Assembly: GCA_029717555.1 (NCBI GenBank)
Contig: JAMDHS010000004.1
Span: forward strand, 248,001 to 312,000
DNA: 64,000 bases
Direction: 5' to 3'
Source of the DNA: Peribolospora baueri
Taxonomy: Eukaryota; Basidiomycota; Peribolosporomycetes; Peribolosporales; Peribolosporaceae
In this document: positions 1-64,000 of the stretch, piece by piece
How the letters are laid out: every line of letters begins with the position of its first letter
How positions within the stretch are numbered: position 1 is the stretch's first letter
Program-made: the position numbers and the translations under genes
The notes under the pieces: model-generated
The model's input: the letters and a program-made list of their open reading frames with translations, nothing else
The model's database searches: none
What the model was told of the DNA's origin: nothing

Positions 1-30
1 GGAAGGCTTCTCGATCTCGGCCGGCGCCAT
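1..30 (-). CDS. Start of a gene cut by the window edge
   Basis: On the minus strand an ATG at 30-28 opens a frame reading MAPAEIEKPS up to the edge. It is preceded by a long tract that is CT-rich on that strand (about 340 down to 40), the same arrangement seen upstream of confirmed starts in this window such as the KH-protein and MFS genes. Only ten residues are visible, so no family can be named. The call rests on position, the upstream tract and codon use; a chance ATG is possible. Confidence 0.4.
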   Translation of the reverse strand, partial: MAPAEIEKPS

Positions 31-1059
31 ATTTATCGAATTCCCGAAGTCCTCTTGAAGGGAGAAGAGAAGGGTGGGAGAGAGGAAAGGAAAGAAGGAG
101 GTCGGAGTGGCGAGAAAGGAACGAGGGAAGATCGAGAACGTCTCTCGTCTGTGTGCTTGGAAGGATGCGATCGAAGGGAAGAAGGTCGCTCGTGCGAGAG
201 GCGTGCGACGGAAGGAAGCCCCGGTCTTTCTTCCCAAAAAGAAGAAGATACAACAACTCTAACAAACGTCCTTCCGAGCGAACGAAAGAAGACGAAGGGG
301 AGAGGAGACAGTCGAAAAGGAGGATGTAGGATGTGTAGTGAAGGAAAGCGGACGGGAGGCGAGCGGGCGAGAAGAACGGAAAAAAAGGGCCACCTCGGGT
401 CCCGACGACACGCGATCGGAAGAAGGCGGGCCGGGAGGAAGGCAGACTCAGCCAAGCAGTGCAAGTCAGATTGCGCCGGGGATGAAAGCGAAGACCAGGT
501 TTCCGACGTCGACTCGGAACGGCCGCGAGCAGCTCGATATCGCTCGCGAGAGAGAATTAAGGCATCCCTTGGAGCGTGGGACGACAGGATCAGCAATCGC
601 GCCCTGCCATGGCCGTTAGCGCGGTCTGCCAAGTCTTCCGAGCTTCCGGCCTCGTCCACCAGCTTGCCTCACGACCCGTGCCCTCATCTCCATCTCCATT
701 CTGCAAAGTCAGCCGGCTGTCTTCGAGGGGACAAGGGTTTGGGGCGAGGCGGCATGGCCACAAAGGAAAATGTCATTCGTCGCTGCCATGCTACACGATG
801 CCCATCAACGAATTTGGGCTAGAACTACAACACATGTACGTAGACAGCCGCACGCGACCTCCTTCCCGTCTTCTTTTTCTCGCCACGGGAACGACGACCA
901 TCGCCCTCGGGACGGACACCGCCGGTACCATCGCCGCCAGGATGAGGAGGTAGCAGGGAGAAAGTAATACCCGGCTTAACGGGAGCGCCGAGTGTGCGCA
1001 CCGAAGGGCGCCCTTTTGCCGCCAAAGGCTACACTTATTCATACCCACATACGGCCCAG
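31..1059. other. Intergenic, CT-rich leader region
   Basis: Between the gene start at the left edge and the 3' end of DBP6. The first 340 bases are purine-rich on the plus strand (pyrimidine-rich on the minus strand), fitting a leader for the leftward gene. The overlapping open frames here, including one of 208 codons on the minus strand, are low-complexity Ser/Arg/Pro strings and look like by-products of base composition. No RNA gene seen. Confidence 0.5.
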
Positions 1060-4000
1060 TCATCCAAAATGCTGTGCCAGCTTGCTCAGTGCGGCCTGTC
1101 ACCCATTGGACACGACGTTAAGAGGGGTGCACGCAAACAATCAGTCCCCGCTACTACACTTTTTCCCGGACAAAACGACCCTGATGCGACGACGATGCGA
1201 TCTCACCTCGTATAGCGGCACTAGCTTTTCCATTTCTTTCTCCCTAGCCTTCTCCTTCTTCACCTTGTCCAGCCTTCCGCCTCGGCCGAGCATCTTCTTG
1301 AAGTATCGCGCCTGTCCACCCCGCAGAGCCGGAATAAGATGAGCGTCTCGAGTCTGAATGGCGGTCCATACTTGCCTCCCGCGCGGGCATCGTCGCCTGA
1401 CCATGGCCCGCCCCAGCGCGACTCACCTCATGCTCCTCCACCAAACTCCAAGCGTCACCTTCGCGTCCAGCTCTCGCCGTCCGTCCGACTCGATGGACAT
1501 ACTTCCTCATATCGAGCGGGACGTCGTAGTTGACGACGTGCGCCACGTGTGGCAGATCTATTCCGCGTGCTACGAGGTCTGAGCAGATAAGGCTGTGCGC
1601 AAGGAAAGGAGAAAAGGTCGCGTAAGGAAGAAGGCGGTAGATTATGAATTTGTTTAGGGCGGAAGAAGGCGGGTCGACGTACGTCTTATGAGTAGAAACG
1701 GAACACAGGAAAAGATCGACTCACACGTCCACCTCGCCCTCCTTGAACGCCTTCAACATCATCCTCCTCTCCGTGTTCGGCAAATCACTAGAATAAGCCT
1801 TGACGACCACCCGTCTCCTTCCTTCCACGTCGCCACTCCCGACACCGCTCTCTCGCAAGGACGACATCTCGTCTTCGAAGAACTCGACCAGCTTCACAAG
1901 CCGCTCGGTGCTCTCGACGCTCTTAGTGAAACAGAGGCAATTGCGGATCGCGGGGGCGTTGTGAAGAAGGTGGAGAAGCATCAAGGGTTTGGAGGCAGTG
2001 TCGGAGACGAGCATACGTTCCTGTGAAAGTGAAGCACGCGGTCCGGTCAGGTTGGTTAAAATCCGGTTTCATCCAGGCGGGAAAAACCATGGCGTCCTTC
2101 ATCTCCGAATAGATGGACTCGGCCTAGACAAGGGGAAGAACAATCGCAAAGACTCACTCGCAAACCACCCGGCAAAGTAAACTCCTCGTCCTCTCCGACA
2201 ATGCCCCACCTTCGCGTCCCATCTGACTTTGTCTCCTGGACGCTCACGTAAAGAGGCTCGTACAGGTCCATCGCCGCAATCTTGGCTGGATCACGAGTCA
2301 TCGTGGCGGAGAAGAGCAGTTTTTGGCACTTTTCGGATGGAGATATCAAGAAAAAGAAAGCGAGAAAAGAAGATGAGTGGACGTGAGGCGAGAACGTGGT
2401 CGTCGACCCAGGGAATGTCAGCGATCCCATGCGGACAGGCGAATTGGTCCTCACCGAAGGCAGCCTGGTCTCGTCAACATCAGTCGAAATACCTGGCCAC
2501 GCCGAGTCCACCCAAGCTGGGGCGACTGCGTCGCCAATGGCATCAGGTTGAGAAGAAGCATCAACTTTGGAAAAATCATCGGTAGTGGCCGAATCAGCCA
2601 TCCGCAGCGTCGATGCTCCGCTCGTCTCGACTTCCCCCCGGTGGCTCGACATGCTGGAAGTGATGGGGGTCGGCGTACGAACGTGTGGAGATTTGATGCT
2701 CGCTAGGACGTTGGTCAGCCAATCCTGGAAAGATTGGTTCATAAGACGGTCGGCCTCGTCGATGATCTATGCGTATTATAAGTCGCGAAGGAAAGGAGAG
2801 AATTAATGACATCCTCTGTCAATTAAAGCGCTTAGTGTTGAGCCAGAAGAGACTTAGTTGAAGTGAGAAAAAATGAAAGTAAAAAAGCGAGGCGACGCAC
2901 CAAGAAGCGCAGATGCTGAAGAGTAAAATTAGGAGTCGAAGTGAGATGATCCATGAGCCGGCCTGGCGTAGCGATGAGGATGTCCACCTTGCTGAGACCA
3001 CCATGGCATCGGGACTTGATGTCGCCCACGAGCTGGAGCTGCTCTTGTGGGAAGGAATGGTGGCCTGTGGCCACGCCGACCTGGTTGGAAAAAAGAAGAC
3101 GGAAACAGCAGTTTTGGTCAAGACAGCCAGACCGGCGTCCAACCTGCATTCCTCCTTTACCAAGGTAAGGCATGCACGCACCTTCAACCCTGTGCCGGCG
3201 CACATCAGCTCGAAAGTCTCCTTGACTTGCGTGACCAGGTCCCTGGTGGGGAGTATGACCAGCGCCCTAAGCCTAGTGACGACCCTGTTCAAAAGCGTCT
3301 CGATCACCGGAACAACATAGGCCAGCGTCTTTCCGCTACCCGTCGGAGCTGATACGCAGAGGTCTCGAGGGCGGTAGTGAGGAGAGTAGAGAAGGGAGGA
3401 GTACGGCTGGGAGAGCAGGAGGGGAATGACGGTCGTTTGCACTGAGGGGATAATGCATTCGGTCAGCGACAGGGAGTTGAAAGAGAACAGACAAATAAAA
3501 CAACTTAAAGTCCTACAAGACTTACCCGCGAAGAGGTCCTTTATGCCCATTTTCCTCAATCGTCTTCTGATACCGTGACTCAACTGCGTCATGTCCTGTC
3601 GCTCCAACCCCGCCTGATCGCCGTCCTCGCCTTCGTGACCGCCATCCTCTTCATCTTCCCCCGCATCTCCAGTATGCTTTCGGGGCGCTCCAATCGAACC
3701 TCGCAGAGCGGGGTCTACGACCATAGGCTTCGCCATCCCTTCAGGCATACCAAGGGATGCAAGCGCTTCGCGGGAAACACGCGCGGGACCTCTCGGCCGG
3801 GGAAAGGCGACCAAGCCCGGGTTGACCGGCTCGTCCTCATCTACTTCCCCACCGATAGCGGCTGAAGGAGCAACTTGCTCCTCTGCCGGTGACACCGGAT
3901 CTGGTGTGGCTGAGCGGGACGAGGAAGAGGAGTCGCTCGAGGAGATGTCGGAGGAGGAACCTGAGGAGGAACCGGAAGATACCGACAGCTTGCGCTTCTT

Positions 4001-4429
4001 TGTCCTTGAAGTGGATTTCTTATCCAGAAGAGAAGCTCCAGGACTGGCCGTATCTCCACCCAGCTTTTGAGCGAGGAGAGACTCAGCGCTCTCCGCCTTT
4101 CCCTTCGTTCCCTCTCCAGCGTCCCCATTACGCTCGGTAGCCTCCGCGTCGGCATGCCGAGAACCGGACTTTTTCTTCAGTTTTCGCTTCTCCTTCTTCC
4201 TGTTGAGGTATCTTTGCTTTGCCTTCGTCTTTTGCTTCGTCGTGCCAGGTGTCTGGGAGGCAGAGGAGCGGGACTTGGCTGCTGGAGTGGATTGAGTCTT
4301 CGGAGGGGCGCTGGGCGCTGGGCCGGAAGAGATATACGGTCGGGAAGGGTAGGCGGGCTCGTGAGGTGCCGGCATAGCATGCACGGCGCCGGACGACCTT
4401 TTCCTGTGCGCCTTCGAGAGAGGCGCCAT
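1060..4429 (-). CDS. DBP6: DEAD-box RNA helicase Dbp6 (DDX51 family)
   Basis: ATP-dependent RNA helicase of the Dbp6/DDX51 family, which acts in the nucleolus on early 60S pre-ribosomes. The long N-terminus is basic, then acidic and Ser-rich. The core follows: [10 protein letters not shown] (Q-motif region), APTGSGKT (motif I), PTRDL (Ia), ATPGR (Ib), DEAD (II), SAT (III), a helicase C domain with NCLCFTKS, and [10 protein letters not shown] (VI). I place nine exons: 4429-3526, 3441-3182, 3080-2901, 2766 to about 2447, about 2326-2158, 2020-1725, 1592-1427, 1311-1207 and 1095-1060. The last gives a tail [15 protein letters not shown], as expected for the family. The intron near 2327-2446 is the least certain. 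The start is the ATG at 4429; the frame continues upstream without another ATG. Confidence 0.88.
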
Positions 4430-5088
4430 TTTCGGTTCTTTGATGGTGAGCGGCTGAGCTGACAACCAAGGTCGCCTTGCCGAGCGAGCAAGCTGGAATT
4501 TAGACCGCCAGAAATGCTGCGGCGCCGCTCCTCCATGTGGAAGTTCTTCTCGATCGTATCACCATTTACTTCACCCTCACCAAAAGCTTGGAGCCATCTT
4601 TTCCCTGTCTATCTCTACTGACACTCGCCTGTGACACCCCCCAGGCCCTCTCTTCTCGCTCGTCGCAGGTCCGGCCCGGCGGCGACCCCTACGGCAAGCG
4701 CGACCGCGCGGGGCGTCCTCCAGCTGGTTGTACCTACGCTCTTGACATCGGACTGGATGGCGGAGGTACGATCCCGAGCGGCCGCCCCCTGCCCTATGCC
4801 CCCTTCGACGCCTCCCTCCGCCCCTCTGTTACGCCCCAGTCGTCCACTGCGTACCCTCTTCTGCCTCCCTCCTGGCGCCCGTCGTGACCCGTCTCGAACC
4901 GGCCTGCTAACCCCCACTCTCCCCGAGGTGCTCCCTGCACTGCCCCCTAGGCGCTCCCGCACAGTCGCTGTTAGTTCTTTTGGCCCCACCCCCTCCCCTC
5001 GTCGGGCACTCTACACCATCGCCGTCCATCCTCTCCGTTCTTCGCGTGCCCCCCCCCCCATGCCGTCGCCAACCCTTGGACCCTTGCC
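4430..5088. other. Intergenic C-rich stretch, no gene assigned
   Basis: Lies between the divergent DBP6 and JmjC starts. Roughly 4610-5060 is strongly C-rich on the plus strand and keeps long frames open on both strands (for example 4631-5245 plus, 4615-4989 minus), but the proteins are Pro/Ser/Arg/Ala strings with no motif I recognise. It includes a run of ten C at 5050-5059. It may be promoter and leader DNA or the remains of an element linked to the repeat cluster that follows. Confidence 0.4.
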
Positions 5089-5292
5089 GTTGTTGTTGCT
5101 GTTTATTCTGTTTAAAGTCCGTATATTAAAATACCGTAACACGTACTTTCCCACGATTGTTACCGCAGCACAGCCCCCTTTAGGCCACGTTAGTCCATAT
5201 ACGGACTTTAAACAGAATATGTTACCGCAGCACAGCCCCCTTTAGGCCACGTTAGTCCATATACGGACTTTAAACAGAATAAACAACAACAA
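5089..5292. repeat. Inverted repeat with internal 62-bp tandem duplication (foldback/MITE-like)
   Basis: A 26-nt arm at 5101-5126 is the exact reverse complement of 5259-5284, and the match continues imperfectly outward through a (TTG)n-like left flank and a (CAA)n-like right flank. Between the arms, a 61-nt unit beginning GTTACCGCAGCACAGCCCCC occurs twice, at 5159-5219 and 5221-5281, with period 62. Each unit carries a copy of the right arm. The cluster is clearly more AT-rich than its surroundings. Terminal inverted repeats, small size and lack of coding capacity suggest a non-autonomous DNA-transposon relic or foldback element. No clear target-site duplication was found. Confidence 0.6.
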
Positions 5293-5371
5293 AATCTCGA
5301 TCATATCGTGTTCACATTGGAAGTCCCAGCGTTGACTTGCTCAGCGGTCCCTTTGATTGGATTCCATCATC

Positions 5372-7495
5372 ATGACAGGAAAGGAAGCTGGCCATTATAC
5401 AGGTTTGTGGCTATCTCTGCAAATGCTTGTCTATGTGTTTACCTTGGGTTTATCTTTCGTTTCTCGCCAGGTTACTCTCCCTCTGCCGGAGAAGAGATTG
5501 CCCGCATCGCCCACATCTCTCCGGAAAAATTCTATGAAGATTTCGTCAGGTTGCGAAGGCCAGTCGTTCTAAAGGACTGCCTCAGCGATGACGAGAGGTG
5601 GAGGGGGTCCAAGTGGGTGCGTGATTGTCTGAGCCAAACGGAGCTCGCGAAGCGCCACCATGCTGCCAGCGACTCACGCCTTTCGCATTCGCAGTCAGAC
5701 TTGAGCTACCTCCGTCAAGTATGTCGTTCCTCGCGCATCAAAATCGAACCGGTGGACCCCAGTTCTGGCGCCTTTGGCTCCGGAGCGACTCGTAAAGAGG
5801 TCTCTTTTCCCGAGTTTCTCGACATTCTCGAGGACGAGAAGCAGCGCGGAAAATGGTACCTAACCACGCAGTACGAAGAGGGGGGCGATGTCCGTGGAGA
5901 GGATGAGGACGGAGAAGATGAGAGGAACGGCACTGCAGATACTCCGATGGTGTCGCAGATATGCCCGCCGCCGACAGATCAGCTGCTAGATGACTTTCCG
6001 CTCCACCCGAAGCTGACGGGCAACCTCGTTTTGCAACAGTGCAATCTATGGTAAGTATCGTGTCCACCGGCTTTGAATAGACGATATGTTCATAAGGCTC
6101 TTCTACTCCACGGCGACTTTGCCAGGATTGGTAATTCGAGCAAGGGCACGTCATCTGGCCTTCAGTGAGTCGTCCATCTTGTCGAGGCGAATCGGGCAGC
6201 GCTGATCCTCGCTCTTCCTCTTCGGTTCGACTTCACCCAACTCGACATTTAGCCACGATTTCCACGACAATCTCTACCTTCTCCTTCGAGGTCGCAAGAG
6301 ATTCGTCCTCTATCCTCCCTCCGCTCACCCTTATCTACACCTCCGTGGCCGTATCTCTCGCCTCCATCCCAACGGTCTGCTCTCCTACGACCTTCCATCT
6401 TCCTCATCGAACGGAGGCGTGACCGCTCCGTCGCTGATCTCTCCGGGTACGACAAGCACTTCTCGAGCCGACGGTTTGGATCCAGTCGATGCTGCGAAGT
6501 GGTGCGTTCGCCACTGGGAGAGGAGATTACGAGAGGCAGAAGGAGACGCCACCGCGGGTGATGCGACGACGCTCGAGATTGTGAAGGAGCGATACGAAGC
6601 CGCGATGGATGCTCTGTTAGAAGCCAAGCTAAGTAAGGAGGACGGGGAGGAGGAAGAGCAGGGGTGGCAGTTTTTTGATCAGGTGGAAGGCGGTGAAGCG
6701 GTAGGAGATGAAGATGAGGAAGACGACGAAGACGAGGACGGTGATGTTTTTGCAGGAGGTGGCGACGACGACTCAGAAGGACAGGCAGAGGATGGGGAAG
6801 CGCTTCTTGCAAGACTCGGCCCCATCGCAACGGATGTCGACGACGACGCCGACGGCGATCCGCCATCGTTCTCACGGATTCCACCTGTGGCTCTTCACAA
6901 GCACCTTTCCCTCCTACCATGGAGCGGCACCAGCTCCGAATCAGCTGACGGCCCCTCGAGCCTCTCAAGACAAACTCCGACGCCTTCGGAAGACGACGTC
7001 CTGCTCCCTCTCCCAGGCTGTCCACCACCCCTGATCGTGCACCTCGAAGCTGGCGAGATCCTCTACCTCCCCGCGTCTTGGTTCCACGAGGTGACTTCCT
7101 CCACGTCGCCCGCGACGACCGGCGGCGTACACGCAGCTTTCAATTACTGGTTCCATCCTCCCGATGGGCATTGCGTTTCTACGGCAGGAGGTGAAACAGG
7201 GGCGGTCACCACCACTCCACCCGGATCACCGCGCAGCTCCGATGCCGCTCGTTTGCCTGGAACGAGCGCATCGAAAGAGGAGACGGGCACTTTTGAACGG
7301 CCATACAAGGACATGGACATCTGGGAGGAGATGAGGAGAGCGGTGCAAAGTGAAGTCGCGGAGATGCGAAGAAGGCACAGAGGGGAGCGAGGACAAGTGG
7401 AGGATGAGGGTGAGGGGAAGGGGAAGGGGAAGCGTAAGGCGGAAGGGACGGCATTGTCGGTGGACGAAGTGAAGAAGGGTAAGACGGCTGTTTGA
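5372..7495 (+). CDS. JmjC/cupin_8-type Fe(II) 2-oxoglutarate oxygenase-like protein
   Basis: Predicted 630 residues in four exons: 5372-5402, 5471-6050, 6126-6164 and 6253-7495. After a short N-terminus comes the family-typical segment around ISPEKFYEDFVRLRRPVVLK. The metal site follows: HHDFHDN (about residues 217-223, HxD ligands His217 and Asp219), then GRKRFVLYPP. The distal ligand is likely His510 in GGVHAAFNYWF, preceded by LEAGEILYLPASWFHEV. Between the ligands lies a long insertion with an almost pure Asp/Glu stretch (nt about 6631-6830). The C-terminus is charged, with a GKGKGKRK motif. The family includes protein hydroxylases and demethylases; the substrate here cannot be told. The repeat cluster ends 80 nt before the ATG. 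Confidence 0.78.
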
Positions 7496-7682
7496 TGGAG
7501 TGCTAGGTCTACTATTACTTGATGCGTTGATTGGAATGCAGACGGACAGACAGACAGACGCTGCATGGGATGCGGTATCGTTCGTGGGAGGCGAGAGTTT
7601 ACACGAAATATTACAACGAAGTACAGGAAAAATCCAGCAACGGCGACAGCGAGACCGTCGCCTCATCTGGTCTTGAGAGTCT

Positions 7683-9214
7683 TCACTCTTGCAACTGACT
7701 CCCAGCAGCCCTCTGCAAGTCCTTCACCAATCTTGCCACGGCTTTCTCCCTGACTGCCGCGGCGTTCCTACCGACCGCGCCTTGTGAAGATTGCCCCGCC
7801 GCCCGCCGAGTAACCCTCGCCGTCCCCCTTCTACTAAGCACAGGCCCCTCTTCCTCTTCCTCCTGCTCCTCTTGCTCACTGTCATGCCCCGGGAAGAACA
7901 CTTCACTGATGAACTCTGCCACGGCGACCTCCCCAATCTCGATATCTGCCCTCGCTCCCCACCTCCACTCCCACCCGAAATCGCCCTCCTCTCCCCCTCC
8001 GCCACGACCGGCCTGAGACCTTCCCCCGCGGCTCGCGGCAGAAGCAGCCTGCGTCTGAGTCTGAGTCTGGGTGGCACCAGCCTGAGCAACGGATGATTTG
8101 GACTTTTCGAGGTATGCTTGCCGCTGGAGAAGGGAAAGGTAGCCGTCGAGTGTCGATGCGTGCGCAATTGTGGCAGCTGTGCTGGATGGGTCACGCTGGG
8201 AAGAAATGGTGGAGGCGAGGGGCTCGGAGGAGTGTAGATTGAGACGGCGAAGATAAGCGTGGAGTTGGTCTGATGTGACGATACCATCGTGCCAATCAGT
8301 CAGTCAGCGAAGACAAAGCTAACATGCTGCGATAGAACCGGTAAGAATGCCAGCGTGAGCTCACCATCGGCCAGCACCCTGCCGTTGACCATGATCAAGC
8401 TGAGTATGACAAACAGCAGTCCCACAAGAGGTCTCTGCTCATCCGCTCCCATCCAATCCAGCATGATACCCTCGCCCCTGCCGCCACCACTGCCGTCTTG
8501 GTCATCGTCATCGACGTCCTCGCGCTCGAGGAGAGCGAGGTCCCCATCGGACGTCTCGGCCGCTTCAATTAAAGTCTTAGGAAGTGTTGAGCGGAGGATG
8601 TAGGATTTGGGTGGAGCTGAAGGTCCGAAAGATTATAGGTCGGTAAGAATGAAGGCCGGTTCATAATTGATCCAAGTCCTGGAGTCAGACGCTTCAAGCG
8701 AAGTAGACTGGATGGAGGCAATGTGCCAGCTTCACCTTTTTTCCTGACCGCACCCTCGTCTTCTTCGCCAGTAGCCGCGCTGATGCCTTCGCCTTTCGCG
8801 CGCATTTGTACGAGCTCATAGCCGAATGTACTCCTGAGAATTTTTTGTGCTTTTTCGAGGACGTCCGGGAAGGCCCGGGAGGACGTGGTCCCGAGGACTG
8901 GCAATTGGGAAGGAATAAATAGGACACCGCGGAAAGTTTGCAAGCATGAGTAAAATAAGATGGAGCCATGGACGACATAAGAGCTTAAACGCACTCTTCT
9001 TCGCAGCGTCATCTCGACGCAGTGGTTGCCTCCTGTACTCTGTGAATAACGCCAGCCGGACGAGGTCATGAACTTTTCGCTGTATGTCCTGTTCAGGCTC
9101 ATCCACGTCCTCCTCCCTCTCCTCCTCCTCCCGCTCTTCCGCTCGCCTGCCTTGGCGCGCTGGCAACGACCCAGAGGCAGAGACGGCGGATCTGGAGGAG
9201 CTTGGTCGTGGCAT
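7683..9214 (-). CDS. NSE3: Smc5/6 complex subunit Nse3 (MAGE domain)
   Basis: MAGE-family protein, in fungi the Nse3 subunit of the Smc5/6 genome-stability complex, where it supports the Nse1 ubiquitin ligase and binds DNA and kleisin Nse4. The frame starts at the ATG at 9214. After an acidic Glu/Arg-rich N-terminus, the MAGE winged-helix segment reads VHDLVRLALFTEYRRQPLRR and, across an intron, DVLEKAQKILRSTFGYELVQM. Exon 1 is 9214-8995 and exon 2 is 8897-8736; at least two more follow. The second half includes GLLFVILSLIMVNGRVL, typical of the domain's second lobe, and a long tail rich in Gly, Arg, Gln/Thr and Glu. The stop is at 7685-7683. Confidence 0.82.
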
Positions 9215-9649
9215 TTGGGCCTGCGCTCGAGCGACTGAGCGTTCGTTACGACTCAGAACGACATTCGGCGTGCCGTCGTCGTTGATCGCGTCGCGTTAAT
9301 GACACCACGTGGCCATGCTGCGGCGCCTTTATTAACCCTATATTACGCCATCGCTTCTGTACAGCTCCTGTTTGGACGATAATGTAGGGTTATTGAGCGC
9401 GCCGCCCGGTCGACGAGCCGCAGCCTCGAGAAGGGTGGTGCGAAGGTGACCGCAAGCAGACTGCTGCCTTCCTCCTCTGTACCCTGTTGCCCGGCCTCAA
9501 GATCCAGTAAGGTGTGTGTCTCAAGCGTTCTCGCCATCATCCTCGTCCTTGTCATCGTCGTGGTGTACGGTGCTATTTGCTGTGGCTGCAATCGTGTGCT
9601 TCGTTCGCTCACCGTTCGTAACACGCCCCTACCTGTCCCACCAGCCAAA
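9215..9649. promoter_or_regulatory. Divergent NSE3/RPL13 promoter with paired telobox-like motifs
   Basis: Spacer between the divergent starts of NSE3 and eL13. It holds an inverted pair, TAACCCTATATTA at 9333-9345 and TAATGTAGGGTTA at 9380-9392, differing at one position, so that each arm carries an AACCCTA box. AACCCTA-type (telobox, Tbf1-like) sites are known in ribosomal-protein promoters of many fungi. The pair lies 260-320 nt before the eL13 ATG. The 5' leader is CT-rich and may hold an intron in its untranslated part. Confidence 0.55.
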
Positions 9650-10587
9650 ATGGGCTTCCGTCACAACAACGTTCTTCACAAGAACCACTTCCGCAAGGAC
9701 TGGCAGCGCCGGGTGAAGACCTGGTTCGACCAGGCGGGCGCCAAGAAGCGCCGGCGCGTTGCTCGCCAGCAGAAGGCCGCCGCGCTCGGCCTTAAGCCCG
9801 TCCAGGCCCTCCGCCCCGCCGTTCGCGCGCCCACGGTCAAGTACAACCGCAAGCTCCGCGCTGGCCGTGGCTTCACTCTCGAGGAGATCAAGGCCGCCGG
9901 CATTCGCAAGAAGGAGGCTAGGAGCATTGGCATCTCCGTCGACCACAGGAGGAGGAACAACAGCGAGGAGAGCCTCAAGTTGAATGTGGAGAGGCTGACT
10001 GCGTACAAGGAGAGGATCGTCGTCCTCCCCAAAAAGGGCTCCAAGGCCAAGAAGGTGAGCTCGTGTGTGCGTATTGTCAAATTACTGACTTTAAGCTGAC
10101 CTCGCTTTTATTTCGGTGCGCTCGGCATCTCCCCCTCATATCTCATCTCACCTAGGTCGACCTCTCTGGCATCCAGGCCGCCCGCCTCCCCGAGGCTGTC
10201 TTCCCCATCCCCGCGGGCACCTCCAAGGAGGCTCCCCGCGCCATCACTGCCGAGGAGCGCGAGCTCAACGCTTACGAGACGCTTCGGAAGGCCAGGTCCG
10301 ATGCGAGGTACGCTGGCGCTCGTAAAGTCAGGGCTCAGAAGGTGAGTGAGAGTGAACAGAGTAGGATTGAGTGGGTTGCATGCGGGCGGTGCCAACGAGA
10401 GGATGGATCCTCGTCGGATGGGACGGGAATGAGGGGTCAAGCGGCTTTGTGGCTTTCGGCGCCTAGATCAGAGAGTGATGGACCAATAATATGAAGCCTT
10501 GAACGATGCGCTCACCCTTTGTTTCCTTCCGTCCTCTATCTCGTGTCCGCACAGGCTGCCGAGGAGGAGGCCAACAAGAAGAAGTAA
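9650..10587 (+). CDS. RPL13: 60S ribosomal protein eL13
   Basis: Large-subunit ribosomal protein, 207 residues in three exons: 9650-10054, 10156-10341 and 10555-10587. The N-terminus MGFRHNNVLHKNHFRKDWQ, the core RAPTVKYNRKLRAGRGFTLEE and the block SIGISVDHRRRN match the eL13 family, and the length is the usual one. Donors are GTGAGC and GTGAGT. The third exon encodes only AAEEEANKKK, the lysine-rich tail. An untranslated leader rich in pyrimidines precedes the ATG. The telobox pair upstream fits co-regulation with other ribosomal-protein genes. Confidence 0.96.
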
Positions 10588-11230
10588 ATGGCGTGGCTCG
10601 GCTCCGTTATTGTTCACTTCTATCGGTCTCTCTCTCTACCTCTGTACACTTTTGGCATCTCGCCTCACCCTCCATCCCTCATGCCCCATGTCCATGCTCG
10701 CTCATCTCCTCGCGAGCAGCAATCGTATGCGACTCTACATTTCTCTGGCAGGGAGCATCGAGCAGTATTGGCATAGTTGGCATAAAAAAACAACGCTATT
10801 CCATCCTGCTGATTCCGGTCGTGGACATCAAACAGTAGTGATCGACGCGAGCCTGTCTTAAGGCTGCTTGACAACCATGAGCGAACTGCAAATCGACTGC
10901 ACACTGATGGTGGCGCATGCACCGATGTCACGCGCTCTTCGAGGTGGCTGTGGGACGGATGATACAAAATGAACATGCTATGAGCACCTCACTATACAAG
11001 GTTGTAGGGTTCAGTTGGCCATTATTGGCTTGCCCGCTTGCCCATCCGACCTGGCCCAACAGGAGTCTTCTTTAAATCACTGCGTGTTTTGCTTCCCAAT
11101 GATTTTGTTTTCTTTTCAATGGTCCGAGCACTGTTCGGGGCGGTAGGACACGGCGGCGCCCCATTTCGTCTGCGACGTGTGAGTCGCCCATGCCGTAAGC
11201 AGTGGGGCCTCTTTCATCACCGCCGGGGAC
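10588..11230. other. Intergenic, no gene seen
   Basis: Downstream of eL13. The sequence is mixed in composition with no extended conserved frame. The open frames overlapping it are in the 3' untranslated region of eL13 and carry no motif. The region leads into the tandem repeat at 11231. Confidence 0.45.
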
Positions 11231-11543
11231 TGTGACTTCAACGACAGCGAGTCCTCGGCTCCACAGCGGTTATCGTGGTGCGTGATGGAGCGTAAATGGT
11301 GTTGAAAGGAGGCTGATGGGCCCTCCACCTCCACACGAGCCATTCCACTGAATCCAAATACAGTCCACCTCCACCTCGAGTCCAGGAATGTGACTTGAAC
11401 GACAGCGAGTCCTCGGCTCCACAGCGGTTGTCGTGGTGCGTGATGGAGCGTAAATGGTGTTGAAAGGAGGCTGACGGGCCCTCCACCTCCACACGAGCCA
11501 TTCCACCGAATCCAAATACAGTCCACCTCCACCTCGAGTCCAG
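11231..11543. repeat. Two-copy 158-bp direct tandem repeat
   Basis: Copy 1 spans 11231-11388 and copy 2 spans 11389-11543, both beginning TGTGACTT and ending with CTCGAGTCCAG (copy 1 continues three bases further). I count about four substitutions between them, so the duplication is recent or kept similar. It lies 186 nt before the start of the short-chain dehydrogenase and contains repeated CCACCTCCAC strings. Open frames crossing it on the minus strand are repeats of one another and not genes. Confidence 0.9.
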
Positions 11544-11728
11544 ACAGCCGTCCTTGGCGTCCGAGACATAAATACGGCTCCCTATGCATTCGTAAACCCG
11601 TCCAGAAACTTGTTTGCTCATTCCCTCTTCTCCTTCACCACAGCAAGCGGCCACGCCACTCTGGCCTCTTCGGTCCACACGCACGACCAAGACTTCCACT
11701 TCTTCCCCCCACCAACTCGACAAGCTTA

Positions 11729-12931
11729 ATGGCACCCCTCGTCTGGCTCGTCACTGGCTCTTCGGCCGGCTTTGGCGAAGCCTTTGTGCTGCAAGCCCTA
11801 GCTCGGGGCGATAAGGTGATCGCGACGGCGCGGGACGTGGCCAAGCTCGAACGCGTCAAGGCGCGGGGCGCGGACGTGGTCCCGCTGGACGTCACCAGTC
11901 CGCTGGAGAGCCTGCACAAGACGGCCGAGGAGGCCGTCGCAATTCACGGGAGGGTGGACGTGCTCGTCAACAACGCCGGATACGTGCTGTTCTCGACCGT
12001 CGAGGAGGCTACGTGAGTACGAGGGGACGCGGTGCGGTAGAGCGCGGTGCGGTAGAGTCGCCTGTCGCACGTCCTTTGCAGTCCACGTTGAGACACTTCC
12101 CTCTTTCTCACGTTCAGGCCAGAAGAGACGCAGAAGATCATGGACACGAACGTCTGTGAGTTCCCCGTCTGACTCACTGTGTGCCTCTGTCGATTCGTCG
12201 TCCTAGGTCACCTTTGCGGACGTCCCATTCACCCTTCCCATCCGCTCCTCCTTTCCCACCCTCCTCTCGCCTCAGTCGGCCTGGTCAATGTCACCCGCGC
12301 CTTTCTGCCATACATGCGCAAACGTAGATCTGGGACGATCGTCAACGTGAGCTCTCTCGCCGGCTTGAGGACCTTTCCAGGAAGCTCGCTGTACAGCATG
12401 ACCAAATGTGCCGTCGAAAGTGGGTATATGTTCGTTCCGCCTTTGTGTTCCCGCCCTTCGCCTCCGATCGTTCTTCCTCTCCGTTCCATCGGCCAAAGCT
12501 GGCGCTGACTCCGCCTCTCATCGTCCCTCTCCCTAGGCATGTCCGAAGGTCTCTCCGAGGAGGTGGCCCCCTTCGGCATCCGCGTCTTCATCCTCGAACC
12601 GGGCGTCTTCCGCACGCGCTTCCTTTCCAAGGAGTCGATCACTTATTCGACCAACAGGATCGAAGACTATGACAAACTGAACAAAGACACCCGCACCTTC
12701 TCCGACCTCTCGGGCAAGCAGGCAGGAGACCCGAACAAGGCGGTCACGAGGGTCATTGAAGCAGTAACGGGGACGGGGATGTACGCCGACGGGAGGGAAC
12801 CGGAGTTGAGGATCGTGGTGGGCCGCGACTGTCTTGCCGGCGGCCAGGCGGCCTTGGAGGAGAAGCTGAGGCAGGTCGTCGCTCGCCGAGACGTGGCGGA
12901 AAGCACGGACCACGACGATGTCGCGCACTGA
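11729..12931 (+). CDS. Short-chain dehydrogenase/reductase (classical SDR)
   Basis: NAD(P)-dependent oxidoreductase of 286 residues in four exons: 11729-12012, 12118-12155, 12276-12419 and 12537-12931. The Rossmann dinucleotide motif is TGSSAGFG near residue 9, followed by NNAG, the catalytic Ser in NVSSLAG and the YSMTK Tyr-Lys pair. The small second exon encodes PEETQKIMDTNV, and the next exon continues FGLVNVTRAFLPYMR, as in family members. After the active site comes EPGVFRTRF, the usual region following the PG motif. There is no signal or membrane segment, so it is probably cytosolic. The substrate is not predictable. The promoter contains the 158-bp repeat. Confidence 0.92.
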
Positions 12932-13308
12932 GCGCCCGCCGTTATGGACGGGTAGGGTCGGGCCCTCACGCCATCTGTCCCTTCCCCGGTTACCGTCCCG
13001 AATAGAGTACGTTCCCCGTCTCCATCTTACTCTCGCTCTGCTTCTGGCGCTCGACTCGAGCGATGGCCGCCAAGGGTTTAACTTCCATTAATGGAATAAA
13101 ATATTTTTCGCAAATTTTGTGTAATTGAAGAAGTCTAATAGGATTTCGAATTTCTCCATTAACAGCCTTAATTATACGTATTAAACCTTCTTTATGATGA
13201 GGAGGTCCCAGTTCCTGCACCTCCCATCTGTACCGAAACAGCAGCGTGCAACATCTAAATGCCCCCCTCTTCTTCCTGCAATCCATAGTGGACAGCTGAA
13301 GGGCCGAG
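12932..13308. other. Convergent intergenic region
   Basis: Joins the 3' ends of the dehydrogenase (plus) and RPC25 (minus). The only structure seen is the AT-rich mitochondrial-like insertion described separately. Confidence 0.5.
13075..13240 (-). pseudogene. Nuclear fragment of mitochondrial DNA: LAGLIDADG homing endonuclease
   Basis: An island of markedly AT-rich sequence in GC-rich surroundings. Read on the minus strand it encodes YRWEVQ, then HHKEGLIRIIKAVNGEIRN and PIRLLQLHKICEKYFIPL. This is the linker segment between the two LAGLIDADG motifs of homing endonucleases carried by mitochondrial group I introns. Codons are A/T-ending as in mitochondrial genes. Neither LAGLIDADG helix is present, so it is an internal fragment of about 50 codons that cannot be functional. 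The simplest reading is a NUMT inserted between two convergent nuclear genes. Edges are approximate; the GC-rich part near 13205-13240 may be host DNA. Confidence 0.72.
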
Positions 13309-14583
13309 TCATGACATCTCCGTCTCCTCTTCACCTTCGGCGGTTTGTTCGCCTCCCCACCAGGCTAGCAAGCCCAGTCCCGGGTCAGTTATGGAGCCCT
13401 TAAACCACCAGTCAAGGAGAAGGAAGGACGGGACATCTGATTAGACTGTGAGCTAGAAAGCGGATCCCAGACTGCAGAGGATCGGACGGGAACGACAGAC
13501 TTACCGTGATGACATACGGTGCGAGCCTCTCGCCCTCACCCGATCCTTGAGCGGTGCCTGCGACAGCAGCGGTGGGCGCTGCTGGACCGCTGAGGCTACC
13601 GAGTGAGCCTCCGTCGCCTTTGGTAGGCCCCGGGTTGGACTCGTTGAACTCATCCCTTTCCACGCGGAAGCGGATTGTCTGATGTGGGTCTATAAAGAGG
13701 CGCTCGGACGGGTCGGAGAGAAGAGGGTCGTCCACGTGGGAAGGGTCGGACGGCTCGGGAAGCCAGAAATGAGTCGCTTCGGTATGGTCGCTGCGAAAGA
13801 AAGGGACGACGAAAGCAAAAACGGGATGTAGGTGAGGACGACGACGCAGAAGAGAGGCCATCGAGACCGACTCACAAAGCCGAGGGCTCGGGGAGAAAAT
13901 CGGCAGGGATGTAGATGTCGTCAAAGAAATCCATTGTTACTGTACGGCGCAAAAGTTATGGAGAGACGAGGAAACGAATGTGAGGAGGAGACTGAGCGAC
14001 ACAGCGGACAAAGTGACGATGTGCAATCACATACCTCTGACGTGATCCTTCGTCGCGCTCTTCACCTTCCCCACCAACACTTCGCCGACGAAAGGCCGAA
14101 AGACGACTAATCGGAAAGTCACTTCGAAACGGGAAAGAAACCACGACCGTATTCGTTTTGGTCAGGCTCGAGCCCATTCACCGCTAGAGACGTGACGAGT
14201 CGCTCACCTCGATGGTAGAGACATCCGTCTCCCCATCGCACCTTCCCCTCCTCAGCCGACAGGAGGTCATGCAAGCATATACAGAGGCCGATATTGTGGA
14301 GCACCTGGAGAACGTCACACAAAAAACCGTAAGGCCCAGCGGAGGACACAATGCCGTTCAAACCACTTCGAAAGGGGGCGAGGCCATGATTTCCACCTTG
14401 TTGGCATATTTCTTGTTGATCTCATCGGCTATTGCCGACGCGACGTCCTTGCCCATGTACTGAGGCTCAATCTTGACCACATCCTGGGACGAACGCCGTT
14501 TGCTCGTTGTCAGCGTCGTCGTCTTCCAGCGTCATCACAACGCACACACGTCAGCTCACCTTGACGTCGGTGAGAACAAACAT
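13309..14583 (-). CDS. RPC25: RNA polymerase III subunit Rpc25 (RPC8)
   Basis: Rpb7-like stalk subunit of RNA polymerase III, which pairs with Rpc17 and helps initiation on tRNA and 5S genes. Seven exons, all phase-checked: 14583-14560, 14483-14397, 14304-14208, 14121-14035, 13939-13876, 13790-13505 and 13398-13309, giving 244 residues. The N-terminus MFVLTDVKDVVKIEPQYM, then INKKYANK and IGLCICLHDLL, is the conserved tip domain. VTFRLVVFRPFVGEVLVGKV and MDFFDDIYIP start the OB fold. The end GSITDPGLGLLAWW is the family signature, followed by an acidic tail. The second donor (GTGGAA) is weak. It diverges from IRC3 across 218 bp. Confidence 0.92.
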
Positions 14584-14801
14584 GGCTCTGTCCGTCTCCG
14601 AGGCCCGGCATCGCAAGGCAAGTCGACGTTCCTCCCCTCAGCACGCCAATCGCGACCGCCATGCCATCTTCTAAACGCTGCGGCAAACCGCCTCGTTGAT
14701 CGCTCACACGGTCAAGGACGTCGTCTTTCACCACCAATCGCCAACAACGGCTCTGAAATGAAGCATTCGGGCTTCACCTGACACTTCCGTACTGCCGTGG
14801 G
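14584..14801. promoter_or_regulatory. Bidirectional spacer RPC25/IRC3
   Basis: A spacer of 218 bp separates the two divergent start codons. Both promoters must lie here or overlap the neighbouring leaders. No TATA box or named factor site is convincing by eye. Confidence 0.5.
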
Positions 14802-17800
14802 ATGGTGCGTGCCCTATCCCGCAGCGTCTGCTCGGGCCACCGAGTTATCGTCCTCGCCCAATGGCACGCCCTTCTCAATCTCGACGGCGGTCAAGCACAC
14901 GGAGCGGCCGGTCATCGCACCTCAATTTCCCCATCATGCCGCTCTTTCGATGGAGCGATCCCCACCCCGCGTGGACATACTATGGGTGCGTACTCCACCC
15001 TAGCTGCAGCTTCGTCTTCTAGGAAAGCGAAGCTGTGGAAGGGCACTCCGCCTCTTTCCGCGTGGTCACTCCGTTGCGAAACGACGACGGCCTTCTACGC
15101 TGGAGCGGCCGCTCCACACCTCACGGACGAGCGGGACCCGCAGAGCGACTCGCCCCTTTCCATCAGTCCGCACATGTCTCTCCGACCCTACCAGGAGGAA
15201 TGCATCGTTGAATGTATCTCCTCCATCGCGGCGGGCCACACCCGCATCGGCGTCTCGTCCCCAACCGGCTCAGGCAAGACGACCATGTTCACCCATCTCA
15301 TTCACCTTCTTCCACCTCTCCCTCCGGCTACGCGCTTCTCTGCTCCCGCCACGCGCGCTCTGATCATCGTCAATTCGGTCGAACTCGCCTTGCAGGCGGC
15401 CAAGGCCATGACCGTAGCCTACCCGGACAAGTGGGTTGAGATCGAGCAGGGCGCCAAGTACGTCGCCAGCGGGTTGGCCGACGTGACCGTTGCCACATAC
15501 CAGACGTTGCTGAGTGGGAACAGGCTGGACAAATTCGACCCGAGAGCGTTCAAAGTCGTCGTCGTGGACGAGGCGCACCACGCCGCCGCACCCAGTTATC
15601 TTCGGCTTCTAAGTTATTTCGATCCCAGGGTCGGTTCGAAGCGACCGAAGATGGCGGAAGGGCAAGAGGAAGATGAAGACGCAACGGGTGTTGACGAGGC
15701 GGAGGCTACTGCAAGGGAGGACGCCTTTTTGGCGACGTCGGCGAACGACTCGAAACGGGAGGCCGAATCCACCCCTCCGCCGACGCAAAAGGAGAGGCAC
15801 GTTCCTATCGTCGGTTTCTCGGCAACTTTCAGCCGACACGACGGCCTGGCGCTTGGCACTGTCTTTGACAGGATTGTCTTTCACAGGGATTTTTTAGATA
15901 TGATTCGAGAGAAATGGTGAGGCGGAGTGGATTCGTGTGACCATCGCCTCCCTTCGTCTTCCTAGTGATGTCATACTGATCAACGGTTGCTATTATGGAT
16001 CCCTCGTTCGGACACCGCCGTAACAGGCTCTGTCCAGTCCGCTTCACTTCAGTAAAAGCACAAGTTGATTTGGCGGCGGTGGAGATTTCGCGCGCGTCGG
16101 GCGACTTTAAGACTTCGTCGCTCGCTTCCGTCATCAACACTCCGGCCATCAATCGCCTTGTCGTCAAGGCCTGGCTCGAGAAGGCTTGGAACCCGTCCAA
16201 GGAGTCCACGTCCTCGTCCACCTTTTTGGAACCCGGATACCGGCGTCTGGGTGATGGACACGTAGACGTGGAGAAAAAAGGGGACGTGCCTGCGCCGACG
16301 ATGGCGGCGCGTCCACAGCGCTCGACGACGCTCGTTTTCTGCGTGGACGTTGCGCACGTCGAATCGCTCACTGACGAATTTCGAAGGACTGGCATCGACG
16401 CGAGATTCGTGTACTCCGGTACGCCGGCGAAGGACCGCGCGGTGTTGATGAAAGACTTTCGACAGGGGAAGTTCCCGGTGCTCGTCAACTGCTGTGAGTA
16501 GTGGAGAGAGGCAGAGATTTCCTGAAACTTCTTCTTGACTCGGGTTCGTCTCGACCGCCAATCCGAGGTCGCTCTGATCTGACCGTCATCCGCTCTCCTC
16601 TGTTCTCAGCGATCCTCACAGAAGGGGCAGACGTGCCGTCCATAGACTGCGTCCTGCTCGCCCGTCCCACGCGGTCGCGCAACCTCTTTTCTCAAATGAT
16701 CGGCAGAGGCATGCGTCTGTCACCATCCACGGGCAAACAGGACTGTATGGTCCTCGACCTCGTGGGCAATATAGAGAGGGGCGTCGTTTGCACGCCTACG
16801 CTGTTCGGGCTTAGCGTGGAGGAGGAGATTGAAGGCGAGTCGAGCGGCGTTTTACGAGCATTGAAGGCAGGACCGGTCTGTCCTGACCTGAGATCCAGCT
16901 TTTTTTTTCCCGTTTTGTTGTTCCCTTCAGAGGAGACCGTTGACTCTCTCACCGCCCGAGCGGAAAAGGAGCGTCTCGCTCGAGAGGCCTCTGCGTCCAA
17001 CGACGAGGAAGGCTCGGGGGAAAAGCGTCCTCCGTTCGACATTGCGGACCCTTCCAAGGTCTTCTTCATCGACTACGCCGACCCGGAAGCGGTTACCGCC
17101 GCGTTCGGAAGCAAGGGCAGTGGCGTCGTGGAGACGATGAGTCGGAACGCGTGGGTGAACTGTGGAGGGGACGTGTACGTACTCGAATGCAGTCGAAAGG
17201 GATACATTCGGGTACAGAGGGGCGGAGAGAATGACGGTGCCCGTGAGTGGGGCGCTTTCGTTGGTCTGTCCGTCGACGCGTCATGCGCTCTGACCGTCGT
17301 TTTTCTTCTACTGGCGCTCTCCATGTGGAAATGCAGCGTGGATAGCCTACTTTGTCCCGGCGATGCCTTCACCCACCGAGGCGGACTATGCGGTGGCAGA
17401 GGCGAACCCGCGCTCCCGTCGGGCCACCTATCCCTACCGCCGTCGCCAGAACGTTCTCCAAGCGGAGGAGCTGGCAGCGGCGATCCGGGGTGCGGACACG
17501 TACGCGACGACGCGCGTGTTGTCAGGTGCCCAGGCTGGGTACTTGAGCCGATGGGCGAAATGGAGGGCACAGCCTGCGAGCGAGAAGCAGCGGGAGCTGG
17601 TGGAGAAGAGGTTAGGCCTCAAGAAGAGCGGGTCGCCCCGGGGGTCTTCTAGGAAGGATGCGGAGGAGGAGGAGGAGAGAGAAAGAGAAGAAGGAGGTGG
17701 GACGCTGGGAGAGATGACAAAAGGTCAAGCGACCAACATCCTCACTCGTCTCTCGCACGGCTTGAAAGGGAGGATGGCAAAGATGGAGAAGGAGTCGAGG

Positions 17801-17887
17801 AAGAGGGAGAGGGAGGAGAGGAGGAAGGAGAAGGAGAGGCTGCGGGCTAGCGCTTCGATGGTCAAGGTGGGACCGTTGGAAAGCTAG
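14802..17887 (+). CDS. IRC3: Mitochondrial SF2 DNA helicase Irc3
   Basis: Superfamily 2 helicase of the Irc3 type, which remodels branched mitochondrial DNA. Five exons sum to 889 residues: 14802-15916, 16027-16493, 16610-16834, 16931-17242 and 17337-17887. A basic, Ser/Ala-rich N-terminus of about 125 residues fits a mitochondrial presequence; the core starts at [11 protein letters not shown]. Motifs: SPTGSGKTT (I), VVDEAHH (II, DEAH), GFSATFSR (III), [15 protein letters not shown] (IV), [20 protein letters not shown] (V) and QMIGRGMR (VI). A charged insertion follows the DEAH motif. The third intron appears to be a GC-AG intron. The C-terminus carries [13 protein letters not shown] and a Lys/Glu coiled tail. 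An internal ATG at 15174 would drop the presequence. Confidence 0.9.
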
Positions 17888-18324
17888 CTGCCCACCCGTT
17901 TCCGTCTCTTCTCTCTCCCACGTTTTTTTTTTTCGACGTGTGCATAGAACCGCTTTGTCCAGCGACGCCTACCTTCCTCCGCCTTCGGCTTCGGGCCACC
18001 TCGGCTCGTCGGTATGCTTAGCTTAGCTTATACCTCTGCAACGAGGGGACACGAGGGGAAGAGGTGTGATGCGTCTTAGTTATGTTTCAAAATAGACGAC
18101 TAGACAACAGGAAGAGGAGGAGTCGGGGGAACTTTGGAAAACGAACAAACAAACAAGCAAAGAAAAAAAACAACAACTATGCCTCGGGCTCAAGGAAACG
18201 CACGCTGGCAAATAGGGATGATGATAGAGGGGCGAGGGCGAAAGAAAGCGTTACGTTGCGCGACACCCAACTTTGGGGGGGGGTGGATTAAAGATAACGG
18301 CAACGGCAACGATAAGACGGGCTT
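17888..18324. other. Convergent intergenic region IRC3/antizyme
   Basis: Between the 3' ends of IRC3 (plus) and the antizyme gene (minus). It contains poly(T) at 17924-17934, a short TTAGC repeat near 18016-18028 and an A/C-rich stretch near 18150-18180. No gene seen. Confidence 0.5.
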
Positions 18325-19650
18325 TCAGAGCTCAAGTGCGACGAGAAGGAGGTGAGGAGCGTGAACAAAGGCCGAGGTGGTCACGACGTGCCCGCCGACG
18401 TAGAGGAGAGAGTGAATGAGTTGGGCTGCGGAAGACGAGCAAGGGAATGTAATGCGCGCCGTGGGTCTGGGTGAGCAGGTGCATCGATGGAGACAAAGTG
18501 AAAAAGACAGAAAAGGCAGCACTCACCGAGGTCGGGATGGGACTTGTCCAGACAAATGACCACATTATCGCAATGGAGCTGCTCATCAGCAACGTCCAAC
18601 AGATTCACTACGCTCCCGCGCAAATCCTCGAGAGCGGGTGGGCGCGGCTTGACATAGAAGGACCTTGATCCGTCGGCGCCAAAGCCGGAAACGCTCGATT
18701 CGATCATCACGCCCTCCCATTGGTGTTCCATCGCTTCGACACCGACGACGTGTCCGTCCACCACCACCGTCCCATCAGCGCAAATGACTACGTGCGCATC
18801 CGTCCGTTCTCCAACGCCCGTGTCGCGAGGGAAGATCTCCTTGGCGAATCCGGTGGCGAGAGCGGAAGGCGGGCCTTCAAGACGGAAGGCGGGCAGGGGT
18901 GCATGGTCCGCCTCGGGCGTTTCGGGCGGCGTCATGGGAGCCTGCGAAGCGAGAATGCGCTCTACGATCGCCGCGGCCGAGAGCGCGATCGTCCCGTCGT
19001 CGACGCTGGCCGGAGCAGGAAGGGAGAGGTGATTAGGAGCCGACATCGACATCGACGTCGCAGCAGCGGCGGTCGAGGCCGAGCTGACATGGTCGGCGAC
19101 GGCGGTTGTGGTGGGCGTGGTGGGAGGAGTGGGCGGGAAGGGAGTGAGTGAACCGTCGTGGCCGTCGGCGTCGTTGTCGTCGATAGCCTTGTTGGAAAGT
19201 AGGGGGTATGAAATAGAGGCCTCGGGGGCCTCGACAGCGCCTCTCTGCCTCTCACGCAGGTCGAGACGACCTCCCGGGATATCGGGAGGCATTTTTGCTT
19301 TATCGACGCTAAAAGCGATGCTGCACAGGGTTGAACGAAGGCGAGCTGTGAGCGGAAGGCGGGCGACAAAGGAAGGGAGACGTCGGTCACTCACCCGTCC
19401 CACCGCGCCAGACGTAGCGAAAGATTGGAAGTCGCCGGCCGAGGCTCCAGCGGCCTGGCCAACGACTGCCCCGAGCGCAGAGAGCTGCCCCTTCATGCCA
19501 ACGGCTGCGCCAAGGCCGGCGCTGAAAGGGAGAGAGAAGGGAGGGAGAAGAGCAAGGGTCAATGACGGCGTGCACGGCAAGGGGACATGGCAAAAGCACT
19601 CACGCGGGGGAGATACTGGAGACATGCTTGGAATTGGATTTGGAATTCAT
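18325..19650 (-). CDS. OAZ1: Ornithine decarboxylase antizyme, apparent +1 frameshift
   Basis: Antizyme binds ornithine decarboxylase and targets it for degradation, closing the polyamine feedback loop. Exons 19650-19604, 19521-19395, 19320-18527 and 18425-18325. ORF1 starts MNSKSNSKHVSSISP and, after exon 2 (phase 0 at its end), reads CAT CGC TTT TAG at 19320-19309: 61 codons and a stop. The +1 frame from AGC at 19310 is open for 294 residues. It contains MPPDIPGGR, matching the IPGG segment just after the shift site in animal antizymes, and the antizyme core: SRSFYVKPRP, LLDVADEQL, DNVVICLDKS, LIHSLLYVGGHVV. The decoded product would be about 355 residues. If intron 2 is kept, the ORF2 frame is reached without a shift. 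Confidence 0.85.
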
Positions 19651-20985
19651 TGCTACGGCTTGTACAGCTTGGCGGTGTTGAGAAGAGATGTGATGAGAGC
19701 GGCTACTGGAGAAGAAAGCGGGGGATAGAGAGCGAGTATGGGAGTGGGCAGTGGTGGAAGATGGACGGATGGATGGATGGCGGAAGCCCCCGGCGCCAGT
19801 GCTTGCCGCAGACGCCCGGTCGCGCGTGGCGGGTGCCCGCGTATGCCCGCTTATGCGCTATCCCCGTCTCACCGGCTACGCCCGTCTATGTCCGGCGCTC
19901 TGTCTCTGACGGCATCCTAGACGTGGGTGGCCTACTCTGCTCTGTGTGCCCTCCGTCAGCTTGCCGGCCAGCTGCAAAAGGCAGGTCGCAGATGACGACG
20001 TCGGGCGACGGGGAGAAGGCATGGGCATGGCTGGGTCACATATACGTATCACAAGCCACAGCACATCGCGTCGCTCCCTCCGCTTGGGGCAGCCTTGCTA
20101 TGGCCGAGGAAGAGCAGAGCCGCCCGGCGGCCGTCTTACTACACGTGCGTCCTGCATCCGCCTCGCCTCCGCCCCGCCCCGCCCTGCCTCTGCTTCTGCC
20201 TGTGTCATTGCCTCCGCCTCCGCCTCACTATGCCTCGCCGTGCACCCCGGCTCGGCTCCACGTGCAGGCGCTCGATAGGCCGATGGGACGGACTAGTGCC
20301 GTTTTTTTTTCTTTTTTTTTCTGCATGGGCGCTCGCCGCGTCGGTTCGCCCCCGCTAGCGAGGAGGCTAGGAAAAGGTACGGCCGGCGGCGTATGGAATG
20401 AGCCTGAGAGCCCACGACGGGTCTGTCTTCCTGTCTGTGTGCGTGTGAGGGTGTGTATGTGTGTTTGAGGGTGTGACGATGACGGCGACGGACGTCTGCT
20501 TACAAGCGAGACAGGCGGACGACACGGATGGGCGGCTAGCGCGCAGGGACGGATGAAGAGGAAGAGGGCGACGAGGAGTGGCTGCCCGGCGGAGACGCAG
20601 ACAGGCGCAGACAGCCAGCCACATACGTCGAACGCATACGTGTACGTATGTAGCGCGCTCGATATTGGACGACGAATGGTCCCAAGCGCATGCGCCCGCC
20701 GTGCCTAAGAACCATTCCCGGCGCCGCCCAGCTGGTCAGCATCTTATAACTCCTTCCCCCACCGCCCTACGTCGTCGTCGCCGCATTCAAGAAGCAGCGA
20801 CTCCACTCGACACCACCACTCCCCCGTCTTTCTTTTCCCTTCACCCCTCTGCCTTCGCGCCCGCCCTCTCCTCCTCTCCTCCTTCGCGCCCGCTCCCCTT
20901 CTCTCCCTCTTTTCCCCTCTCTCTTCCTCCGAGTAGAGCAGAGAAGCAAGAAAAGATCAGATAAGAAAAGAAAAAGCAAACCACC
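19651..20985. other. Divergent intergenic region antizyme/MFS transporter
   Basis: About 1.3 kb holding both promoters. A GGAT-type repeat (GGATGGATGGATGG) lies near 19762-19778. A poly(T) block is at 20301-20320, with GTGTGT-rich DNA near 20430-20470. A long CT-rich tract at about 20815-20940 precedes the transporter and ends in an A-rich CAAACCACC context at its ATG. Open frames here are compositional. Confidence 0.5.
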
Positions 20986-23478
20986 ATGGCCGCGCCCAAG
21001 GAAGATACCACGCCCGTCACCGAGCTCTCCAAGGCCAAGAGCCCCGGTGCCGGCGCCGACAACGAGAAGGGCGGCGCCGTTGACTCCGCCTCCCTGGCCG
21101 TCGAGAAGAGGCGCGCAGACGCCGAGGGTGTGTCTTCGGCCTACGAAAAGAAGGTTTATCTCGTTAATAAGGTCATCTCCGAGGACATTGGCATGGGCAA
21201 GGTGAGTCGCTTGGCTGGTCGGTCCGTCGGTGCGCATGGTCGCTCGGCTGACCTTGTCGTCGTCGTGACCAATCTTGCCCCGTCTCCGTATATGCTCTCC
21301 ACCCGGTCTCCGTATATGCTCTCCGCCGCCCACGCACCAGTTCCAATGGGAGCTCTTCGCCCTCTCCGGCTTTGGATGGTTCGTCGACAACGTGAGTTCC
21401 TCGTCCCCGCCTCACTTGTCGTCGTTAGGCGTCCCTCACTTCGCTCACACCAAGCTGACGTACGTATATGCCCACTCATTCCCGTCGCTCCCCAGGTTTG
21501 GCTCCAGGGTGTGGCCATCGTGCTCCCTCAGGTCCAGAAAGAGTTCAAGCCCGAACACGTCGAATACATGACCCTCGCCCTCTACTCCGGCCTCATCTGC
21601 GGCGCAGCCACGTGGGGCATCCTAGCAGACATCGTCGGCCGTCGCCTCTCCTTCAACATGACCCTCTTCCTCGCTGGCGTATTCGGCATCGCCGCCGGTG
21701 GCGCACCCAACTTTGTCGCCTTGGGCGGTCTCCTCGCCGCCCTCGGCTTTGGTGTCGGAGGAAACTTGGTAGGTGCATGCCAGATGTGCTTACGCTGCCT
21801 TTTTTTCTCGCTCATCTTTCTCGTTTCCTCCCAATCGTGCCCACCTTACTCGTCCCGTCAGCCCGTCGACGGCGCCCTCTTCCTCGAATTCATCCCCGGC
21901 GCCAGCCAGTTCCTCCTCACCTTCCTCAGCGTCTTCTGGTCCTTGGGACAGCGTGAGTCCGCCCTCGTCAACTCCATCCGATGGTCTGCTCCCAGGCCTC
22001 ACCCCGTACCTTGATCCCTTCCCATTCACACTCAGTTTTCGCTTCCCTCATCGCCTGGGCTTTCATCTCCAACTACTCGTGCGACCCGGACAACGCCTTG
22101 CCCGCCTCGGCGCCCTGCCCTCGTTCCACCAACATGGGTTGGCGGTACACCTACTTCTGCCTCGGCAGCATCACCTTCATCATGTTCATCCTCCGCTTCT
22201 TTGTCTTCCGCCTCCCCGAGTCGCCGAAGTACCTCATCAGCAAGGGCAGGGACGCAGAGGCGGTGGAGGTGCTCAAGGAAGTGGCCAGGAGGAACAACAT
22301 CGAGCTCAACACCATCTCCGTGGAGTCGCTTCGTGCCGCCGCCGGGGAGGACGTCGACCCGCTCGACGACGATCACGCCCGTCCTGCCGTCTCTGAGAAA
22401 GCCAACATGGGCAGCGTTCAGATGAACCTGGCCAACGTCAGTGAGTACCGCCGGTGCCTCTCCCTGAGAGGACCGTCTGCATCGCATGTTTATTTACTCA
22501 CTCTCCCCGAACGCACGTAGAGCGCACTCTGTCCAAGTTCGACCTGTCGCACGTCAAGCCGCTGTTCGCGACGCCCAAGCTGGCGTGGAACTCGTTCGTC
22601 ATCATCCTCTTGTGGGGCATGATCGGCCTTGCCTACCCGCTCTTCAACGCCTTCATCACCCTTTATCTCTCCCACAAAGGTACCAACACCGGCTACGCGA
22701 CCGTGTACGACACCTTCAAGAACTACACCATCATCTCCGTCTGCGGCGTCCCCGGTAGCTTCATCGCCGCCTGGCTCGTCGAGCTTCCTAGGTCAGGCAG
22801 GCGTGGCGCCATGGCAATCAGCACGCTGTTGACGGTGAGTCGAGCCGGACGAGAGAGGATGAGGAAAGTGCTGAACGGGCGCTGAGCCTGCTCCCCTTTT
22901 GACCGACCTATCTCCTCCCAGGGCGTCTTCCTTTACGCCTTCATCTACTCCAAGACGGCCGCGCAGGTGCTGGCGTTCAGCTGCGTCACCGCTCTTACCG
23001 AAAACGCCATGTACGGCGTGCTGTGTGAGTCGTCATTTCCATCGTCTCTTTATTATGGTATCCGGCTCGCTGCTGTTGCGTCCGTCCTGGCCACCTCGTG
23101 CTCATGTTTCGACACCGTCCCCTCGTTCAGACGGATACACTCCCGAGGCGTGGCCCGCTCCCGTACGTGGCACGGGTGACGGCCTTGCCTCGTCCTTCAA
23201 CCGCATCACTGGCATTCGTGAGTGCATCGCGATCGCTTCCGTGCTGTTTGTGACATGTCGGACCACCTGACCTCGTCCAACGCTCCATCGGTCCTCCTTC
23301 CGATACCGGCGTATTTTCCCTCTCCCCTCCCGCAGTGGCGCCGGGTATCAAGATCGTCCTTGCCAAGAACCCCGCCCAAGTGAACACGCCGCTCTTCGTC
23401 GCCGCTTCGCTCTTCGTCGCCTCCGCTGTCTTGATGTGCATGTTGCGCATCGAGACGCAGGGCAGGTCTGCTTTGTGA
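20986..23478 (+). CDS. MFS transporter, sugar-porter/SV2-like
   Basis: Membrane carrier of the major facilitator superfamily, 560 residues in nine exons: 20986-21201, 21341-21391, 21496-21768, 21862-21952, 22036-22440, 22521-22834, 22922-23024, 23131-23217 and 23336-23478. A hydrophilic cytosolic N-terminus of about 60 residues precedes FQWELFALSGFGWFVDNVW (TM1). The MFS signature GILADIVGRR links TM2 and TM3. A large loop follows TM6 (PESPKYLISKGRDAEAVEVL), a pattern shared with SV2/SVOP-like and phosphate/sugar porters; GVFLYAFIYSKTAAQVLAF is a late helix. The last exon ends after one more helix with RIETQGRSAL. The substrate is unknown. Intron 1 contains a 24-bp tandem duplication (21282-21324). 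Confidence 0.9.
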
Positions 23479-23625
23479 TTTCGACGCCGTGCCATGGATG
23501 GCAGTTTTCGTCCACGTCTTCGCAAGACCCCTCGCATCGAGACGCAGGCGAGTCGAGTCGAATGAGCTCCGTGATTTCAACGCCCTCCGTCCGTCGGATT
23601 TTCGTCCACGCTGCGCGAGAGGAAT
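23446..23625. repeat. Imperfect duplication of the MFS gene's 3' end
   Basis: Three short blocks recur in the same order: CGCATCGAGACGCAGG at 23446-23461 and 23533-23548, GTGATTTC(G/A)ACGCC at 23475-23488 and 23571-23584, and TTTTCGTCCACG at 23505-23516 and 23600-23611. The first copy covers the last codons and stop of the transporter; the second is in its 3' flank. Confidence 0.65.
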
Positions 23626-23938
23626 TTCCTGTCCTTTTTTCTCTCCTGCCTCTCCGTCCAGTCCGGCCGGCCGGGTCTGGTCCGGTTCAGTCCAGCCCAG
23701 TCCAGTACAGTGTAGTCGAATCGTTCTTGGCTTCGGTCCGTCGTTTTCTCTTGCGCTTTTCCTTTCGCGCTCGCGCAAACTTACATTTTGTCTGCCGGCT
23801 AACCATCCCTTAGCTCGTTTTATATAACCAAAAAAAAGCCATCGAGGACGAGCGTTCGTTCGTTCGTTCGTCTCTCACGTACGTACCGATGACAGCAGAA
23901 CGGGTTTTCGCGTCCGGTTTTATCTATACATAGTTAAC

Positions 23939-23971
<33 letters not shown>

Positions 23972-25170
23972 CCGTCACATCCGTAGTCGAGTCGAGCTTC
24001 TTGCGGTCGTGCAGTATCCTACGTACACATCTATCTATCTGACCGACGCCCGCCCGTCTGTTTTGCACTTCCCCGTACCGCACGGATGATCTTGCCGACC
24101 GGCGGCGAACGTAGGAGATTGCAGAGGGTTGGATTAATTGAGGCAAGCCGAATGACAGGAAAAAGGATGGAAAGCACAATGGAGATATACTCCCTTCCAA
24201 TTACGTCCGTGCGGCCACCATCCTCCCCCCCGTACGTATCTTTGTATCGTTGAAGCCGGTACTACCTACCTACGTCCTCCTCGTCCTTTCGTTCGCTCTC
24301 TTTCTTCTTGGCAGCGTTTTTCTCCTGCTGAGCGAGCGACCATCTCCGGAGGGAGAAATCGGGAAGCGGTCAATCAGCAATTTTGTTTTTTTTTTGTTTT
24401 GCTCGGCGCTCTCTGCAAGACCTTTTGCGAGGTAGACCGGGTCATCATCCCCTTTCCGGCCCCACTCGCTTGCGTCGTCCTTGCCTTGCCTTGCCTTGCC
24501 TTGGCGATCGGCAACTAGAGCTAGCCCGCCAACATTGGCCTCCCTCACCCCCACGCGTAGGGCGTGCATGGCGTGCGCGACATCGCACATCGCATCGCGT
24601 GTTTCCTATGCTGTGTGTGGCACCTGAGAGGATCGTTCGAGTAGCTTTGTACGGAGAGACGGACGGCACAGACAAGCGCTTGGAGCGCGGAAACCGATCC
24701 AGGAGGACACTAACAGTATCCATGGCAAAGAAGGGAGAGGGGAGGACGACAGCGTGTGAACTGAGGCGCCGAGCACAGGTGGATCGACCAGCGGGCCGGT
24801 TGAGCAGACGGAAGCTTGTCAGCTCGGGAATGAGGGCAAATTCTCAAGCCGGCAAGGGAAGAGTGCACTGTCTACTGTCTGCACGCTAAGTCTAACCGGA
24901 GCGAGGATGTGAAGGAGCAAGATGCATGGTGGTCGCCTTTGCGCCCCAGCGTCTAGACATCCGAGAAGAAGGAAGAGACGGTGGGCAAGGTGGGAAGGAG
25001 GTGGATGACGATTTCGGCAGTGCAATGAACCCCTGACCTAAAACAACGATCCGTGCACATCACGTGCGCAGTGAAGAATGAAACAGCAAGGGACACGACG
25101 AGGACGATAGGTACTGCCACCGGCGACGGCAGTCGACGACAATTGTATACCACCTCGGTCGATCATAACC
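23479..25170. other. Intergenic region between MFS and copper transporter genes
   Basis: About 1.7 kb without a supported gene. It contains (CA)15 at 23941-23970, a GTTC repeat near 23850-23870, poly(T) at 24387-24396 and a CCTTG repeat at 24481-24504. Frames of up to 168 codons overlap but share no motif. A single TTTGCTCG at 24398-24405 matches the yeast Mac1 copper-site consensus, 766 nt before the copper transporter; one short match is weak evidence. Confidence 0.45.
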
Positions 25171-26332
25171 ATGGACCACGGCGGCGGCAATCACGGCGGG
25201 ATGGACCACGGCGGGATGGACCACGGAGGCGGCGGTGCGGACGGCCAGTGCTCGATGAAGATGTTGTGGAACGCTGGTAAGTCGTCGTCCCGGTACGTGC
25301 CAGTGGTGGAGCGAACACCGTGCGTTGCCCCGCCTCCGTCCTTCGAGCTGACGAGAGGCCGGTCGCGCCGTTTCTTTTCTACATCCCAGACGTCGTGGAC
25401 ACCTGCGTGCGCATTGCTCTCTTCTCCGTCCAACCGAGCTCATCAGCCGTGCCGGGGTGGATCAACTTCTCATACCGTCTTCCATCCACTCTCCACCCGT
25501 CCTCCCGTCGTTTTTCCTCCCTCACAGATTGTCTTTGAATCCTGGCACATCCGCTCCACCCTTACCTTCTTTCTCTCCTGCCTCGCTGTCTGCCTCCTCG
25601 GTGTCTTCTACGAGTACCTCCGTCTCCGCTCCCGTCGACTGGATCGCCAGACTGCCTCGAAGCTCATCGCTTCTAGCGCCCAGAGGCCCATAAGTCGTCG
25701 GACGGCGAGCTTGGCGGAAGGAAGTGATGGCTTGGGAAGTGTGGTCGTCAGCGGGCTCAGTGGTGGGCTGGGGGCAGAGAGCAGGAGAGGCGGGAGGTCG
25801 CACAGTCCTGGAGAACTAGGTCCCACCTTGAGCGATCGCGAGGACAGCAGTTTACTTGGGCCAAAGTGGAGGGACGGGAGCGGGAAGCGCAAAGCGTGAG
25901 TGGTTGCGATTCACCAATGTACCGACAGACTGTGATTGTCATGACTTGGTTCACTAACATCCTTCCGGCCCTCGTCACCCGCTCCCCCATCCTCGCTCGG
26001 AAACGCTCGCAGGCCGGTCGTGCCGCCGCGTCTGCAGGTCCGTCGTTCTCTCTTGTACGGGGTCACCGTGTTCGTGAGCTTCATGCTCATGCTCGTGGCG
26101 ATGACCTTTAACGTCTACTTAATCCTGTGAGCCCGCGCATGCGTTGCTACGCTCTCAGCCGCTAGATGATCTGATCCGACCTTGCTTGCCCGCCTCTCCT
26201 CGTCCCCTCTATAGTTCCATTTGCCTCGGCGCCGTGGTCGGCCATTATGCCTTTGCTCGCGACCTCGTCGAGCACGACGCTGAGGGCAACTTGGTCGAAG
26301 CCACCAGCGACGGAAGGAACGTGTGCCACTGA
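25171..26332 (+). CDS. Ctr-family copper transporter
   Basis: Trimeric copper(I) uptake channel subunit, 240 residues in five exons: 25171-25276, 25390-25406, 25528-25895, 26013-26126 and 26215-26332. The N-terminus is a Met/His/Gly metal-capturing region with DHGG repeats, then CSMKMLWNA, the segment before TM1. The 17-nt second exon supplies DVVDTC, which joins to IVFESWHI, the conserved entry to TM1. TM2 carries the copper-gating MxxxM in FVSFMLMLVAMTFNVYL, and TM3 has GxxxG in SICLGAVVGHYAF. The cytosolic loop is long and Arg/Ser/Gly-rich. The C-terminus ends NVCH, with a Cys-His pair as in many Ctr proteins. Whether it sits in the plasma or vacuolar membrane cannot be told. Confidence 0.93.
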
Positions 26333-26899
26333 ATACAGCCTCTGGTCTCTGTGCCGTCAGTCGAACGAAATCTTCGCATCCTCCGGGTCGCTATACTCCG
26401 CGCCGCCCAGGTTTCTCCTTCTCCTGTACCTCTTGCGCTATGTACCAGTGTCGTCTAGAGGCAAGCTTCTTTCCAGTTCGTTGAAGCGTTCTTCGTCTGA
26501 CGTGCGAGGATCGCGCAGGAAGGAAGGACATGCGAGGAGACGTCCGCGCGCGCGCTCAGGTCATCTGTGCTCAGTTCGTCAGAGAACGACTAAGCCGACG
26601 GTGGACTCGGTAAATCGGAGAGAGTAAAGGTAACACTGGTAGCGGCTCCCCGAACAGACGATGAATGCTAGGCCTCGGATTCTTGGAACGGACAGGACGG
26701 GCAGGTTGGTTGGTCGGCGAGATGGCTAGGGGGTCAGACCTTGGTCTTGGCTTGGCTTGGCTTGGCTTGGTCAGCGGCCGCGCCGCGTCTGTCTGCACGG
26801 GGCACGGGCCACCGACGTCATCGTTTGGACAACACTCGAATGGATGACCTCCTCCTCCGCTCCAGCCCCTCCCCATCCCTTCTTACCCATAAACGAACG
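26333..26899. other. Intergenic region, no gene seen
   Basis: Between the copper transporter and the Cys-rich gene. It holds a GCTTG repeat (four to five units) at about 26750-26770. The frames here overlap the 3' flank of the transporter and show no motif. Confidence 0.45.
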
Positions 26900-27570
26900 A
26901 TGCAGACCACCAGATATGTGGGCACAGCGGGGGGCGGAGAGATTGTGGATGAAGAGTGTTGCAAGGTCGTCTGTTGCTGTTGTTGTGACTGCTGTGAGTC
27001 GAGTTACAGGTCGGCAGGCGAGCGTCCTATTTCGTTCTTTGGCTCCTTTACCTTTTTTGTCATATTCATTTACAGGCATGAGGGGTAAGGAGAGGAGGAG
27101 GATAGGAAGAGGGTCGGCAGATGGCTATCACATGTGGACTGTGGCCCAGTTCGTCCGTTCACATAGACGCCCATCGTGTTTCATCACTCCTGATGTTGAA
27201 TGGTTTTGTTTCTCCCCGTTTTCAATCCTCCTCTCGCTCCCTCCATCACATCTGTCCCTTCACACTCGAGCCAGGTGGCCGTAATTCGTGTTTTGCCCGA
27301 GGATGCAGCTGCTCCAACCTCAAGGACGCCCTGCTCGCCTGTTTCACCTGCGGTAAAAAAGAGAGTAAGGAGACGGTCACCTACCCGTCCTACCCTTTGG
27401 AGCCCCCTCGTGGCAGCGACAGCGACGGAAGAGGGGGCCCGGGCCCTACCCCTACATGGGCGTCGACGCAGTATGCGCAGGCAAACAAGATGCACATGCC
27501 AGCGCAGCCGATGTCCCGGGCAGATGTGATCATGGCGGCGGCCATGGATGATGTGCGACGCGGGCGATGA
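26900..27570 (+). CDS. Small cysteine-rich protein, function unknown
   Basis: Three exons give 132 residues: 26900-26993, 27076-27084 (a 9-nt microexon) and 27275-27570. The N-terminal half ends in a dense Cys block, EECCKVVCCCCCDCC, continued across the introns as MRGGRNSCFARGCSCSN and then LLACFTCGKK. The rest is Pro/Gly/Ser-rich and ends MSRADVIMAAAMDDVRRGR. I do not recognise a family. The Cys density could mean metal binding, palmitoylation or both. It is the next gene after the copper transporter on the same strand, which makes a metal role attractive but unproven. Both introns have good donors (GTGAGT, GTAAGG), and the joined frame stays Cys-rich on both sides, supporting the model. 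Confidence 0.6.
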
Positions 27571-28353
27571 TGATAGGGGCGGTCGGTTCGGTCGGGCTGG
27601 AATGGAAGTGGGGATCGGATCAAGGACGAAGGAAGGGCCCGTCGGCCGAGGAACCGGATTCGTTGGTGGGCGGGTCGTGTGGTGCGGATGCGTCGATTGG
27701 AAGGATGGGGAGGCGCATTGGGCGGGGGCGTGGTGTGGGCGAGTGTGAGAACAAAGAAGAGCGACGTCCTTCGTTTTCAGGCAAGCGACACACAGCTCCT
27801 GCGAATAGTTTCCTATGAGCGGCTATACCAATGGTGACCCGGCCTTGGACTTGGACCGCATCCTGACATGACACACCTGTTTGCATCGAATCAGCCCAGA
27901 TCGGAAAGTCTCTCTCGCCAGTTCTTTTCCACCCTTCTCTCTTTCCTTTTTTCTTTGCTTCTTTATACTCAAGGCCCCCTCGTCTCTTCTCTTCCTCTTC
28001 TTTTGTATGATCTTTAGACCCTGGTCCCCTTCCTCCTTCCTGACGACGCCGGGCGCCTTCTCCGCTCTCGCTACCCCATTCCTCGACATACCGAAGCGCG
28101 ACGTCGCGCCTTTGCTCGCTTCCCTAGTCGTTCTCATTTCCTTGTTAACGCTCTCCATTGCGCTCTTAGTGCCCTCCATCCTTGCCATTTGGATTGCCTC
28201 GCTATCTCGTGCCGCCGTACCAAAACACATGCACGCATGCGACGGTTTCTTCTCGCATGGGTCAGGCTCGACGGGTAAAGAAGAAATAGTCTAGCAGCTC
28301 TGTACATTTCCCCACGGATGGAGAGGGGAGGTCACGAATGTCCAGCCGTCCCG
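27571..28353. other. Convergent intergenic region, possible chance frames
   Basis: Between the Cys-rich gene (plus) and SHP1 (minus). Two antiparallel frames overlap at about 27823-28294: a charged Lys/Arg/Glu one on the minus strand and a hydrophobic one on the plus strand. Each is what the complement of the other would give. Neither has a clear start context or known motif. Probably 3' untranslated DNA. Confidence 0.4.
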
Positions 28354-30435
28354 TCAGACAAACTTCTGAAGCACGACGGAGTTGAGCAAGCCAGCGTCAA
28401 CAAGGGTTTGACGCTCGTCGACGATCTCCTTCGGAGGGAAGGAGGTCTGGAGCGTGTACCCTCTGGAAGCCATGCCGGGTTGGGATCTTGACGGTCCGAT
28501 AAGAAATGAAGAAGAGAAGAAGGCGGTGGAAATAAGGATCAGCAAAGGTCCCGTCGGAATCGCTGGGAACAAGCAAGGCGCTCACGCGTTGATGTACGCC
28601 CTGATGTCGCCCACAGTGTGCTCCTGATTGAACCTGCCGACCAATCTGCCCATCGAAAGCGGCACGTGAGGCGTGAACATCAGTTCGCCGACTCGGGCTT
28701 TGCACTGCGCCGGCCGAAACTCGTTGCCTGTCGAGAAGCCGAACTGACATGACTGGACTCACCTCTGACCATCGCCCAACCTGATCTGCACCTGCGTCGC
28801 CGGCTTGCTCGGATCGACCTCAAAATGGACGTTCTGGCTCTGAGGAGCGCCAGTGCCTTCGCTCGTCTGCGCTGCTCCGCCACTCCCAACACCGGCAGTC
28901 GGAGGTGTAGCTACGCTGTCAGGCGCAGGCGAGCCTAAGCGGTTGCCCGAGCCTTCGAATGGACGCGCAGGGCGCGGAGGCGGAGGGCTATACGGCTCGT
29001 CCGTGCGGCGAGCCACGCGCACTTGGACGGGTTGGCCGAACCGGACGTTGAGAAGGTCGAGCGGGGCGCGACTGGAGAGGACGGCGGAGTGTACGATCAG
29101 GCGAATGAACAAAAATCCGCAGTACAGCCAAACCGCCGTCAGCCACCGCCGCTGATCGGTTCAAATCGAGACGAACGAACGTGCAACCCACCCATCGTGA
29201 ATGGCCGCCAGCGCTTCCTGGTGCTGCGGATCATCGTATCTCATGAGCGGACCGTCCTCGATACTGAATCCGTCGCGCCAGAAGGTGAGATGGCGAACGA
29301 CAACCTCCTCCTCCTCCTCGGCACTCTCGCCGCCAACACCGACGGCTCCTTCGCCCGCGGCGGGACGACGTGGCTCGTTAGGGTCGGGTACCTCGCGCGA
29401 CGGCTCGTCTTCCGAGCCTAGCGTATTGCCAGTGCCCGTGAACCACGACCGCAGTCTGGAAGCCGTCGAGGGTGCCGGTTCTTCCGGAGCCGGCCCGTGT
29501 CTGCGACCACGAGTCAAGTTGCATGAAAATAAAAGACATTCACGGTCAGCATGTGCGCGCCCCTATTGGATCGCGACAAACGCAGAGGAGAAGCCGAAAA
29601 GCTCACTGAGCAGCTTGACGGAGGATCCTGTTGACCAGGTCGCCGCCGGGTGATCCCCCCCGATCAGGCCTCTGCACCGAGATACCGCTGTAAAGAAAAA
29701 AAATCGAGTTGAGACGAAGCCACAAAGGACGCGGGTACCCTTGCGCAACCAATTCCTGGCCGCGCGGAGGATGTGCAACTGGAGCTCACCTTCGCTCTCC
29801 TCCAGCAAAAAGGTTCATGGGGTCGTTCTTATCCTCGTCCTCATCCTCATCCTCATCTCTACCTCCTCCAAACCCTCCAGGTCCGCCGGCGGAAGGCTGT
29901 GCGCTCCTGAAATCCCGCATCGTAAAGATCTTCCCGCTAGCTCCTCCGCTAGGCCTGGAGGACGCAGCGCCCGCCCCGCCGCCACCGAGAGCATCACGTC
30001 CAATGATGCGAGGGCCCGAAGACGAGGGTGTTCCTCGCCCGGATGACGGACCGGACGAGCCGCCGCCTCGAGCCCAATCCGAGGGGAGAGGGTCAGCGGG
30101 GGCGCCGGATAGGGTTCGTGGGCCGGTGTAATCGGCGGGGACGGACGGCGCAGAGTCGGTGCCGACGCCGGCGCCCTCGCCAGCGCCCTCGCCAGCGCCC
30201 TCGCTCTGGCTCTGGTAGAAGTGGCTCAGCGCGCCTTCAAGGTTACCGCCGTCGGCTTCGACATAGAACCTGCGGGCGAGCCGTAATGAAGAACATGAAG
30301 AACCAAGGTGAGAACCGTCCAGAAGGTCCCTCAAACCGATACCAAGAAAAGGCATCCCAGGAAATCTCACCGAGCAACATCTTCAGAGGCACCGGTGACC
30401 TCTAAGAACTTGGCGACCGCTTCTCCGTGGTCCAT
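28354..30435 (-). CDS. SHP1: p97/Cdc48 cofactor Shp1 (p47; UBA-SEP-UBX)
   Basis: Adaptor of the Cdc48/p97 ATPase in membrane fusion, autophagy and PP1 regulation. It starts at the ATG at 30435 with [20 protein letters not shown], a UBA-like N-terminus that continues [19 protein letters not shown] low-complexity linker follows with GAGE repeats and an Asp/Glu block. The SEP domain is [20 protein letters not shown] to [18 protein letters not shown]. The C-terminal UBX domain runs from [18 protein letters not shown] to [20 protein letters not shown] and ends VVLQKFV, very close to animal p47. Visible exon bounds include 30435-30371 and 30269-29790. The stop is at 28356-28354. Confidence 0.93.
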
Positions 30436-31307
30436 CTTTGTCTTCTTCTCTGCACGGCCCTCGGTAGGTCCGTCTGTCGGTTCGCTCAACGGGGCGCTGA
30501 GAACGGTTGAGCTGGCCGCTGGGGGCAGGGCAGGACAGGGCAGGACAGGGCAGGGCAGGTTGATGGGTAGATGGAGAAGGTGTGCAGGGAAACCACCCGT
30601 GTGGAGTGGAAGGAGGGGCGACGCGGCCTTCGATCACGTCTCAGCCGCAATCGCCGCCTCCGTCCGCTTCTGTGCGTGGCAGAGCAGGAACGGATGGGTC
30701 GAGGGCACGACGCACGACGCAGATAGACAGACAGATAGACGCCAAGGGATGCACTCAGATATGGGCATGCAATCGTTTCGACAAGACGCCATTTTTCACG
30801 TCTTTACACTTTTCGACGCGGAAGAGGATGGATAGGCGGGGGTAAAGGGAAGGGAAGGCAAGGGACGGGAAGGACGGGAAGGACGGACGGACGGAGAGGT
30901 GGTGGGTGTAGGAAATGTTGAAAGGAGGGAACGGGGGGAATGAAGAGGACTTACCTCTAGCTCGCTCGGGCGCCCGCTGGCCACGTCGCGTCTTAGCGTG
31001 CCGGCGAGCGAGAGTGCCTGAACCCGGAAACGAGACGATCGATACGGTACATGTCACCAACCCTACCGGAGGAACGAGGGGGTAGAAGGGAAGGCGAGAC
31101 GAGGCGAACCATTCGATGCCCGACGGCAACCCGATCGGGAGCCGTCAGCACGTAGAGCGCCCGAAGTGGGAAGGAAGAATAGGAGAGAAGAAAGGATGTG
31201 GGCCGTGGACAGACGGCACTAAAGATAGGTTGCCTAGGGAGTATGGTCAATGGACGAATAAGGACTTGGCCTTTGTCCATTGCAACCAGAGGCGGAATGC
31301 CTGAGCA
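30436..31307. other. Intergenic region between SHP1 and the KH-protein gene
   Basis: Upstream of SHP1 and downstream of the KH gene, both on the minus strand. It contains a GGGCAGGACA-type repeat at about 30525-30560, an AGACAGAT-type repeat near 30721-30740 and a GGAC(G)G run near 30865-30895. No conserved frame. Confidence 0.45.
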
Positions 31308-33273
31308 TCAGTCCTCGGTCTCGGCGCCGTTGTTCTGAACGCGGCGCTCCTTTTCGCTTTAGGCAGAAGGCGGAGGCCAGCAGAGGGAAAAGCAACGTCG
31401 ACGACGAGAGACGTAGAGGGAAGGAAAGGAGTAAATGGTCACGTCCCGAACACTCAAGCCCTGCTCCCCTTATTAAGCGCGTTTCACGACTCACTTCTCG
31501 AGCTGGTTGTAAAGCAGGAAGAGCGCCTTCTCGTTCGCCTCAGGCGTTCCCTGGATGGTGAACATCCTCTCACCCGTCTCGTCATGCGGCACCTTGGCGA
31601 TGGAGATCCGGGAGCCGGAGAGCCTCCTGATCTCGGTGATCTTGCTGCCTCCCTTGCCGATGATGCAGCCAACCATGTCGGACGGGATGGAGATGTTCTG
31701 GGTCCGGATGTTCGGGTCCTGGCTCGCGGCCGACGAGCCGGGGGGAACGAGGGCGCCGCTCGGGCTAGCCTCGGCGGCGCCGGCACCAGCGGCGCCTCCC
31801 ACTTCACCGGCGACGGCGGCGGCGGCAGCGGCAGCGGCGGCGTTGGTGGAGCGACGACCGTTCTCGGAGCCAATACCGTTGGAAGAGCGACGGTTGGCGC
31901 CACTCACGAAGCCGGCAAGACCGACCATGCCACCCAGCGAGCTACGGCGGCCGCCCTGAGGCTGGAGGCCGCCCGCACCGCCAGCGGCGAGCACGCCAGC
32001 TCCCTCGACCTGGCCGGGGTGGTAGAGAATGGTGCCCTGACCTCTCTCCCAGTCCTCGAGGAGGCACTTGCCGATCTCGTACACGGCCACGCGGATCGCC
32101 TCAGTGCTACCCTGCACCTCAACGACGCGCTCGGTCGACTGGGGGAGCATCTCCTTGGAGGCGACCATGCGAGCGCCGGACACGTCCTGAATGTGCTTGA
32201 TCTTGAGACCCTGGCGGCCGATGACGGTGCCCATGAGGTTGTGCGAGATGAGCAGGCGCACAGAGGTGAAGGCGTTCGGGGGAGGGGAGACCGGGGTGCT
32301 CGGGGGAGAAGCGTTGACAGGGTTCTCGAGGATGGTTTGGGCGATGAGAGAGTAGGCCTGACGGCGGGGTCGGTCGATGGGAAAGAAAACGTCAGTCCTG
32401 ACGGAAAAAAACAGTGTGATGTGGCATGCGTGACGAAGCAGGTCTCCCGCGCTCGCTCGCTTGCTCACCTTGGCAACGCCCTCAAGAGGACCGCTGACGC
32501 TGAGGACACGGTCGTGAACACCTTGAACCACCTTGCTAACGCCAGCCTTGACGCCGGTCTTGTCGCGGAGCTCGGCGACGTTGTGGCCCCCCTTACCGAT
32601 GATCACGCCGGCCTCCTTGGTGGAGACGAGGGCACGAACGGTAAGCGAGGCGTTGGGGTCGACGGGGGACTCGCCGTCCGTCATGTCGACATTGGGGCCG
32701 GGGGACCCGGTCCCCTCGACGTCAACTGCGATGGCGTCGCCAGCGACGGGAGAAGTCGCGGCAGGGGCCGCAGTAACGTTGTCTGCGAGGAGGGAGACAC
32801 GAAGGGAGTACCAAAGAGGACGGCAGTGCACCTACGTCAGCGGCCGTTCCATCGTTCCAGCATGCGCATGTGGACGAAGCAGAGGGCCAAGAAGATCGAG
32901 ACTCGGCCCCGAAACGGTATGGTAAGAGGGCAAGTCAAGCGCGACGTGGTCTCGCCGCACACGGTCGGTCGCAAACGAGACTGGCCACGCTCAGCAGTTG
33001 AAATGACGACGAAGGCAAGCCTGGGCAAGACCCCAACGTAGAAAATCAAGAGAACTGTATCGATAGACTAGGCCGGTTGCGTGTCCCGTTCAAGGCAGCT
33101 AGCTATCTTAGGCCCCGCGCCTGCGACCATCTCCCCATTCGCCATTGAAAAAGAAGGACAGATGGGGAGGAAGAGGCAACGAAGAGACGCTGGCCGGAGC
33201 AGCGCAAGACAGAAGGAGAGAGATGGTCGAAAAGGAGATGGGGACGGTGGCACTCACCGACGATGTCAGACAT
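31308..33273 (-). CDS. Three-KH-domain RNA-binding protein (PCBP/Hek2-Pbp2 type)
   Basis: Poly(rC)-binding-type protein of 413 residues, likely acting in mRNA localisation, stability or telomere-linked RNA binding as its relatives do. Exons: 33273-33258 (MSDIV plus one base), 32782-32469, 32357-31495 and 31356-31308. The GxxG loops of the KH domains are GVIIGKGGHN (KH1), GTVIGRQGLK (KH2) and GCIIGKGGSK (KH3). Between KH2 and KH3 lies a Gly/Ser/Ala linker with an Ala run and RRSS-type sites. I chose the last acceptor (TAAAG at 31361-31357) because it keeps frame and gives the charged end NEKERRVQNNGAETED. Intron 1 is unusually long for this window, 475 nt. Confidence 0.9.
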
Positions 33274-34710
33274 GGCCGAAGAAGGGGGAAGCGGGCGGGG
33301 TAAGGGAGGGAGTAATGGGGAGGATTAGGGGCGGGGGTGGCGGGGACGGAGGGAGGAAACGGAGGAAAGGAGGAAGGATGAGGGCGATTGGGAAGGAGAC
33401 GAGGGGAGGAGAGGAGAAGGGACGGGATGGGATGGGGGACGATGGGTGGTCGAGGTGGTGGTGGATGGGATAGGGGACGATGGTGGGTGAAGAGGAGGAG
33501 GAAGAAGAGAGACGGAGGCTAAGCAGCGGCGGCCGTAGTCAGACGGACCCAATAGGATCGCATTTACGGGCGTGTAATGGGTTTGTAGTGCTCGTCGCCC
33601 CGGTACTCTATGCAGAGTACACAAAGTACACGAGTACGAGTACGAGTACAAGTACAAGTACAAATACAAGTACAAGTACACAAGTACTCTCTCTACTTAC
33701 CTTCTCGTCCTTTCTTTCCCCTGCACGCGACACAACCGCGTATGTATAAAAAATGGCCGCCTCGCGCTCGCCACCACCTCCTGCCGAGCTCCGAGTCTAC
33801 TTCCATCGCCGGTCACCTCTTTGAGGCTCTTCAGTCCTGCGGGAATGGGAAAACGAAGGAAAGAAGGAAAGAAAGAAGGAAAGCGAGCCTAAGTCGTGTC
33901 CTCCCGCCTCCTCCGTCCTCCCCTCTACCGACCGCCTCTTCCGACCCTGTGTCCACACGACGCGCCGTCACGTCTCCAGCCTCGACCAAGGGGGCCCGCG
34001 TGCGTACATGGAGGAGTTAGCGATGCTACTTGCATGCCCGCAAGCCTCGTTCCGATGCCCTCCACTCCACAGCGGCAAAACGAAACCCGCCCGGGCATGG
34101 TCGACCAAGCAAGGCAAGGCGACCACGCCGACAGAAAGTCGCCCACGGCGCTTCGCCCGCCCTGTCTGTCTGACCTCCACCCTCCCTCATCCGGCGGCTA
34201 GTTTCGTTGCACCCTCGAGCTCCGCCTCGGCTGCGGCTCCCCCTTTCCCCACCGCAGGACCCCCACGGCGGCCGGCTTCCTTTCAAGTCAAGTGAACAAA
34301 TCGCGTGGCAGACAGACAGTGGTAGGTACAGACTGTGCGGTGCCGTAGCTCGCACTTGAGCGTCGCTTCGCCCACCAACCCGTGGCCACCGCTGGGCCGA
34401 CTGCGTGGGACTAACTAATTTATGTATGTAGCGCTGTGCGTATTTTACGGAATGTTCATAGACTTTCGCTCCTTGAGGTGGCTTGTTGCAGCGCGCTTGC
34501 CTCTGTCTACACATGCCCGGCCCGACTTCGGTGATGACGCTCTCGCTAACCGAGCAAAGCTCTCCACCGGTGACGGCTGTGTTGTCACGAACCGTCGTCC
34601 GCTTCTAATGATCCGTGTCCAATACCCGAGCGGGATTTTCCACGCGAACGCAAGCACGCCGACAACGCGTCCTCGTTCTCTTCGACTCCCAAATGACTGG
34701 CCTGCCGGGC
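33274..34710. other. Intergenic region upstream of the KH-protein gene
   Basis: About 1.4 kb. From 33274 to 33530 it is strongly CT-rich on the minus strand, as expected for the KH gene's leader. A GTAC(G/A)A hexamer microsatellite spans about 33627-33690 and produces a spurious Tyr-Leu repeat frame. The rest carries no supported gene. Confidence 0.5.
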
Positions 34711-36910
34711 TCACTGCTTTTTCCCAAAGAAGCTCATCAAGGTGCTCTGCTTCCCTTCCCCCTTCTTTCCTCCCTGCGCCTTGGGCGCCGTCCCGGACCG
34801 ACCCGCCCCGGCTTCGGTGCCGGCCCTCCGCGTGGACGCGGACGCGGTCGCCCCCGTGGAGGAAGACTTGCGCGACCCCTTCGTCGTCTTCTTCGCTGGC
34901 GGTGCAGGCTCATCCGACTCCCAGTCCGTGTATGGCTCTTCGACTTCGACCTCTTTGGTCACTGCACGATAGACAGAGTAAGATAAAGACGCGACTCAGC
35001 TGCCGATCCCGGCCCAGCTGATCGCCTCGAGTCTCCACTCACCCATGTAGCCTTTGGCGTTCTTTGTCCGCTCCTTCCGCATGACCTTGCGCATCTTCTG
35101 CACTCGCTGCCTCTCTTTCTTTGGCTCTTCCTTCTTCGTCGAGTCCGCTTCTGCGCTCGCCGTTCGCTCCTCACCATGTTCGACAGACGGCGGCAGAACA
35201 TCTGAAGGAAGCGGAAGCCAAAGTCAGATCAGGATGATCAGCGACCGACACGCCACGCTGACATGGGACTCCGCCGCCGCACCCACCTTCCATCGCCTCG
35301 TCCTCATCGCTTTCCATCATCCTCCTTAACTCCGCTTCCCTCCGCTCCCTCTCTTTCTTCTTGTCCTCCTTACCACGCCGCTTCTCCTTTTTCTCATCCT
35401 CGCTTGCCGGCTCCTCCCCGCTAGCGTACCCAACCGGGCCCATATCCACATCCTCCTCCTTTGCCTCTACCGCCGTTGCCGAACCTTCGGCCTCCTTCAT
35501 AGCCTCTTCCGCATCCGCATCACTCTCCCCATCCTCCGACTTGGGACTCGTCTGCTTTTGGGCGCTCAGAGTCGCAGCCGATCGAGCCGAAGACCTGGAT
35601 ACAGCTGATGGTTTCGAGTCGAACGGCGACTTTCGCTTCAACGTCGATGAGCCAGACGGGTCGCTAAGAGCCGCGGCGTCTTTAGGCCTGAGGGGAAGGA
35701 AGGTGTATGCGCTTGAGAACGTCCTCCCTTCTGCTGCCTTCTACCGTATGAATGGCCGCATAATCACTCACTTTGACCCTCTCGATGTCCCGTTAGATTT
35801 CGAAGTCTGCTCCGCCACCTTCCTGTTGGTGCCGCCTTTGGCCGTGCCCGCCATGGCTCCGAGTGCCGCGCTCATTTGCTTGAGTCCTTCGGCTGCGACG
35901 GACGTCTTTCCATGTGAGCGAGACCGGAGCTGCCAAAAGCCAAGCCAGAAAGCGAAAGGCATGTTAACGACGGAAAGTGGTTGAGAACGGAAAAAGAGGT
36001 GAACGCTGCGAACCTCTATCGCCTTCACGCTCGGGTTGGAGATCACGCCAAGACGCGCACCCCTATCCGATTCCTCCCATGTCTTGACGTACTTGGGCAC
36101 CGTATGCAGATCGTGTGCCGGCGCCGTCAAAAGTCCTGGGTCCTACGAAAGATAAATCATATCGCGGAGACGTCGTCAGACATGACCGATCGCCGAATAT
36201 GAAACCGTTCAGCTCACCTTGAGTTTACCGGGTGTTACGCTGTAGATATGCTGACTGGTGATGCGATCGAAGCGGGATTTCGTGGCTGTGCCCGAGAGGA
36301 CGTATCAGCACAATGGGCACAGTCAGTTGGTAGGATAAGCGAGCAATTAAACACATACCATCGAGGTCTTCTTCGCCTACCAGGACGATCGCTTTGCTCT
36401 TCCCTTTCCACGGCCTCGCCGGCGCCGTCTCGTCAGACGGGGCCACCTCGCCGACCTTTGCGTCCGCATCGACGTCCATTCGATCCTTCTCATCCACATG
36501 ACCGTCCTTCGTCTCCAAAGGTGCCTCTACAGGCTCTAATGCTCCGCAGAGAACGTACGTGGCGTACGGTGGCTTTGGCTCGGACTTGGTTGCTGAGTGG
36601 AAGTGCTCTAGAGCTCTGCCGATGTGGGCAGCCAGGCAAAGGGCGGTAGTCGTAGAATCAGCAACGGCTGGCGCGGCATCGTAAGGTGGTAGTTCGTCGT
36701 CGGATGCAACGCACCTCTTCGCTTCAGCGACGTGGATGTTCAGCTCCCTGCTGAGCAGTTTGTAGGTGATCTGCCAGCAATGCAAGAGGAAGTCGTACTA
36801 GCTCAAGCCCGATGTTGCCGTCGTCGGTCCGGCAAGCAGAGCGTTCCATCACTCACAGGTTTCTTCTCATGTATCACCCATGCTGTAAGGAAGTCTTCAT
36901 GTTCGCTCAT
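34711..36910 (-). CDS. POL32: DNA polymerase delta subunit Pol32 (Cdc27/POLD3)
   Basis: Third subunit of DNA polymerase delta, which links it to PCNA and to subunit 2. It starts at ATG 36910 with MSEHEDFLTAWVIHEKKP and continues after the first intron (36771-36856) with ITYKLLSRELNIHVAEAKR, the conserved winged-helix region. Further exons give SRFDRITSQHIYSVTPGKLK and LRSRSHGKTSVAAEGLKQM. The middle is acidic and Lys-rich. The C-terminus ends QSTLMSFFGKKQ, a PIP-box (QxxLxxFF) for PCNA. At least seven exons, several with phases checked. It diverges from DBP5 across 264 bp. Confidence 0.9.
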
Positions 36911-37174
36911 TTCGTCCGCGAAGTCGTGTCAGTGGAAGTGCTAGTGGCCGAAATCCTCTAAGCTTCTGGTCGGTCCCAGCCTTCTCAAGCGTCGCACACG
37001 GTCCTTTACGCGTCCACAGCCCGCGTTAATGACCACAGATGGCGCGGCGTGAGAAGAAGGCACGTGAATGAAAACTGGCCCCATGATCGGCCTTCGTTCC
37101 CAGCGTCGGCTTCGTCCACTCCTAACGCATTCGCGGCCGCCACCATCACATCCCGTTGAGCAGATCCTTCCGTC
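36911..37174. promoter_or_regulatory. Bidirectional spacer POL32/DBP5
   Basis: A spacer of 264 bp lies between the two divergent start codons and must hold both promoters. No individual site is clear. A NotI-like GCGGCCGC octamer occurs at 37133-37140. Confidence 0.5.
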
Positions 37175-39295
37175 ATGGCCTCTGAAAAAAAGCCCAGTGA
37201 GTATATGTCCGACTGGCAGAGTTTCTCCCTCGCCATGCTCACACCATGCTGTGGCGTCGCATCCAGCCGAATCGCTCGAGGCGATCACTGCTCGCATCGG
37301 GAACCTGCTAAACAAGAACGCTGAGTCTGTCAAGTCCCCTACCGAAGCCAAGACCGAGGAGAGCAAGCCTGAAGACGGCGTTGCAGACAAGGGGCCAGAT
37401 GGGGAGGCTGGTGACAAGAAGGAAGATGCTGTGGATGCTGGGGATAAGAAGGTCGCAGAGAAGTCGCCAGGTGAGCACCGCTGATCACACGTCTGCTGTT
37501 CCTGTCTGACGAGGTCTAACCTGTAATCCTGTCTCTCCCACAGCAACGGCGCTGCTGCAGTCCTCCTACGACGTCCATGTGAGTGGTATTCATTTAAAGC
37601 TATAATTATAGTTGGTACACGCGCTGAAGCGACGGCCTCTTTCTTCTTGCCTTTGTAGGTGACGCTCGCGGACCAGCAAGCGGACCCCAACTCTCCTTTG
37701 TTCTCTGCTAAGACGTTTGAAGAGCTCGGCCTGTGAGTTGTTGATCCGTGGAAAACCTTGAGGTGGCGATCGTCTTTTATTAATCTATTAATGCTTTCCA
37801 CCTGTAGTCATGAAGACTTGCTCAAGGGCATATACGCTATGAAGTACCAGAAGCCGTCGAAAATACAGGAGAGGGCTCTGCCGTTGTTACTTCAGAATCC
37901 GTGGGTAGAAGACGTGGGATTTACACTATTTCCAACGGAGACCTGTACTGACTGCATATTTAATGTCGCTGCAGGCCGCGCAATATGATAGGCCAGTCCC
38001 AGTCCGGAACTGGGAAAACGGCTGCCTTCGTCCTCACCATGCTTTCCCGTGTTGACTTCAGCAACCCCAAAACCCAGGCCGTATGCCTCGCGCCGTCTCG
38101 AGAGCTGGCTCGGCAGATCATGGACGTCGTCAAGACGATGGGCAAGTACACCCCGGTCACCACTGAGTACGCCATCTCCGGTCAGCTCGAGAAGGGCAAA
38201 AAGGCTGAAGGCCAGGTTATCGTTGGTACGCCGGGCACGTTGACGGATTGGATTCGGAGGAAGGTTCTCGATGTCTCGGCTGTCAAGGTATTCGTTTTGG
38301 ACGAGGCGGATAACATGTTGGATCAGCAGGGGCTTGGCGATCAGAGCATTCGATGCAAGAAGTAGGTTCAAGTCGCCTTTTCAGCGAAGCATCGCTGTTC
38401 TGCCTCTAATATGTCTCACGATACCCCTTTATCATTATCGCAGCTTGATGCCGAAGGGAACGCAGCTTGTGCTGTTCTCCGCGACGTTCCCAGATAATGT
38501 TCGCAACTTCGCCGCCAAATTCGCCCCCTCTGCGAACGAGATCCGACTCAAGCAAGAGGAACTTTCCGTCGAGGGCATCAAGCAGCTGTACATGGACTGC
38601 AAGGATGAGAACCACAAGTACGACGTGCTCATGGAGCTCTATAGCCTCATGACGATCGGGCAGAGCATTATCTTCTGTAGGGTGAGTTGTTGGAGGATGG
38701 TGTCGTGGTGCGCGGTACCTTTTGAGAATTTCTCTTTGACCGATCTTCTGGATCTCCCAGAAACGCGAAACCGCCGATGAACTCGAGCGACGCATGGTTG
38801 CGGAGGGCCACCAGGTTGTCGCACTGCACGGCAAGCTCGAAGGCGACGAGCGAGACTCGAAGATGGACGGTTTCCGCTCGGGCAAGACCAAGGTGCTGAT
38901 TACTACCAACGTCGTGGCCCGTGGTATCGATATCTTGCAAGTTACCTTGGTCATCAACTATGACATGCCACTCATCGGCAACACCGATAAGCCGGACGTC
39001 GAGACATATTTGCACAGGATCGGTGAGGATGCTTTCACACTTTCTAAGCATAACACGGCCTTCCCTTCCGGCCGACGTCCAACTGATCCCGCGATCTTCC
39101 TTTCCTCCTTTCTTTTGTTAAGGCCGCACTGGTCGATTCGGACGCAAGGGCGTGTCAATCAACTTCGTGCACAACCAGAAATCCTGGCAGCAAATGCACA
39201 CCATCGAGGAAGCCCTCAAGCACCCTATCCACCGTGTCGCTACGGATGATCTCGACGAGATGGAGAAGGCCGTTAAGGCTGCGCTCAAGAGCTGA
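37175..39295 (+). CDS. DBP5: DEAD-box helicase Dbp5 (DDX19), mRNA export
   Basis: RNA helicase that strips export factors from mRNA at the cytoplasmic face of the nuclear pore, activated by Gle1-IP6, and also acts in translation termination. Nine exons sum to 495 residues: 37175-37196, 37267-37470, 37544-37578, 37659-37732, 37808-37900, 37975-38361, 38444-38681, 38761-39022 and 39123-39295. Motifs: [16 protein letters not shown] (Q), SQSGTGKT (I), PSRELARQ (Ia), VGTPGT (Ib), LDEADNML (II, DEAD), FSATF (III), ARGID (V) and [13 protein letters not shown] (VI, across intron 8). The Lys/Glu-rich N-terminal extension is typical. [13 protein letters not shown] and the end [16 protein letters not shown] fit DDX19. 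Confidence 0.95.
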
Positions 39296-39707
39296 GCGGT
39301 CGAGTGGATGAATGGATTTGAAGTGCTCCCCTCGGTCGCGTGCATCCGACCGTATTCGGTGTACAATGGATGAGTCCTATCCCGGCTGCAATGTCCCGTC
39401 TCCGGCCTTGTCAGAAAAACTGTTAGCCCACCCTTGCCTGTGTCGACATAAACCTCTTTCCTTTCCATGCTGTTCCTTTTGCATGTCTTCATACCCGAGA
39501 TGTGAATTACGTACGTACTTGACGCCAACTATTAAAAGAAATTGCCCGATTTCATTCGAATTTTCTCTACCCAGTTCCACTCGGGCACTCCATTGGAGTG
39601 ATGAAGAATGGGAACAATGAGTGCATCCACACGAAACGGCCCACCAAGGCATCGTCGGACACAATATGGACACCCGTACAGCTCAGTCTCGTAGAGAAAG
39701 TACACAA
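39296..39707. other. Convergent intergenic region
   Basis: Between the 3' ends of DBP5 (plus) and the zinc-finger gene (minus). It is more AT-rich than the coding flanks, as expected of 3' ends. No gene seen. Confidence 0.5.
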
Positions 39708-40910
39708 TCAATCAGATTTCGCAGTGCTTGTTGCCATCTTTCGCTTCTTCTTGGCTTCCGGTGAAGGGCCCTTGATCGTCGTCCCGGCTCCATTATCGCC
39801 ATTCTTGCGAGCATTCCCCTTCTTACCCGTCTTCTTCCCTCCTTTCTCTCCGCCAATGCTGGCTTTGCCTGCCCGATCCACCTTCGCTTTCGCTCTGCTC
39901 TCCGCTATCCGTCTCGCACGCTCTTCTTCCGGCAGAGCCCGCCACGCCTCTTTTGCTGCCTTCTTCGCCGCGATCTTGGCTCGGATCTTCTCTCTCCGTG
40001 CTTCTCGAGCTTCGTCCTGCGAGGATGGACAGTCAAGCGCAATGCTATGTCAGTATACTGAGCGTGGAGAGAGCATCTTCAGGAGTCCCAGATAAAGTCT
40101 ATAGACCAGGACTTACCTTTCGCTGCTCCGCCTTGTCCAACTCCTCCTCCTGTTCTTGTTCAAGGTCCTCGTCCATGAGAAGTACCACCGCCCGAGGGTC
40201 CGATGGCAGCTTCCTCCGCTGGTCTCGAGAGGCAGAGAGGAAGTTGCTATATCGCTTTTGTCTCCGTCGGTGGGGCTGAATATTAGAGAGGGAAAAGCAT
40301 TACCCAGAAGACGAACATGATCAGCCAAGGCATCCCATTGTTCATCCAAACTTGCCAAACCTTGCTCTTCACGCCCAACTAATGGCGCCTCGCTGTCGCC
40401 CAATGACATGAAACGCTGAATTACCTTGGACGTCAAATGTTCCTCCACCATCTTCGGATTCTTGAGCTCCTTGGTAGGACAGAACACACACGCCCTCGAC
40501 AAGTAGCCATCCTTTCCCCTGGAAGTCGCTGATAGGTAAATGGGCTGGTCCATAGCGCCGTCCACAGTAACGTCGATGGGACCTCCAAAGTCCACTTCCT
40601 CCTCATCCGTTGTGCCGTCCTCTTCGGGGTCCTTTTTGGCATCGCCTCTTCGCTGCCCCTCCTCAGCTCCCGCCTCCAATGAAGCGTCATCTTCGTCGTC
40701 CTCTTCACCGTCGTCTGAAGAGTCGGGGTGGGCCATCCGCTTAAGCCCCTTGCTCCCTGGCTCGTTCTCCTCCTCTTCCGAGCTGCTCTCGCTCTCCTCG
40801 CTGTCAGTCTCGCTTCCTCCTCCTCCGTACAGCTCCTTCATCTCCGAGGTGATTCCCAGCTCCTCCTCCTCCTTCCTCCTCTCCACCCTGCGTTGTACTC
40901 GCCGAAGCAT
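39708..40910 (-). CDS. C2H2 zinc-finger protein, probably nucleolar
   Basis: Predicted 317 residues in three exons: 40910-40425, 40275-40117 and 40016-39708, each a whole number of codons. The N-terminus is basic (MLRRVQRRVERRKEEEELG), followed by long Asp/Glu/Ser stretches. One zinc finger is split by intron 1: CVFCPTKELKNPKMVEEHL continues TSKPHRRRQKRYSNFL, giving Cys-x2-Cys-x12-His-x5-His in the U1/matrin style that binds RNA or dsRNA. The C-terminal third is Lys/Arg/Ala-rich and likely helical and nuclear-targeting. I infer a ribosome-biogenesis role from composition only. An unspliced reading would lose the second histidine. Confidence 0.72.
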
Positions 40911-41133
40911 TGCGTTGACCGGTTGATATATCTGGGAGACGCCGACGAAAGTGAAGGTCAAGACGAGAACTATGCCCACCTGGATGAAAGGCACGTGGAG
41001 GAGCCGCTCCGGGACGCAAAAGCTGCGGTAGAAGCTGCGGCTCGACAATATTTCCTTCCAGGCCTGTGCGTCGTCCGGCTTGAAATCGCAAGGCGCACCA
41101 TCGTTCAGTGCCCGAGCCTACGCCGTCGTCGCC
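40911..41133. promoter_or_regulatory. Bidirectional spacer zinc-finger/DSS1
   Basis: A spacer of 223 bp separates the divergent start codons. Open frames run through it on both strands, but the first proper ATGs lie at its ends. No specific site recognised. Confidence 0.45.
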
Positions 41134-44100
41134 ATGTTCCTCACCGCGCCAATCCGAGCACAGAGGCGAGCCGCTGCCGGCGCCGCTGCTTCTACGGTTC
41201 GCCGAGATGCTGCTCCTCAAGAGTCTACAACTGCAGCTGTCCTTCGAGAGCCTGCATCGCAGTCGCGCGGAGGACCAGCACGGAGGACTAATGCATCTCC
41301 TTCTGCCCCTCGAGGCTCGTCTCCGAGACATGCGTACCCTCTTCGAGAGACCATGATGCACCGACGGACCGCCCGAGAACTGATTGATACCGCCGCCAAG
41401 GGAGAAGCGGCTGGGCCAGGGTTCAAGCGCACGCCCGATCGAGGGGTCTCCGCGCTCAAGGAGGCCATCGCGGCGGAGAGGGCTCACAAGAAGAGCGAGT
41501 CACTGACTGTGACGGCCGATCTCCCCACGGCACGCTTTGGACCTTCTGGGAAAGAGTTGCTGGAGGAAGGGCTACATGATGGACCTGAAGAATCGGACAT
41601 CATGTATGGCGGAGTAGAGGGGCTTGAAGTTGATGGGGACACGACGCCCGCCCTGGAGCCCGGCACTTTCATTGAATTGCGAAGGTCAGTAATACGTATG
41701 AGGCATCTTCGTGCTTTCCTCTGACGTGTTGTAGGAGACGCGCTTTGCATAACCGAAGCGCTCATCCTTCCTTGCTTTCTTTCATGCTTGCAGACAACAA
41801 AAGGTCACTTACGGCGTGACTTTGACCATGTCGACCAACTTCTTTAAGTTACACGTTGGCTATGCCTCCTTCATTTCTCCTGATAACCTTTCGCTCGCGG
41901 TACTGTCCAACGGCGAAATATGGGTCGGAAAGAAATCGGACGTGGTATTTGCACTGCCCAACTTTGTGTCCGCAGAGGCTGCAACACTCGCCACCCCTCA
42001 CCAGTTCTACTCAAACGACGGCGAAGTCGCTTTATCCAGGGATAGTGAGGTCTTTGACCCCGTGCGATTTGCGGCTCGAGGAAACATCGTCAAGGCAATG
42101 CGCAAACTGATCGCACAATCGGAGATAGAGATGGGTCGCCTCAGTCCTCGCTTTACGGAGCTTTTTCTGGCCAATGAGGCCAGCATCTCGTCTGGAGATG
42201 TCAAAGCCGAGGTGGAAGATGTTTGGGGGACGATCACAACGGAGCAGGCCGCTCGCCTTCTCCTGGCTTCGAAGAAAGGCAAAGGCAACGCCGATGTGGT
42301 GGACGAGCCGCTGGCCCCGGAAACTCTACTTGCAGTCCACACTCTTCTAATGAACCACCCGATGCACTTTGTCGCCGACCCCGGTCAGCACCGGGTGACG
42401 TCCCTTTTCACCATCCGTCCGCCTTCCCATCGCGCCAATTTGGATCATGTCGTCAAATGGGTCCACGAGAACGACCCGTGCTACACAAATTTTCTTATCA
42501 AGGCCAGGGAGATGGCAGCGTGGCGCCAGCAGGCGCGCGCAGCGGCTCTGCGAAAGCAAGGCGCCGCTGCCGATTCCCCTGTGGACTTTGTGGCGCCGCA
42601 AGAGATCAGTGCGGATGTCGTTCAGGACCTTCCTCCACAGCCAAGGTGGAACAAGACCGACCTGGAGATTTTGCGCTTCATCCGACTCTCCCTTCGCGAC
42701 CGCCGCACCACTCAAGAGCATATGTACAAGTCCGTCGTCCCTAGCATCGTCAAACAGGCCGGCCTGTCCAGCTCGTCCATCCATTCGATCACCTCGTTGG
42801 AGGATGACAGCCACGGCAGGTCGCATCTTGTTGGCGGGTATGAGCGGTTGCCCGCAGGCGATATCGTACGCGTCCACACCATTTCTTTTCTGAAAGAAGT
42901 CGGCTTTTTCCCTCCCTGGTTCAACCTCGTCGAGATCAACAGCACCTTTGAGATGGTGACCGAAGCGCAGGTCGTGCCGTATGCTAACGAAAGTGGAGCG
43001 CTCCCGACACCGAAGGAAGCGACTGTCAAGGCCAGCGGTGCAGTGTCATCCTCGCTTTTGAACCGCGACGGCTTCTATGCGGACGACCCACTCGCCTCGG
43101 TCCGGCACGACTTCGGCAACCTGCCCGTGTACGTCATTGATGATACCGACGCGGTCGAGCTCGACGACGGCGTCTCCATCGAGCCACTTCCTTCGGGCAA
43201 AGAGTGGTGGATCCACGTGCACATTGCCGACCCGACCTCGGTCCTGCCGCCGAACCATCCCGTGAGCCTGCGCGCTCAACAACAGTTCTCCAGCTTCTAC
43301 TTCACGGAAAAGCAAATTCCCATGCTCCCTCACGACTTCACCTTCGGCATGGGCGTCGACTTGGGAAGCGGCTCTAGGGGTTTGACGGACGGCGCACGGG
43401 CGGGGCAAAAGGGACATGCTCGGAACGTGCTGACTTTCAGTGCCAAGGTGGATGAGCGTGGGGAAATCCTGGACTACTGCGTCCGAGCCGGCCTCGTGCA
43501 CAACGTGCGCGTGATCGACTATGACTCCGTGGACCAGATCCTAATCGGGGGTGGGGTGACAGTGCCCGCGCCGTGGAACTTGCCAAAGAGGAACGACCAG
43601 CCGCTGCCGATGCCGGATTCCTCGGCTCGGACGGATTTGCAGCAGCTCTATGACCTCTCCAGAGTGCTTTTCAAATGGCGATTCGGGCAGGGTATGTTCT
43701 TCCCAGCGCTGCCGGTGCCCAGCGTCACCGTCAGTATAGCCGGGTTGCCGCAAGCTCCCAGGAGCGAGTTTAGCTCCACCCCAACTTTCTTCGTCGGTTT
43801 TCCGGAAGTCCACATGAAACTGGGCGATTTCCACACCATCTCTCCTGCGCGGAATGCGGTGGCAGAATTTGCCGTATTCGCCGGACGCGTGGCGACAGCC
43901 TTCAGCAGGGAGCATAAACTTGTCGTGCCTTTCCGAGGTCAGCCGGGCCTGTCAGGGGCGAACATGGAGGAGGTGTTGGCGCTCCGAGATGCTTTCACAG
44001 GAACGGTCGACTACCTCGATTTGATCAAGCGCAAGACGTTCATGCAGGCTAGCGCAGTATCGACGAAACCGGTGCCACACGCAATGCTAGGCCTTCAGAA

Positions 44101-44587
44101 CGGTTACGTGCGGATGACGAGTCCGTTGCGTCGGTACGGCGACATGCTGTCACATTGGCAGGTCAAGAGCGTCCTCGCCCCTCCCTCTTCACCTCTGCAC
44201 GGTCGCCCGCCGTTGGACAACGCTGGGTTAGAGGCTCTGGTGCCTCATATGGACCGTCTGGAGAGATACGTCAGGCGTGCTCAGGACGACGTTGACCACT
44301 TCTGGGCCGCGAGCGATGTGCGTCGACGGCTCCTCCACGCCAGGCACACCGGCCAGCGCGCCGAGGGCCTGGAGGAGCTGACGGCGGTACCTCTTTCGAA
44401 CGAGATTCGACTGGACCCTTCGACGATGGCAGGGCGCGTAAAGGTGGTCATCAAGGAGCTCGGTCTCCGCGCCTTCATGGAGTGGGGGCCCAGAGAGGCC
44501 GTCCCGGACGTGAAGACGGTGTACAAGGTGACGATCTCGCACGTCGTGCTCGACACGGTTTCGACTATCGTGGTCAAGAGGTTGTGA
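41134..44587 (+). CDS. DSS1: Mitochondrial exoribonuclease Dss1 (RNase II/RNB family)
   Basis: 3'-5' exoribonuclease subunit of the mitochondrial degradosome, partner of the Suv3 helicase. Two exons, 41134-41684 and 41794-44587, give 1,114 residues. The N-terminus MFLTAPIRAQRRAAAGAAAS is Arg/Ala-rich and acid-free, a good presequence. The RNB domain contains VYVIDDTDAVELDDGVSIE near residue 630, with the catalytic aspartates, then WWIHVHIADPTSVLP and, near the end, MTSPLRRYGDMLSHWQ. The C-terminus resembles a short S1-like barrel (VYKVTISHVVLDTVSTIVVK). The size and layout fit fungal Dss1 rather than nuclear Dis3, since no PIN domain is present. Confidence 0.9.
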
Positions 44588-45669
44588 CGGATCTGGAATT
44601 GGACTTGGTCAGAGAAACATTTGCCTTTGCGGAGCCGGACACGTAAACTACTTAGTTTCATTAGGTACCGATAAGTTGGGCTACTCGAGCCGACGCCAAG
44701 CCTGCTCGCGTCGACTCGTACACTCACTCGCTCGGACATCCCCGGGTTGACTCCGAGGTGTCTCCTCGCGGTGCGGCACGGCTGCGACTCGTGCTGGCGA
44801 AGAATGACACGAACACTCCTCCACTCTCATCCCTCTCATCATGCCCACGATGCGCAACGTCTGCCACGCCTCGGTGGTTTTCGACGGAAGAGAAAGAGCG
44901 GCAGCGAAAAGAGAAGAAAAAAAAGGAAAAAAAAAGGTATCGTCTCGGTCGCCGCTCGCCAGTAACACTGCTGCGGCGAATTTCGCCGGTCTCTCGGGAT
45001 TAGATTAGACCCGCGGTCGACGAGGCCACACGACACGGCCACTTCAGGAGGAGCCGCTCTTCTCACAACGACCACCACGACTTTCTTTCTTCACAACTCG
45101 CTCTCCGCGTTCACGATAGGCTCGCCACGAGTCCCCGTGGCGGCTTTGTCAAGACGGACGGAAGGGCTGACGGGCTTACGGACGACGCTCGACGCTCTAC
45201 GCTCGACCAGTCAGCGCCGACCGACGGTCTCGCGTGCCTGGCCTCTCTTGGACCGGCATTTTCTTTGCGACTGTCGCGGCCTCGTACAGCTCACAACGAC
45301 GAGCTTAGTTCTCGTAAGAGGTCTCTCTCTCGGAAAGGGCCGCTCAGATTGCGCGGTATTCTCGTCTATCTTCACCTGACGCCGACCAACCCCACGACGA
45401 TGCTGTGATCGAGACTCCATTCCGACCTCCCCTCGCAAAGCCCTGGGCTTGACTTTTCGCTTCCACTCCTCTATAACCACCATCCTTCGCTCTTCGAGGT
45501 GCCCAACCCTACTGGCGTCTCCTCGTCCTATTCTTCGAAACCAAGACCACTCGCATAAATCCTGCAAGCATCCTCGGGCTTTTCTTTATCCTCCTTTTTC
45601 TTTCCCTTCTGGTTCCCAACCCTCTGCATCCCCTTCTCTTTCGCCACGTGAGGTGGTTGGCGATTCGCC
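44588..45669. other. Intergenic region, promoter of the large repeat protein
   Basis: About 1.1 kb between DSS1 and the next plus-strand gene. A purine-rich A/G run at 44885-44938 and a CT-rich tract at about 45440-45650 are the main features; the latter fits a leader. No gene seen. Confidence 0.5.
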
Positions 45670-48600
45670 ATGAACACCGAGTCTGCCACTAATTCCGATC
45701 GGATCCGCTATGCGGCGGATGCCGATGACTGGGATCCTCACCAGCCTGACGACGACGACAACGGGGGTTCGCGGAACGGTGTCGAGGGGTGGGTGGGGGC
45801 TTTTGAACGCGTGGGCTCGGAGGCGGTGGAAGGCTACGGCGCCGGACGGGGGAAGGAGAAGGGCGCGATTTCGAACCCATCAAGACCCAGTGAAGCCCCT
45901 GACGAGGAGGAGGAAAGCGACAATTCAATGCTCTCGTCCTCGGTCGACGCCGGCGTTCTCGGTGGCGTGAGCGCGCTGACGTCGACGACAGAATGGGACC
46001 GAGGTGGTCTTCATACTTTGGACCTGGCTTCGGTCGACAACCCTGGTTGTCTCACCACGACATCAACGACGGCCACCGGCTTCCACGACGGCGAGTCCTT
46101 TGTCTCCGTCTCGTGCTTGCCCTCGTGTCTATTTGTCTTCGACCGGGCGTATGTGAACGGATTGCCTTCGCTGCAAGCGTTCCGGGTCAAGAACCTCAAG
46201 GATGATCAGAGCGTTTTGGTGCAGCTAGATAGCTCCCTCGGTGACATGCTAGATTTTCGAATATACAGGGAAAATGCGGCCGTCGGCAGAGGTGAGTTGC
46301 ATACGTCTCCGCCAACTCTCACCCCTACCACGCCACCTGAGCTGACCTTCCACTTTTCGCTCGCCATCGCCAGGAGTGCCAGACTTTCCGGTAGATGTCC
46401 CAACCAACACGGAACTGTCGGCTGCAACTTTCGGCCCGTTGCACCGCGAGCGACATCGGAGCTATTCAGCTCTATTGGCATCCCTTCGACAAGCCCGCTC
46501 CCTCTTACTGAAACCGAGAGAGGAGCAGCTCGTTTATGCCGCGTTCACACCGGTGGGCTCGTCGGACAACAGAGGCCGTCGACGAGATACATCGTCGATG
46601 TCGCGGTCAATGAGCGCCTCGTGGACGGAGGCTAGTCAACGGCCAATTTCGATCCAGTATTTGCCAGAGCACGTGTTGCAAGCGCCGGCGATGACGACCA
46701 CGCAGTCGACCCCGGCCACCAGCACGCCTTCAGGCTCTTCGTCACCGTTGAGCGAGAGTAGCCGGTCGATGCAGGCGCCCCTTCCAGTCCCCGAGGTGGC
46801 AAACGTAGACGTAGAGCAAGTCATGCTGAAGACGGGGGCGAGCATCTCACCTCCTGCTTCTCAGACCTCAGCGACGTCGATGCCAGCCGTGCCAAGAGAC
46901 GTCTCTGCGTCGTCGAAGACGGACAGACGACGGCGGTTGAGGGAGGTTCGCGGCTTGGTGACCCTTTACGCCCGTACTTTGGACTATGGTGCCGAGGACT
47001 GGCTTCAGCGGCGAGATGATTCGGAGTTTAGCCTTCCGTCATCCGACACTTCGTCCCGCCGATCCTCCATTTACAGCGCCTCGCCGTTCGACCCCGCCGG
47101 CACCTTGCCTCACCTTCGCGATACTGGCGCACAAACGATCGTCATTCCCGTCCACGCCTCTGCTTGTCAATCCGCCCTAGCGACCTCCTTGCAACCCTCT
47201 TCCACCCTCCGCATGCAACGCGCTGAGAACAAAGGCCGCGACGAGGACGGTGTGGTTACGATAGACCTCGGAGACTGTTTGCTCGGCAAGTCTGCGTTTT
47301 GCGACTTCGTCATCTCCAACGAGTCCGACATCGACCTCTACTACATGCCCGAGATTGCCGAGGAAGATGCATCTTTCGCTGGCACCGACTCTGGCTTGTC
47401 CATTACCAACATGGACACGGGCGAGACGAGGCGGTTACCTTGGCATGCCGGTCATGTTGGTCCTCAGGCGGATGACGATCTGCGCAGCGATGACCTCTAC
47501 CCGGCGCCTCTTGGTGCCTTTGCCAAGCGCAACGTCCGGCTCTATTTCCGGCCACAGGATTCTACCGCAGACCTAGATCGCTTCCTTACTCTCCGAAACC
47601 TCAACGACCCGTCCAACTCTGTCAAGATCCGGCTGCGGGCGACGGTCCTATCAGCGCCGCGAGACGACTCATTGAAGGTCGTATCCGGTCACTCGCTCGA
47701 CTTTGGTGATTGCTGTGGAGGTCAGTGGGCACGCCAGCTTATCGTACTCAAGAATACCGGTGATGTTCTCTTGGACGTCGCTTTCTCTGCCGAGAAGGCG
47801 ACCGACGTGCTCTTCCAGCTTGCGGAGGCCGGCGGGTCGACGGAAGGAGCGTACGAGCCGACGGATGAGTCGCTGCCGCCGCCGTCTGAGTTGAGCGCGC
47901 CGAGCGGACGCAACTCGCCTGCACTCTCCGGCGACGTGCTTCCCTTCGAAGCGCGTCCTGCTTCCTTCGAACGACCGGCATCCGAAAGCCAAAGTGTTGC
48001 CGGATCTTCCGATATGCCCCACCGCACCGCGGCCGCCGAGCTGGCTCGCACCCCTACCCATCACGCGTCGGCTGCCACCTCTGCCCAGCCGCCCACCTTC
48101 TCGCTTGATTCATCCGTTCCTGATATGGCCAGTGGAGCTGTCAAACAGGAAGAAGCAGACGTTCAAGATGCCGACGTCTCGTCTGTCGCTTCTCAAGCTG
48201 GCTCGGAAACATCTTGGTCACCATCCCGCAGTCAAGCCCCGAAGGTGCCTGAGGAAGTTTCTAACATGAAGCCTCGGCCGACGTTCATCGCCTTGTTAAA
48301 CGAGGAGCGCGACGGGCGAAAGCTGCCTTCTGGTCATAGCTCTGGCCCCCCTGCACCATCGCAGCAGCCATTAGGTGGGCCGCCTTCCAGCAAGGTTTCG
48401 TCCGGCTGGCCTTCCCGGCCCCCGTCACGAGGAGCAGTCAGCCAAGCAGAGTCCACCGGTCTGGGGCAGGAAGACTCGGAGTCGCGCGATGACAGTGCTT
48501 CGATGCGGTCCGAGCTCGTGGCGTCCTCGATGGTCACCCAGTCAAGTTCGAACCTCGGGCCATTCGGGCCCAGCACGTCTGCTATGTCTACTTCCGGTCC

Positions 48601-51600
48601 TTCGCCCCGGGCTCAGACCATGTCAAGGAAGCCGAGATCCTCTGAGCAGGCGCAAAACAGTCAGCTGGAAGAGCTTGTGCTCCGGCCCGGCGGCGAGTAC
48701 CGTATCATCGTGTCGTGGCGTCCTACAAGGGGCACCATGGAGGATAGCCCGCCGTCGAACAAGCTCTCCAAAGTGACTTTCAAAGTCTTCCTCGACTACG
48801 CTCGCGCTGGATCGGCAGCCAGTCGCACGAAGGGAGGACGGGAGCGAAAGGTGATTGCGTGCAAGGCACGGACTTGCACATCTTTTGTTTCCGTCTCGCC
48901 CACGAAGATCGACTTTGGCGACGCCAACATCGGCGCCCGCAAGACGTCTATTCTCCGGGTGACGAACTTGTCCGAGTTGACGGCGCGCGTGGACCTTCGC
49001 TTCGTGAGCAAGGTGATCAGCACCTATCGAGATGAGATTGCTATACCGCCAGTTCAAACCGTGGAACTCAAGGTCGATCTTTTCCCGAGACGAGTCAACG
49101 AGACCTACCGCAAGCAGATCACCGTCGTCAACCTCCTTAACCGCTCCGACGACCAAATAGTCGAGATACAGTCGCGCAACGTCGACAAGCAGCGCGTCAG
49201 CTTCCACAGCCTCTTCTACCGTATCCTCACTCCGACTGGAGCCAACTTCATCGATTTCGGCGATGTCAACATCAACTCGTCAAGCGTGCGCACGTTCACC
49301 ATAGAGAACATGACGCAGAAGAGGCTCTTGCTCGACGTTTCCGCAGCGCACCCCGAGGATGTCGTGCTTTATTGCAAGCCTCACAGGACAGTGGACCGGG
49401 AGGGCTCTTCAGCAGATCAGTCGAGCGATGGGTTGGAGAGCCAAGCTCAGAGCAAAAGCCAGGCGTCAAATCCTGCAGATGCCCCAAGCACAAAAGCGCC
49501 GTCCGACGTCTTCGGCAAGGAGGTGGTGGTAGTCAAGCCGAAAGTCAAGGTCAACGGATCGGCGCTTAAAGAGCGGTTTCTAGAGTCAATCGCCAACGAC
49601 TCGCGTGGTCGGGAGGAAAGTTCTAACCGTCGGACGGGTAAAGCGAGTCAGTCGAAGGAGCGTACGTCAGGCAAAGACATCGCTGCGAGCAAGGCCGCAG
49701 ACGGTGCGACGGCGACGTCGACGAAGTCCAAGCCATCCGTTAACGTGGCAGCGGCCCTGAAGAAGGGCGGAAAGGGTCGCATTACCCAACCTTATGGAAA
49801 GGCTGTCGCTTTCAAGGACAGGACGCTGTTGTCGAGCTCCGAGTACCTCGACCTGGCGACTGGACCACCGCTCGACCCTCGACGGACTTCCCCGCGCAGC
49901 AAGCGTCAGCTGCTGTTGGACAGCATCGAGACGAAGCAACGGCCGAAGTCCGCTGCGGGACCAAAGTCGCAGAGACTATCATTCGGTACTTCGTCGTCTA
50001 AGGGTGCTAAGAAGGACCGTCAGCAGGGCACTCCCAAGATATCATCACCTCTTGTAAACGAACTCGGATCGACCTCGGAGGTCATGACGCCTGTCGCCTC
50101 ACGTCTGCAGTCTTCCGAGGCCGAGCCGTTGAAAGCTGGCACCAATCGCTCTCCGGCTTTGACGGGAAAACGCAAAGCTCGGGTGGTGCTCTCGAATGCC
50201 ACCGACGTCTCCAAGCTCTCGCTGGATGAGCTCCTTGTGGCGGTCGAAGAGCTTGGAACCAATACGAACGCGTTTTTCCTAGGCAACCACGAACTCGAGG
50301 AGCGGCGTGTGCGGACGGAAATCAACCTGCGACGCGAGCTGCAGAATGCCATTTCGGCGGAGCGCATTGTGCCAATCGACACGTTGGATGTGCCACCGGG
50401 AGGCGAGCGGCAGGTCGTCGCCGTGCTCACACCGAACGGAAGCACCCGCCCTCACGTTCAAGGTGTGCCTCGCAAGCAGGACTCGAGGATCTATCTTCGC
50501 CTGGTCGACTTCGACAAGGACATCGTGAGGGCGTCGTCGTTTGCGGGCATGGTTGAAGCTGACGTGGAGGAGCTTCCCGTGCGGGAGCTTATGGTGCGAT
50601 CGACTGTCTGTCGGAGCATCATGGAGCTCGGCCAGCCTCACATCAACTTCGGGCACATGCACCGGGGCACCAGTAAGACGAGGAAGATTGTCGTCCAGAA
50701 CCGCAGCGAGTGGGCTCTGCGCTTCTGCGTACGCAAATCTGGCTCGATCGCCTCCGGCGACATCCGTCTCAGCACCGGTCGCTATGCCGTCGTGCCAGGA
50801 TATGGCAAGAAAGAGGTCGAGTTCATCTTCTCGCCGTCCATGTCTGGCCAGTTCCAGGAGAAGCTGGTCATCGAGAACGTCGGGGACCGGGACAATGATC
50901 AGACGGTCGTTCTTAAGGCCAACGTGCGCAAGCTACCTCACTTCACCGTCGAGCCGGCGCAGATCGATTTTGGCGACACTCGATGCCTGCCTCACACGCA
51001 CTCGCAAGCGCAATCCATCCTCGTCTCTAACGTCTCCCAGAAGGCGCGCACTTTCGTTGTCGAGCTGCAACCTGAGGAGCCTGACTTCGATCGGAGCATT
51101 GTCGAGGTGGTCCTAGACGCCGCGCGATCCGAGCCTGGGCGCTCTTCGCTCTCTAAACAAGAAGAGGAGGAGGTAGAAAACCTGATGCAAAAGATCAAGA
51201 TCGCTTCGCGGAAAGGCAATAGCGACAAGCTCAAGAAGTACGAGAAGCGACTAGGCGAGCTGGGCGTGAAGCCACCGGCTGTCTCGGATGCGGACGATGT
51301 GGAGATGCGAACGGACAAGTGCAATCGAGCTGAAGCGCCGACGAGCAGTATGGGCAAAACTTCCCCGGACCCGAAGGAGAACGTCTTCGCTCCGGAGGCG
51401 AAGACTGCCCAAACCGAGTCCTCACCGCCATCTGCCAAGCTCAAGCGCACGGCGTCAGCCGTGACGCTCACTCTTCCGGCTGGCCAGAACAAGCGCATTA
51501 ACGTGTTCCTCCGGCCTCGGCGCGAGCCTTTCCATCTTCAAGACCTACCGGAGGGCCATCAGGACTTTTCGGCTTCCATCCGCGTGCACGAACAGCGCAA

Positions 51601-51751
51601 CACGGACGAAGTGCGCTCCGTTCGCATACTCGCCAATCTCGATTTGTACGGCTTGAAGGGTCACGAGCCCTCGATGTCAGTCGAGGTTCACCCTCCCTTT
51701 CCGAGCCAAGATGCCGTCACCCTAGGCCCAACTCCGCAGAAAACGTCCTAA
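45670..51751 (+). CDS. Large protein with Hydin/ASPM/SPD-2-like (MSP-fold) repeats
   Basis: Two exons, 45670-46291 and 46374-51751, give 1,999 residues. At least six Ig-like units open with a xxDFGD-type strand: IDLGDCLLGKSAFCDFVISN (about residue 503), LDFGDCC (649), IDFGDANIGARKTSILRVTN (1053), IDFGDVNI (1167), INFGHMHRGTSKTRKIVVQN (1631) and IDFGDTRC (1739). This is the ASH/MSP-like fold found in ASPM, SPD-2, Hydin and DLEC1, usually in cilia- or centrosome-linked proteins. Disordered Ser/Pro-rich stretches separate the units; a coiled segment precedes the end. The organism presumably has no cilium, so a scaffold role, for example at spindle poles or the cell cortex, is only a guess. Orthologues seem to occur in other fungi. 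Confidence 0.78.
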
Positions 51752-52338
51752 TAGCGTCACTGGTACCGAGCCACCAGTTCATTCCGCAAGCGCTGATTCA
51801 GTAGAAGCTCATCTCGTGACATGTCGACCGTTCGGCTGCTTCCTTCCCGTTCGTGCTGCGTCGCGTCGTCTATCTTTCTCTACCTTGCATTACATACTGT
51901 TTTTCCGACCTCCGCCTCCTTCGACGACACGCAACACGTTCCTCCTCCCTTCCCTTCCTTCTTCCGCACCTTAGGCCCATCCCCTCATCGATATATACCT
52001 TCCCCCTTTCTCCCCCTTCTCTCCCCGCCCTCCCGCACCACGCTTTCGCAACGCTTTCACCTTTTCTTGTCTCCTCCTGTCCATCGCATCCTTCCCCCCG
52101 TCACTGCATGTATTCTCTCCTTTGTCTTGCCGCGCTCGATGTCCTCGTTCCTACCACGCAGTCGATGCTACTTTCAATCGAATTGATCGAAGGCAATGTT
52201 CGCAAACGCCGCTCATATAGCTTCAGATAAAGTCACACCAGCGATGCATGAAACAGAAGGAGTCGGTGGTAGCCAACATATAGATCCATTCAAACGATCT
52301 GAGACTTCCAAAACACTGGTGCTGAGGAAGAATGGCGT
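51752..52338. other. Convergent intergenic region
   Basis: Between the 3' ends of the large repeat protein (plus) and ERG11 (minus). About 51900-52150 is very CT-rich on the plus strand. It keeps a 121-codon frame open from an ATG at 51821 whose first 30 residues look signal-like, but the remainder is Pro/Ser/Phe low complexity. No gene is claimed. Confidence 0.4.
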
Positions 52339-55007
<2,669 letters not shown>

Positions 55008-55744
55008 GATGGAAAAAAAAATGGGACGGAGCTGCTTCTCTTCGTGGGCGGAGCGAGGAGAAGCGAAGAGAGCACAAGAATTAGAAAAGTAAAAGAGAGA
55101 GGAGAGGGAAGCGGAGGGAATCGTCCGTCGGGTGGGACGAAGAGGGGGCAAGCGAGGGTGGACGTTATATCAAGGGTTCGCTCGTCGTCCGCCGGGCGGT
55201 TCTTCTTGCCGCAGTCGAGCCCACCCGCGGGTTGTCTGAGCCGGCGCTTCGCATCGCACGCCGACCGAAATGCAATCTCGCGCACGGACCACTTGGTCGA
55301 GGGAGAGGAGAGGCACGCAAAACGTAGTTCGACCGCCGCCGTCGGGGAGACTTTGTAGCGCATCAAGCGAGGGACGAAGTCACGCCTATGAATAATAGCG
55401 TCTACATGCACGAGCAAAGAGAAGGAAGAGCAGCGCACGGAGGAGGAAGGGCGAAACCGGATAGGAAGGAAAAAAGAAAAAGAAAGAGAAAACGGGGCAG
55501 AAAAGCGAGAAGGATGAACGGGGGAATCAGCCTTGGATTGTGCTTGAAAAAAGCAGGTGAGAGCGAACGGGTAATGAACAAGGAAGAAGAAAGATGGCAA
55601 CGAAAAGACGGTCCTCCACGCCCGGGGACTGAACTGAACGAAGGCGAAATGAAGAAGGCAAGACGAAACAAAAACAAACGAAACAAAAAAAAAAAAGTAA
55701 AGTTCAGACGCGCCTGCTTTTGGGTCCGAATGAGCAAAATCAGT
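55008..55744. other. ERG11 promoter and DUSP 3' flank
   Basis: Between the ERG11 start and the upstream phosphatase stop, both on the minus strand. The segment next to ERG11 is CT-rich on the minus strand. An A-rich block occurs at about 55660-55700. No sterol-response motif could be called by eye. Confidence 0.5.
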
Positions 55745-58700
55745 TCAGCGACGAATGTGGCCCTGGACCAACGCGAGTGTCGTCCCCGTCGTGGGGCTAG
55801 CCATGGGTATGACCGGCGAGTCGGGTGGTATGGCTCCTCCCAAGCCAGGTGATGCCAGACCGCCAAATCCACTCTCGCCGCCGTCGCCGCCACTGCCGCC
55901 GCCAAAGTCGTAGCTGAATGCGCGGCGGTGAGCTCGTCGTCTTTCCTGAGGCGTTTGCCCGAGCGGACCGAACTGCAAGGCGGGGAGGAAGAGGGGGCGG
56001 AGCGTCGCAGCAGGATCTGATGGTTGCTCGTTTTGATGAGGATGATGGCCTGGAGAAGGGCCGGCGCGTACGGTGGAGGGAGAGGAAGAAGGCGTGGTGG
56101 TGGTAGTATTTTGGATGGTCATCGGGTGGGTGCCAGATAGGTTGGAACGGGGCCGGACGCCCTCGGGGACAAAGGTGACCGAAGCAGGCGTGGACGGAGG
56201 CAGGGTGTGGGTGACGACGCGAGGTGATCGGAACGGCACGAGTCCAGCGGCTTGCCCGGCCAACGACGACGAGCGCACGACGGCGGCAGGCGAAACGGGA
56301 TTATTGGCGATGACGGAGAGTGCGGCCTCGACAGCGTCGGCTCCAGGGCCGATGGACGTCGCACGCCCGCGCCGGGCGGAAAGGGCGGCGGCGGCGACGG
56401 GATGCGAAGGCGGGGGGTTGCGATCGCCCTCGTCCGGGTATGTGAAAGCATTCAAGCTCATCACGTCCTTCCGAGGCGTCGTGCTTCGCGGCGGCACCAC
56501 ACCCAGTCGGGACGGCGCCTTGGACTTGCGTCGCATGCTGAGGGAGGTCGAGGAGAAATCGAGGACCATGGTAGGCACATTGAGCAAGTACTCGGGCACC
56601 TGCTGCGAAAGCGCCCGTTCGGCCATCGCCATCGAGCTCGAAGCCGACGACGACGACCTTTTGATGTCGCCCTCGGCACCGGGCAAAGCTCGTTCTTTGG
56701 CGCTCGGGACTTGCTGCAAAGCGCTCAACGGCCCGCCAAGCATAGTATGCGGTACGGCCACCTCGATACTGTCGCCCATAGCCACGTCGCCATCAGCATC
56801 GCCAGAGGACCGAACGTCATCCGCCGACGGCGTACGAGGTTCGGGAGGGCTCTCGTCGCTCTGCACGGGCTCAGTCATCGCCATCGCCTCCGGGCCCGAC
56901 GGGCCCGGTGCGTGCGAGCCCAAGGCGATGGGACGAATAGCGCCGACGTTCAACCGAGGCAGACCAGATGCCAGGGTGGACGAAGACCCGCTCGCTGCCC
57001 GTCCTCGCTGTCGCTGTCGCTGCCGCTGCTCGCTAATGAGCCTCGCCCTCTCTTCCTCCTCGGCCTGTCTCTCCACGCGTTCCTTCTCCTCTTCCTCCGC
57101 CCTCATCCTCTTCCACTCATCCTCGTCCATCGCCACCTCTCCCGTCCATGCACTCACTCGCGAGCCTGCTCCAGCGCCGCCGACGTTACCCAGCTCATCT
57201 CTTTGCGCCACATCGTCCTCATTCGGGGCGGCGGCGGGGCCAGGGTGGACGGAGCCGATGCGGAGACGCTGAGCGGCGGCCTGACGAGCGCAGACGCGCT
57301 CCCAGTCGACGAGCTGGTAGATGAGTCGAATGTTAGGGGACACGGAAGGGGATTTATCCTTGACGAAATCATAAGCGTCGTGCATACCCCTCATGGTACC
57401 CAAAGAGCCCTCCCAAAGCGCCTGCCACCTCTGGCCCCTCTCGCCCTCCCACGCGTGCGCGCCGAGCGCGAGGGCGGCGACGCGCATGACAAAGGCGATG
57501 ACAAGCGTCGCGCTGCGCGAGACGCCGCATTGGCAGTGGACGAGGATCCCTCTTGCGGGCTCCTCCTCCTTCTCCACCTCCTTGGGACTGGCGATGGCTG
57601 GATCGGGACGGGAGGAAGGAGCGGCGAACCTGCCGATCCCGAGGGCCTTTTCGATGACGGCGCAAGCATAGTCGAACGCTCCGCGCTCGCCCCCAAGCTC
57701 GGCCTCGTCGTGGGTCCACGGCATATGGACGTAGGAAACGGGACCAAAGTAAGTGGGAAGGTCCACGGCTGAGAATGTGCGCGTGATAGTCCCAGGAGGA
57801 GTGGCCGGTATCCTCCCGCTGTCCTCGTCGACGAGCGTCGACGACGCTTCCTCCTCCTTCCCCGTCGAGGCGCGAATGGGAGACGCTCTGGCAGCCGCTG
57901 CGTGCACCGTGGCGTCTTCGGCAAGGGAAGGAGAAGGAGAGAGGACGAGGCCATCGGTGTCGCTGCTGGGCGGAGCGCGAAGACTCGTCCTGGTGGTCGT
58001 GTCAGAGCGGGAGGAGGAGGCGGAGGTGCCTGCGCTGCTCCGGTTGGTCGAGGAAGAGGAAGCAGCGGAGGAAGAGGCGGTGGTCGAAGACTCAAAGGTG
58101 GCGTCGGTGGCTTGGCTGCCCGTACTGTCATACCTGCCCCGCTCCACGCCACCACCAAGAAGAGGGCGAGCGACGGCGGCGAAGGGAAGGGCAAAGGTGG
58201 GAGAGCCGGACTGGAAGCTGGATTGGAGATTAGGCGTCGATACGGTGTTCCTGACCACTGCGTGCCGAGGGCTGATCTCATCGGCACTGTCCTGCCGCTC
58301 GTCCCCGTCCCCGTCCGTCGCCTGTGCGCCTAATCCATCATGCCCAGCTGCGCTCCTGCGAGCCTCGGAAGCGACGACCTCGTCGAGGTCAATGTCGACC
58401 TCCTTGGCAACGTTCAAAACGAACCCGATCCCCCTCTCCCGCAAGCCCGCTCTATCCCGCGCGTTATACTCGTCGCCGAGGAACAGGCCAGGCAAAACCT
58501 CAACGGGCCCATTGGAATAAGTGGAGCGGGCGTGGAGGAAGGAATTTTCGGCGGCTTCCAAAACCACTTCGGTGGGGTCGCGCATCGGGCCCTTGATGTG
58601 TTCACCGACGTCGGAGGGGGCAAGGAAGACGGTGTTTCGCCTATGGGCCTTGCGATCTGCATCTCGGTCGAAGCTCGATCCGTACGTGGAGGCGGAAGCG

Positions 58701-60412
58701 GCCGACGAGGACAAGGACTCATCGAGCGAAGAAAAGGTGTCTGCGGAAGAAATCGAAGGCCGGCCGCCAGAGGCGAGTTCGGGCCTGTACAGCTCGTGCT
58801 CGGCGGACGAGGCGGAGTAAGCGGAGGGCGAAGTGTACACCGATGCGGTGAGGAGGGCGGTCGCAGGTGGTGCGAGTCCGACGCTACGCTGGCTGACGGA
58901 CGAGAGAGGAGGATCGGCGGCGAATGCGACGTTTGCGTCCGCGACGTCCAAAGAGAGCGCAGAAGGGTAGGAAGGCATGCTAGGACTCTCAACGATCGTC
59001 TCCGGTACGCGCCCGCCAGAGGACGTGGAGACAGGGAGAGTGATAGCAGGCGGTCGCGGGCGGACGAAGAGCAGGCTAGACTTTCGTCGTGGCGCGGTAC
59101 CGCGGAGGGTGCGACTGAGCGCGCTCTGTCCGGGAGCGGGACCGTGCGGGATAGCCGACACGGGTGGAAGACGTCCCACAGTGGCGGTCGACGTCGACCC
59201 GTACTTCTTCTCTGCGACGGCTTTGCCGGGTCGACCAAGCGCTGCCGCGGGCGCGTTCGCCAAGGCTTCGGCTCCGCCGCCGAGGGCGGCCAGGTCAAGC
59301 GAGAGACGACGAGGGTTCCGTCGTCCCGGGGGGAGGGAAGATGAACGGCCGTGTGACGGCGGATCGACGCGCACTTGCGAAGAGGACGCGCCGGACGGAG
59401 CATCGGGCCGATCGACGACGACCGCGGGACGGGGAGGGAGGGTGAGCGAAAGGGGTTTCGGCGGCCTGGCCTTGGCCTTTCCCTTGGAGGGCGAGGGCCT
59501 GCTGGCGAGCTGTACTCGGTGCTTGTCCTCGTTGACGGAGAGGTTGGTGAGCGTCTGCTCCTGCGCCTCGATGGCTCTAGTGAAGGAGGTCATGTCAGGT
59601 GCCAAGTTGAGGCTGAGCTGCTTCGCGTTCGTATTCTTCTTCCTTCCTCCGCCCAGGCCGAACCCGGGGGACGTCGAGGAAGCCGGGGAGGAAGTGGATG
59701 TGGAGGAGAAAGAGGGAGAGACAGAGGAAGAGGAGGAGAGAGGGGAGGAGGAAGACGACATGGTGGACCGCCAGGCGGCGTCCACGGCCAGTCCCTCTTG
59801 GGGGAGCACATGAGAGAGGTCGCTTATGCCGAGGCCGACCACGCCGCGCCCTTGCGCAGAAGGAGCGTCGTCGGGGAAGGCGGCTGTCATGACGGGAGAC
59901 GAGGGCGTAGGCTCACCTCGAGCGACGCTGAGACCGATCTTCCTCTTCTTGGGTCTGCCTGAGGCCGCTCGATCGCCGCCGTGACCTTGTGCGAACGTTT
60001 CTACGGTGCACGTGGAGTGGAAGCAGGGCGAGAGGAGGGCGTCAAGACCGCGCTTGCGGTCGTGCTCGCTTTGACGCGCGTCCTGATGCTGGAAGGAGAG
60101 ATGCGCCCGTTCCGCGACTGCTCTGCGCCGCGAGTATGAGCGAGCGTAGGGATGGTGCCGATGATGGTGGTGGTGGAAGGCGGCAGCGGGCAGGGGCGCG
60201 TCGAAGTGGAGAACGGTGGCGGGAGCGGTGGTGACGTCTTGGAGGGCACCGTGTGCTTTGAAGGCGGCGGCGAAAGAGGGCGAGCGACCTGGGCGAGAAA
60301 AGGGAGAGGGAGCGGGGTAGGGTGCGATGGGGGCGCAGCAGTAGCGGTGGTGGTAGGAGCTATGGCGAGCGAGCAATGAGGAGGGAGAGGCGAGGAAGGA
60401 TGGGGAGGACAT
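55745..60412 (-). CDS. Large dual-specificity protein phosphatase (MAPK-phosphatase type)
   Basis: A single open frame of 1,555 residues from the ATG at 60412, with no intron needed. The catalytic domain starts near VEVLPGLFLGDEYNARDRAGL (about residue 640) and carries the P-loop VHCQCGVSRSATLVIAFVM near residue 960 (HCx5R). The general-acid loop region is SYVHMPWTHDE. A long insertion of about 200 Ser/Thr/Ala-rich residues separates the two halves. MHDAYDFVKDKSPSVSPNI follows the P-loop, as in Msg5/Pmp1-like MAPK phosphatases. The rest (N-terminal 600 and C-terminal 500 residues) is low-complexity Ser/Pro/Ala with a Glu/Arg coiled stretch. A role in dephosphorylating a MAP kinase is inferred from the family. 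Confidence 0.85.
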   Translation of the reverse strand: MSSPSFLASPSSLLARHSSYHHRYCCAPIAPYPAPSPFSRPGRSPSFAAAFKAHGALQDVTTAPATVLHFDAPLPAAAFHHHHHRHHPYARSYSRRRAVAERAHLSFQHQDARQSEHDRKRGLDALLSPCFHSTCTVETFAQGHGGDRAASGRPKKRKIGLSVARGEPTPSSPVMTAAFPDDAPSAQGRGVVGLGISDLSHVLPQEGLAVDAAWRSTMSSSSSPLSSSSSVSPSFSSTSTSSPASSTSPGFGLGGGRKKNTNAKQLSLNLAPDMTSFTRAIEAQEQTLTNLSVNEDKHRVQLASRPSPSKGKAKARPPKPLSLTLPPRPAVVVDRPDAPSGASSSQVRVDPPSHGRSSSLPPGRRNPRRLSLDLAALGGGAEALANAPAAALGRPGKAVAEKKYGSTSTATVGRLPPVSAIPHGPAPGQSALSRTLRGTAPRRKSSLLFVRPRPPAITLPVSTSSGGRVPETIVESPSMPSYPSALSLDVADANVAFAADPPLSSVSQRSVGLAPPATALLTASVYTSPSAYSASSAEHELYRPELASGGRPSISSADTFSSLDESLSSSAASASTYGSSFDRDADRKAHRRNTVFLAPSDVGEHIKGPMRDPTEVVLEAAENSFLHARSTYSNGPVEVLPGLFLGDEYNARDRAGLRERGIGFVLNVAKEVDIDLDEVVASEARRSAAGHDGLGAQATDGDGDERQDSADEISPRHAVVRNTVSTPNLQSSFQSGSPTFALPFAAVARPLLGGGVERGRYDSTGSQATDATFESSTTASSSAASSSSTNRSSAGTSASSSRSDTTTRTSLRAPPSSDTDGLVLSPSPSLAEDATVHAAAARASPIRASTGKEEEASSTLVDEDSGRIPATPPGTITRTFSAVDLPTYFGPVSYVHMPWTHDEAELGGERGAFDYACAVIEKALGIGRFAAPSSRPDPAIASPKEVEKEEEPARGILVHCQCGVSRSATLVIAFVMRVAALALGAHAWEGERGQRWQALWEGSLGTMRGMHDAYDFVKDKSPSVSPNIRLIYQLVDWERVCARQAAAQRLRIGSVHPGPAAAPNEDDVAQRDELGNVGGAGAGSRVSAWTGEVAMDEDEWKRMRAEEEEKERVERQAEEEERARLISEQRQRQRQRGRAASGSSSTLASGLPRLNVGAIRPIALGSHAPGPSGPEAMAMTEPVQSDESPPEPRTPSADDVRSSGDADGDVAMGDSIEVAVPHTMLGGPLSALQQVPSAKERALPGAEGDIKRSSSSASSSMAMAERALSQQVPEYLLNVPTMVLDFSSTSLSMRRKSKAPSRLGVVPPRSTTPRKDVMSLNAFTYPDEGDRNPPPSHPVAAAALSARRGRATSIGPGADAVEAALSVIANNPVSPAAVVRSSSLAGQAAGLVPFRSPRVVTHTLPPSTPASVTFVPEGVRPRSNLSGTHPMTIQNTTTTTPSSSPSTVRAGPSPGHHPHQNEQPSDPAATLRPLFLPALQFGPLGQTPQERRRAHRRAFSYDFGGGSGGDGGESGFGGLASPGLGGAIPPDSPVIPMASPTTGTTLALVQGHIRR

Positions 60413-61958
60413 AAAGGGTGGGCCGAGGAGGGAAAGACCGGCGTCGTCGTCGTACTACCACGTCTTTCCTCAGCGCCTATCGTTTCGACACTGGCTCGAG
60501 TGGCTCCCGCCGGGGGTAGTCCGTCGGTTGGGGGGTGCAAAAGGCGAAAGAAAAGAGAGCAGTTTTGTGGTTCTGCGCAGGAACAAGGCACAGACACGGA
60601 AGGAAGGCGTGTTGGACGACCGTCTAGTGCGACGTCGGCGGCCGCCGCGACGTCGGTCCGATCGATCGTCGGCGAAGGAGACGGAGAAGGCGCGAGGCTG
60701 GTTCCGGAGCGAGGAGGAAAAGACGGGGGGCTGTCAGCGGACGGAGGGACGGACGATCGACGTCGGGCGCTCCGAGATAGCAGGCAAGTCGGAGAGGGTG
60801 TGAAAGCAGGTCGGCGACGTGGCAGACTACGAAAGACGAGAGGGACGAAGGGTGATCGACGGAAGGAAGGAGGTGGGAGTGGAGGGAGAGGGAGAGGAAA
60901 AGGAACGCAGCGTCGGCGGCGAGGAGGGAGAGAAGATTAAAAGGCGAGGGAGAGGGGGAGATGTAGATGAACGAGCGCTGTTGACAGGGAGAATGTAGCC
61001 AGCGGGCGGACGACATGACGTCGACGGGTGCACGACCGACGACCGACGACCGACGCGCGCCGGGCTCGCGAAGACGAGGAGCGTGAGCGTCGTCGTATCC
61101 TCGTCACCATCGTCGCCCTCCGCGCACGAAGCCATCGCCGAGGGTCCGAGGTAAGGGACAGGGAAGAAGGGGAGGGGGAAGGAAAAAGCAGGAACCTGAC
61201 CGACTGAAGACCGATCGATGCACCGACGACCGACCTGCCTGCCAACGGAAGGCGGGAACGACAACGACGACCACGGCGGCGCGACGACTCACCAGCGGTA
61301 CTCGTCTTGGTCCTTCCTTCCTTCCACCGAAGGGGAGACGTCTCGGCCTGACGACGGGGGCGGGGTGCGGACGTTGTCGGCTGAGCGACGCAAGAGGCGA
61401 GGGGAAGGGAGGTGACTGGGTGACTGAGCGGAGTGGAGGAGCGTGGCCCAGCGACGCTCTCGTTGTCGTTGTCGGTTGGTCGATGCCAACGGCGGGGTGG
61501 GCGAGAAAGAGAAGAGGAGAAGGGGTAGGGGGAGGAAAGGAAGGTGGAAGGAGAGGGAGGGTGGGTGGAAAAGGGAGAGGAGCGGCGACGTGCAAGGTGG
61601 AGATGGGCGTCGGGAGGATGAGACGGCTCGACCAGCGACGACGATGCGGAAGAGAGCCGGCGGTCGGTCGGTCGGAGACGTCCAGTCTGGTCGTCGTCGT
61701 CTGAGTGTGTCTGGACAGTCAGTCAAGGGAAAGGAGAGACAACAGACAACAGACAACAGACAGACAGGAGTGGATGACGAGCGGCGCAGGAAAGAAAAAG
61801 TGGCGAAAGCGCGAGCGACAGACAAGACAAGCCAAGACAAGACAAGACAAAGCCGGCCGGCGTCATTATTCTTTCGGCCGCTGGCTTGGCTGATTGATCC
61901 TTCCAACTCGGCGTTCGTGCCAAGCGCTCACCCACCGACGACGACGGCGCAAGCGTCG
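60413..61958. other. Intergenic region upstream of the phosphatase
   Basis: About 1.5 kb, CT-rich on the minus strand in its first half, consistent with a long leader for the phosphatase gene. Arrays of CGACCGACGACC-like and ACAACAGACAACAGAC repeats occur at 61022-61050 and 61738-61766. Overlapping frames on all strands are compositional. Confidence 0.45.
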
Positions 61959-62276
61959 ATGAAAGAGATCGAGCTACATCCGTTCCCAAGCCCCCCCGTT
62001 CCTGTCCCGGCTGCGCCTGCGCCTGCGCCCTCTGGCGCCCCGTCGCGTGGAGGACCAAAGCCGTTTACCGACTATGTACAGCACGGTCAGCAGCACCTTC
62101 AAGTCGGCCCTTCCCATGGCGGCAGCGACGACGATGACGACGACCACCACCACGGCTCCCATCTCCTCATCACGCCCACGACGCCGACTAGCCTAAGTAT
62201 GTGCAGCAACTTACCCACGCCCAAGCCCACGCCCACGCCCACGCCGCCCGGCCCGCTTGACGACCGAGCATGGTGA
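61959..62276 (+). CDS. Small hypothetical protein (doubtful)
   Basis: An open frame of 105 residues starting at ATG 61959 with MKEIELHPFPSPPVPVPAA. It carries a central acidic-histidine block (SDDDDDDHHHGSHLL) and a Pro/Thr tail with (TP)n. Unlike the surrounding frames it has a non-repetitive middle (KPFTDYVQHGQQHLQVG). No family is recognised. It may be the first exon of a longer gene or a chance frame; CT-rich DNA follows rather than precedes it. Confidence 0.3.
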   Translation: MKEIELHPFPSPPVPVPAAPAPAPSGAPSRGGPKPFTDYVQHGQQHLQVGPSHGGSDDDDDDHHHGSHLLITPTTPTSLSMCSNLPTPKPTPTPTPPGPLDDRAW

Positions 62277-63753
62277 CGACGACAACAAGAAACGACAACG
62301 ACGGCTGTACATGCCACCGATCCCCTTACTCTTCTCCTTCTCCCCTTTCCTCTCCCCTCCTCTCCCCTCCTCTCCCCTCCTCTCCCCTCCGGTCGCCGAC
62401 CAAAACCGCTCCTCATTCCTTGCCGCATGCGGTTAACCTCACCGATCGATCCGTCCCAATCGCGCCCCACCGACCGGATCGGCGCAGTCTTTCACCAAAT
62501 CATCCCACTTCTACCGCCGCCGCAGCAACTCTCGACCGACCGACGCCGACGCTGACGCCGATGCCGCAGCGACGCAACGTCTTCCTTCCGTCTTGGCTGT
62601 ACTTGCGCCTCCCTTCCCCTCGCCGCCGTCTTGGTCACCTTTCGCCCTTCGCAACTTTCTTTCCCTCCGCTCCCCTCGCATCTGTCTTTTTTTTTTCCCA
62701 TACGCTCCAGCCGACCCTCTTCGGCCGACCCAAGGGGGGCCTGCGTTCGTTCGCCCCGCCCCACCCACCGCCGCCGCCCATCCCATCCGTCTAGCCTCTG
62801 CGCCGTCCGTCGAGATGGATGGATGGAATCAGAAAGGGAGCGGAAGAAGACGCCGAGGAGCGCTCGCTGCCCGGCACCGTTGAACATGACATGACATGAC
62901 GGCGGGTGCGAGGTGGTGAAGGGTCGGCTGGCGAGCTGGTTGGGTCAGTCACACGACGTTGTCCCGCCTGCCCGTCCATCCCATCTTCTCCGCCTCGACG
63001 TCCGACCGACGTAGGGGAAGCCTTGAGAGGGAAACCGACCTAGGGGAGCCTTGAGACGGAAAGCAGGCGCTACATTCGCCGATCGACTGGGAAAGGCCGA
63101 CCGATGACGGCATTGGTCGCCGCTAACTGAATTCTCGTGCGAACCGACGGTCGATCATGCCCTGCCGTGACCGAGGGAGCCGCGCCCCAACATGGCGTTC
63201 CGAGCGAGAGAGCGAGCGAACTGGAGAACGCCGGGACAGGTCGCGGCTTGCGGGCTCCATCCATCCATCCATCCATCCGTCCACGACTCGAAAGAGACTC
63301 ACAGGCAAGGGGGTAGGGAAGAGAGCAAAAAAAATACACGTGCATTCTGTTCGGAGAGTCGATGGGATACAACGGCCGTCTCGGCGAAGGCACACACACA
63401 GAGAGAGAGAGAGCCGCGCATATGCATGCGAGAGGACGTGGGCAGGAAAGAAGAGTTAACGAGGGCAAGGAAAGAGGCGAAATCAAAAGCCAAAACTGGG
63501 AAGCGAAGGGAAGCGAAGAGAAGCGAAGGGAAGGGATGGGATGGGATGGGATGGGATGGGGGAGATCCGAGTATGAATCGTGAATTGTGAATCGTGGATC
63601 GTGAATCGGGTCAGGTCAGACCAGCCAGGCGACAGAAAGAGGCGAGGTTCGATGAGGGACGACGCCGACGACGACAACGAAGACGGGGGAAGGGAGGGAG
63701 GGAGGGCTGGTCGGGCCCGCTACAGTGATGACCAAGACAGACAGGGACGGCGC
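62277..63753. other. Repeat-rich intergenic region
   Basis: About 1.5 kb without a supported gene. It contains a CTCCCCTC-type pyrimidine repeat at 62340-62392, CATC repeats at 63260-63284, AGAG runs near 63400-63412, a GAAGCGAAGG array at 63500-63530, (GGGAT)n at 63534-63560 and a degenerate GTGAATCGT nonamer array at 63573-63609. Confidence 0.5.
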
Positions 63754-64000
63754 TCAGCGACTCCAGCCGCTCCTCTCCCCGCCCGCGCTGCCGGCGCTCG
63801 ACCCGGTATGATCGGGGTTCAGGTAGCCGCCAGTGGCTACGCGACGTCTATGAGCCTGCATCTCCTTATCCTGCGTCGTTTCGTTTCGTTCGTTCGCGAG
63901 AAAAGAGCGAAAACGGCGTCAGCGTTGTGGAAATCGCAATGGAAGCGAGATCGGAGGGACGGCGGAGACTCACGTAGCACTCCCTACACCGGATCCCTCC
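63754..64000 (-). CDS. 3' end of a gene running off the right edge
   Basis: On the minus strand a frame enters at the edge as GGIRCRECY and meets a GTGAGT donor, with an intron at 63973-63871. It resumes after CGCAG as DKEMQAHRRRVATGGYLNPD and stops at 63756-63754. The join keeps phase. A CxxC pair just before the intron hints at a zinc-binding end, but the family is not recognisable. The acceptor lacks a strong pyrimidine tract, so the model is tentative. Confidence 0.42.

Follow-up and report, generated by a model that had tools for sequence, protein, structure and literature searches.

The window (the whole stretch of 64,000 nucleotides analysed here) carries a gene for an ornithine decarboxylase (ODC) antizyme on its minus strand at 19650-18325, laid out by the read-out and the splice model in four exons (Table 1). 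Judged from the sequence, the antizyme is very probably made by polyamine-stimulated +1 ribosomal frameshifting at UUU-UAG, after three ordinary introns have been removed. The gene, its two frames, the site, the elements downstream of the site and an ODC gene elsewhere in the genome can all be read directly in the DNA.

Antizyme gene and product

The gene is an ordinary ODC antizyme gene, and binding of its product to ODC is predicted. PF02100, which has a curated cut-off of 24.2 bits, matches both antizyme frames scored above that value: the unspliced frame at 28.6 bits and ORF2 minus intron 3 at 45.5 bits. Intron 3 is supported by this rise in score upon its removal. Four solved antizyme chains resemble the ORF2 product (E 0.0001 to 0.00092) within residues 217-277 of its 294. 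The preliminary description had the conserved domain continuing in the +1 frame from AGC at 19310, with PPDIPGGR downstream, and the read-out bears out both. In animal antizymes, ORF2 starts with a PGGR-like sequence.

Table 1. Features of the antizyme gene (positions in the window)
Feature	Position	Strand	Basis
Exon 1, ORF1 start (AUG at 19650)	19604..19650	-	read-out, splice model
Intron 1, 82 nt, GTGAGT...TTTCAG	19522..19603	-	splice model
Exon 2, ORF1 frame	19395..19521	-	splice model, codon bias
Intron 2, 74 nt, GTGAGT...CTCAC...GCAG	19321..19394	-	splice model
CAU CGC UUU UAG, ORF1 end and proposed shift site (UUU 19314-19312, UAG 19311-19309)	19309..19320	-	
AAAU abutting stem 1	19291..19294	-	sequence, published basidiomycete pattern
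Stem-loop 1, 8 bp, 6-nt loop	19269..19290	-	fold
Stem-loop 2, adjoining stem-loop 1, 7-nt loop	19238..19268	-	53- and 58-nt folds
Exon 3, most of ORF2 (+1 frame from 19310)	18527..19320	-	splice model, codon bias
Intron 3, 101 nt	18426..18526	-	splice model, domain score
Exon 4, ORF2 end, stop UGA	18325..18425	-	splice model

In the spliced model, ORF1 comprises 61 codons and ORF2 294 codons in the +1 frame, so that a +1 shift on UUU would yield an antizyme of 355 residues. The sizes compare with 66 residues for the ORF1 product and 333 for the full product of the Ganoderma lucidum antizyme GlAZ, whose site is written TTTGA (available part of PMC9604110). Codon bias, trained on 1849 codons of fatty acid synthase, actin and ODC, agrees with the two frames of the model. 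In exon 2 the value for the ORF1 frame is -0.015 bits per codon, with -0.734 and -0.866 for the other two; in exon 3 the ORF2 frame has -0.048 and the others have -0.814 and -0.89.

In the 22.1-Mb genome PF02100 matches once, namely at this gene, and the antizyme protein, used as a query against its own genome, returns only pieces of the same locus. ODC is also represented by a single match (C77:123551-127234), the antizyme and ODC counts being lower bounds where repeats and large families are concerned. Relatives of a 255-residue piece of ORF2 were found neither among 194 pattern stretches in prokaryote genomes nor among 12 stretches in viral contigs. The antizyme signals mark the fungus as probably a basidiomycete; its fatty acid synthase and ammonia-lyase matches to solved structures single out no class, and a primer sequence for large-subunit rRNA has 0 matches in the genome.

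Shift site and flanking signals

Once spliced, ORF1 ends CGG CAU CGC UUU UAG C; the read-out agrees with the earlier placement of CAU CGC UUU UAG at 19320-19309. According to PMC4505036, 34 Agaricomycetes and one Dacrymycete shift at UUU-UGA, and the context in Coprinopsis cinerea includes CGU at codon -2 and a codon -4 that ends in G. The present gene resembles the antizymes of these two classes, as described there, in its UUU_U, in a CGN codon at -2 (CGC), in the G closing codon -4 (CGG) and in its short ORF1, as well as in AAAU abutting two putative adjacent hairpins some 19 nt downstream. It differs from them in the stop, which is UAG where theirs is UGA. Codon -3 is CAU, whereas module A of mushrooms has UGG (a position deduced from the wording of PMC4505036, available in part). 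The Arg codon at -2 is supportive but not required, since some basidiomycetes outside the Agaricomycetes have UGG at this codon (PMC4505036, available part).

The preliminary description had considered a UAG after a Phe codon unusual. The Phe codon, however, is normal in the group, and only the UAG is uncommon relative to UGA; a less common stop on the expected recoding site is a small variation of a well-known mechanism. Across 153 aligned antizymes, a single base of the frameshift site is universal, namely the T that opens the ORF1 stop (2008; PMC2375905, available part), which suggests that antizyme stops other than UGA are already known. A natural UUU-UAG antizyme was not found in the accessible parts of PMC5009743, PMC4505036, PMC2375905, PMC9604110, PMC9841425 and PMC4759687. 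The 2007 NAR survey of antizyme shift sites may list UUU-UAG, and the site is not claimed to be the first of its kind.

Animal antizymes, too, are encoded in two ORFs and shift by +1 where ORF1 ends, with UCC-UGA as the majority site (PMC5009743, available part), and differ from the present gene in shift codon, stop codon and stimulators. According to the available text of the same review, from 2016, regulatory readthrough replaces frameshifting in no known antizyme. GlAZ has a YYYSTTFSGG peptide, and the introduction of PMC9604110, a paper available in part, gives UGA as the antizyme ORF1 stop. By eye, no peptide of this type is evident upstream of the site, where codons -15 to -5 read FQSFATSGAVG. 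Nascent-peptide similarity is confined to Agaricomycetes and Dacrymycetes in the available text of PMC4505036. The same text describes AAAU and the 3' structure in several antizymes of Ustilaginomycotina and of Pucciniomycotina, and not in Tremellomycetes; by this description, such members of the two former groups are like the present gene in its AAAU and putative structure, and the two groups show no peptide similarity near the shift site.

The ORF1 and ORF2 frames overlap by 107 nt, so a shift elsewhere is formally possible; it is the comparison with the signals described in the available part of PMC4505036 that favours UUU as the shift codon. The earlier proposal of +1 recoding on UUU-UAG is thus well supported, through its match to published basidiomycete antizyme signals. 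The pattern CGYTTTTRR-N12-16-AAATG, defined partly after the site was seen, has a single match genome-wide, the antizyme shift site. Its reversed control matches twice, so that one or two chance matches are expected in the genome, but hardly inside the antizyme gene.

The basidiomycete 3' structure, which begins 19 nt downstream, consists of two adjacent stem-loops, the first directly preceded by AAAU and the second with a conserved loop of 7 nt (PMC4505036, available part). In the present gene, AAAU occupies nt 15-18 after UAG, and stem 1 begins at nt 19 after the stop (nt 22 after UUU). Both the AAAU and the 19-nt spacing are therefore found, with the counting in the available text of PMC4505036 uncertain by 1-3 nt. 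Adjacent stems with a 7-nt loop 2 appear in the 53- and 58-nt folds, and the 73-nt fold has a different stem 2. The 58-nt hairpin region has a z of -3.75, with none of 200 dinucleotide shuffles folding as well; for the 73-nt fold, z is -2.10 and 6 of 200 shuffles are as good. The hairpin energy is no more than suggestive when set against synonymous recodings, which fold equally well or better in 132 of 2000 cases (18 codons recoded) or 182 of 2000 (first 7 codons). Among 277 ORF2 windows, the hairpin site ranks second, the first being its own neighbour. Two Rfam matches, both below cut-off, were judged to be chance.

Splicing of intron 2

Splice signals were compared in 11 introns of the antizyme, actin and ODC genes, delimited by hand through frame continuity; one more actin intron, which starts GTAGGT and whose end is not fixed, is omitted. 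The coordinates of intron 2 in the preliminary description (19394-19321, 74 nt, GTGAGT...GCAG) check. Seven of the 11 introns, intron 2 among them, have the donor GTGAGT, and the branch-like CTCAC is present in 5 of 11, that is, in intron 2 and four others. The first ten bases of intron 2 are identical to those of actin intron 3. The introns end in CAG (8), TAG (2) or AAG (1). GTGAGT occurs 50 times in the 64-kb window, whereas 20 first-order random sequences contain it 30.4 times on average. One intron of the ODC gene, 111 nt long, has no stop in the coding frame, which is also the case for antizyme introns 2 and 3.

If intron 2 is kept, the AUG at 19650 and the ORF2 stop bound one uninterrupted frame, which encodes 380 residues. 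The earlier statement that a retained transcript would give full-length antizyme without a shift holds in this respect, the 380 codons forming a single open frame. One reading, for which a frame open from 19646 to 18381 speaks, is that there is no intron 2 in practice: 19394-19321 would be coding, and the antizyme would be read in one frame with no frameshift. Low codon bias is by itself compatible with coding, since 42 of 238 windows of 24 codons in exon 3 score as low as intron 2. However, the GTGAGT donor, the ten bases common to actin intron 3 and the recurrent CTCAC all argue for an intron, and the retained frame is the lowest of the three in intron 2 (-0.315 bits per codon against -0.144 and -0.242), where these values let no frame stand out as coding. 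In addition, splicing restores UUU_U as known from the literature, with a spacing close to the one described there. That intron 2 is coding is extremely improbable. For gene-finding pipelines, the one-frame model that keeps intron 2 looks complete and hides the frameshift.

The preliminary description also held that two regulatory routes may coexist. Spliced mRNA would then need the +1 shift, and a regulated fraction keeping intron 2 would give the 380-residue antizyme without polyamine control at that point. On paper this is possible: intron 2 is open and, at 74 nt (2 mod 3), makes the retained form one continuous frame; reading of the spliced unshifted mRNA would end 782 nt ahead of an exon junction, and that of the retained form would not. 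Positive support is nevertheless lacking, as intron 2 shows no coding bias and open frames are common. The absence of stops in the ORF2 frame of intron 2, correctly described earlier, is not remarkable, given that 13 of the 33 intron-frames in the 11 introns are open; intron 3 is likewise open in the ORF2 frame. Given the base composition of introns 1 and 3, the chance of an open stretch of 24 codons is ~67%; retained intron 1 stops at once. One intron in three is expected to have a length of 2 mod 3. Frames would be joined by chance in about one in five to one in eight cases, so the joining is not evidence for a second route, and regulated retention alongside frameshifting is very unlikely.

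The acceptor of intron 2 is the other point at which splicing could differ from the model. GCAG is the weakest of the 11 acceptors, with a score of 4.5 on a small matrix built from the other ten introns, which themselves score 6.2-14.1 on this, their own matrix. The UUUUAG of the shift site (19314-19309) lies 12 nt downstream of GCAG and is itself acceptor-like. The same small matrix gives 8.0 for TTTTAG (last base 19309) and 9.5 for CACAG (last base 19346); paired with the same donor, CACAG reaches 19.0, TTTTAG 17.5 and GCAG 14.0. Use of TTTTAG would remove exactly CAUCGCUUUUAG, after which ORF1 would end CGG CGU CGA UAA, UUU-UAG would be lost and any shift would have to occur on CGA-UAA. Beyond its higher scores, alone and paired, this acceptor has in its favour that TAG ends 2 of the 11 introns. 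Yet acceptor scanning takes the nearest AG that lies far enough from the branch sequence, and for CTCAC this is GCAG. Moreover, only 11 nt, counting from the base after CGA_U, would separate CGA-UAA from the hairpins, and the match of CGC UUU U to published sites would be chance. GCAG is probably used, since only its product carries the conserved-looking shift site, and it is hardly credible that TTTTAG serves instead.

Around intron 2, 39 donor/acceptor pairs were scored, of which 6 place ORF1 and ORF2 in one frame; the highest score among these six, 9.9, belongs to a pair with a non-consensus donor, and the proposed pair reaches 14.0. The top pair (19.0, a 49-nt intron ending in CACAG at 19346) was rejected because its sole CTNAY-type branch sequence overlaps the acceptor and because it enters the third frame, where the open stretch has no Pfam match. 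A splicing switch placed on top of the recoding switch is highly unlikely. In such a switch, with the UAG also serving as the second of two tandem 3' splice sites, GCAG would lead to polyamine-regulated frameshifting, UUUUAG to loss of the site and of any antizyme made from UUU-UAG, and retention to antizyme without a shift, the UAG being kept as an acceptor.

Proposed mechanism and neighbouring frames

For the frameshifting favoured here, splicing, the slip itself, its polyamine dependence and the roles of the stimulators are inferred as follows. Introns 1-3 would be spliced out, and ribosomes would reach UUU while UAG occupies the A site. At this stop many of them would terminate, and some would slip by +1, the Phe tRNA re-pairing perfectly as it moves from UUU to the overlapping UUU. 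AGC and the remainder of ORF2 would then be read to give the full antizyme, which would bind ODC. The candidate stimulators are CGC before UUU on the 5' side and, on the 3' side, AAAU with the two adjacent hairpins. Unshifted mRNA could be a target of nonsense-mediated decay, since its ORF1 stop precedes the intron 3 junction by 782 nt.

If expressed in this manner, the gene would provide a natural UUU-UAG antizyme site and would indicate that the UUU_U slip and the basidiomycete stimulators tolerate a stop other than UGA. It would also offer a natural test of the respective shares of stop codon and shift codon in setting the level of shifting.

Antisense to the antizyme gene, the plus strand has a stop-free frame of 231 codons (19033-19728) without a Pfam match, which is probably a composition effect. 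On either side of the gene, plus-strand frames show likeness to a helicase C-terminal domain (16498-17652, 16.8 bits) and to a major facilitator transporter (20965-22014, 21.6 bits), both below cut-off. ARAGORN finds no tRNA in the window. Elsewhere in the genome, the fungal fatty acid synthase beta helical domain is found at two loci, C123:414901-415965 and C106:131306-132565; one lies on the window's contig within an open frame of 2357 codons, and the other is in three pieces.
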